DNA from: a virus
Virus record (IMG/VR): IMGVR_UViG_3300037258_000297
Coordinates: 1 to 31,929 of that record
Length of the DNA: 31,929 nt
Strand: one strand, 5' to 3'
Below are positions 1-31,929 of the stretch, piece by piece; position 1 is the stretch's first letter, and every line of letters begins with the position of its first letter. A program made the position numbers and the translations under genes. The notes beneath the pieces are model-generated. The model ran no database searches, was not told the origin of the DNA, and saw only the letters and a program-made list of their open reading frames with translations.

Positions 1-2
1 TC

Positions 3-362
3 TCCGACAGCGAAGTCGGTCTCTGGGAGGCCTTCGGCATCGATCCGGGTGACTGTCGAAAGCAGGCGGAACGCGCGAAAGGCAGCGGCCTCGGGATTGG
101 CGCTCGCGTGAAGTACCGGGATGACGGCCAGCTCGGCAAGGACGCGGGGCGCATCGGGACCGTCGTCGCCACGCGCTCTCGCGGGCAAAAGTTGGAAGGT
201 GTCCAAGTGGAGTGGCATGGCAAGAAAAAGCCCGAGTGGATCGGCGCCATGGAGCTGGAGCTGGTGCCGGCTGAGACCAGCGCGGCGCAGCGCGCGGCGA
301 AGCGGCAACAGGAACCCAATGCGGATTTCGATTTCGCGGAGAAGGAGGCGGCCCTTGCGTGA
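3..362 (+). CDS. Hypothetical protein, 5'-truncated by the window edge
   Basis: The frame is open from the first bases of the window to the TGA at 360-362, so the gene begins upstream. A GTG at 108 could serve as a start, but the upstream frame reads like real protein (SDSEVGLWEAFGIDPGD), so the longer partial form is preferred. The visible 119 residues include a basic, Gly-rich beta-strand segment (GARVKYRDDG, then GRIGTVVATRSRG and VEWHGKKKPEW) that resembles a small SH3/KOW-type barrel, followed by an Ala/Gln-rich helix and an acidic tail. This suggests a nucleic-acid or protein contact domain, but no family is recognised. The 3' end overlaps the TTG start of the next gene, consistent with one operon. 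Confidence 0.6.
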   Translation, partial: SDSEVGLWEAFGIDPGDCRKQAERAKGSGLGIGARVKYRDDGQLGKDAGRIGTVVATRSRGQKLEGVQVEWHGKKKPEWIGAMELELVPAETSAAQRAAKRQQEPNADFDFAEKEAALA

Positions 363-612
363 TCCTGTTTACCGGCGCTTTCCCGGCTACGCCGAAGCAA
401 TCGCCAAAGTACGGGCGCAGTCGCTTGAAGACGACCTGAAACTCGTTGATGCACTCCTAGGCCGGGAGCATCTCCAATACGGTGACGATGCGGCAGCCGT
501 GAAATGCGAGGCGTTGCGCCAACTTGAAATCGAATACCGCGACTGTGTTGATGACCTGGCAACATTTTACGTGGGCTTTGCCCACGCGATGCGACAGGGG
601 GATCGTTCGTGA
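355..612 (+). CDS. Hypothetical small helical protein
   Basis: A TTG start at 355 is chosen because GGAGG lies at 344-348 with suitable spacing and because the reading begins as MRDPVYRRFPGY. An in-frame ATG further upstream at 121 only reads the shadow of the previous gene. The 85-residue product is mostly amphipathic helix (YAEAIAKVRAQSLEDDLKLVDALL, shown here only in part as KVRAQSLEDDLKL), with a second helix around EALRQLEIEYRDCVDDLATF. There is no signal peptide or membrane segment. It overlaps the preceding gene by 8 bases and the following gene by 4 (GTGA). Function is unknown; its place beside a methyltransferase suggests an early or regulatory phage gene. Confidence 0.55.
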   Translation: MRDPVYRRFPGYAEAIAKVRAQSLEDDLKLVDALLGREHLQYGDDAAAVKCEALRQLEIEYRDCVDDLATFYVGFAHAMRQGDRS

Positions 613-833
613 CCGGATTACAGGAACGCCCCGTGAAGCGCGAAACACGCGAAATTGACACGACCCGCGGCGGCCGGCGGCCATTGGTCGTGATGCTCGC
701 CGAGGGCGGCAAGATACTGAGAATTCGCCCGAAGGGGACACGTCGCTGGTACAGCGTCACCTACGCCGACATCTACCGACTCGCGGTGCGCGGTCGCGCT
801 GCTGAACTCCGAGCTGAGAAGTCACGTCGCTAA
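609..833 (+). CDS. Hypothetical small basic protein
   Basis: A GTG start at 609 overlaps the upstream stop codon (GTGA), with AGGGG at 596-600 as a ribosome binding site. The 74-residue product is strongly basic (many Arg/Lys) and ends in RAEKSRR. Its centre, GGKILRIRPKGTRRWYSVTYADIYRLAVR, looks like two beta strands followed by a helix, the sort of small fold seen in phage-encoded regulators. In such proteins 'LRIRPKGTRRWY'-type strands carry the charge. No family is recognised, and nucleic-acid binding is inference from charge only. It lies 21 bases upstream of the methyltransferase. Confidence 0.55.
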   Translation: MTGLQERPVKRETREIDTTRGGRRPLVVMLAEGGKILRIRPKGTRRWYSVTYADIYRLAVRGRAAELRAEKSRR

Positions 834-854
834 CCGATCCCCCAGGAGGAATTC

Positions 855-1733
855 ATGGGCCGACCGACACCGAGCTATTCGACCTCTGCGGGAGACGCCT
901 ACCACGGTGACTCCCGCGAGGTCCTGGCGACGCTGGCCGACGCCAGCGTCGATCTTTGCTTCACCTCGCCGCCTTTTCCGCTCCAGCGCCAGAAAGCATA
1001 TGGCAATGTCACCGCGGACAATTACATCGAGTGGATCATGCCGGTGGTGGAGCAGGTCCACCGGGTTCTCACTAACGGCGGCAGCTTCGTGATCGAAATT
1101 GGCAGCGGCTGGAATCCCGGTAGCCCAACGATCAGCACGCTGCCGTGGGAGCTCGGCCTGCGCCTAACGCAGCTATTTCGCCTCGCGCAAAAGTATCCGT
1201 GGTTTAACACGCGGTCGCTGCCGTCGCCGACTGAGTGGGTGTGCAAACAACGGGTTCGCTGCAAGGAGGCCGTCACCGAGCTGTTGTGGTTCGGGAAGTG
1301 TGCGCAGCCCTATGCTGACAACCGCGCGGTCCTGACGCCCTATGTACGCGCGAACCGACCTCGTCGCGCTGCTCACCACCCCAGCGGCCACAAGATCACG
1401 CCCCATACCTGGCACAACGGCAATGGCGGCGCGATCCCGCCGAATTGCTTCACGCGGCCAGGCGTGGCCGGCGACGACTACATGCGGCGGTGCAAAGCCG
1501 CCGGCCACGTCGTCCACCCGGCCCGGCAGCCGCCCGAGTTCGCCGACTTCTTTATCCGTATGTGTACCCGACCGGGCGCTCTAGTCCTCGACCCGTTCGC
1601 CGGCAGCAACACCACGGGCCAGGTCGCCGAGCAGCTCGGCCGACGCTGGCTGTCGATCGAGATTCAACGGGAGTACGTGGCGGCGTCGCGGCTGAGGTTT
1701 ACAGGCGAGCAGGCACAGAAGGTGGCACCATGA
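855..1733 (+). CDS. Site-specific DNA methyltransferase (N4-C/N6-A, beta-type order)
   Basis: This 292-residue enzyme should transfer a methyl group from S-adenosylmethionine to an exocyclic base amine in DNA. The catalytic motif IV is TSPPF at residues 37-41. The SAM-binding motif I is DPFAGSNTTG at 246-255, close to the C-terminus. Motif IV before motif I is the beta-class order of the N6_N4_Mtase family. TSPPF occurs in both m4C and m6A enzymes, so the target base is uncertain. The middle (about 115-230) is variable and probably holds the target-recognition part. AGGAGG at 844-849 is a strong ribosome binding site. No restriction enzyme is adjacent, so it looks like an orphan phage methyltransferase, which could protect phage DNA from host restriction or mark it for regulation. 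Confidence 0.92.
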   Translation: MGRPTPSYSTSAGDAYHGDSREVLATLADASVDLCFTSPPFPLQRQKAYGNVTADNYIEWIMPVVEQVHRVLTNGGSFVIEIGSGWNPGSPTISTLPWELGLRLTQLFRLAQKYPWFNTRSLPSPTEWVCKQRVRCKEAVTELLWFGKCAQPYADNRAVLTPYVRANRPRRAAHHPSGHKITPHTWHNGNGGAIPPNCFTRPGVAGDDYMRRCKAAGHVVHPARQPPEFADFFIRMCTRPGALVLDPFAGSNTTGQVAEQLGRRWLSIEIQREYVAASRLRFTGEQAQKVAP

Positions 1734-1960
1734 GGCGTAAGCCCGTCCAAATACAAGCACCGAAAGAGGGCGTCAGCCCCGAGCTATTCGAGATCGTGGT
1801 GCGCTGGCTGCGCCAGACCTACGGCAGCCACCCGCTAACCTGCCACGTCTCCTTTGAATTGGAGCACGGGCTTGGGCAGATCGAGCGAGCCTACGGCGCG
1901 CCGCCCGAGCCGGAAACGGGCGTCCAGAAATCAGAGAAGAACGGAAACCTTTGGCGATGA
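1730..1960 (+). CDS. Hypothetical protein
   Basis: The ATG at 1730 overlaps the methyltransferase stop (ATGA), which fixes the start; longer readings in this frame only shadow the methyltransferase. The product has 76 residues. After a basic N-terminus (MRRKPVQIQAPKEG) there is a helical part (SPELFEIVVRWLRQTYG, then ELEHGLGQIERAYG) and a polar tail. No motif identifies it. The tight overlap suggests translation is coupled to the methyltransferase, so it may be a partner or simply the next gene in the operon. Confidence 0.6.
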   Translation: MRRKPVQIQAPKEGVSPELFEIVVRWLRQTYGSHPLTCHVSFELEHGLGQIERAYGAPPEPETGVQKSEKNGNLWR

Positions 1961-1969
1961 GGCGCTGCG

Positions 1970-2104
1970 ATGAAATTTGAGATGAAAAAGCAGTCCGGTG
2001 TGATCGAGGTAATCGTCCATACCGACCCTGGAAAGAAACCCCTGGCGATGGCGCTCGACGCGGCGAAGGCCGACAAATTCGTCTTCGTGTTCGAGGACGC
2101 TTAA
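1970..2104 (+). CDS. Very small hypothetical protein
   Basis: This 44-residue reading frame starts at ATG 1970 with GAGG at 1959-1962 as a ribosome binding site, 9 bases after the previous stop. It ends with TAA at 2102-2104. The sequence (MKFEMKKQSGVIEVIVHTD, then KADKFVFVFEDA) alternates hydrophobic residues in a way that fits a small beta-alpha-beta unit. Codon use is high in G/C at third positions, like its neighbours. Its last four bases overlap the end of the convergent lipoprotein gene. Function unknown. Confidence 0.5.
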   Translation: MKFEMKKQSGVIEVIVHTDPGKKPLAMALDAAKADKFVFVFEDA

Positions 2105-2766
2105 CGGCGTTCGAGCGATTTACGCATTTCGCGGACTTGCCGGGCAAGCTCGTCGAGCTCTCCCGACGGCGGCGGCATGGTCTGCGGTTGCACGCCGCAG
2201 GGCGGGCAGGGCGGACAGAAAGCGGCGCGCGGCGGCTGGTATTGCATCGCCGGCGCGTAAGCGAGAGGCGCAATGAACGGCGGGAATTGGGGAGCGAATT
2301 GAGGCGCGACTTGCGGCCAGGCGGCATAACTGACCGGCTGCACGGCGGCCTGCAACAGCGCCGGCGCCGCCTGCCGCGCGAGGTTCAGCTCGACGCTGCC
2401 GAAACCCTTCGGGCCGAGGATCGCGAACGCGAAAGTGTTACGCGGCTGCGGCTGCGGGGCTGGGCCTGTCGTCATGTACGGCACCGAGCCGCCCAGCTGC
2501 GGGGACAGCATGGGGATGACGCCAGGCCCTGCCCCGACCGCATAGGGAGCCGCGGGCGATGGCGGGCCAGGTCGAGCCGCCGGCACGACCGGCGCTTCGG
2601 CCGGCCGTTGCACCACTTCCACGACGACTCGTTGCGGCGCCGGCGGCGCGCTCGCTTGCGCCTCAGGGGCCGGCACACACGAGCCGCGGCTCTGGCAGTC
2701 GCCGCAAAGATTCCGGCAACCGGCAGCGACGAAACACAGTCCGGCCAATAGCACGATCAAGCGCAT
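2101..2766 (-). CDS. Pro/Ala-rich lipoprotein
   Basis: The gene is on the minus strand, opposite to the virion genes, with GGGGAGG upstream of its ATG. The 221-residue product begins with a lipoprotein signal peptide (MRLIVLLAGLCFVAAGC), so Cys17 should be lipidated after cleavage. A Cys-rich stretch follows (CRNLCGDCQSRGSC), then a long Pro/Ala/Gln-rich, low-complexity body and a second Cys cluster (CPPCPPCG) near residue 195. The C-terminus (ELDELARQVREMRKSLERR) is a short coiled coil. Envelope location is well supported; function is unknown. Its orientation and lack of a phage motif suggest a host-changing accessory gene ('moron'), for example one affecting surface properties or superinfection. 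Confidence 0.7.
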   Translation of the reverse strand: MRLIVLLAGLCFVAAGCRNLCGDCQSRGSCVPAPEAQASAPPAPQRVVVEVVQRPAEAPVVPAARPGPPSPAAPYAVGAGPGVIPMLSPQLGGSVPYMTTGPAPQPQPRNTFAFAILGPKGFGSVELNLARQAAPALLQAAVQPVSYAAWPQVAPQFAPQFPPFIAPLAYAPAMQYQPPRAAFCPPCPPCGVQPQTMPPPSGELDELARQVREMRKSLERR

Positions 2767-2842
2767 GCGTCAACCTCCCCATTGTTGCGGCAGGCATTGC
2801 CCTCTATCGGCGCTTTGGCCCGTTACACCTGATACGACCGGC

Positions 2843-2893
2843 AAAAACGAAGCGGGGCCGGCGGCTGTGGTCAACCAGCCGACGGCCCCGCTT
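2843..2893 (-). terminator. Rho-independent terminator for the minus-strand lipoprotein gene
   Basis: On the minus strand an 11-bp arm (AAGCGGGGCCG) at 2883-2893 pairs with its complement at 2850-2860, and the inner bases GGCTG/CAGCC extend the stem. It is followed by CGTTTTTGCC (T-run at 2843-2847). This is the classic GC stem plus U-tract. It sits 17 bases after the stop of the gene at 2910-3350 and upstream of the second minus-strand gene, so the two lipoprotein genes are probably separate transcription units. Confidence 0.8.
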
Positions 2894-2909
2894 GCGGCTT
2901 AGGCTCTGG

Positions 2910-3350
2910 TCACTTCGAGCTCGGCGCAACCTGCCGCTGCTCCAGCTTTCCGGCCCGGTCGGATAGCGCTCTCAGCGCCCCATCGTGAGCATTGAGCAGG
3001 TCGGCGTGCGCCGCGACCGCTGCCTTGAGCTGGCCCAGCTCCGCACGCAGCCTCGCGAGGCTGGCGCCAGTGTCATCGGCCGGCGGCATCGTGGCGGCCG
3101 GTTGGAGTGAGTAGGCGGCTGCCGGCGCCCATTGCAACGTGTAGACCGTCGCCGGCGCGATCTGCACCGGATAGACAGCGACCTGGCGCCGCTGGATGGC
3201 AGCTGCACGGAAGGCGGCGACCCGAGCGGCTACCGCCGGTACGGCGCCCGGCGCCACGAACACGAGCACGGGCGCCGACCAGGCCCAGCTCGAGCTGGCG
3301 CAGCCGAACAGCCCGAACATTGCACTCAGAATGGTAAGGGTACGACGCAT
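2910..3350 (-). CDS. Probable lipoprotein with C-terminal coiled coil
   Basis: The start is placed at the ATG at 3350-3348 rather than upstream codons, because MRRTLTILSAMFGLFGC is a proper signal sequence and GAGGTG lies just upstream. The 146-residue product has a lipobox-like LFGC (Cys17), though cleavage after the following SSWA by signal peptidase I is also possible. The middle is Ala/Val-rich with beta-prone repeats (YTLQWAPAAAYSLQP), and the last third (LARLRAELGQLKAAVAAHADL) is a coiled coil. No family is recognised. A strong terminator follows. Like the neighbouring minus-strand lipoprotein it is probably an accessory envelope protein rather than a virion part. Confidence 0.65.
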   Translation of the reverse strand: MRRTLTILSAMFGLFGCASSSWAWSAPVLVFVAPGAVPAVAARVAAFRAAAIQRRQVAVYPVQIAPATVYTLQWAPAAAYSLQPAATMPPADDTGASLARLRAELGQLKAAVAAHADLLNAHDGALRALSDRAGKLEQRQVAPSSK

Positions 3351-3506
3351 TGGCACACCTCGCTTGGTTGACGTGGTAACGTTTGCCCCATTCAACCATC
3401 GTCCCTGAACGCTGCCGGCGCCGCCCGCCGCTGCTGAAAAACTGGATACGACGCGACCGGATTTGCGGGCCGCAATAGATTGACGCTACATTCGGGAGCC
3501 AAGGCC

Positions 3507-3770
3507 ATGTCCGACGATCAGCGATCCCCCGAGATCGCCGCCGCGCTGGCCGCACCGTTTGCTTCCGACCAGGTGCAGTGGCGCCCCGTCGCGATTTCCG
3601 GCCGCCGCGCTCTCGTCGTGCCGTTCGTCGATGCGCGTGCGGTGATGGTTGGCCGCTTCCTCTATGCCGCTCTCAAGGTGTGGGTCGATTACGACCCCGC
3701 AACCAAAGCCATCCTCGCCGTTCCCCAACACCTGGCGTTGCCCGGCGCCAAGCCGCCCGCCCAACCGTAA
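3507..3770 (+). CDS. Short protein resembling the N-terminus of a Rad52-like annealase (possible remnant)
   Basis: The ATG at 3507 follows CGGGAG at 3492-3497. The 87-residue product opens with LAAPFASDQVQWRPVAISG, then RALVVPFVDARAVM. This pattern (PF, VQWR, then V-DAR-VM) resembles the beginning of phage single-strand annealing proteins of the Rad52 type. After residue ~52 the likeness stops: an unrelated-looking stretch (LYAALKVWVDYDPATK) and a Pro-rich end follow. A full annealase would be about twice as long or more, so this may be a truncated relic or a different short protein. The homology call is from memory of the motif and is tentative; that a gene exists is more secure. Confidence 0.5.
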   Translation: MSDDQRSPEIAAALAAPFASDQVQWRPVAISGRRALVVPFVDARAVMVGRFLYAALKVWVDYDPATKAILAVPQHLALPGAKPPAQP

Positions 3771-3885
3771 CCCGCGCCGTCTCTTGGAGCTTTGGGTCCT
3801 TCCGCACCCCCCCCACCCAGCGGCGGGGTTCCGGGAACAACCCGCCCCCAAGACTGCCTTTCTTTCGCGCGCGCATGATCGGGTC

Positions 3886-5991
3886 ATGAGCGACGATCCC
3901 AAAAAGCGCAACGCGACGGCAGCGCACAGCGCCCAGGTCGCCGGCCGCCAGCGCGAGAAGGCGGCCACGGACAATGAGATCGGCGACCTTCCTCCGGTGA
4001 AGGACCCGGCCCGACGCGAGGCCTGCCGGAGCGACCTTGAACGCTTCCTGGTCGCCTACTTTCCCAATTCCACTGGGCTGTCACCCTTCAGCGCCGATCA
4101 CAAGCGGGTCATTGCGCGGGCGCAGCAGTGCCTGGTCGAGGGCGGGAGGTTCGCCAACGCTTGCTACCGCGGCTGGGCGAAGACGTCGATCCTCGAGGGG
4201 ACTTGCATTTGGGGCGCGATCTATGGGCACCGCCGGTTCATCCCATTGTTCGGCGCGGACAACAACATGGCCCAGGTTTCGCTCGAATCGATCAAGACCG
4301 AGTTGGTGGAGAACGAGCTGCTTGCAGAGGACTTCCCGGAGATCTGCATCCCGCTCCAGCGCCTGGGCGGCAAGCCGCAAAAATGTGCGAGTCAGACCTA
4401 CCGGTTTGAGCCAACCCACTGCGAGTGGTCGAAGAGCCGCATCCGGTTTCCCGCGATCCCCGGAGCTGCCGGCGCGGAGCGCGTGATCGTTACCCGCGGC
4501 ATCCTGTCGGGCTTCCGCGGTCTAAAGGTGAAGCTCACCGACGGCACGCAACAGCGGCCGGACGGAGTGCTGCTCGACGATGTGCAGACCGACGAGACCG
4601 CGCGCACGCCCCTACAGGTCGCGAAGACGCTCAGGATTCTCCGCAAGGCGATCGGCCGGCTCGGCGGGCACCGTAGCGGCATGGCCATGATCCTCTGCGG
4701 CACGGTGATCGAACACGGCGACGCTGTGGACAGCCTGCTGTCCGACCCGGCCTGGCAGGCCGAGCGGATCCCGATGGTCCGCCGTTGGCCTGACGCGCAA
4801 CAAACACTGTGGCTTGAGACCTACGCCGGGCTGCGGCGCAACTTCGACCGCGCTTCGGTCGAGGACCAAGCACGGGCCCACCGCGAGGCGACGGAGTTTT
4901 ACCTCGCCAACCGGGACTCAATGGACGCTGGCGCCGAGGTGTCGTGGGAGAGTTGCTACGACGCGGAAAAGGAAATCTCGGCCTTGCAGCACGCGGAAAA
5001 CATTCTGATTGACGATGGCGCGGAGGCATTTGCTTCGGAGTGCCAGAACGACCCGCTGCGGGCTGAGGACGAGCGGCCGGTGCTAACGCCGGCGGAGGTC
5101 TGCGCCAAGGTTGGTCCGATCGCGCGCGGCGTCGTGCCCGCGGCGGCGGCTTATCTGACGGCGTTCGTGGATGTCCAGAACAAGCTGCTGCCGTGGGCGC
5201 TATGCGCGTTCGGCGACGACTTCACCGGCCAGGTCGTCGCGTATGGCACGTACCCGAAACAACAGCGGCGTGATTGGACCGCCGACAACGCCTCGCCTAC
5301 GCTGCTCGACGTGGCCCCGCGCGGCAGCAGCGAGGAAGGCGCGATCCGCGCCGGCCTCGAGGCGCTGACGCAGGAGCTGTGCGGCCGCGAATGGCCTGGC
5401 GAAATCGGCGGCGTCACCCGGGTGACGCGGGCGCTGATCGACAGCGGCTACAAGGCAGACGTGGTCCATGAGTTTTGCCGGCAGAGTTTGCACGCCGCGA
5501 TCGTGATGCCCAGCAAAGGGCGCGGCATCGGCGCGAAAGGCCGGCCGATGGAAATGTGGACGGTAAGGCCCGGTGATAAGGCCGGGCTTAACTGGCATAT
5601 CACGCGGCTGCCGACCCGCGCGATCCGCCTGGTCCATTACGACACGAACTTCTGGAAGTCCTTTCTCTTCTCGCGCCTCGCCCTGGCCCTCGGCGATCGC
5701 GGTGCCCTGACGCTGCACAAGGCGGCCGCGGCCGACCATCGGCTATTTGCGGAGCACGTGACCAGCGAGCGGCCAACGCGACTCCGCAATCAGGACACGG
5801 GACGCACCGTCGATGAATGGACGCTGCTGCCAGGGGCTGGCGAAAACCACTGGCTCGATTGTGCCGTCGGCTGTTGCGTCGCGGCGTCGATGTTGGGCGC
5901 CGGCCTGGACGGCCCGCGCAAGCCCAGGCCGAAGCCGAAAACGATGCAGGAAATGCGCGACGAGGCGGCGCGTCGGCGCGTGCTGCAATGA
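3886..5991 (+). CDS. terL: Phage terminase large subunit (GpA-like)
   Basis: This 701-residue protein is the DNA-packaging motor: an ATPase that pumps DNA into the prohead, plus a nuclease that cuts concatemers. The Walker A-like loop is RGWAKTS near residues 95-101, and Walker B is GVLLDDVQ at 227-234. The RNase H-like nuclease has its acidic residues in FVDVQ (Asp429), LIDSG (Asp519) and HWLDC (Asp658), the order seen in the lambda GpA family. The tail is Lys/Arg-rich. The ATG at 3886 is chosen because the frame upstream of it is low-quality; an obvious ribosome site is lacking. It precedes the portal by five genes. No small terminase subunit is recognised nearby; the gene at 3507 or 6131 could serve. 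Confidence 0.93.
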   Translation: MSDDPKKRNATAAHSAQVAGRQREKAATDNEIGDLPPVKDPARREACRSDLERFLVAYFPNSTGLSPFSADHKRVIARAQQCLVEGGRFANACYRGWAKTSILEGTCIWGAIYGHRRFIPLFGADNNMAQVSLESIKTELVENELLAEDFPEICIPLQRLGGKPQKCASQTYRFEPTHCEWSKSRIRFPAIPGAAGAERVIVTRGILSGFRGLKVKLTDGTQQRPDGVLLDDVQTDETARTPLQVAKTLRILRKAIGRLGGHRSGMAMILCGTVIEHGDAVDSLLSDPAWQAERIPMVRRWPDAQQTLWLETYAGLRRNFDRASVEDQARAHREATEFYLANRDSMDAGAEVSWESCYDAEKEISALQHAENILIDDGAEAFASECQNDPLRAEDERPVLTPAEVCAKVGPIARGVVPAAAAYLTAFVDVQNKLLPWALCAFGDDFTGQVVAYGTYPKQQRRDWTADNASPTLLDVAPRGSSEEGAIRAGLEALTQELCGREWPGEIGGVTRVTRALIDSGYKADVVHEFCRQSLHAAIVMPSKGRGIGAKGRPMEMWTVRPGDKAGLNWHITRLPTRAIRLVHYDTNFWKSFLFSRLALALGDRGALTLHKAAAADHRLFAEHVTSERPTRLRNQDTGRTVDEWTLLPGAGENHWLDCAVGCCVAASMLGAGLDGPRKPRPKPKTMQEMRDEAARRRVLQ

Positions 5992-6130
5992 TCGCAATTG
6001 GACTTCGGGTGTTGCGGCGCGCAATCTTGGTGCGTCGGTCGCCGCCAGCCCGAACGCTCGATGCGCAATGTCCCGGATTTGCGAACGAACGGCGGCGCGG
6101 GCGGCTGGCCGGCCCCCAACGAGGTAGCGA

Positions 6131-6577
6131 ATGCTCACTGAACCCCAGGTCCTGCGCGTGCTCGGCGCCGAGCTGGACAAGCTCCACGGCGATCAGTCGA
6201 TTGCCCTCGGGCAGCACGCCGTCGATACGCGCGTGTCGTTACGTGTCCTCGGCAGCGTCGTGCAGCGTGAGGACCAGCTCGTGCTGCCCACGGTCCCTGC
6301 TTTGGCGATCCTCGGCATCGTGTGCGAGCGGGCCGGGATCCCGCCTCAGCGCGTGGAGGAGCTGGTCGCCGAAGCGGTCGCCCTGCTGGCGACCGGCGAG
6401 GTCACTAGCCCCTACATCGAACGCGCCAAGATCGCCGAACGGCGCGCACGCGAGCAAATGCCGAAAGCGACTCGACGCGGGCCGCTGAACCGGATCGTCG
6501 AGCTGTCCTGCCTCCGCGTCACGCCCTGTGCGCCCGGCGCGCGAACCGCGCGGCGGCGCCGTCTCGCCACGGTGTGA
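6131..6577 (+). CDS. Hypothetical protein between terminase and portal
   Basis: ATG at 6131 with GAGG at 6121-6124. The 148 residues are largely helical. The N-terminal two thirds (TEPQVLRVLGAELDKLHG, VPALAILGIVCERAG, VEELVAEAVALLATG) look like a packed helical domain, and the C-terminal third is strongly basic (IERAKIAERRAREQMPKATRR, quoted in part as AERRAREQMPKATRR, and ARTARRRRLATV). A helical domain plus a basic tail next to the terminase could fit a packaging or DNA-binding partner, but no family is recognised. The next gene begins 12 bases downstream. Confidence 0.65.
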   Translation: MLTEPQVLRVLGAELDKLHGDQSIALGQHAVDTRVSLRVLGSVVQREDQLVLPTVPALAILGIVCERAGIPPQRVEELVAEAVALLATGEVTSPYIERAKIAERRAREQMPKATRRGPLNRIVELSCLRVTPCAPGARTARRRRLATV

Positions 6578-6589
6578 CGAGGTCCACGA

Positions 6590-6796
6590 ATGCCTGAGTA
6601 TCGCAACACGATCGCGCCAGGCCCCGACGTTGCGCCGGGCCTGCGCTGCCCGCGCTGCTATTCGGCGTGGAGCAGCGTCTCGAAGTCGCTGCGGCTGATC
6701 CGCGGAGCGGTGCGCCGGTATCGGCGCTGCAACCATTGCGGCCGGCGCTTCACCACGCTGGAGGTTCCCCAGGCGCAGGTTCCGCGGGAGGTGTGA
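6590..6796 (+). CDS. Zinc-ribbon protein resembling the NrdR N-terminal domain
   Basis: A 68-residue protein with two Cys pairs, CPRC and CNHC, about 30 residues apart. The second pair is followed by GRRFTTLE. The pattern 'YRRCNHCGRRFTT' is very like the N-terminal zinc ribbon of the transcription repressor NrdR, but the ATP-cone domain of NrdR is absent, so this is a stand-alone ribbon. Phage zinc ribbons of this size (Ogr/Delta-like in role, not in sequence) often control late transcription, so a regulatory role is a reasonable inference. GAGG at 6580-6583 precedes the ATG. The stop is followed at once by a good GGAGG and another ATG (6799). Confidence 0.75.
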   Translation: MPEYRNTIAPGPDVAPGLRCPRCYSAWSSVSKSLRLIRGAVRRYRRCNHCGRRFTTLEVPQAQVPREV

Positions 6797-6798
6797 CG

Positions 6799-6861
6799 AT
6801 GGGGCATTATCGCTGCCGCGTCGTGTGGCTGGCACATCCAGGGACGGAACGACGTCATTGA
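6799..6861 (+). CDS. Possible 20-residue peptide
   Basis: ATG at 6799 lies only two bases after the zinc-ribbon stop and seven bases after a perfect GGAGG at 6787-6791. The frame ends at TGA 6859-6861, overlapping the 3' end of the convergent minus-strand gene by seven bases. The peptide is MGHYRCRVVWLAHPGTERRH. The ribosome site is strong but the frame is too short to judge. It could be a truncated gene cut off where the minus-strand gene was inserted. Confidence 0.25.
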   Translation: MGHYRCRVVWLAHPGTERRH

Positions 6862-7301
6862 CCGCCGCATTGGCAACCCTGAGCCATAAGCACGTCCAGC
6901 GCGCAAACGCAGCGCAGGTCACGTGCCAGGGGCTGAATCGGGCGCCGGTGCTCGCCGTCGAAAGTCGCGGACGCCGCGGAGGACGGCGGCGGCACGGCGC
7001 CTTCCCCGATCATGCCCGAGAGGCTCGGCCCGAGAATCTGCTCCATGAACCATCTCTCGACCGCCTCCGCTGCGCGTCGGCCCGCGAGTTCCATTCCCGA
7101 CGGACGCCCGTCGACCGCGCACCGCCTGCATCTGGGCAGTGGGCCCGACGGGTAGCCTTTCGTTCGCTCCGCGCAGATGGGGCAAATCGCCTCTCCGCAG
7201 CACTCGCACCACTGCATATAGGCAAGGTCACCCACGTGGCCGCACTGCCCGCACGTCAGGGGCAACGACACGACGACGCCGTATTTCTCCTGCTCTTCCA
7301 T
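6855..7301 (-). CDS. Cys-rich (zinc-binding-like) protein on the minus strand
   Basis: This 148-residue protein interrupts the plus-strand morphogenesis genes. The ATG at 7301-7299 is preceded on its strand by AGGTGAG. The N-terminal half carries closely spaced Cys pairs: CGQCG, CECCG, CPIC and CRRC (about residues 17-61), a spacing like treble-clef or RING-type zinc fingers. A final cluster, CVCALDVLMAQGCQCGG, ends the protein. Between them is a helix (AGRRAAEAVERWFMEQ). Roles in protein or nucleic-acid binding are possible, but no family is assigned. Its opposite orientation suggests separate control and an accessory role; an 18-bp dyad lies just upstream at 7325-7342. Confidence 0.65.
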   Translation of the reverse strand: MEEQEKYGVVVSLPLTCGQCGHVGDLAYMQWCECCGEAICPICAERTKGYPSGPLPRCRRCAVDGRPSGMELAGRRAAEAVERWFMEQILGPSLSGMIGEGAVPPPSSAASATFDGEHRRPIQPLARDLRCVCALDVLMAQGCQCGGQ

Positions 7302-7324
7302 CGCTGCTCACCTTTGCCTCGTTG

Positions 7325-7342
7325 TTGGCCACCGGTAGCCAA
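7325..7342. promoter_or_regulatory. Operator-like dyad TTGGCCACCGGTAGCCAA
   Basis: The 18-bp sequence is a near-perfect inverted repeat centred on ACCGGT; only one base pair breaks the symmetry. It lies 24 bases upstream of the minus-strand Cys-rich gene and about 90 bases upstream of the plus-strand gene at 7433, in a divergent intergenic region. Its size and position fit a repressor binding site. No convincing -35/-10 boxes were found, so this is a candidate only. Confidence 0.35.
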
Positions 7343-7354
7343 TTCTACCCGCGC

Positions 7355-7388
7355 CGTTTGCTTTTTGCCGGCGGCGCGCGCTCGATTG
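7355..7388 (+). repeat. GTTTGCTTTT-type dispersed repeat, copy 1
   Basis: The sequence CGTTTGCTTTTTGCC, then GCGCGCGCTCGATTG, recurs with few changes at 27910-27943 and 28266-28299. Here it occupies the gap before the gene at 7433. All three copies are intergenic and in the same orientation. Confidence 0.75.
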
Positions 7389-7432
7389 GGCGAAACCTCG
7401 TGTCGCCGCCTCGTGTCCCCGGAGGCCCGCTC

Positions 7433-7678
7433 ATGGCCGATTCGACCGACCTGACCACGCAGATCGCCTCGACCGGGGCCGCGCCGCGTCGCGTCTCGAC
7501 CGATCGCCTCGAGGCCGAGGCCCAACCGCTCCAGGACCTGATTGCCGCCGACCGCTATTTGAAGGCCGGCGCCGCCTCGAAGCTCGTTGGGCGCGGCCTG
7601 CGCTTTACCAAGTTCGCCACCCCCGGGCCGACCAGCGACGCCAACGGCACTTCCGCGGGCGGCACGGGGATCGTCTGA
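7433..7678 (+). CDS. Small pre-portal protein (gpW-position head-tail joining candidate)
   Basis: ATG at 7433 with GGAGG at 7421-7425; a longer reading in the same frame only crosses repeat DNA. The 81-residue protein has a middle helix (LEAEAQPLQDLIAADRYLKA) and ends GLRFTKFATPGP followed by a Gly/Ser/Thr tail. The place directly upstream of the portal is where lambda-like phages keep gpW, the small head-completion protein. The helix plus short beta turn is of the right size, but sequence likeness to gpW is not claimed. One base separates its stop from the portal start. Confidence 0.65.
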   Translation: MADSTDLTTQIASTGAAPRRVSTDRLEAEAQPLQDLIAADRYLKAGAASKLVGRGLRFTKFATPGPTSDANGTSAGGTGIV

Positions 7679-7679
7679 G

Positions 7680-9224
7680 ATGCTCGCGTGGCTCGGCAAA
7701 TTGTTCTCGCGCGGCGGCGGCCCGCCGGCGAGCGGTCAAGCCTCGCGCCTGGAGCCTGACCGGCCCGGTCTGCGCGCGTACTACGATAACGCGCAAACGA
7801 CCGACGAGACCAGCCGGCTCAAGGGGTTGGTCGACAATCTCAGCGCGAAAGCAAGTAATAATTTTGCGGTCCGCCGGCAGCTCCGCTCCTGGTCGCGCTA
7901 CGAGATTGCGAACGGCGGCTTTGCACGCGGGATGATCGACACGTGGGTGCAGGACCTGGTCGGCACCGGCCCGAAGGTCCGCGTTACCCTCCGCGATCCC
8001 GAGAGCGGCCAGCCGCAAATGGACGAATCGCCCGGACGGCAGATCGGCCGGCGCTTCCATCGCTGGTTCAACGCCGTCGGCGGGCTCGAAAAGGTTCGCA
8101 CGATCGCCACCGCGAAAAAAACGGATGGCGAGGGCTTCTTCGTTTTCACCAACTATGACCGCGTCGCCGACCCCGTCAAGTTGTTCCCGCGCGACATCGA
8201 GTGCGATCAGGTCACGACGCCCAGCAACGGGATCGGCCAGACGCTTTGGGTCGACGGCATGGTGATCGACACGCTCGGCCAGCCGGTTAGCTATGACCTT
8301 CTGCGGACGCACCCGGGCGACTATTTTTACAGCAACTTGAACCCGTGGGAGTTCGATCGCATTCCCGCGAAGCAAGTTGTTCACTGGTTTCGTAAATCGC
8401 GCCCCGGCCAGCTCCGCGGCGTCCCCGAGCTGACGCCGAGCCTCGAGTTGTTCGGCCGGCTGCGCTCCTATTCCAAGGCCGTCCTCGGCGCCGCCGAGAT
8501 CGCCGCGGACTTCGCCGCGGTGCTCGAAACCGAGGCGGCCGCCAACGACGATCCCAGCAGCCCGGGGAACTCGGGCGGCCTGCTTCCGTTTGACCAAACG
8601 CCAATCGACCGCCAGGTCATGACGGCGCTACCTGCCGGCGCGAGCCTCAAGCAGTTCGTCCCGCAGCAGCCGGCGCAGACGTATGAGATGTTTCAGTACT
8701 GCACCCTGGCGGAGGCGTGCCGCCCGGTCAACGTGCCGCTGAACGTGGCGCTGGGCACGTCGCAACAGTTTAACTTCTCGTCCGCTCGTCTCGACCACCT
8801 CAATTATCGCGCCGGCCTGCGTGTCGAGCGCCGCGAGTGCGAGATCGTGGTACTGGGCCGGTTGTTCTGGGCGTGGTTCGAGGAGGCGTCGCTGATCCCC
8901 GGGCTGCTCCCCGAGGGCGTGAGCGCGGACATGATCGAGCTGCACTGGTACTGGCCCGGCTGGCCCGATCAGGACCCCATGAACGACGCCCAGGCCGACA
9001 CGGAGCGGCTCGACAATGGCACGACGACGGAGGCCGAGCTGGCGGCCGAGCAGGGGCACGATTGGGAAGAGCGAATTCAACAGCAGGTCCGCGAGCGGGC
9101 CTATCGGCAGAGGCTGGAAACGGCAGCTGGCCTCGCGCCCCGGGCGCCCTCGGCGCGGCCCGCAGCGCCGGCGGCGCCACGAACACCAAAACAAGCCAAG
9201 GCGGTCGCCGCGAACCTGAGTTAG
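7680..9224 (+). CDS. Phage portal protein (lambda family)
   Basis: This 514-residue protein should form the dodecameric ring at one head vertex through which DNA passes. Family signs are the N-terminal YDNAQTTDE and later ANGGFARGMIDTWVQDLVGTG-like helix (residues ~70-100), the DGEGFFVF strand, the VVHWFRKSRPGQLRGVP segment and FNFSSARLDHLNYRAG, all typical of lambda gpB-type portals (Phage_portal_2). The C-terminus (from ~470) is Ala/Pro-rich and basic. The ATG at 7680 follows the upstream stop by one base. Length is normal for the family. It forms a packaging module with the terminase. Confidence 0.92.
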   Translation: MLAWLGKLFSRGGGPPASGQASRLEPDRPGLRAYYDNAQTTDETSRLKGLVDNLSAKASNNFAVRRQLRSWSRYEIANGGFARGMIDTWVQDLVGTGPKVRVTLRDPESGQPQMDESPGRQIGRRFHRWFNAVGGLEKVRTIATAKKTDGEGFFVFTNYDRVADPVKLFPRDIECDQVTTPSNGIGQTLWVDGMVIDTLGQPVSYDLLRTHPGDYFYSNLNPWEFDRIPAKQVVHWFRKSRPGQLRGVPELTPSLELFGRLRSYSKAVLGAAEIAADFAAVLETEAAANDDPSSPGNSGGLLPFDQTPIDRQVMTALPAGASLKQFVPQQPAQTYEMFQYCTLAEACRPVNVPLNVALGTSQQFNFSSARLDHLNYRAGLRVERRECEIVVLGRLFWAWFEEASLIPGLLPEGVSADMIELHWYWPGWPDQDPMNDAQADTERLDNGTTTEAELAAEQGHDWEERIQQQVRERAYRQRLETAAGLAPRAPSARPAAPAAPRTPKQAKAVAANLS

Positions 9225-9256
9225 TTTTGGCGTAACGCGGACACGAGGAACAAAAC

Positions 9257-9700
9257 ATGGCCGGTGAAAAAGGCGCAACCTTCTGTGACGACCTGTTGAA
9301 GCTCGTCTTCAACGCCACGGCGATCGCGAACCTCGCGGACAACGCGGCCAGCTCGCCGCTCACGAACCTCTACCTGTCCCTGCACACCGCCGACCCCACG
9401 GCCAGCGGCAACCAGACCAGCAGCGAGGCGAGCTACACCGGCTACGCCCGCGTCGCCGTCGCACGCACCAGCGGTGGGTTCACGGTCAGCGGCAGCAGCG
9501 TGACGCTGACCTCGCTGACGGCGTTTCCCGCCTGTACTGCGGGTGCGCTGCCGGGGCAGACGATCGCCTATTTCGGCGTCGGCACCGCTTCGAGCGGCAG
9601 CGGGAAACTGTTGTACGCGGGGCCGGTCACGCCGAACCAGAACGTGGCCAACGGGGTCACGCCGGAATTGACGACGGGAACCACGATCACGGAGAGTTAA
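9257..9700 (+). CDS. Phage tail/fibre-associated structural protein
   Basis: ATG at 9257 follows GAGGA. The 147-residue protein carries the pattern LYLSLHTADPT, then SEASYTGYARV and TAFPACTAG, which recurs in small phage structural proteins usually annotated as tail or fibre components. It is beta-rich with many Thr/Ser/Gly and no signal or membrane segment. It opens the run of fibre-like genes between portal and capsid protease. The exact role, such as a fibre connector or decoration, cannot be fixed from sequence. Confidence 0.6.
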   Translation: MAGEKGATFCDDLLKLVFNATAIANLADNAASSPLTNLYLSLHTADPTASGNQTSSEASYTGYARVAVARTSGGFTVSGSSVTLTSLTAFPACTAGALPGQTIAYFGVGTASSGSGKLLYAGPVTPNQNVANGVTPELTTGTTITES

Positions 9701-9702
9701 AC

Positions 9703-10071
9703 ATGGCAGCCACCGACGCCCAAATGCAGGCATACTGCGATCAGCGCATTCGCCCTCGTGCGGAACAGCTGCGCGCCCTGCTCAACGCCATCGCCGACGA
9801 CAAAGCCGCCATCAGTGATGAGTACGCTCGCGCCGTGAGCGCCAGTGCGTGGGCCGACGCCCGCACCGATGGGCCGCCCCACCTGTTGCAGAGCGGTAAC
9901 AGCGCCAACCCCGATGACCTGCTCAACTACAACGCGATCATCTCGGCGCTAACCAATCTGGTCAACGGCACCAGCGTGGCCAATGGCTCGACCGTGGCAA
10001 CTGACGCCGCCACGCTGCACGGCAACTGGTCTGTACTCATGAATGCGTGCGTGCGGCCGGTTGGGAGCTAA
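9703..10071 (+). CDS. Hypothetical structural protein
   Basis: ATG at 9703 with GGAG at 9691-9694, two bases after the previous stop. The 122 residues start with a helical region (DAQMQAYCDQRIRPRAEQLRA) and end in a Ser/Thr/Asn-rich segment. The helical start with repeated polar heptads may mediate trimer formation. The gene lies inside a fibre cluster, so it is probably a virion component or fibre accessory; no family is recognised. Confidence 0.5.
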   Translation: MAATDAQMQAYCDQRIRPRAEQLRALLNAIADDKAAISDEYARAVSASAWADARTDGPPHLLQSGNSANPDDLLNYNAIISALTNLVNGTSVANGSTVATDAATLHGNWSVLMNACVRPVGS

Positions 10072-10074
10072 TCC

Positions 10075-11379
10075 GTGGCCACGAACGCCTCAGCACAGTG
10101 GTGGGTCAGGACCGACGGGGCCGATACCAACGGCGGCGGTTACGACGCCGGCATCTCTGGTGCCGGCACCAACTACTGCGACCAGGCAGCCGCGCAGGCT
10201 TCGTGGACCAGCGAACTGACGTTGACCGTCACCACGAACGTGCTGGCCGACACGTCTGCCAAGTTCACGGCGGCGATGGTCGGGAATGCTGTGAACGTGC
10301 CCGGTAAGGGATACTACTGGATTATCACGTATACCGACGCAAACCATGTCGTCGTTCAGCTCGGGACGGGAGCGGCTACGAGTTTCGCGTCGCAGAGCGG
10401 CAAGGTCGGCGGGGCGCTTCGGAATCCATATGCCCTCAGTAGTGGCGGCTCAGTCACGGCACCAGGCACAACGACCGCGCTCGTGGCCGGTAACCAGATC
10501 AACGTGCGGGCGAGCGGCAGCGGATCAGTTGGCTCGCCGGATTATACGCAGACCAACTTTGCAACGTATCCGGCCGGCAACAGCACAGCCGGCTACGTTT
10601 CGTGGGTCGCGTACAACGGCGTGCCGTATGTCAAGGGCAATGGGCTGTGGATGTACAGTTCCAATTACCAGAAACTAACGGGGTTTTATTTAACCACGTC
10701 CAGCAATAGCAACGGCGGCTACGGAATCATCGACGGTGGCTGCCAAAACTCTGTGATAACCAATTGCACCTTCGATGCGAATAATCTGGGTGTCTGTGGA
10801 ATCGGAGGAGCGCAGTCAATGAAAATCATCGGCTGCGAGTTCGTCGGCAACGGCACACCGAGCCTAAGCGGTATTATTGCGGCCAGTTATGCGACGCTGA
10901 TCAAGAACTGCAAGATTCATGGCTGGGGAGCCTGGGGCGTGTCAGAAAACAGTACCATCGTTGGGGTGAGAATCGAAAATTGTGCGATTTACAACAATGT
11001 TAGCGGTGGTGTTAGTCTCATGACAACCGGCATAGTTCTTTCCGAGGTTTCCGGCTGCACCATCGATCACAATGGCGGCGATGGTATCCAGATCGCCACC
11101 ACAGCGGCGGCTCAGTGGGCCGTCCTCCTCAACAACAACATCACCAACAACGGCGGTCACGGCATCAACGTCGCCGGCGCCAGCAGCACAGCCACGAACG
11201 ACGCGGCGATTGGGTTCGCGGACTACAACAACGTCTGGACCAACACCAGTGGCAATTATGGCAACCTCAGTGCCGGTGCCCATGATTTGAGTGTCGATCC
11301 CGGCTATACGTCCGGCAGCGGGGCGTACACGCCGACGAACGCCGCGTTGATCGCGGCGGCGCCGATTGGCTTTGCGTGA
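10075..11379 (+). CDS. Right-handed beta-helix protein (tailspike/fibre candidate)
   Basis: GTG start at 10075, three bases after the previous stop. The 434-residue protein begins WWVRTDGADTNGGG, then from about residue 205 shows repeating short strands with Asn/Gly/Cys turns (NSVITNCTFDANN, MKIIGCEFVGNG, LIKNCKIHGWG, VRIENCAIYNN, VSGCTIDHNGGDG, VLLNNNITNNGGHG). That roughly 20-28 residue rhythm with stacked N/C positions is the signature of parallel beta-helix proteins such as pectate lyases and phage tailspikes. A receptor-binding or polysaccharide-degrading role is likely; catalytic residues cannot be assigned. The second half is visibly richer in A/T than neighbouring genes, which suggests acquisition from elsewhere. 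Confidence 0.75.
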   Translation: MATNASAQWWVRTDGADTNGGGYDAGISGAGTNYCDQAAAQASWTSELTLTVTTNVLADTSAKFTAAMVGNAVNVPGKGYYWIITYTDANHVVVQLGTGAATSFASQSGKVGGALRNPYALSSGGSVTAPGTTTALVAGNQINVRASGSGSVGSPDYTQTNFATYPAGNSTAGYVSWVAYNGVPYVKGNGLWMYSSNYQKLTGFYLTTSSNSNGGYGIIDGGCQNSVITNCTFDANNLGVCGIGGAQSMKIIGCEFVGNGTPSLSGIIAASYATLIKNCKIHGWGAWGVSENSTIVGVRIENCAIYNNVSGGVSLMTTGIVLSEVSGCTIDHNGGDGIQIATTAAAQWAVLLNNNITNNGGHGINVAGASSTATNDAAIGFADYNNVWTNTSGNYGNLSAGAHDLSVDPGYTSGSGAYTPTNAALIAAAPIGFA

Positions 11380-11388
11380 GAGCTGCCA

Positions 11389-12567
11389 ATGGCGACCAAT
11401 AACCTGTATATCGGGGCCGCGCAGCCGGGCGGCCTGTTCATCGGGGCGGTGCAGCCACCGAGCGGCGGCGGTACAACAGTCACCTTCGCCGGCGCCGCGA
11501 CCGGCGTCGGCAGCGCTGCCGGTGCCCTTGCCGCGCTCGCCGCGACCGCCGCCAGCGCAACGGGAACCGCCTCGGCGTCCGGTGTCGCCGCTGCTCTCGC
11601 CGTGATGCTCGCCGACGCCGACGGCAGCGCCCTGGCGTCCGGCGTCAGCGCAGCGAGCGCCAGTATCGCCGGCACGGCCAATGGCACTGCCAGCGTCAGT
11701 GCGGCCGGCATCGCCTCCGCCGTCACCGCGGGCACGGTCACCGCGTCGCCGAGTGTCGCAGGTGCCGGCAGCGCGGTTTGGACGACCGTCGGCAGCATCG
11801 CCGGCTCGAGCAGCGCCGCGGCGGGCGGGGCGAGCGTTGCGGGGGTCGTAGGCAGCGCTGACGGTGTGGCGACCGCGGCGGGCGGATCGGCAGCGCTTGC
11901 GGGAACGGCGGGGCAGGCGGATGGGATTGGCGCGGCGAGCGGGGTGCTGTGGGCCGTGGCGTCCGGGGCGATGGCGGGCAGCGCGGACGGGATCGCCACC
12001 GCGACGGGGGTGTTGCAGGCGGCGGTGCAGGCGGCGGGACAGGCGGATGGCAGCGCGACGACGAGCGGCGTGCTGCAGGCCGTGGCGGATGCGGCGGGGT
12101 TTTGCGCTGTCGGCTGCGCTGCCGCCGGCGTGTCGCCCTCGCTGTCGTTTCTGGTTTCCGGCGGCGCCTGGATCGAGCGGCGCCGCGGGCTGCTGTGGGC
12201 CGAGCCGGCGCGTGAGGTCCTCTGGACGGAACGGCTTCGGGGCGCGATCTGGAGCACTGAGATGATCGGCACCTTAACGAAACGCCCGGCCGAGGTGCGC
12301 GAGTACACGGCCGACTTTAGCCACCTACCCGAGTTGGTCGGCGGCGACCAGCTCGGCGCGGTCGTCTCGATCACCATCACCGCGGCCGAGGGAGCCGGCG
12401 CGCCTCCGGAGTCGAGCGACGCCTCGGTCGACGCCGGCACGGCAATCGTCTTCACGCTCGCCGGCGGCGTGAACGGCGTCCTCTACCTCGTCGAGGTGCT
12501 GGGCACGACCGTGGGCGGCGCCACGCTCCAGGTCAGCGGCTACCTGCGCGTCAGCAGCACCGCCTGA
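11389..12567 (+). CDS. Ala/Gly/Ser-repeat fibre with C-terminal fibre-tail adaptor-like domain
   Basis: The 392-residue protein has three parts. Residues 1-28 form a short head (NNLYIGAAQPGGLFIGAVQ). Residues ~30-240 are a low-complexity array of about 20-residue units of the form G-x-A-D-G-x-A-x-x-x-G-V-L-x-A, clearest at GSADGIATATGVLQA and GQADGSATTSGVLQA. A Trp-rich linker (WIERRRGLLWAEP) leads to residues ~293-392 (KRPAEVREYTADFS, then GAVVSITITAAEG and TLQVSGYLRVS), which resemble phage fibre-tail adaptor domains. The array probably folds as a fibrous shaft. Such repeat arrays change length easily, so the gene may vary between strains. Confidence 0.6.
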   Translation: MATNNLYIGAAQPGGLFIGAVQPPSGGGTTVTFAGAATGVGSAAGALAALAATAASATGTASASGVAAALAVMLADADGSALASGVSAASASIAGTANGTASVSAAGIASAVTAGTVTASPSVAGAGSAVWTTVGSIAGSSSAAAGGASVAGVVGSADGVATAAGGSAALAGTAGQADGIGAASGVLWAVASGAMAGSADGIATATGVLQAAVQAAGQADGSATTSGVLQAVADAAGFCAVGCAAAGVSPSLSFLVSGGAWIERRRGLLWAEPAREVLWTERLRGAIWSTEMIGTLTKRPAEVREYTADFSHLPELVGGDQLGAVVSITITAAEGAGAPPESSDASVDAGTAIVFTLAGGVNGVLYLVEVLGTTVGGATLQVSGYLRVSSTA

Positions 12568-12743
12568 CTCCTCCCCGGAAAGTGAGTGAACCGTGCCCCT
12601 GTCCCGCCGGCGTTTGGACCCGCCCCACCGCACCCGGTCGCCGCACCGCGACCGGTCCGCTGGAGGCCCGGCAGGGGCGCGTGTCCCTGCGCCTGGCCCG
12701 GGCCTCGGCGCGTCCGTGCTCCCCCAACGCTACCATGCCGAGG

Positions 12744-12759
12744 GTGTAGACGTCTACAC
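12744..12759. repeat. 16-bp palindrome GTGTAGACGTCTACAC, copy 1
   Basis: A perfect inverted repeat, also found at 16054-16069 and 28304-28319. Copies 1 and 3 share flanks (GCC, then AGG before and TC-C-rich after), which points to a common origin for the longer unit. Confidence 0.9.
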
Positions 12760-12775
12760 TCTCCCCGCGCATTTC

Positions 12776-12804
12776 CCTTCGTGCTCCTTCGTGCCCTTCG
12801 TGGA
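12776..12804 (+). repeat. TTCGTG triple repeat, copy 1 (forward)
   Basis: Three tandem CCTTCGTG units with one- or two-base spacers, ending GTGGA. The same pattern recurs at 18829, 29016, 30916 and 31718 (forward) and at 19254, 30878 and 31649 (reverse). It lies 17 bases after the palindrome. Confidence 0.85.
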
Positions 12805-12894
12805 TCGAATCCCCGTTTCCCATTAGTGGCCCAATTCCGCTGATTCCGCTCGCCGCGGCTTGCGTCACGGCACAGGCGCGCGCTCCGTTGCCTC

Positions 12895-15120
12895 GTGAGC
12901 ATTCGAGCGACAGCGTCTGTCCTACCGACCCATCTCCGCATCGAGGGAGCGAGCGAGGCTTTTACGCTCCTCGCCGATGCCGCGCCGGACACCGGCGGCG
13001 GCGTGAAGCTCAAGCGCTTCAGCTCCACGGTCTACACCGGCGTGCCCATGAAGCTCGCCGGCTGGCCGTGGCCCGTCGTCGTCGACCTGGCCGGCCTCAA
13101 GGTGCCGAGCCAGCGGATCCCCGTCCTGCGCCAGCACGACGCGGACCGGATCGTCGGCCACACGGAGAAGGTCGAGGTCACCGCCCAGCGCGTGAAATGC
13201 GCCGGCGTGATTTCCGGCGTCGGCGCTGACGCGCAGGAAGTCTCGGCGATGGCCGCCAACGGCTATCCGTGGCAGCAGTCGATGGGCGCCGACCCGCAGC
13301 GCGTCGAGTTCCTCGACCGCGGCGAGACCACCAACGTCAACGGCCGCGCCGTTAGCGGGCCCGCGTACATCGTGCGCGCGGCGACGCTCGGCGAGGTCAC
13401 GTTTTGCCCCAACGGAGCGGACGGCGCGACGAGCGCCACGGTCGCGGCGCAGGCCGCAGGAGATAGGTCGATGAACTTCGCCGCCTTTCTGGCACAGCGT
13501 GCGCTGGATCCGAAGACCCTCACCGCCGAGCAGTGGGCGACCAACTTCGAGGAGTACACGACGAGCACGCCGGCGCCCGTGATCGCGCCGCCGATCGCCG
13601 CGACGGCGCCGGTCCCCGCGCTGCCCGACGTCACCGTCGAGACGGAAGACACGCTCAAGGCAGCGCGCAAAAAAGCGCGCGAGAAAGCGGCCGACGAGAT
13701 CGCCCGTCAGCGCAAGATCGCCCGCCTCTGCGCCGAAAACCCCGGCCTGACGATCGAGATCGAGGCGGACGGCACGAAGGAGACGGTCAACTACCAGGAA
13801 CACGCGATCCGCGCGAACCTGGATCCGCGCGACGTCGAGCTGTACGTCCTGCGGGCCAGCCGGCCGACGGGTCCGTTCGTCTACGCGGCCAGCGCGCAGC
13901 CGGACGTTAGCCCGCTCATCCTCGAGGCCGCGTGCTACCAGGCCGGGAAGCTGCCGGACGGCGTGCTCGACAAGACCGTTTTCACCGACAAGGTCATGCA
14001 GGCGGCGCACACGCGCTTCCGCGGCCAGATCGGCCTCGTGCAGCTCATGGTCCACTGCGCCTGGCTCAACGGTCACCGCTGCTCCGAGGTCGTTCACGGC
14101 GATCAGGACCTGGCCCGCGTCCAGGCCGCGATCTTTCAGACCGGTTTTGGCGTGCAGGCGTCCGGCTTCTCCGACGGCGGGATCGCGAATTTGCTGGCAA
14201 ACGTGCAGAACAAATTCCTGCTCGCCGGCTATACCGCGGTCGATCCGACCTGGCGGCTGATCGCGGCGCTGCGCCCCGTCAAGGACTTCAAGCCGACCTT
14301 GGAAGCGCCGCTGCTCGGCGACTACGTCTATCAGCAGGTCGGGCCGGACGGCGAATTGAAGCACGCCGTCATGGGCGATCAGAAATTCTCGAACCAGGCC
14401 AACACCTACGGCCGGGTTCACACAATTAGCCGCAAGGACATCATCAACGACGACCTCGGCGCGTTGACCGTGATCCCGCTGCGGCTCGGCCGCGGTGCGG
14501 CCTTGAAGTTGAACAACGTCTTCTGGACGGTGTTCCTCAATCCGGGCAACGGCGACGACGGCAATGCGTTTTGGACCAGCGGCTCGAATCACGGCACCGC
14601 GCCGTCGGGCCAGGTCGCCGCGGGCCCGAACTACTTCACCGGGGCCAGCACGAATCTCCAATCGTCCTCGCTGCAAACGGCCTTGGCCATGTTCCGCAAC
14701 CAGGTCGATCCGAACGGCCAGCCGCTGGCCGTCTCGCCGGCGGTGCTGCTCGTCGGCCCGCAGAACGAGGTCCCGGCCGAGCAGCTGCTCAAGGCGCCGA
14801 ACCTGGTTGGCACCGGCGTGAACGCGGTCAACCAGCCGAATTACAACGCCTGGTCACAGAAGGGCCTTCGCTCGGCGACCACGCCGTATTTGGAGAACGC
14901 CAGCTTCACCGGCTTCTCGGCGACGGCGTGGTATCTGCTCGCCGACCCGAACGACGTGCCAGTGATTCAGGCGTGCTTCCTGAACGGTCAGGAGCAGCCG
15001 ACGGTGCAGATTTTGATTCCGCCGCCGGGGATGCTCGGCATTCCGATGCAGGGCTTTTTCGACTTCGGCGTCTCGATGTTCAACTTCCGCGGCGGCGTGA
15101 AGTCGAAGGGCGCGGCCTAG
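12895..15120 (+). CDS. Prohead protease-scaffold-major capsid protein fusion
   Basis: One 741-residue frame holds three head-building functions. Residues ~35-185 resemble the HK97/S78 prohead protease, with VLRQHD (candidate catalytic His81), a strand-turn YPWQQSMG (candidate Ser129) and VRAATLGEVTF. Residues ~190-320 form a Pro-rich linker and a charged coiled coil (EDTLKAARKKAREKAADEIA) suited to scaffolding. Residues ~335-741 match the Mu gpT-like capsid style (LILEAACYQAGKLP, RFRGQIGLVQL, FLLAGYTAVD, RKDIINDDLGALTVIPLRLG, ending FRGGVKSKG). Autocleavage during maturation would free the capsid subunit. The GTG at 12895 is chosen because the frame is protein-like from there; no good ribosome site is visible. 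Confidence 0.88.
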   Translation: MSIRATASVLPTHLRIEGASEAFTLLADAAPDTGGGVKLKRFSSTVYTGVPMKLAGWPWPVVVDLAGLKVPSQRIPVLRQHDADRIVGHTEKVEVTAQRVKCAGVISGVGADAQEVSAMAANGYPWQQSMGADPQRVEFLDRGETTNVNGRAVSGPAYIVRAATLGEVTFCPNGADGATSATVAAQAAGDRSMNFAAFLAQRALDPKTLTAEQWATNFEEYTTSTPAPVIAPPIAATAPVPALPDVTVETEDTLKAARKKAREKAADEIARQRKIARLCAENPGLTIEIEADGTKETVNYQEHAIRANLDPRDVELYVLRASRPTGPFVYAASAQPDVSPLILEAACYQAGKLPDGVLDKTVFTDKVMQAAHTRFRGQIGLVQLMVHCAWLNGHRCSEVVHGDQDLARVQAAIFQTGFGVQASGFSDGGIANLLANVQNKFLLAGYTAVDPTWRLIAALRPVKDFKPTLEAPLLGDYVYQQVGPDGELKHAVMGDQKFSNQANTYGRVHTISRKDIINDDLGALTVIPLRLGRGAALKLNNVFWTVFLNPGNGDDGNAFWTSGSNHGTAPSGQVAAGPNYFTGASTNLQSSSLQTALAMFRNQVDPNGQPLAVSPAVLLVGPQNEVPAEQLLKAPNLVGTGVNAVNQPNYNAWSQKGLRSATTPYLENASFTGFSATAWYLLADPNDVPVIQACFLNGQEQPTVQILIPPPGMLGIPMQGFFDFGVSMFNFRGGVKSKGAA

Positions 15121-15122
15121 CC

Positions 15123-15160
15123 AGGGGTCAGGGGTCAGGGGTCAGGGATTAGGGGTCAGG
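15123..15160 (+). repeat. G-tract repeat (AGGGGTC tandem), copy 1
   Basis: Tandem AGGGGTC units followed by AGGGATT and AGGGGTC fill the gap right after the capsid stop codon. At least four G-runs of 3-4 bases with short spacers form a potential G-quadruplex on the coding strand. A shorter relative lies at 17253-17282. Confidence 0.8.
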
Positions 15161-15181
15161 AAAACGAGATCGGAGCGAGTT

Positions 15182-16039
15182 ATGGGCCTCATGGCGCAGT
15201 TTTGGCAGGGCAACCCGGTCATGGTGGACTACGTCCCCAGCGGCGCCGTTAGCAGCGGCGACGTGGTCGTGGTCAACGACCTGCCGGCGGTCTGCCACCG
15301 GCCCATCGATGCGAGCGCGCTAGGCTCTCTGGCTGTCGGCGGGGGCGTTTACCTCGTCACCGCCGACACCAGCTACCCGCCCGGCACGCGCGTCTACTGG
15401 GACCCGACGACCAGCGAGGTGACGGGCGGCGGCAGCAGCAAAGCGCTGCCGTTCGGCTATGTCGTCGGCGGCGCCACGCCGCGGCTCGACGACGCCGCCG
15501 GCACCGCCCTGGCCGTCTTCCATTCGCCGCTGCCGAGCGGCACGATCGTCTACAACCTCGGCGCGGGCGCCAGCGACACGCTGACCAACCTGACCGCCGA
15601 GACCGCCTTCGCCACCGCCGTAACGATCCCGGCCGCGAGCCTCGTCGCCGGCGACGTGATCCGCGTGCGCGCGGCAATCGAGGTGACCGGACAGAACTCG
15701 ACCAACACGCACACGTTCAAGGTCAAGATCAGCACCGCGTCGGGCGTGTTCACGCAGATCGTAACCACCGGCGCCGTCAACGCGCCGTCGGGCGACCTCG
15801 CGCTGATCGACCTCGACGTTCTCTTTACCGCGGTCGGCGCGAGCGGCTCGTGCTACGCGCTGGGCTTCCAGGGCTTCGGCGTGCCCGGTACCGCGACGCT
15901 GTCGCCGTGCCTGCTCACCACGACGGCGATCAACACCGCGATCGCCGTGACGATCGAGGTCACCTGCACGCAGTCCGCGCAATCGACGAGCAACATCGCC
16001 CAGCTCCTGGAGCTGACCGCGACGAAGCTGCGGAAATGA
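15182..16039 (+). CDS. Capsid decoration protein with N-terminal DUF2190-like domain
   Basis: ATG at 15182 with GGAG at 15172-15175. Residues ~1-118 (MVDYVPSGAVSSGDVVVVNDL, given here in part as DYVPSGAVSSGDVVV; then GSLAVGGGVYLVTAD, GTRVYWDP and LPFGYVVGGA) fit the DUF2190 family of small head proteins that sit next to capsid genes and are thought to stabilise or decorate the shell. Residues ~120-285 add a second beta-rich domain (TIPAASLVAGDVIRVRAAIEV and a later ALIDLDVLFTAVGASG) that looks like a surface-exposed beta-sandwich. The 285-residue length is more than twice that of DUF2190 alone, so this is a fusion of the head domain with an outer display domain. Confidence 0.75.
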   Translation: MGLMAQFWQGNPVMVDYVPSGAVSSGDVVVVNDLPAVCHRPIDASALGSLAVGGGVYLVTADTSYPPGTRVYWDPTTSEVTGGGSSKALPFGYVVGGATPRLDDAAGTALAVFHSPLPSGTIVYNLGAGASDTLTNLTAETAFATAVTIPAASLVAGDVIRVRAAIEVTGQNSTNTHTFKVKISTASGVFTQIVTTGAVNAPSGDLALIDLDVLFTAVGASGSCYALGFQGFGVPGTATLSPCLLTTTAINTAIAVTIEVTCTQSAQSTSNIAQLLELTATKLRK

Positions 16040-16049
16040 TAGGGCCAAC

Positions 16050-16073
16050 GGGAGTGTAGACGTCTACACTCCC
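16050..16073. repeat. 24-bp perfect palindrome (core GTGTAGACGTCTACAC), copy 2
   Basis: The 16-bp core at 16054-16069 is extended here by GGGA on the left and TCCC on the right, giving a 24-bp uninterrupted palindrome. It lies 10 bases after the stop of the decoration gene and about 50 bases before the TTG start of the next gene. Confidence 0.9.
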
Positions 16074-16121
16074 AGGCTCGCGAGCGCGAAACGGCCACTT
16101 ATTGTACGGACGGGTGCCGCG

Positions 16122-16385
16122 TTGGACATCACCTATGGCGACTTTCTGAACGCGGTCCGTGGCTCCGAAAACTCGGTAGCCATCGACGTGAGCAGCACGG
16201 ACGCGACCTTTTCGCCGCCCCTGCGCCGGATCTACGTCGGGAGCACCGGCGGCGTGAAGGTGGATACCCCGGACCACACCGGCGTCACGTATGCTGGTGT
16301 GCCGACGGGCAGCTATATTTTTTGTCGCGCGACCAAGGTCTACCACACCGGGACTTCGGCGAGCAGCCTGGTCGGTGAATACTGA
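16122..16385 (+). CDS. Head spike base-like small protein
   Basis: The first start codon in this frame is the TTG at 16122; GGGTG nearby is a weak ribosome site. The 87-residue product contains LRRIYVGSTGGVKVD, then VTYAGVPTGSYIFCRATKV and a final TGTSASSLVGEY. This pattern (R-x-I-Y-V-G-x-x-G, G-V-P-x-G, T-G-T-x-A) is that of small phage head proteins related to the spike base protein of the Rhodobacter gene transfer agent (Rcc01079 family). It would sit on the capsid surface and hold a head fibre or spike. The call is by pattern memory. It overlaps the next gene by one base (TGATG). Confidence 0.6.
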   Translation: MDITYGDFLNAVRGSENSVAIDVSSTDATFSPPLRRIYVGSTGGVKVDTPDHTGVTYAGVPTGSYIFCRATKVYHTGTSASSLVGEY

Positions 16386-16759
16386 TGACGGACCTGCTCC
16401 AGGGCGCCGCGCTGTGGCTCCAGGGCCAGCTCAAGGCGAACGCCTCGCAGCCCCTGAGCTATACCCGCGGGGCGAACCGCGTCGCGGTGCAAGGCTCGCC
16501 GACCGATAGCCTGCTGGCGCTCTCGGAAGACTTCGACGGCCGGGTGGAGCGCACGGACGCGGACTTTGTGATTGCGACCGCCGACCTGGTCGCGGCCTTC
16601 GCGGCCCTGGCGGTGACGTTCGCGACGCCGCAGCGGGGCGACACGGTGACCTGGGGCACACAGGTCTACCAGGTGTTGGCGCCCGGCAACGAGCCGCCGT
16701 GGCGCTGGCAGGATCCGTACCACGTGATGATTCGCGTCCACGGCAAGAGGTTGACATGA
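16385..16759 (+). CDS. Head-tail connector candidate
   Basis: ATG at 16385 overlaps the previous stop. The 124-residue protein has an N-terminal helix (LLQGAALWLQGQLKANAS), a central beta region (DFVIATADLVAAFAALAVTF) and a C-terminal part (RGDTVTWGTQVYQVLAPG, then PWRWQDPYHVMIRVHGK). The 'GD-V-W-G-x-x-Y-x-V' strand pair and its place between head and tail genes are typical of small head-closure or adaptor proteins. Family assignment is not certain. It overlaps the next gene (ATGA). Confidence 0.55.
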   Translation: MTDLLQGAALWLQGQLKANASQPLSYTRGANRVAVQGSPTDSLLALSEDFDGRVERTDADFVIATADLVAAFAALAVTFATPQRGDTVTWGTQVYQVLAPGNEPPWRWQDPYHVMIRVHGKRLT

Positions 16760-17247
16760 CTTTGAGCGTCACCTTCAATTCGCAAGTTTTGGTCAGCGAG
16801 ACCTTCACCGGCGGCTACGTCAACCCAAGCGCGAACACGATCACGCTTAACGGGCTCTCCGAGACGATCACGCTCAACGGCGGCACCACGCCGGCGGTGA
16901 CCGTGCAGTCCGAATTCCAACAGGCGTTGACGGCCGGCGCCGCGACGATCGATCTCACGACCTTGCCGGGCCTGACGTCGCAAGAGACGGTCAACGGCAA
17001 CGGCCTCACGGTCCAGTTCCTCAAGCTGCGCAATCTCGCGACCAACGCCAACTCGATCACGATCGTGAAGGGCGCGAGCAACGGCTATGCGCTGCTCGGC
17101 AGTGCCATGTCGATCACGCTGGCGCCCGGCCAGAGCCTCACGCTCAACGGCAACGCCGCGACGCCGGCGATCAGCAGCACGGCGAAGACGCTCGACCTGA
17201 CCGGCACCGGCAGCCAGATCCTCGAGGTCGTGGTGGTCATGGGCTAA
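16756..17247 (+). CDS. Beta-rich structural protein
   Basis: The ATG at 16756 overlaps the upstream stop and gives a 163-residue protein; an in-frame ATG at 16699 lies inside the previous gene and is less likely. The sequence is almost all beta strand with Thr/Ser/Asn turns (SVTFNSQVLVSETFTGG, LTVQFLKLRNLATN, SITLAPGQSLTLNG). Such a jelly-roll-like pattern is common in phage decoration or tail-tube-associated proteins. It has no Cys, no signal peptide and no membrane segment. Its role is inferred from position among connectors; no family is recognised. Confidence 0.6.
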   Translation: MTLSVTFNSQVLVSETFTGGYVNPSANTITLNGLSETITLNGGTTPAVTVQSEFQQALTAGAATIDLTTLPGLTSQETVNGNGLTVQFLKLRNLATNANSITIVKGASNGYALLGSAMSITLAPGQSLTLNGNAATPAISSTAKTLDLTGTGSQILEVVVVMG

Positions 17248-17252
17248 GGAGC

Positions 17253-17282
17253 AGGGGTCAGGGGTTGGGGACTAGGGGTTAG
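17253..17282 (+). repeat. G-tract repeat, copy 2
   Basis: AGGGGTC, AGGGGTT, GGGGACT and AGGGGTT in tandem between the stop at 17247 and the start at 17286, again with four G-runs. It is related to copy 1 at 15123-15160 and again sits in a gap between two virion genes. Confidence 0.75.
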
Positions 17283-17285
17283 AGC

Positions 17286-17768
17286 ATGGCGGCGCCGACA
17301 GCAGCAGTGATTGCGGACGCCGTGGTCACGGAGCTGACGACGCCGGGCAATGGGCCGGACGGCAGCTGGCCGCTTGAGTTCGACGCGCTGCGGAGCTGGT
17401 TGCCGCTGCTCAGCCTGGGCGGCGAGAGCGGGCTGACGCAGATCGGCGCGACACCGCGGCTCAGCGTCGTGGCGGATTCTATGCCGGTGGATGACCGGCT
17501 CACGCGGACCTTGCAGCACCAGGAATATGAGGTTTATCTGCTGCTGCAAGCGAAGGTGCAGGACGAGACGCCCGAGAGTATTGACCCGCTGGCGGGGTTT
17601 CTTGAAACGGTCAAGGATTGGTTTTTCGCCGATCAGCACCAGCTCGCCGGCGTGGAGTTCGTGTGTCGGTGCATCGCGGCAGCCGTGCCCACCTGGTGCT
17701 GGCGGCCGCACTTGGAAATGTTCGTGTACACCGGGGTGATTCAGCTCACCTTCGAGGTGGATCAGTGA
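17286..17768 (+). CDS. Tail terminator/completion protein candidate
   Basis: ATG at 17286; the upstream G-rich repeat offers a possible ribosome site. The 160-residue protein has an N-terminal helix (AAVIADAVVTELTTPG), beta strands with a DRLTRTLQHQEYEVYLLLQAKV segment, a helix (LAGFLETVKDWFFADQ) and a final strand (VIQLTFEVDQ). The order (helix, paired strands with an exposed basic/polar loop, helix, strand) and length match tail terminator proteins that cap the tail tube at the head junction. The next gene, which looks like a neck protein, begins with a 4-base overlap. Confidence 0.55.
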   Translation: MAAPTAAVIADAVVTELTTPGNGPDGSWPLEFDALRSWLPLLSLGGESGLTQIGATPRLSVVADSMPVDDRLTRTLQHQEYEVYLLLQAKVQDETPESIDPLAGFLETVKDWFFADQHQLAGVEFVCRCIAAAVPTWCWRPHLEMFVYTGVIQLTFEVDQ

Positions 17769-18265
17769 TCGACCTGCGCGTCAGCGAAGCGCCTGGAAAC
17801 TTTTTCGATCGGCCGCGCGTCACTGCGGCGACCGATCGGGCCCGCGTTCGCGCGCTGTCTCGCCTGGGCGCCTTCATCCGCACGCGCGCGGTCAGCTCGA
17901 TGCTCGGCCACGCCGCGCGGCGCGGCTTCGGCGCCAAGAGCAAGGTCAGCAATCGCGATGGCATCAGCGCGCCGGGCAGCCCGCCGTCGCCGCACTCCGG
18001 CGAGCTGGTCAAGCTGATCTTCTTCGTCTTCGACAGCGCGACCAAGAGCGTGGTGGTCGGGCCGGTCGCGCTCAACAAGCCAACGCGCCACCCTGGCTAC
18101 TCCGGCACCGTCCCGGAGCTGCTCGAAGCCGGCGGCGACGTGCTCACCAGCCTGCGCAAGGGCGCCGTTCGCCAACATTACCGCGCGCGGCCGTACATGA
18201 AGCCCGCGATGGACGCCGAAATCGCCAACGCCCCAAGCCTGTGGGCCAACTCCGTGAGGACATAA
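17765..18265 (+). CDS. Neck/tail-component protein (HK97 gp10-like)
   Basis: The GTG at 17765 overlaps the previous stop (GTGA); longer readings shadow the previous gene. The 166-residue protein has RARVRALSRLGAFIRTRAVSSM, quoted in part as RLGAFIRTRAVSSM, then SAPGSPPSPHSGELVKLIFF, SVVVGPVALNK and a terminal ARPYMKPAMDAE. The series (helix, P-G-x-P-P-x-H-x-G, V-V-G-P, then R-P-F/Y-M-x-P-A) is typical of HK97 gp10-like neck proteins and related tail-joining proteins. It probably helps to join the tail to the head. Confidence 0.7.
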   Translation: MIDLRVSEAPGNFFDRPRVTAATDRARVRALSRLGAFIRTRAVSSMLGHAARRGFGAKSKVSNRDGISAPGSPPSPHSGELVKLIFFVFDSATKSVVVGPVALNKPTRHPGYSGTVPELLEAGGDVLTSLRKGAVRQHYRARPYMKPAMDAEIANAPSLWANSVRT

Positions 18266-18267
18266 CC

Positions 18268-18741
18268 ATGACCGCGCCCGCCCTGAGATTCGGCCACGAC
18301 TCGCAGCTGTACGTCGACGTGGCGGATAGCTGGGACTCGCCGAGCTGGACCCTCATCAACAACGTGAGCGAGTCCGTCGAGGTCAAGCCGCAATACGAGA
18401 GCACGGAAAGCACCACACGCGGCACGAACGTCGCCACCGAGGAGCCGACCCTGGTCGGTGTCGAGCTGTCGTGGACGATGCTCGAGGACGTGGGCGACGC
18501 CGTGTTCCTCGCGCTGCGCACTGCGTTTTGGACCAAGGCGCCGCTGCAAATCTTGACGTGCTCGGCCGCCTACACGACCTCCGGCGAGGTTTATGTCAGG
18601 GGCGATTTCAAGATTCACGGCTTCGAAAAATCGGAGCCGGTCAAGGGCATCAACACCTACAAGCTCACGCTGAAGCCGAGCAACCAAGGGAACGCTTTTA
18701 CGACCGGCATGACGCCGATCGGCTCGGGCGGCCTGGGTTAA
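18268..18741 (+). CDS. Major tail tube protein candidate
   Basis: ATG at 18268 with GTGAGGA at 18254-18260. The 157-residue product has a beta-rich fold: LRFGHDSQLYVDVAD, then NNVSESVEVKPQYESTEST, VGVELSWTMLED, LQILTCSAAYTTSGEVYVRG and NTYKLTLKPSNQG. Strand-rich proteins of 150-160 residues with an early 'V-D-V...W...V-S-V' segment and a late 'G-F-x-K-x-E-P/...Y-x-L-T-L-K' are usual for siphovirus tail tubes. The location (after terminator and neck genes, before the chaperone and tape measure) strongly supports this. Confidence 0.7.
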   Translation: MTAPALRFGHDSQLYVDVADSWDSPSWTLINNVSESVEVKPQYESTESTTRGTNVATEEPTLVGVELSWTMLEDVGDAVFLALRTAFWTKAPLQILTCSAAYTTSGEVYVRGDFKIHGFEKSEPVKGINTYKLTLKPSNQGNAFTTGMTPIGSGGLG

Positions 18742-18748
18742 CCTCCGG

Positions 18749-18828
18749 CCTCGTAGGGTGGGTGGAGTCTTCGGAGCCCACCTTCACGCGAAAAGGTGGG
18801 TTCCGAAGACTCCACCCACCCTACGAGG
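18749..18828. repeat. 80-bp long inverted repeat, copy A
   Basis: The arms begin with CCTCG, then TAGGGTGGGTGGAGTCTTCG, and pair over about 36 bases with one mismatch; the 8-base loop reads CACGCGAA. Closely related copies lie at 20063-20150 and 27942-28015. It sits between the tail tube gene and the gene at 18864 and abuts a TTCGTG repeat. In RNA it would form a very stable hairpin, but no U-tract follows. Confidence 0.95.
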
Positions 18829-18857
18829 CTTCGTGTTCCTTCGTGGCCCTTTGTGGA
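18829..18857 (+). repeat. TTCGTG triple repeat, copy 2 (forward, upstream bracket)
   Basis: CTTCGTGTTCCTTCGTG, then GCCCTTTGTGGA, six bases before the ATG at 18864. Its near-exact inverse lies at 19254-19283, just after the stop of the same gene. The two differ by about one indel and a few mismatches over some 30 bases. Confidence 0.9.
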
Positions 18858-18863
18858 TGAAAC

Positions 18864-19241
18864 ATGAAACCGCTCTCGCTCGATGAGACGATCGCCCTGG
18901 CCGACAACACGACCTTCGGTTGCGGCCCATTCCTCGCGCGGCTCTTCGGCGAGGCGCAGGCGCGCGGCATCTCGCCGCAAAGCGTTGTCGCCTGGCACGC
19001 GACCCACGCGGGCGCTGGCGTGTCGGCCGTCGTCGCCGTGCGCAACGGCACCGACCTCGGCCAGGCCGTCCGCGGCGTGCTCGACGCGATCGCCGAGCTG
19101 CCGCCGGCCCCGACGACGCCGCGCGCGATCAAGGATCTGCTCGCCCAGGCACGCAGCCAACAGGCCGCGGGCACCGCGAGCTCGCCCACGGCTGCCGCGC
19201 CCGCCATGCCTCCTGGCGGGCCGGCGCCGGCGGCGAGCTGA
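18864..19241 (+). CDS. Hypothetical protein bracketed by inverted repeats
   Basis: ATG at 18864; the GTGGA of the repeat just upstream may act as the ribosome site. The 125-residue product has a helical N-terminal half (SLDETIALADNTTFGCG, FLARLFGEAQARGISPQ, DLGQAVRGVLDAIAEL) and an Ala/Pro/Ser-rich tail from about residue 100. No family is recognised. Its place between tail tube and chaperone/tape measure would suit a tail assembly factor. It is flanked on both sides by inverted TTCGTG repeats, so it may be a later insertion as a unit. Confidence 0.6.
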   Translation: MKPLSLDETIALADNTTFGCGPFLARLFGEAQARGISPQSVVAWHATHAGAGVSAVVAVRNGTDLGQAVRGVLDAIAELPPAPTTPRAIKDLLAQARSQQAAGTASSPTAAAPAMPPGGPAPAAS

Positions 19242-19253
19242 GGCGAATCGTTT

Positions 19254-19283
19254 ATCCACCAAGGGCACGAAGGAACACGAAGG
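19254..19283 (-). repeat. TTCGTG triple repeat, copy 3 (reverse, downstream bracket)
   Basis: ATCCACCAAGGGCACGAAGG, then AACACGAAGG, 12 bases after the stop at 19241. It is the inverted partner of copy 2, so the gene between them is enclosed by ~30-base inverted repeats. Confidence 0.9.
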
Positions 19284-19322
19284 TGGACCGGCCCAACATC
19301 GTTCCTGATTCTCGGAGGCACC

Positions 19323-19778
19323 ATGCGTTTTTTTGTCGATGCGCTCGGGCATGAATGGCAGCTCGACGTGAACTACGGCGCCAAGAAGAAGGTTCTGGCG
19401 CGGAACAAGATCAACCTGTTCAAGATCTCGGACAACCGCTTCGCGGTCGTCGAGGACCTGCTGAGCGATCAGCAGAGTTTCTTCGGCGTCTTGTGGACGC
19501 TGTGCCAGCCGAAGGCGGGCGAGGCCGGCGTGAAGGATGAGGAGACCTTCGTCTCCCGGTTCGACCCCGAGTCGATCGACGCGGCCGAGGAAGCCCTGGT
19601 GGAGGGCCTCGCCGATTTTTTGCCCTCCCGCCACTCCCAGGCGCTGCGGAAGTTGCGCGAGATCGGGAAGGCGGCGCTGAGCCGGTTGAGGGAGATCGAC
19701 GCCGAAGCGCTGGTGGACGAGCAGATGAGCCGACCGCCGAGCTCTTCGACCAGCTCGCCCGCGATTGCGCTGCCCTGA
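19323..19778 (+). CDS. Tail assembly chaperone, first frame (gpG-like)
   Basis: ATG at 19323 with GGAGG at 19315-19319. The 151-residue product begins MRFFVDALGHEWQLDVNYG, contains the helix-rich stretch FFGVLWTLCQPKAG and SIDAAEEALVEGLADFL, and continues RKLREIGKAALSRLREIDAEA (given in part). Position directly before the tape measure is where gpG-type chaperones lie. From about base 19724 this frame turns Ser/Pro-rich (SRPPSSSTSSPAIALP) with loss of natural sequence character, while the -1 frame becomes protein-like. It is therefore probably the short product of a frameshifting pair. Such chaperones coat the tape measure during tail assembly. Confidence 0.65.
   Translation: MRFFVDALGHEWQLDVNYGAKKKVLARNKINLFKISDNRFAVVEDLLSDQQSFFGVLWTLCQPKAGEAGVKDEETFVSRFDPESIDAAEEALVEGLADFLPSRHSQALRKLREIGKAALSRLREIDAEALVDEQMSRPPSSSTSSPAIALP
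19616..19622 (+). promoter_or_regulatory. Possible -1 slippery heptamer T TTT TTG
   Basis: The six Ts plus G are in the right register (X XXY YYZ) for the frame of the chaperone gene. This is the only classic slippery heptamer seen in the overlap. Against it, it lies ~100 bases before the point where codon character changes frame (near 19724), so the real shift site may be elsewhere. Confidence 0.25.
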
Positions 19779-20056
19779 GCGGCGTTAGCCCGGATGGCTT
19801 CACGCTCTCCGAGCTGATCGACCGGGCCAACGCCGTCTGCCGTGAGCGCTGGCTGCACACGGCCTCGCTGCTGACGATGTTGCACAACCAGTGGGCCAAG
19901 CCCGGTGAGCGCGTCGAACCCGATACGTTCATGCCGCCGCGCTACCGCACCGGCGGCGCCAAGCCGCAGCCGGCCAACGCCGGCGGCGCGGCGACGATGA
20001 CGACGAAGGAGCAAGTCGCGATCTTCGCGAGCATGGTCAAGGCGCGAAAAGTCTGA
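19724..20056 (+). CDS. Tail assembly chaperone, -1 frame extension (gpT-like)
   Basis: In the frame one base behind the upstream gene, sequence is open from 19541 to TGA at 20056, and reads as true protein from about 19724: DEPTAELFDQLARDCAALSG, then FTLSELIDRANAVCRERWLH and NQWAKPGERVEPDTFMPPRY. Third-position G/C switches from the upstream frame to this one near 19724. The frame has no ATG, GTG or TTG start there; the first ATG comes about 50 codons later. Expression most likely needs a -1 frameshift that fuses it to the 19323 product, as in lambda gpGT. A single-base insertion error or mutation is the alternative. About 110 residues. Confidence 0.65.
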   Translation, partial: DEPTAELFDQLARDCAALSGVSPDGFTLSELIDRANAVCRERWLHTASLLTMLHNQWAKPGERVEPDTFMPPRYRTGGAKPQPANAGGAATMTTKEQVAIFASMVKARKV

Positions 20057-20062
20057 TCCCCA

Positions 20063-20150
20063 TAGGGTGGGTGGAGTCTTCGGAACCCACCTTTTGGGGC
20101 GGAGGCTGGTTCACGCGAAAAGGTGGGTTCCGAAGACTCCACCCACTCTA
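20063..20150. repeat. Long inverted repeat, copy B
   Basis: Same arms as copy A (TAGGGTGGGTGGAGTCTTCG on the left, its complement on the right) but with a longer loop containing TTGGGGCGGAGGCTGG. It fills the gap between the chaperone and the tape measure, ending 15 bases before the tape measure ATG. Confidence 0.95.
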
Positions 20151-20164
20151 CGGGACGTCGCCCC

Positions 20165-23100
20165 ATGCCTGGAGCCACCGCTAACGGGATCCGCGCGGGC
20201 CGCGCCTATGTCGAAATAGGCGGCGAGGCGTCGGGGCTGCGCAAGACGCTCGACCAGGCCAGCGGGATGCTCAAGGGGTGGGGACGCAAGCTCGCCGGCA
20301 TTGGCGCCGGGTTCGCGGCCGCCGGCGGATTGCTGAGCGGCGTCGTCCTCGAGACCACGAACGAATTCCGCGCGATGTCGCGCGAGATGGCCTCCGCCCA
20401 GGAGGTCACCGGCGTTGGCGTCGAAACGCTCGGCGCGCTGGGTTATGCGGCGCAGCAGTGCGGCGGCAGCCTCAACGACATAGTCCACGGCTTGCCCCAC
20501 TTCGCGCGCTTCCTGAACCAGGTCGAGATCGGCAGCGCCGACGCGATGCACACGCTGGAGTTACTCGGCATGCGCGCCGAGGACATGAGCGGCACGCTCG
20601 TGGACAGCTTTCTGAAGGTGTCCACCGCGATCAGCAATCTGCGCGGCTCGAAGCGGCTGCAGGCCACAATGGGCGTCTTCAGCCGGCATGGCGTCATGTC
20701 CGCCGGCGTGCTGGCGGCCGGCGGCGACACGCTCCGGGCCCTGATGGAGCAGGGCCAGCGGCAAGGCCTGGTGATGACCGAGGAGGAGGTCACCGCCGGG
20801 CACAATCTCAACCGCGTCTGGAACCAGATGACCCAGTCGGTCCGGATGCTGAGCGTCCAGGTCGGCGCGGGGCTTCTGCCGCAGTGGTTGTGGCTCATCC
20901 ATGCGACGCTCGGCGCGACGCGGATCGCTTTGCAATGGGTGCGCGCGGTGCGCGAGTGGATCCCCTGGCTCGATCGGATTGCGACGTTGGCGACGCTCGC
21001 CGGCGGCGCGATCATCGGGCTTGGCGCGACCCTCGGCGTTCTCGGCTTTGCCCTGCGCGGCTTCGTGCCGTTGTTTAACGGCCTGGTCGGGACCTGGCGC
21101 GCTGCGATCGGCGCCGGCTCGGCTCTTGTCGGTACGCTGGTCTCAGTCGGACGCGCCACCGCGAGCACGGCGCTGGCGACCCTGAACCTTGCGGGGGCAG
21201 TCGGCGGTCCGGTCGTGCGCGCGTTCATGGCGCTCGCCGGCGTCGCCCTGGCGCCGGTGCGTGCCGCGCTTGGTGCGCTGGCCAGCGCGGCGCTGGTCCT
21301 CGGCCAGGCGGTGCTCTCGGCTGCGCTCTTGCCGGTGACGTTGCTTGTCGGCGGCCTGGTGTTGCTCGCCGGCGCCGCCTGGAGCGTGGCCACGGCGATC
21401 GCCGGCGCGGCGGCGGCCGTGGTTGTCGCCGTCGTCGGCGGCATCGGGTCCGCGTTGACGTTCATGGCGGGCGCGGCCCTGGCGCCGTTTAGCTCGATGG
21501 CGGCGCTGATCGGCTCGATGTACGCCTATGTCGTCAGCGTCGTCGCCGGTGCCTCGGCCACCGGCGTGCTCGGCGGCGCCATGACCGCGCTCGGGGCGAG
21601 CGAGGGAACGGCAGCTGCCATCACCGGCTTCCTGGCGACGGCCACCGCGGTGTTGACGCCGGTGGTCACTGCTGCGGCCGCAGCCTATGCCGCCGGCAGC
21701 TCCGCGTCGCTCGTGTTCGCCGCCGCGCTCACCGGCCTGGGCCTGAGCCAGGTCGAGGCAACCGCGTTGACCACGATCCTCACCACCGCACTGGCGATGT
21801 ACAGCGGCACCGTCGCGTTTGGCGCCGGCGTCAGCGCGATCCTGACTGCCGCCCTGGTCGGCCTCGGCGTCAGCCAAAGTATGGCGGCTACGATCACGAG
21901 CTACCTTGCCGCCGCGTGGGTCGGCATGATTGCCCTGTTCACCACGGCGACCGGCAGCGTCACCCTGCTGAGCATTGCCACCGGTCTGTTGACGCTGGCC
22001 AAGATGGGCCTGAGCGGCGCCGTGTCCATCGCGACGGGCGTCTACGGGCTATTCTCGGCGGCGCTGCTCTGGACGGCTGCGCAGACGATGAACCTCGTCG
22101 CCTGGGTCGGCAGCCTGAGCATCGCGCAGGGACTGCTGGCCATCGTGACGCCGCTCGTGTCGGGCCTGATGGGTCTGCTCGGCTTCGTGATCGGCGGCGT
22201 CGCGACGGAGACGGTGATCGCGGAAGCGGTCACCGGCGCTTGGGTGATTGCGCTGGGCCTGCTCGCCGTCGCCGGGGCCGGCGTCGTCGCCGTGCTGGGA
22301 CTGATGGCTCTTGCATTGGGCGGCCTGCTTGTTCTCGCCGGTGCGGCCGCGGCTGCGCTGGTCGCGCCCGTCATTATTGCCGGCGCCCTGATCTACGCCT
22401 TTTGGCACAAGATCAGCTCCGCGGCTTCGACGGCCTGGGACTGGATCGTCGCCAAAACGACACGAGCGGTGCGCGCCATCGGCGACTGGGTCGCCGCGGC
22501 GTGGGGCGCGACGGCGGCCGGCGCGGCTTCCGCCTGGCACTCGATTGCGGACACGATCGGCGAAATCGCCGGGTCGATCGCGGCTCGCGTCCGCGCGCTG
22601 ACCGAGGGCATGGGCGAGGCCTTCGCCACCGTCTTCGCGTCGATCGGCGCCGGAAACATCGAGGACGCGCTCGCCGTCGGCTGGGCGACCATCCAGCTCG
22701 GCTGGGTCCGCCTGACCAATTTTCTCCAGGAGACCTGGCTGTCCTGGCGCAACTGGTTCCTCGACACGGCCGAGGGCGCGTGGGTGAGCCTGCGCGAGCT
22801 GTGGCACAGCGGGGCCTTCTCGCTGCGGAATATCTGGCAGCTGCTCGGCGAGGCCGTCAGCGCGTCGTGGTCGGCCGTGACGGCCTTCCTGCGCGCGCAG
22901 TGGGCGCGGCTGGTCGATTTCATTACCGGAACCGAAACGGCGGCGGCGATTGAGGGCGAAGCCGGCGAGGCGCGGGACGCGGCGGCGCGTGCTGGCACGG
23001 CGCTCGGCGCCAGCTTCGACGCGGCCGCGGCGCGTGGCGAATACGAAGCGAACGTCGCCCGGCGGAGCGCCGAACTGGAGGCCGCCCGCGGCCGAGGCGG

Positions 23101-23401
23101 CGAGGCGGAACGCCGCGCCCGCGGCGAGCTCGACTTCGCCCAGGCCCAGGCCGACACCGCGAACATCCTCGCCGAAATGGAACGCGCGGGCCAGATGCAG
23201 AGCTGGCCGAATTTCGATCAGCACGGCGAAGTGACCGGGCAGGGCATGGGCGTCATGGGCACCTTCTCCGGCGCCGCCGTCGCCGGCCTGGTCGGCGCGG
23301 GGAGCGTCGCGGAACGCCAGCTCGAACAGAACGAGATCACCAATGCCCAGCTCGCCGCGATCCTCGCGGCGGTCACGGGCTTTAACCTGGGCCTGGGGTG
23401 A
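20165..23401 (+). CDS. Tail tape measure protein
   Basis: The longest gene here, 1078 residues, sets tail length and enters the host envelope during DNA delivery. The ATG at 20165 is preferred; an in-frame upstream start (20123) lies inside the inverted repeat. The N-terminus reads YVEIGGEASGLRKTLDQASG, then GAGFAAAGGLLSGV, a usual tape-measure opening. Residues ~260-760 hold a long series of hydrophobic, Ala/Gly/Leu/Val-rich segments suited to membrane insertion. After that come Trp-rich helices (WDWIVAKTTRAVRAIGDWVA) and a charged coiled coil near the C-terminus (RRSAELEAARGRGGEAERRA). No lysozyme or peptidase domain was noticed. It is encoded just after the chaperone pair, as in lambda. 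Confidence 0.93.
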   Translation: MPGATANGIRAGRAYVEIGGEASGLRKTLDQASGMLKGWGRKLAGIGAGFAAAGGLLSGVVLETTNEFRAMSREMASAQEVTGVGVETLGALGYAAQQCGGSLNDIVHGLPHFARFLNQVEIGSADAMHTLELLGMRAEDMSGTLVDSFLKVSTAISNLRGSKRLQATMGVFSRHGVMSAGVLAAGGDTLRALMEQGQRQGLVMTEEEVTAGHNLNRVWNQMTQSVRMLSVQVGAGLLPQWLWLIHATLGATRIALQWVRAVREWIPWLDRIATLATLAGGAIIGLGATLGVLGFALRGFVPLFNGLVGTWRAAIGAGSALVGTLVSVGRATASTALATLNLAGAVGGPVVRAFMALAGVALAPVRAALGALASAALVLGQAVLSAALLPVTLLVGGLVLLAGAAWSVATAIAGAAAAVVVAVVGGIGSALTFMAGAALAPFSSMAALIGSMYAYVVSVVAGASATGVLGGAMTALGASEGTAAAITGFLATATAVLTPVVTAAAAAYAAGSSASLVFAAALTGLGLSQVEATALTTILTTALAMYSGTVAFGAGVSAILTAALVGLGVSQSMAATITSYLAAAWVGMIALFTTATGSVTLLSIATGLLTLAKMGLSGAVSIATGVYGLFSAALLWTAAQTMNLVAWVGSLSIAQGLLAIVTPLVSGLMGLLGFVIGGVATETVIAEAVTGAWVIALGLLAVAGAGVVAVLGLMALALGGLLVLAGAAAAALVAPVIIAGALIYAFWHKISSAASTAWDWIVAKTTRAVRAIGDWVAAAWGATAAGAASAWHSIADTIGEIAGSIAARVRALTEGMGEAFATVFASIGAGNIEDALAVGWATIQLGWVRLTNFLQETWLSWRNWFLDTAEGAWVSLRELWHSGAFSLRNIWQLLGEAVSASWSAVTAFLRAQWARLVDFITGTETAAAIEGEAGEARDAAARAGTALGASFDAAAARGEYEANVARRSAELEAARGRGGEAERRARGELDFAQAQADTANILAEMERAGQMQSWPNFDQHGEVTGQGMGVMGTFSGAAVAGLVGAGSVAERQLEQNEITNAQLAAILAAVTGFNLGLG

Positions 23402-23404
23402 GCC

Positions 23405-24241
23405 ATGATCCGTATGTGGCGACTGGCCAAGGATGAATTCCTCTACAGCCCCGATCAGCCCGGATCCACGCAAAACTGGTATCTGGAGGGGACCGAGGAC
23501 GAAACCGACATTCCCGCGCAGATCGAGGCCAACGTCCCCGTGTTCGATGCGTGGGACAATCCGCGGATCGATGCCACGGCGAAGCACGTCGGCGGCGGCA
23601 CCTGGATTATCGCGGTGCGGTTTGGCGCCATCCCGCCGTTGGCCACGGGCTTGACGCTCTGGGACGTGGACACGACCGGCGGCAAGGAAAAGCGATTTCA
23701 GGCGATTGAGACCGTCACCTTCGCCAGCTCGGACGACTTCGCGAATGAGCTCGAAATCGAGAACGACGGCGCGATCGGCGTGACCGAAAGCGGGATCGAA
23801 GGCGTCGATTGCGTGATCCCGAAAATCTCGCTGAAGGCGAAGCGCAAATTCAAGACGAGCGATCTGCCCTCCGACTATCTGGACTCGCTCGAACAGCTCA
23901 CCGGCCGCACGAACGAGGCGGCCTTTGACATCGTCTATTGGGGCCAGATTTACGCCTTCGAGATCGGCGAGCTGCTGTTCATGGGCGGCGTCGTGTCGAT
24001 CGCCACCGAGACCGAGCTGGAGGTCGATTGCACGTTCGAGGGCTCACGCGACCGGCTGACGGCGGACGCAAACGGCCTCAATCTCCAGGGCTTCACCGCC
24101 CCGATTTCCAAGGCGGGCTGGGATTACATCTGGTTTCAGCACCACAACGCGACCAGCAATGGAATGCGCACCAAGAAGGTCCGCCAGGCCAACGTCGATC
24201 GCGTGTACGACAAGGGCGATTTCACCGTCCTGATTCTGTGA
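23405..24241 (+). CDS. Distal tail protein of unknown type
   Basis: ATG at 23405, three bases after the tape measure stop. The 278-residue product mixes strands and acidic turns (MWRLAKDEFLYSP, TGLTLWDVDTTGG, ELEIENDGAIGVTESG) and ends VDRVYDKGDFTVLIL. In siphoviruses the gene after the tape measure usually encodes the distal tail or hub protein, and size and beta content fit, but no specific Dit or gp19-type motif is seen. It carries no signal peptide. Confidence 0.55.
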   Translation: MIRMWRLAKDEFLYSPDQPGSTQNWYLEGTEDETDIPAQIEANVPVFDAWDNPRIDATAKHVGGGTWIIAVRFGAIPPLATGLTLWDVDTTGGKEKRFQAIETVTFASSDDFANELEIENDGAIGVTESGIEGVDCVIPKISLKAKRKFKTSDLPSDYLDSLEQLTGRTNEAAFDIVYWGQIYAFEIGELLFMGGVVSIATETELEVDCTFEGSRDRLTADANGLNLQGFTAPISKAGWDYIWFQHHNATSNGMRTKKVRQANVDRVYDKGDFTVLIL

Positions 24242-24249
24242 GCGAGGCC

Positions 24250-24657
24250 ATGCACCATCACGTCCCGCACACGAACCCGATGCGCCGCCAGTGGCTCCTC
24301 CAGCCGCCGCCGGCGGGCCTCGTCGCCCGGCTCTCGGCAGCCGTCGGCCACGTCGACAGCGCCAACACGCTCGGCCTGGGGCCGCACGCCGTGCTCGCCG
24401 CGGCCGACCTGCGCCGCCAGCACCGCGGCTATGTGCTATTGCGGCTCAGCTTCCTCGAAGCGCCGGACCGGCCCGCGCAGGACATGAGCGATCTGCTCGG
24501 CCCGCTCCAGGCGCTGGCCGAGTACCCGCGCAGGCCCAGCCCGCCCCCGAGTGAGAAACGCTTCTACGCCGACGTGCTCGACCGGCTGCGCAACAGTCCC
24601 GATCGCGCGACCGGCACGCGGATCGTCGCGCCCGGTCTGCAGGAGCCGTCACCGTGA
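24250..24657 (+). CDS. Small tail-region protein
   Basis: ATG at 24250 with GCGAGG just upstream; a GTG at 24238 that overlaps the previous stop is an alternative start adding four residues. The 135-residue product starts MHHHVPHTNPMRRQWLLQPP and has helices LVARLSAAVGHV and VLAAADLRRQ, a strand GYVLLRLSF and a basic Pro-rich end. It overlaps the next gene by four bases. No family is recognised; a role as a small tail assembly factor is inferred from position only. Confidence 0.55.
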   Translation: MHHHVPHTNPMRRQWLLQPPPAGLVARLSAAVGHVDSANTLGLGPHAVLAAADLRRQHRGYVLLRLSFLEAPDRPAQDMSDLLGPLQALAEYPRRPSPPPSEKRFYADVLDRLRNSPDRATGTRIVAPGLQEPSP

Positions 24658-26117
24658 ACGAGGCACGCACCGTCCGGCGCGGCGAATCCCTTACCCAAAT
24701 GATGCGGCGCGGCGACGTGCGCGCGCTGATTAACGCCACCGCGGAAATGTGGGATTGGTACAGCCAGCAAAAGAACGGTTTGGGCGACGGTATCCATGAT
24801 CGCTTCGCCCACCCGGCCGTGATCGAGGTGGCGAACGTCACCGGCACCGCCCTCGACCGCTTTAGCATCCTGCAGCTCACGGATCCGCTATTTCTCCCGA
24901 CCGCCGGCGCGGCGTCGCTGCTGAGCTTCCAGCAAGGCGCGGCACTGAGCGGCATCGTGCCGCCAATCGTGCCCGATCCGAACCGGTGGGTCATCACCCT
25001 GGATCCGATCCCCGCGCAGCGGGCATTGCCGGCGCCGCTCTTCGGGCGGGCCGCGATCGCGGGCGCGGTAGCGTGCCAGGTCCTCGTCACGAACACGAGC
25101 CATCAATACTGCGCGCCGGTCGGCGGCCAAACGGGCTATCTGGCGAGCGTCCCCAGCGGGCCTGGGCTGATCCTGTCCTCCTCGGGCCAGGTGGGCCTGC
25201 AGTGGTGCTACGTCTATCTGCGCTGCTGCTCGCCGGTGTCGGTCGTTGGGTTCAACTCGGGCAGCCGCGGCGTGACGGGCGGCTGCTGTCCCAACGGCTA
25301 CGCGCCGACGGTGTGCGTCACGCTGCCGACCGGCCCGGCCTACCCCGGCTCGCCGTGGCCGCAAGCGATCACGTCGATCTACGCCGGCATTCAACTGTCA
25401 TTCGTCGCGTCGTTCGACGGGCTGCTGAAAGGCCCGGTGGCAGGCTGCGGCTGGTTCGGGACCGCGGAATGCGAAAGCATTTTCGGCGACCTAGTCTATG
25501 TGATGATCACCCGCGCGCTGACCTCCGGCGGCGTCCTCGCCTGGAGCATTAACGTCTGCCTCGGCGATCGCGATGGCAATACGTACGAATGCAACGACTG
25601 GGGCGGCCCAGCCGCCGCGGATTGGGACTGCCAATCCGGCTGGATCGGCGTCGACGGCCGGTATAGCTCGCCGGGCGAGCTCGGCTCGACGGCCGTGGTG
25701 AGCGTCGGCGATTGCGCCGGCGGTGGCGGCGGTGGCGGCGGTACCGGCATTAGCTGTAGTTGTGCCGGCGGCTGCTCGGGCGTGGGCGCGCTGACGGCCA
25801 CGTACACGGACACGGTCGGGGCGTGGACGGCGATGCCCGACTCGGCGACGCTGCCGTGCCAGCCCGTCAACGCGGGCGCCGATCATGCGTGGTACGTCGT
25901 CGCCGGCGTCGCCACCGTCTTCGGTCAGGGCCAGGCGAGCGAGATCGCCTGCGGCTCCGGAAGCGCCTCAGGGGTGCCAATCTTCGCGTGGACCGATGCC
26001 GACGGCGTCGGCCACGTGGTGGAATGCGAGGCCGGCAACACTTGTTCGCCTTTCAGCGCAGTCTTCAAGGTTGACGACGGCGCCGGCAACACGATGACGG
26101 TAACGGTGATCGAATGA
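24654..26117 (+). CDS. Cys-rich structural protein of the tail region
   Basis: GTG at 24654 overlaps the upstream stop; AGGAG precedes it. The 487-residue protein has a helical start (ALINATAEMWDWYSQQ), then a beta-rich middle and a C-terminal domain with a Gly run (GGGGGGGGTG near residue 361-370). It contains over 20 Cys, many paired (CCSP, CCPNG, CSCAGGCSG), unusual for a protein folded in the cytoplasm. They could bind metal or form disulfides in the mature particle. Such size and Ser/Gly/Thr bias suit an exposed tail tip or fibre protein. No family is recognised. Confidence 0.6.
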   Translation: MNEARTVRRGESLTQMMRRGDVRALINATAEMWDWYSQQKNGLGDGIHDRFAHPAVIEVANVTGTALDRFSILQLTDPLFLPTAGAASLLSFQQGAALSGIVPPIVPDPNRWVITLDPIPAQRALPAPLFGRAAIAGAVACQVLVTNTSHQYCAPVGGQTGYLASVPSGPGLILSSSGQVGLQWCYVYLRCCSPVSVVGFNSGSRGVTGGCCPNGYAPTVCVTLPTGPAYPGSPWPQAITSIYAGIQLSFVASFDGLLKGPVAGCGWFGTAECESIFGDLVYVMITRALTSGGVLAWSINVCLGDRDGNTYECNDWGGPAAADWDCQSGWIGVDGRYSSPGELGSTAVVSVGDCAGGGGGGGGTGISCSCAGGCSGVGALTATYTDTVGAWTAMPDSATLPCQPVNAGADHAWYVVAGVATVFGQGQASEIACGSGSASGVPIFAWTDADGVGHVVECEAGNTCSPFSAVFKVDDGAGNTMTVTVIE

Positions 26118-27886
26118 AAACGCATGTCGGCTGCATCGGCGCCGGTTGCCCGCTTTGCGTCAAGCTGCGCGCGCCAGGCTATGAGCGCGTCGCCGCGCAG
26201 TTGCAGCATGGTGCGGCGATCGCCGCCCCGTGCGTCCACTTCGGCGCTGCGACGGGCGAGCAGCTCGCCGGCTGCGCCGGCTGCGGCGACAAGTCGCCCG
26301 GCTCGCCTGTCCACCACTGCCGGCTGCATGGCGCGTGCTCGCCGAGGGTGAGCGGCTATCCGGGGATCCGCTGCTGCGCGCAATGCCCGGACCGGCAGCC
26401 GGCCGACCGTGTGCAATTCGTCGTCACGGCGGACGGGATCGGCGACCACATGGCGGCCTTGACGGTCACCACGGCCTACAAGCGCGCTCACCCCGCCAGC
26501 GAGCTCACGCTGATCGTGAAGCACGCGCAATGGGTCCGGCTCTTCGAGGGCTACGACGCCCTCGCCCCAAGCCCCGTCGTGTGGGCGGCGCCGATCGTCC
26601 CGGAGATCACGCACCGCGACGGGGGCACGCACTTCGTCGAGGCGGTGGCCCGGCATCGTCCGCGCGCGCTGCCCGTGCTGCGGCCGCTGCCGGCCGAGGC
26701 GCATGCCTGGGCCGCGCCATATCGCGGCGCCGTCGTGCTGGCCCCGGTGACGCTCCAGGACGGCCACAACCGCGACTGGCTGCATTCGCACTGGCTCGAG
26801 CTGGAACGCCAGCTCCTCGCCGCCGGCTACTCCGTCGTCGTCATCGCTGGCGGCCGCGACGGACCCCATGTCTCCGGGTTCCGCTCACCGGCGCTGCTCG
26901 GCGAACCGGCCGAGCGCGTGGCAGCGCTGATGCGCGGCGCGGCGTGCGTGGTCGCCAACGAAAGCGGCATGGCCCACCTCGCCGGCGTGCTCCAGGTCCC
27001 GGCCGTCGTGCTGGCGGCGCAATTCAAGGGAGCGACGATCCACGGCTTCTATCCAAGGTCGCGCGTCATCCAGGGGCCGCTGGCCTGTAGCGGCTGCCGC
27101 TGGACGGGACCGCAGTGGCGCGAGGCGTGCCATCACCTCTGCGCCTCGCTCCAGTCGATCCCACCCGAAACGGTGCTGGCCGCGGTGAAGAAATTGGCGC
27201 CGCTGCCCGAGCCGGTGACGGTCTCCGTGCGCGTCCCAGCGCTGCGGGCGACCACTTACGAGGGGGACTACTACGACGAGCACACAGCCGCCGGCCTGGA
27301 CTACCTCGCGCATGGCGAGTGGCAGGAGCAATACGGCCACTGGCTCGCCGACGCCTTCGACTGGCGCGGCAAGGCGGTGCTCGACATCGGCTGCGCCTGC
27401 GGCTCAATCCTCAGGGGCTTCCACCGTGCCGGCGTGCATGGGCACGGCCTCGACCTGTCGGCGCATATGGTCGGCCTGGGCCGCGCGAAGTGGCCCGAGC
27501 TGGCCGACGTCCTGCACGTCGGCGACGCGGCCGAGCTGGGCCGTTTCGCCGACGGCGCCTTCGACGGCCTGCATAGTGCCCAGGTCTTCGAGCACCTCGA
27601 CCCGGCGCGCGTACCCGCCACGCTGCGCGAGCTGCGCCGCGTCATCCGCGGCGGCGGCCTGCTCTTTTGCGCGCTCGATACGACCGAGCTGTTCGCGCGG
27701 CAGGGCCGCACGATGGACACGGAAGACCCCACGCATATCTGCGTGCGGCCGCGGGCGTGGTGGCAAGAGCAATTCGCCGCCGCCGGCTGGCGCGACGTGA
27801 CCGGCGCGTGGGACGCGCGGCTACGGGAGGCGCCCGGCAGCTTTCTCGCGCGCTACGACTGGGACTACCTCGTCCTCGTTGGGTAA
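26114..27886 (+). CDS. GT9-type glycosyltransferase fused to a SAM methyltransferase
   Basis: The ATG at 26114 overlaps the upstream stop (ATGA). The 590-residue protein has three parts. Residues ~1-95 carry many Cys (CIGAGCPLC, CAGCG, CCAQC), probably zinc sites. Residues ~100-360 resemble heptosyltransferase-like GT9 enzymes: ADGIGDHMAALT at 106-117, VVIAGG at 242-247, ANESGMAHLAG at 281-291 and a late CSGC. Residues ~380-590 form a class I methyltransferase with VLDIGCACG at 422-430 and GHGLDLS. A nucleotide sugar would be moved to an acceptor, and the sugar or acceptor methylated. Placed after tail genes, it may modify a tail or surface protein, or the host surface. The target is unknown. 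Confidence 0.85.
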   Translation: MKTHVGCIGAGCPLCVKLRAPGYERVAAQLQHGAAIAAPCVHFGAATGEQLAGCAGCGDKSPGSPVHHCRLHGACSPRVSGYPGIRCCAQCPDRQPADRVQFVVTADGIGDHMAALTVTTAYKRAHPASELTLIVKHAQWVRLFEGYDALAPSPVVWAAPIVPEITHRDGGTHFVEAVARHRPRALPVLRPLPAEAHAWAAPYRGAVVLAPVTLQDGHNRDWLHSHWLELERQLLAAGYSVVVIAGGRDGPHVSGFRSPALLGEPAERVAALMRGAACVVANESGMAHLAGVLQVPAVVLAAQFKGATIHGFYPRSRVIQGPLACSGCRWTGPQWREACHHLCASLQSIPPETVLAAVKKLAPLPEPVTVSVRVPALRATTYEGDYYDEHTAAGLDYLAHGEWQEQYGHWLADAFDWRGKAVLDIGCACGSILRGFHRAGVHGHGLDLSAHMVGLGRAKWPELADVLHVGDAAELGRFADGAFDGLHSAQVFEHLDPARVPATLRELRRVIRGGGLLFCALDTTELFARQGRTMDTEDPTHICVRPRAWWQEQFAAAGWRDVTGAWDARLREAPGSFLARYDWDYLVLVG

Positions 27887-27901
27887 GCGGCTCGCTTACC
27901 C
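27881..27901. repeat. Perfect 9-bp hairpin at the end of the glycosyltransferase gene
   Basis: GGGTAAGCG pairs with CGCTTACCC around a 3-base loop. The stem includes the TAA stop at 27884-27886. It is followed by other repeats rather than a U-tract, so termination activity is doubtful. Confidence 0.7.
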
Positions 27902-27909
27902 GTCACGCC

Positions 27910-27943
27910 CGTTTGCTTTTCGCCACCGGCGCGCGCTCAATCG
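27910..27943 (+). repeat. GTTTGCTTTT-type dispersed repeat, copy 2
   Basis: CGTTTGCTTTTCGCC, then GCGCGCGCTCAATCG; it runs directly into long inverted repeat copy C and matches copies at 7355 and 28266. Confidence 0.8.
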
Positions 27944-28015
27944 TAGGGTGGGTGGAGTCTTCGGAACCCACCTTCACGCGAAAAGGTGGGTTCCGAAGAC
28001 TCCACCCACCCTACG
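27942..28015. repeat. Long inverted repeat, copy C
   Basis: Arms of about 33 bases (CG, then TAGGGTGGGTGGAGTCTTCG and onward) pair perfectly by eye around the CACGCGAA loop, which is the same as in copy A. It ends 17 bases before the ATG at 28033. Confidence 0.95.
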
Positions 28016-28032
28016 GGGCTACGGGGCTTGCC

Positions 28033-28230
28033 ATGCACGACCGCAACGGAACGCCGCTCCACGTGGGCGACACGGTGACGATCCTCGCGCGGATCGAGCG
28101 CCTATCGGTGACGGAGGACTACTGCAACGTCGACCTGGAAACGATCCACGGCCAGCGCCCGGACGGCGCGAAACGGGGCCTTTACGCGCTCAACACCGGC
28201 CTCCTCACGCTGGTCGCGCGGGCTGACTGA
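28033..28230 (+). CDS. Small beta-barrel-like hypothetical protein
   Basis: ATG at 28033; longer readings in this frame only cross repeats and shadow the glycosyltransferase. The 65-residue product MHDRNGTPLHVGDTVTILAR, then YCNVDLETIHG and LYALNTGLLTLVARAD, has the 'G-x-P-L-x-V-G-D-x-V' strand seen in small KOW/SH3-like barrels and in many short phage proteins. Function unknown. It is isolated between repeat clusters, so it may be transcribed with them as an inserted unit. Confidence 0.6.
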   Translation: MHDRNGTPLHVGDTVTILARIERLSVTEDYCNVDLETIHGQRPDGAKRGLYALNTGLLTLVARAD

Positions 28231-28265
28231 CGCCGCTGGCCATTAGTGGCACGACCGGCGAGGGC

Positions 28266-28299
28266 GGTTTGCTTTTCGCGCGCGGCGCGCGCTCAATGC
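28266..28299 (+). repeat. GTTTGCTTTT-type dispersed repeat, copy 3
   Basis: GGTTTGCTTTTCGCG, then GCGCGCGCTCAATGC; it lies after a CCATTAGTGGC motif (28238-28248) and just before palindrome copy 3. Confidence 0.8.
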
Positions 28300-28303
28300 C
28301 AGG

Positions 28304-28319
28304 GTGTAGACGTCTACAC
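28304..28319. repeat. 16-bp palindrome GTGTAGACGTCTACAC, copy 3
   Basis: Perfect palindrome 22 bases before the ATG at 28342, followed by a run of seven or more C. Same core as at 12744 and 16054. Confidence 0.9.
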
Positions 28320-28341
28320 TCCCCCCCGTGGCGGCCACGAC

Positions 28342-28638
28342 ATGGACCCGCAAACCTACGCGCAAATCGCCCAGGAGCACGGCGTCGCCGCGGCGGTGCT
28401 GGTCTTCCTGCTCGGCTGCCTGGTCGTTGTCGGCGTGTGGATGTCCCGCCAATTTGAGTGGTTCAAGAAGGAGGTCGCGCAACCCACCGTGTCGCGGCAC
28501 CTCTCGATGATGGACCAGGTCTCCACCTCCGTCGAGGCGTTGAAGGTCGGCCAGCAACAGCACACGGAAATCCTCCAGGTCCATGGCGAGGCGCTGAACG
28601 AGATCAAGGAAGCGATCACCACGGGCCGCAAGAGTTGA
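28342..28638 (+). CDS. Single-span membrane protein with coiled coil (holin/spanin-like candidate)
   Basis: ATG at 28342; an in-frame earlier start (28246) would cross the repeats. The 98-residue protein has a short N-terminus (MDPQTYAQIAQEHG), one membrane span at about residues 15-34 (VAAAVLVFLLGCLVVVGVW), then a long polar coiled coil (VSTSVEALKVGQQQHTEIL, EALNEIKEAIT). This layout is common in small phage membrane proteins that act in host lysis or anchor at the envelope. A holin or inner-membrane spanin role is a guess from shape and neighbourhood. Confidence 0.6.
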   Translation: MDPQTYAQIAQEHGVAAAVLVFLLGCLVVVGVWMSRQFEWFKKEVAQPTVSRHLSMMDQVSTSVEALKVGQQQHTEILQVHGEALNEIKEAITTGRKS

Positions 28639-28662
28639 TCCGCCCGCAACCAAGGGGAAAAC

Positions 28663-28884
28663 ATGGCAAATCCAAACGGCAGCGGAACGGGGTGCGTGGG
28701 CACGGCGCTCGCGTCCCCGTTGTTCCTCGTGCTCCTGACGCTCAAGCTCTGTCACGTAATCGACTGGTCCTGGTGGTGGGTCACGGCGCCGCTCTGGGCG
28801 CCGCTCATGCTCGCGCTATGCCTGCTGACCCTGGCCGGGATCCTCATCGGCCTGGCTGCCCGGTGGGACCTGCACAAGGGCTAA
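28663..28884 (+). CDS. Two-span small membrane protein
   Basis: ATG at 28663 with AAGGGGAAAA upstream, 25 bases after the previous stop. The 73-residue protein has two hydrophobic segments (PLFLVLLTLKLCHVI and LWAPLMLALCLLTLAGILIG) joined by DWSWWWVTAP. The motif K-L-x-x-V-I-D-W-S-W-W-W-V is that of small phage membrane proteins often labelled 'transmembrane Fragile-X-F'. Their role is not settled; a holin-like function is possible given the size and the neighbouring membrane protein. Confidence 0.7.
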   Translation: MANPNGSGTGCVGTALASPLFLVLLTLKLCHVIDWSWWWVTAPLWAPLMLALCLLTLAGILIGLAARWDLHKG

Positions 28885-29015
28885 ACCCCAGCCGCGGGAC
28901 CCGGCGGCAGCGATCCGGACGGCACAACTGGCCACATGGCCAACCGCCTGCCCAACGCCTCGGCATCGGAGGCGGGCCGACCGCGAAAGCTGACCGCCGG
29001 GACTCTTTTTGCCTT

Positions 29016-29043
29016 CTTCGTGTTCCTTCGTGTCCTTCGTGGA
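29016..29043 (+). repeat. TTCGTG triple repeat, copy 4 (forward, upstream bracket of S53 gene)
   Basis: CTTCGTGTTCCTTCGTG, then TCCTTCGTGGAA; it ends about nine bases before the ATG of the peptidase at 29052. Its inverted partner is at 30878-30906 with about one mismatch over 27 bases. Confidence 0.9.
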
Positions 29044-29051
29044 AAAAAAAC

Positions 29052-30872
29052 ATGCATTGCACGCCCAAGTTTCGCACCCGCCGCTACCAGCCCCGCACCG
29101 GGGCCGTCGCCCTCACCCCGGAGCTGATGGCCCGCGTCTATGACCTGCCGAGCGTGAAGGCGACGCGCTCGCCCGTGATCGGCATCCTCGAGCTGGAGGG
29201 CGGCTACCACGACAGCGACAATGCCACCGCGTTTTCGCACATGGGTCAGCCGGTCCCGACGATGCAAAACATCTCCGTCAGCACCGCCGGCAACGCCGTG
29301 GGCGGCCCGGCCGATGGTGAGGTGGCGCTCGACATCCAGGTCGCCGCCGGCGTCTGCCAGAAGATGGCCGGCCGGAAGGCCACGGTCGTGCTGGCGTGGG
29401 CGCCGAACAACGGCGGCGCCTCGTTCGCGGCCGGAATCACTGCCCTGGTCACAGCCGGCGTCGATACGATTTCGATCTCGTGGGGCGCGGCCGAGCGGCA
29501 ATGGTCAGCGACCGACCGGATGGCCGTGGGCGACGCGATCGACAAGGCTAACGCCGCTGGCATCCCGGTATTTGCCGCGAGCGGCGACGCTGGCGCCGGC
29601 GACGGCTTCCTCTCGCCGAACGTCGATTTCCCCGCGTCCTATCCCGGCACGATTGGCTGCGGCGGCACGACGTTGACCTACAACTCCGATCTCACCTACG
29701 GCAGCGAAAGCGTCTGGCACGATCGCGCCGGCGACGGCACCGGCGGCGGGTTCAGCCGCGTCTATCTGCGTCCCTCGTGGCAGGGCGCCAACAGCGGCAG
29801 CAGCTTCCGCGGCGTGCCGGACGTGGCCGGGCCGGCCGATCCCGCGGGACCGGGCTGGCGCATCGTCCTCAACGGCGAGATCCAGCCGATCGGCGGCACG
29901 TCGGCCGTCGCGCCGATGTGGGCCGGCATCGTCGCCGCGCTCAAGGCGGCCGGCTACAGCGGCCGCACCTTTGGCCCCTCGCTATACGCCCATGCCTGGG
30001 CCTTTAACGACGTGCTCAGCGGCGACAACGGCCGCTTCCCCGCGGTGCCGGGCTGGGACGCCTGCACCGGCCTGGGCTCGCCCAACGGCGCGGCCCTGGT
30101 CGGCGCGATGAGCCTCGAAACGCCGGCCACGCCGGTGATGCCGGCCGTCCCGGCCGTCCCGGCCGCCCCGACCATGCCGCCACCGGCTCCCGCACCCGTG
30201 CTGCTCGCCCAGGCCCAGGCCGCGGCGGTGCAGGGGGTCGAGGACGCCGCGCGGCGCAGCCCCCTTCTCGCGCCCCTTATCCGCCAGTGCGAGCCGGACG
30301 TGCGTAATCGTCTGGCCGCGCTCTGGCAGCCACCCGGAGCCACCACGCATATGGAACCGCGCACCTTGAACCTCGCCGGCCTGCTCGTGACCTTGCAGAC
30401 CATCATGCAGGACATCCAGATCGTCTTGACCACGCTCGGCCAGATCACCCCGCCGCCGGCCAGCTCGCCGCCGGCCAGCTCGCCGACGGCCCCGCACGCC
30501 AGCACCGGCTCGATCTCGCAGGACACGATTGACGCCGACCTCGGCGCCGTCAGTGCCGCCTACGGCACCTTCAGCACCGACAACGCCGCCCTGAGTGCCG
30601 CGCAGGCCGCCGTCGCCACGGCCCAGGCGACCGTGGCGACCGACCAGGATGGCCTGCAAACGGCGCTGGCCCAGCTCCAGACCGACGTGGCCGCCTTCAT
30701 CGCGCAGAACACGCCGACGCCGGCGACGCCTCCGGTACCGGCGACGATGCACGCCAGCAAGCCGCGCGACGAGGAGGAGGACGAGGACGAAACGGACGAT
30801 TACAGCACCGTCTCGCTCGACGGCCTCAAGCCGCTTGGCGCGCAGGTCCTGGTCACGTACGGCCCGGTCTAA
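29052..30872 (+). CDS. S53 (sedolisin/kumamolisin) serine-carboxyl peptidase without pro-domain
   Basis: ATG at 29052; the GTGGA of the repeat is the only ribosome-site candidate. The 606-residue protein opens at the usual mature end of the family (VALTPELMARVYDLPS, GILELEGGY). Catalytic residues are visible: Glu90 and Asp94 in DGEVALDIQVAAG, Asp179 in AASGDAGAGDG, and Ser284 in GGTSAVAPMW. The Ca-site loop is FNDVLSGDNG with GWDACTGLGSPNG (320-346). The ~180-residue inhibitory pro-domain typical of S53 enzymes and any signal peptide are absent. Residues ~355-606 add a Pro/Ala-rich linker, a coiled coil (AAQAAVATAQATVATDQDG-like) and an acidic stretch (DEEEDEDETDD). It may be a virion-associated or lysis protease. 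Confidence 0.9.
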   Translation: MHCTPKFRTRRYQPRTGAVALTPELMARVYDLPSVKATRSPVIGILELEGGYHDSDNATAFSHMGQPVPTMQNISVSTAGNAVGGPADGEVALDIQVAAGVCQKMAGRKATVVLAWAPNNGGASFAAGITALVTAGVDTISISWGAAERQWSATDRMAVGDAIDKANAAGIPVFAASGDAGAGDGFLSPNVDFPASYPGTIGCGGTTLTYNSDLTYGSESVWHDRAGDGTGGGFSRVYLRPSWQGANSGSSFRGVPDVAGPADPAGPGWRIVLNGEIQPIGGTSAVAPMWAGIVAALKAAGYSGRTFGPSLYAHAWAFNDVLSGDNGRFPAVPGWDACTGLGSPNGAALVGAMSLETPATPVMPAVPAVPAAPTMPPPAPAPVLLAQAQAAAVQGVEDAARRSPLLAPLIRQCEPDVRNRLAALWQPPGATTHMEPRTLNLAGLLVTLQTIMQDIQIVLTTLGQITPPPASSPPASSPTAPHASTGSISQDTIDADLGAVSAAYGTFSTDNAALSAAQAAVATAQATVATDQDGLQTALAQLQTDVAAFIAQNTPTPATPPVPATMHASKPRDEEEDEDETDDYSTVSLDGLKPLGAQVLVTYGPV

Positions 30873-30877
30873 GTCGA

Positions 30878-30906
30878 TCCACGAAGGACACGAAGGGACA
30901 CGAAGG
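30878..30906 (-). repeat. TTCGTG triple repeat, copy 5 (reverse, downstream bracket of S53 gene)
   Basis: TCCACGAAGGACACGAAGGG, then ACACGAAGG, five bases after the peptidase stop. With copy 4 it encloses the S53 gene; with copy 6, seven to nine bases on, it forms a ~60-base imperfect palindrome. Confidence 0.9.
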
Positions 30907-30915
30907 TCACCCATT

Positions 30916-30943
30916 CCTTCGTGTCCTTCGTGTGCTTCGCGGA
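30916..30943 (+). repeat. TTCGTG triple repeat, copy 6 (forward)
   Basis: CCTTCGTGTCCTTCGTG, then TGCTTCGCGGA; here the end of the unit runs into GGAGG (30941-30945), which is the ribosome site of the small gene at 30952. Confidence 0.85.
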
Positions 30944-30951
30944 GGCATCTT

Positions 30952-31077
30952 ATGTTGTTTGGCCAAACGCATCACCCGCAGATCTTCGAGTGGAGCAACC
31001 CGCATTGGGGCTGGTTCTTCGCGGGAATGGTGGTGTCGGCGCTGTTCGCTCTCGTCATGAACCGGTACAAGAACTGA
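30952..31077 (+). CDS. Small single-span membrane protein
   Basis: ATG at 30952, seven bases after GGAGG. The 41-residue product begins MLFGQTHHPQIFEWSNPHWG, has one membrane span (WFFAGMVVSALFALVM, about residues 21-36) and ends NRYKN. It lies in the same neighbourhood as two other small membrane proteins and the peptidase. It could be part of a lysis or envelope-modifying set, but nothing in it identifies a function. Confidence 0.6.
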   Translation: MLFGQTHHPQIFEWSNPHWGWFFAGMVVSALFALVMNRYKN

Positions 31078-31204
31078 CGCGCTTAGCGGATTTGCCGCCT
31101 CTCGGCCGAGGCAATTGGCACTGCCTGAGTCGCGGGCGCTTGCGGCCAGCGTGACCGGCACGGTACGATCAGGTTACCTACGCGGCAGAGTCGAGGGCCG
31201 GACC

Positions 31205-31717
31205 ATGTTCTTTTTGAGCCGACACCGACTGCGCCAGATTTACCGCGCGCACCGCGACGCCAAGCCCGACCTCCATCCCAACGCGCACAGCGTGCGCACC
31301 CAGCACGAGCCGTGGGAAGAGGAGTTCGCGCGCGCGATCCACACCTACAAGATCGAGTGCCGGCGTCCGTATCCGACGTGGAGCGAGGTCCTGCAGATCC
31401 TGCTGGCCCTGGGCTACCGCCGGCCGTCGCGGTGGGAGGAGAAGACGCCACCACGCCGCGCGGCCAAGGCCGACCGGCTGACGCGCTCCGAGCTGCACGC
31501 CGCGCTGCTGTGGGTCTTCAACCAGCTCGAGCAGACGTGCGCCGTCCAGGACGCCGAGGACGCCGTTGGCCTCAACGCGCATCTCCGCGCCGTGTGGGGC
31601 GCGCGTGACGCGGTCAATGAGCTATTCGCCGCGCGCGAGGAAATTGCGTCCACGAAGGGCACAAAGAAGCACGAAGGGATCCAGGGCTGCGCAACCGTGG
31701 GCGCCGGCATGGCGTGA
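31205..31717 (+). CDS. Hypothetical protein with repeat-derived C-terminus
   Basis: ATG at 31205 (weak GAGGGC upstream); an earlier in-frame ATG at 31115 is less likely because the sequence between reads poorly. The 170-residue product starts MFFLSRHRLRQIYRAHRDAK, contains EPWEEEFARAIHTYKIECRR and SELHAALLWVFNQLEQ, and appears mostly helical. The last ~22 residues (STKGTKKHEG onward) are encoded by a reverse TTCGTG repeat at 31649-31677 and the bases after it, so the original stop was probably near 31650. No family is recognised. Confidence 0.6.
   Translation: MFFLSRHRLRQIYRAHRDAKPDLHPNAHSVRTQHEPWEEEFARAIHTYKIECRRPYPTWSEVLQILLALGYRRPSRWEEKTPPRRAAKADRLTRSELHAALLWVFNQLEQTCAVQDAEDAVGLNAHLRAVWGARDAVNELFAAREEIASTKGTKKHEGIQGCATVGAGMA
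31649..31677 (-). repeat. TTCGTG triple repeat, copy 7 (reverse, inside a coding frame)
   Basis: TCCACGAAGGGCACAAAGAA, then GCACGAAGG, read through by the gene ending at 31717. It is the reverse partner of copy 6, so the genes at 30952 and 31205 lie between the pair. Confidence 0.85.
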
Positions 31718-31738
31718 CCCTTCGTGGTCCTTCGTGGA
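31718..31738 (+). repeat. TTCGTG repeat, copy 8 (forward, two units)
   Basis: CCCTTCGTGGTCCTTCGTGG, then A, directly after the stop of the previous gene; a shorter, two-unit version. No start codon follows closely. The rest of the window to 31929 shows no supportable gene, only an A-rich stretch at 31789-31802 and a TTCTTCGTGCTCC fragment at 31899-31911. Confidence 0.75.
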
Positions 31739-31929
31739 AAAAACTCCGCTGCCGGTAGACCTTCCCTGGTCGCTGCCCCTCACCTCGCAAAAAAACAAAA
31801 GCGCCGGAATAGCGCCGCACTCCAAAGCAGTCGCGCCGATATTGGCCAAGGGCCGGCAGGGCCGCGGGGAACATCGGACGTGCGCCTGCCGGTCCCTTTT
31901 CTTCGTGCTCCGGGCGGTCAGCGCGATGT

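Follow-up and report, generated by a model that had tools for sequence, protein, structure and literature searches.

What use a tailed phage might make of a sedolisin-type (S53) peptidase that lacks its usual prodomain is the question raised by the locus described here. The window, by which we mean the whole stretch of DNA analyzed, is a complete IMG/VR virus record of 31,929 bases. It carries genes for a terminase, a lambda-type portal, a head-protease fusion, a cement protein, a head-tail joining protein and a tape-measure protein, which identify it as the late region of a tailed phage. Fiber-type genes occupy an odd location between the portal and capsid genes (9257-12567), with matches to the podophage GP4 fiber proteins gp80 and gp77 and to a beta-helix protein.

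A kumamolisin-type peptidase that starts at the zymogen linker

The gene at 29052..30872 (+ strand) encodes a 606-aa protein. A preliminary description of this DNA had read it as an S53 peptidase with all catalytic residues in place, and the comparisons bear this out, with kumamolisin as the closest enzyme. A sequence match to kumamolisin-As (E 1.3e-52) spans residues 19-353, the entire mature enzyme, and together with the alignments it places the catalytic domain at residues 19-356 (29106..30119, +). The AlphaFold2 model, which used 48 sequences (with 3 sequences the pLDDT was only 37), reaches a pLDDT of mostly at least 90 across about residues 21-356. It has a subtilisin-like fold and superposes on kumamolisin-As with a Z score of 50.5 and an rmsd of 1.6 Å over 331 residues at 41% identity. 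The Glu-Asp-Ser triad and the oxyanion Asp, namely E90 (codon 29319-29321), D94 (29331-29333), S284 (29901-29903) and D179 (29586-29588), all on the + strand, are invariant in the 48-sequence alignment. D320, G334 and D336 are conserved at the calcium-loop positions of kumamolisin, where we presume that they have a role in calcium binding. By fold and catalytic residues, the protein is a member of the S53 family from which the usual prodomain is absent; the large N-terminal prodomain (PF09286, Pro-kuma_activ) is usual in the family and not definitive for it.

That the prodomain is missing, as had also been claimed, is well established. Residues 1-18 (29052..29105, +) align with the post-prodomain linker of bacterial homologues, the S53-aligned region begins 18 residues after Met1, and residue 1 of the model aligns at position 166 of pro-kumamolisin. 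The in-frame DNA upstream of the start gave no prodomain match and a six-frame search of the entire contig gave no PF09286, so that a prodomain hidden in another frame or behind another start is ruled out. The claimed lack of a signal peptide likewise holds by a hydropathy heuristic, but it is not distinctive, because the bacterial S53 proteins in our set mostly have no hydrophobic N-terminus by the same measure. S53 prodomains aid folding and inhibit the enzyme (PMC6278154). The phage protein may therefore need some other folding helper, a point that counts against its use as a lysis protease.

The added C-terminal tail of about 250 residues (30120..30872, +) was confirmed as well. It consists of a Pro/Ala-rich linker, short helices, a long helix and an acidic end, and is partly conserved in two related proviruses, G001 and G002. 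In the model, helices occupy residues 385-425, 441-465 and 490-553, the last of them 64 residues long (30519-30710, +) and predicted at a pLDDT of about 80-88. The tail also contains an in-frame ATG at codon 446 in G001 and codon 426 in G002, preceded by the Shine-Dalgarno-like GAGGGAGAATCC and AAGGACAATCC; the equivalent Met434 of the window is without a clear Shine-Dalgarno sequence. In some known endolysins, an internal start yields a C-terminal subunit of its own; as no more than a lead, a separate C-terminal S53 product is possible in the two relatives.

A conserved place in three related phages

Orthologues of the peptidase were found in both proviruses, also from IMG/VR, at 64% identity over the domain in G001 (41.5 kb) and 61% in G002 (28 kb). 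The window and its two relatives have a common gene order of tape measure, tail, glycosyltransferase-like protein, membrane protein, S53, a membrane protein of 41-48 aa and a 170-aa protein. In the window, the glycosyltransferase-9-like part is fused to a methyltransferase (26114-27886), a fusion that is partly kept beside S53 in the relatives (55% over 264 aa in G001). Over its full length, S53 is about 52% identical, compared with about 23-38% in the tape-measure and tail proteins, which places the peptidase among the better conserved genes. It is thus core to the lineage and no recent arrival, and the accessory status first assigned to it finds no support.

The suggestion that the gene arrived as one piece between inverted repeats is not supported either. 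The 28-nt arms are real (29016..29043, + strand, and 30878..30905, - strand), but both are copies of a dispersed repeat, TTCGTGTCCTTCGTGG, of which the window holds 8 copies at up to 3 mismatches against 0.25 expected. G001 and G002 hold the gene at the same place without the repeats. The repeat pair is therefore not specific to the gene and gives no evidence of transfer as a unit, and we rejected a mobile cassette.

The non-coding DNA upstream offers a different kind of signal. A conserved, promoter-like box of the form CCATTAGTGGCAC...TTTGCTTTTCGC...GCGCGCGCTCAAT (28240..28297, +) lies ahead of the unit formed by the membrane protein and S53 genes, and CCATTAGTGGCAC followed by TTTGCTTTTCGC and GCGCGCGCT precedes this unit in all three contigs (28240 in the window, 33715 in G001 and 22656 in G002, the latter two in reversed coordinates). 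The window has a second copy ahead of its head genes (12820), and G001 has one upstream of its portal genes (15922, reversed). When the two-part pattern was searched in 2.9 million IMG/VR contigs, only G001, G002 and one in-gene match were returned, the last of which (L069) belongs to an unrelated phage and was dismissed as a chance hit. We regard the box as a candidate late promoter-like element. A perfect 16-bp palindrome, GTGTAGACGTCTACAC, is found nearby (28304..28319), with copies at 12744-12759 and 16054-16069, all between gene modules; G001 has a one-mismatch form at about 33661 (reversed coordinates).

Phage late operons often encode proteases, and one could suppose that this one matures the prohead or another structural protein. 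The major head protein of the window, however, already matches the PHROG family 'major head and protease protein' (phrog_4523, E 1.4e-53), and the S53 gene lies far from the head genes, which makes a maturation role highly improbable.

As to the host, a transposase in G002 is 49% identical to that of Planctomyces sp. SH-PL62, while its identity to other transposases is about 25%, so that a planctomycete host is likely for G002; by extension, the host of the window virus is probably a planctomycete too. G001 carries integrase-like genes and ParA/ParB and looks temperate. The preliminary description had considered a lysis factor in a host whose main barrier is something other than peptidoglycan. 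Planctomycetes, however, do possess peptidoglycan (PMC4432640), and for this reason an unrecognized peptidoglycan hydrolase may still exist in these phages.

Membrane proteins and a holin beside the peptidase gene

Two genes for small membrane proteins directly precede S53 in the window. The first (28342..28638, +) encodes a 98-aa protein with one N-terminal membrane helix by hydropathy, a candidate lysis-associated protein that gave no match in a family search at a threshold of 0.05. The second (28663..28884, +) encodes a 73-aa candidate holin, judged by hydropathy and by its position, which in G001 and G002 is taken by a PHROG holin; its match to Phage_holin_3_6 is sub-threshold (E 0.054). 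Behind S53 follow a 41-aa single-helix membrane protein, EWSNPHWGWFFAG... (30952..31077, +), conserved in both relatives (44% to G2_25372 of G002, with a copy also in G001), and a conserved 170-aa protein (31205..31717, +; about 60% across matched stretches) that closes the block.

In both G001 and G002, S53 is directly preceded by a gene that matches the PHROG holin family phrog_2359 (best E 1.6e-5). The peptidase gene is thus holin-adjacent in the relatives, whereas the window has hydrophobic proteins at this place, neither of the two with a significant holin match, which counts against a lysis role. We recognized no peptidoglycan-hydrolase or canonical endolysin family in the window, G001 or G002, a statement about recognition, as parts of these genomes may be missing from the contigs and a divergent lysin may escape notice. 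The S53 protein itself has no peptidoglycan-hydrolase domain match and its strong matches are of S8/S53 type. With no peptidoglycan hydrolase recognized in the three phages, S53 may be their main lysin, and by its position it would work like an endolysin-type lysis protein.

The same neighborhood bears on the virion-bound enzyme first proposed, in which the tail and its coiled coil would anchor the protease to the phage tail or head, and surface protein of the host would be digested during entry. The gene does sit in the late region directly behind the tail genes, and all three orthologues have the C-terminal helical tail with its long helix. Elsewhere, potential anchors are present in the S53 proteins of loci L026, L027, L029 and L039, in the form of Pro-rich linkers and short pieces at the C-terminus. 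Yet membrane protein genes separate the tail genes from S53, a holin lies directly upstream in the relatives, and several phage S53 proteins are tail-less at about 340 aa (e.g. L008, L015 and L018). We consider a virion enzyme unlikely; a gene that follows the tail genes and adjoins membrane protein genes is more readily explained by lysis.

Prodomain-free S53 peptidases in other viruses

We then turned to S53 genes in other viruses and in genomes. Four different queries found no S53 in 50,697 phage records, by a method that works, as the window query matched 41 plasmid records with it. Single-sequence scans of IMG/VR (S53, capsid and portal) and of genomes also returned nothing. Single sequences proved insufficient, and the viral and genome loci reported here were obtained with alignment-based scans, which detected 61 viral S53 loci in IMG/VR. 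The phage-wide search that had been suggested was blank in the phage records but productive in IMG/VR.

Fewer than 60 residues precede the catalytic domain in 26 of the 61 viral loci and in 1 of 79 bacterial-genome loci (one further genome locus is cut by a contig end). After removal of copies, 24/42 viral rows, window included, and 1/78 genome loci were prodomain-free (Fisher p 7e-13, only indicative because the search patterns behind the viral and the genome set differed). Consistent with this, the PF09286 profile was found in 0/21 prodomain-free contigs and 22/28 of the others. On the tree, whose deep branches are open and from which neither root nor direction was inferred, the prodomain-free phage rows cluster strongly, and only 2 changes are required to explain the prodomain trait. 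Most viral rows with a prodomain fall in a separate clade, which combines 15 such rows with one prodomain-free, long-branch row (L058). The 15 loci (L024, L031, L034-L037, L040, L047, L048, L051-L056) may be from giant viruses, as BFVD holds giant-virus S53 proteins, and many of them have C-terminal YPR..G.RP motifs. The sole prodomain-free S53 of the genome sample (L101, 9917-11071) lies among ordinary bacterial genes in a Holophagaceae MAG and groups with the phage proteins on the tree.

Another conceivable origin is a host gene that was captured recently, shed its prodomain and is now decaying or inert, and in its favor the N-terminus does resemble the linker end. Against such an origin speak the presence of orthologues in three phages at 61-64% domain identity, the invariant catalytic residues, the clustering of prodomain-free phage proteins with few changes, and the distance to the nearest cellular genes, which are at most 46% identical. 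We judge it very unlikely. The S53 gene is real and conserved, and the interest lies more in the class than in this one gene. Our literature search found no paper on a phage S53 or phage sedolisin, and the main text of a 2025 survey of viral lytic proteins makes no mention of S53.

Lysis genes near S53 in other phage lineages

Genes for holins and endolysins recur next to prodomain-free S53 genes. In L015, a holin (phrog_9284) overlaps the end of the S53 gene, and in L029 an r1t holin lies upstream. Similarly, an Amidase_2/r1t-holin open reading frame is directly downstream of S53 in L027, an Amidase_2 gene begins 73 bp downstream in L039, and an SLT-like protein is encoded directly upstream in L019 (sub-threshold, E 4.6e-4). 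The L027 amidase was missed by one genome search and found by hmmscan, so the negatives of that search are weak. Counted by eye, a holin or endolysin adjoins S53 in 6 of about 20 lineages, the window group included. At an assumed chance rate of 10% per random gene this gives p of about 0.01, and at 15% it gives 0.07, which makes the enrichment suggestive and unproven. A phrog_1493 'endolysin' in L028 was not counted as adjacent; it lies about 2.5 kb from S53 and covers 219-314 of a 394-position profile. The gene directly upstream of S53 in L008 (9222-9899) matches a PHROG esterase/lipase family, and the two products could possibly form an envelope-degrading pair.

About 14 of the 20 lineages have no recognized lysis gene beside S53, which counts against the lysis reading. 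They would suit a late, moron-like accessory protease that acts outside lysis and, for example once released, breaks down proteins of the host or of competitors, or else disables host defences or liberates peptides. The separate endolysins of L027, L039 and L019 would suit it as well. Such a role is harder to reconcile with the one conserved place of the gene in three phages that share only about 23-38% identity in their tail and tape-measure proteins, and with the promoter-like box common to the S53 unit and the head/portal module. All in all, we find it rather improbable.

A proposed lysis protease

The explanation that we favor, with moderate confidence, is that S53 is an envelope protease of the lysis cassette, made in the cytoplasm and released by a holin. 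Of the options in the preliminary description, the lysis factor gained most from the holin neighbor in both relatives and from the endolysins and holins adjoining other phage S53 genes, although the kind of host first imagined for it is doubtful. Starting from the fold, the catalytic residues, the loss of the prodomain, the holin-adjacent place in the relatives and the holin or endolysin neighbors elsewhere, the scheme would run as follows. The sedolisin would be made in the cytoplasm without a prodomain, and S53 and its neighbors would be expressed as one late unit. The adjacent holin would open the inner membrane, S53 would reach the envelope, and the released enzyme would cleave envelope proteins, which may be wall-linked or part of an outer layer, or else peptide cross-links. 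As S53 enzymes work in acid, the neutral pH of the cytoplasm may conceivably replace the prodomain as a safety catch. Where an endolysin lies beside S53, as in L027, L039 and L019, the protease would be auxiliary.

A broader formulation joins all of these elements, in that the phage-specific, prodomain-free branch would consist of lysins, serving as the main endolysin-like enzyme in the planctomycete-phage lineage, held in check by a need for acid in place of the prodomain, released by holins and digesting a protein-rich envelope. Taken as a whole it is speculative and we hold it with low confidence. Still, the related viruses with the same arrangement point to a little-known kind of envelope-digesting or cell-bursting protease.

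Phage lysis is described via peptidoglycan hydrolases, holins and spanins. A lysis-cassette protease, in about 6 of the about 20 phage lineages carrying S53, would add an enzyme class to it and would open the envelopes of little-studied hosts, planctomycetes among them, to testing. In addition, the phage proteins offer a natural collection of S53 enzymes whose folding apparently proceeds without the presumed chaperone prodomain and which are possibly pH-gated acid proteases.

Comparison with known systems

Among known enzymes, kumamolisin and kumamolisin-As (MEROPS S53; PDB 1t1e, 1sio) have the same fold (Z about 50, 41% identity) and the same catalytic quartet; unlike kumamolisin, the phage protein is without a prodomain, carries a helical tail of about 250 aa and is encoded beside membrane protein genes. 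The S53 proteins of giant viruses (Barrevirus, Homavirus and Terrestrivirus; BFVD) are likewise virus-encoded and of the same fold, but belong to viruses of eukaryotes. Subtilisin-like (S8) proteases of Caudovirales (phrog_3677; BFVD A0A6J5R7S5) are of the same clan of folds and give weak matches, yet differ from S53 with a TM-score of only about 0.3. The LysB-type auxiliary lysis enzymes of actinophages offer a functional parallel, in that S53 would work like a second envelope-directed enzyme beside an endolysin, but LysB is an esterase, S53 a protease, and the two have no sequence relation. Finally, canonical phage endolysins (Amidase_2, SLT, M15/M23, GH25) are likewise cytoplasmic, without a signal peptide and holin-adjacent, whereas the phage S53 is a serine-carboxyl peptidase that belongs to no peptidoglycan hydrolase family.
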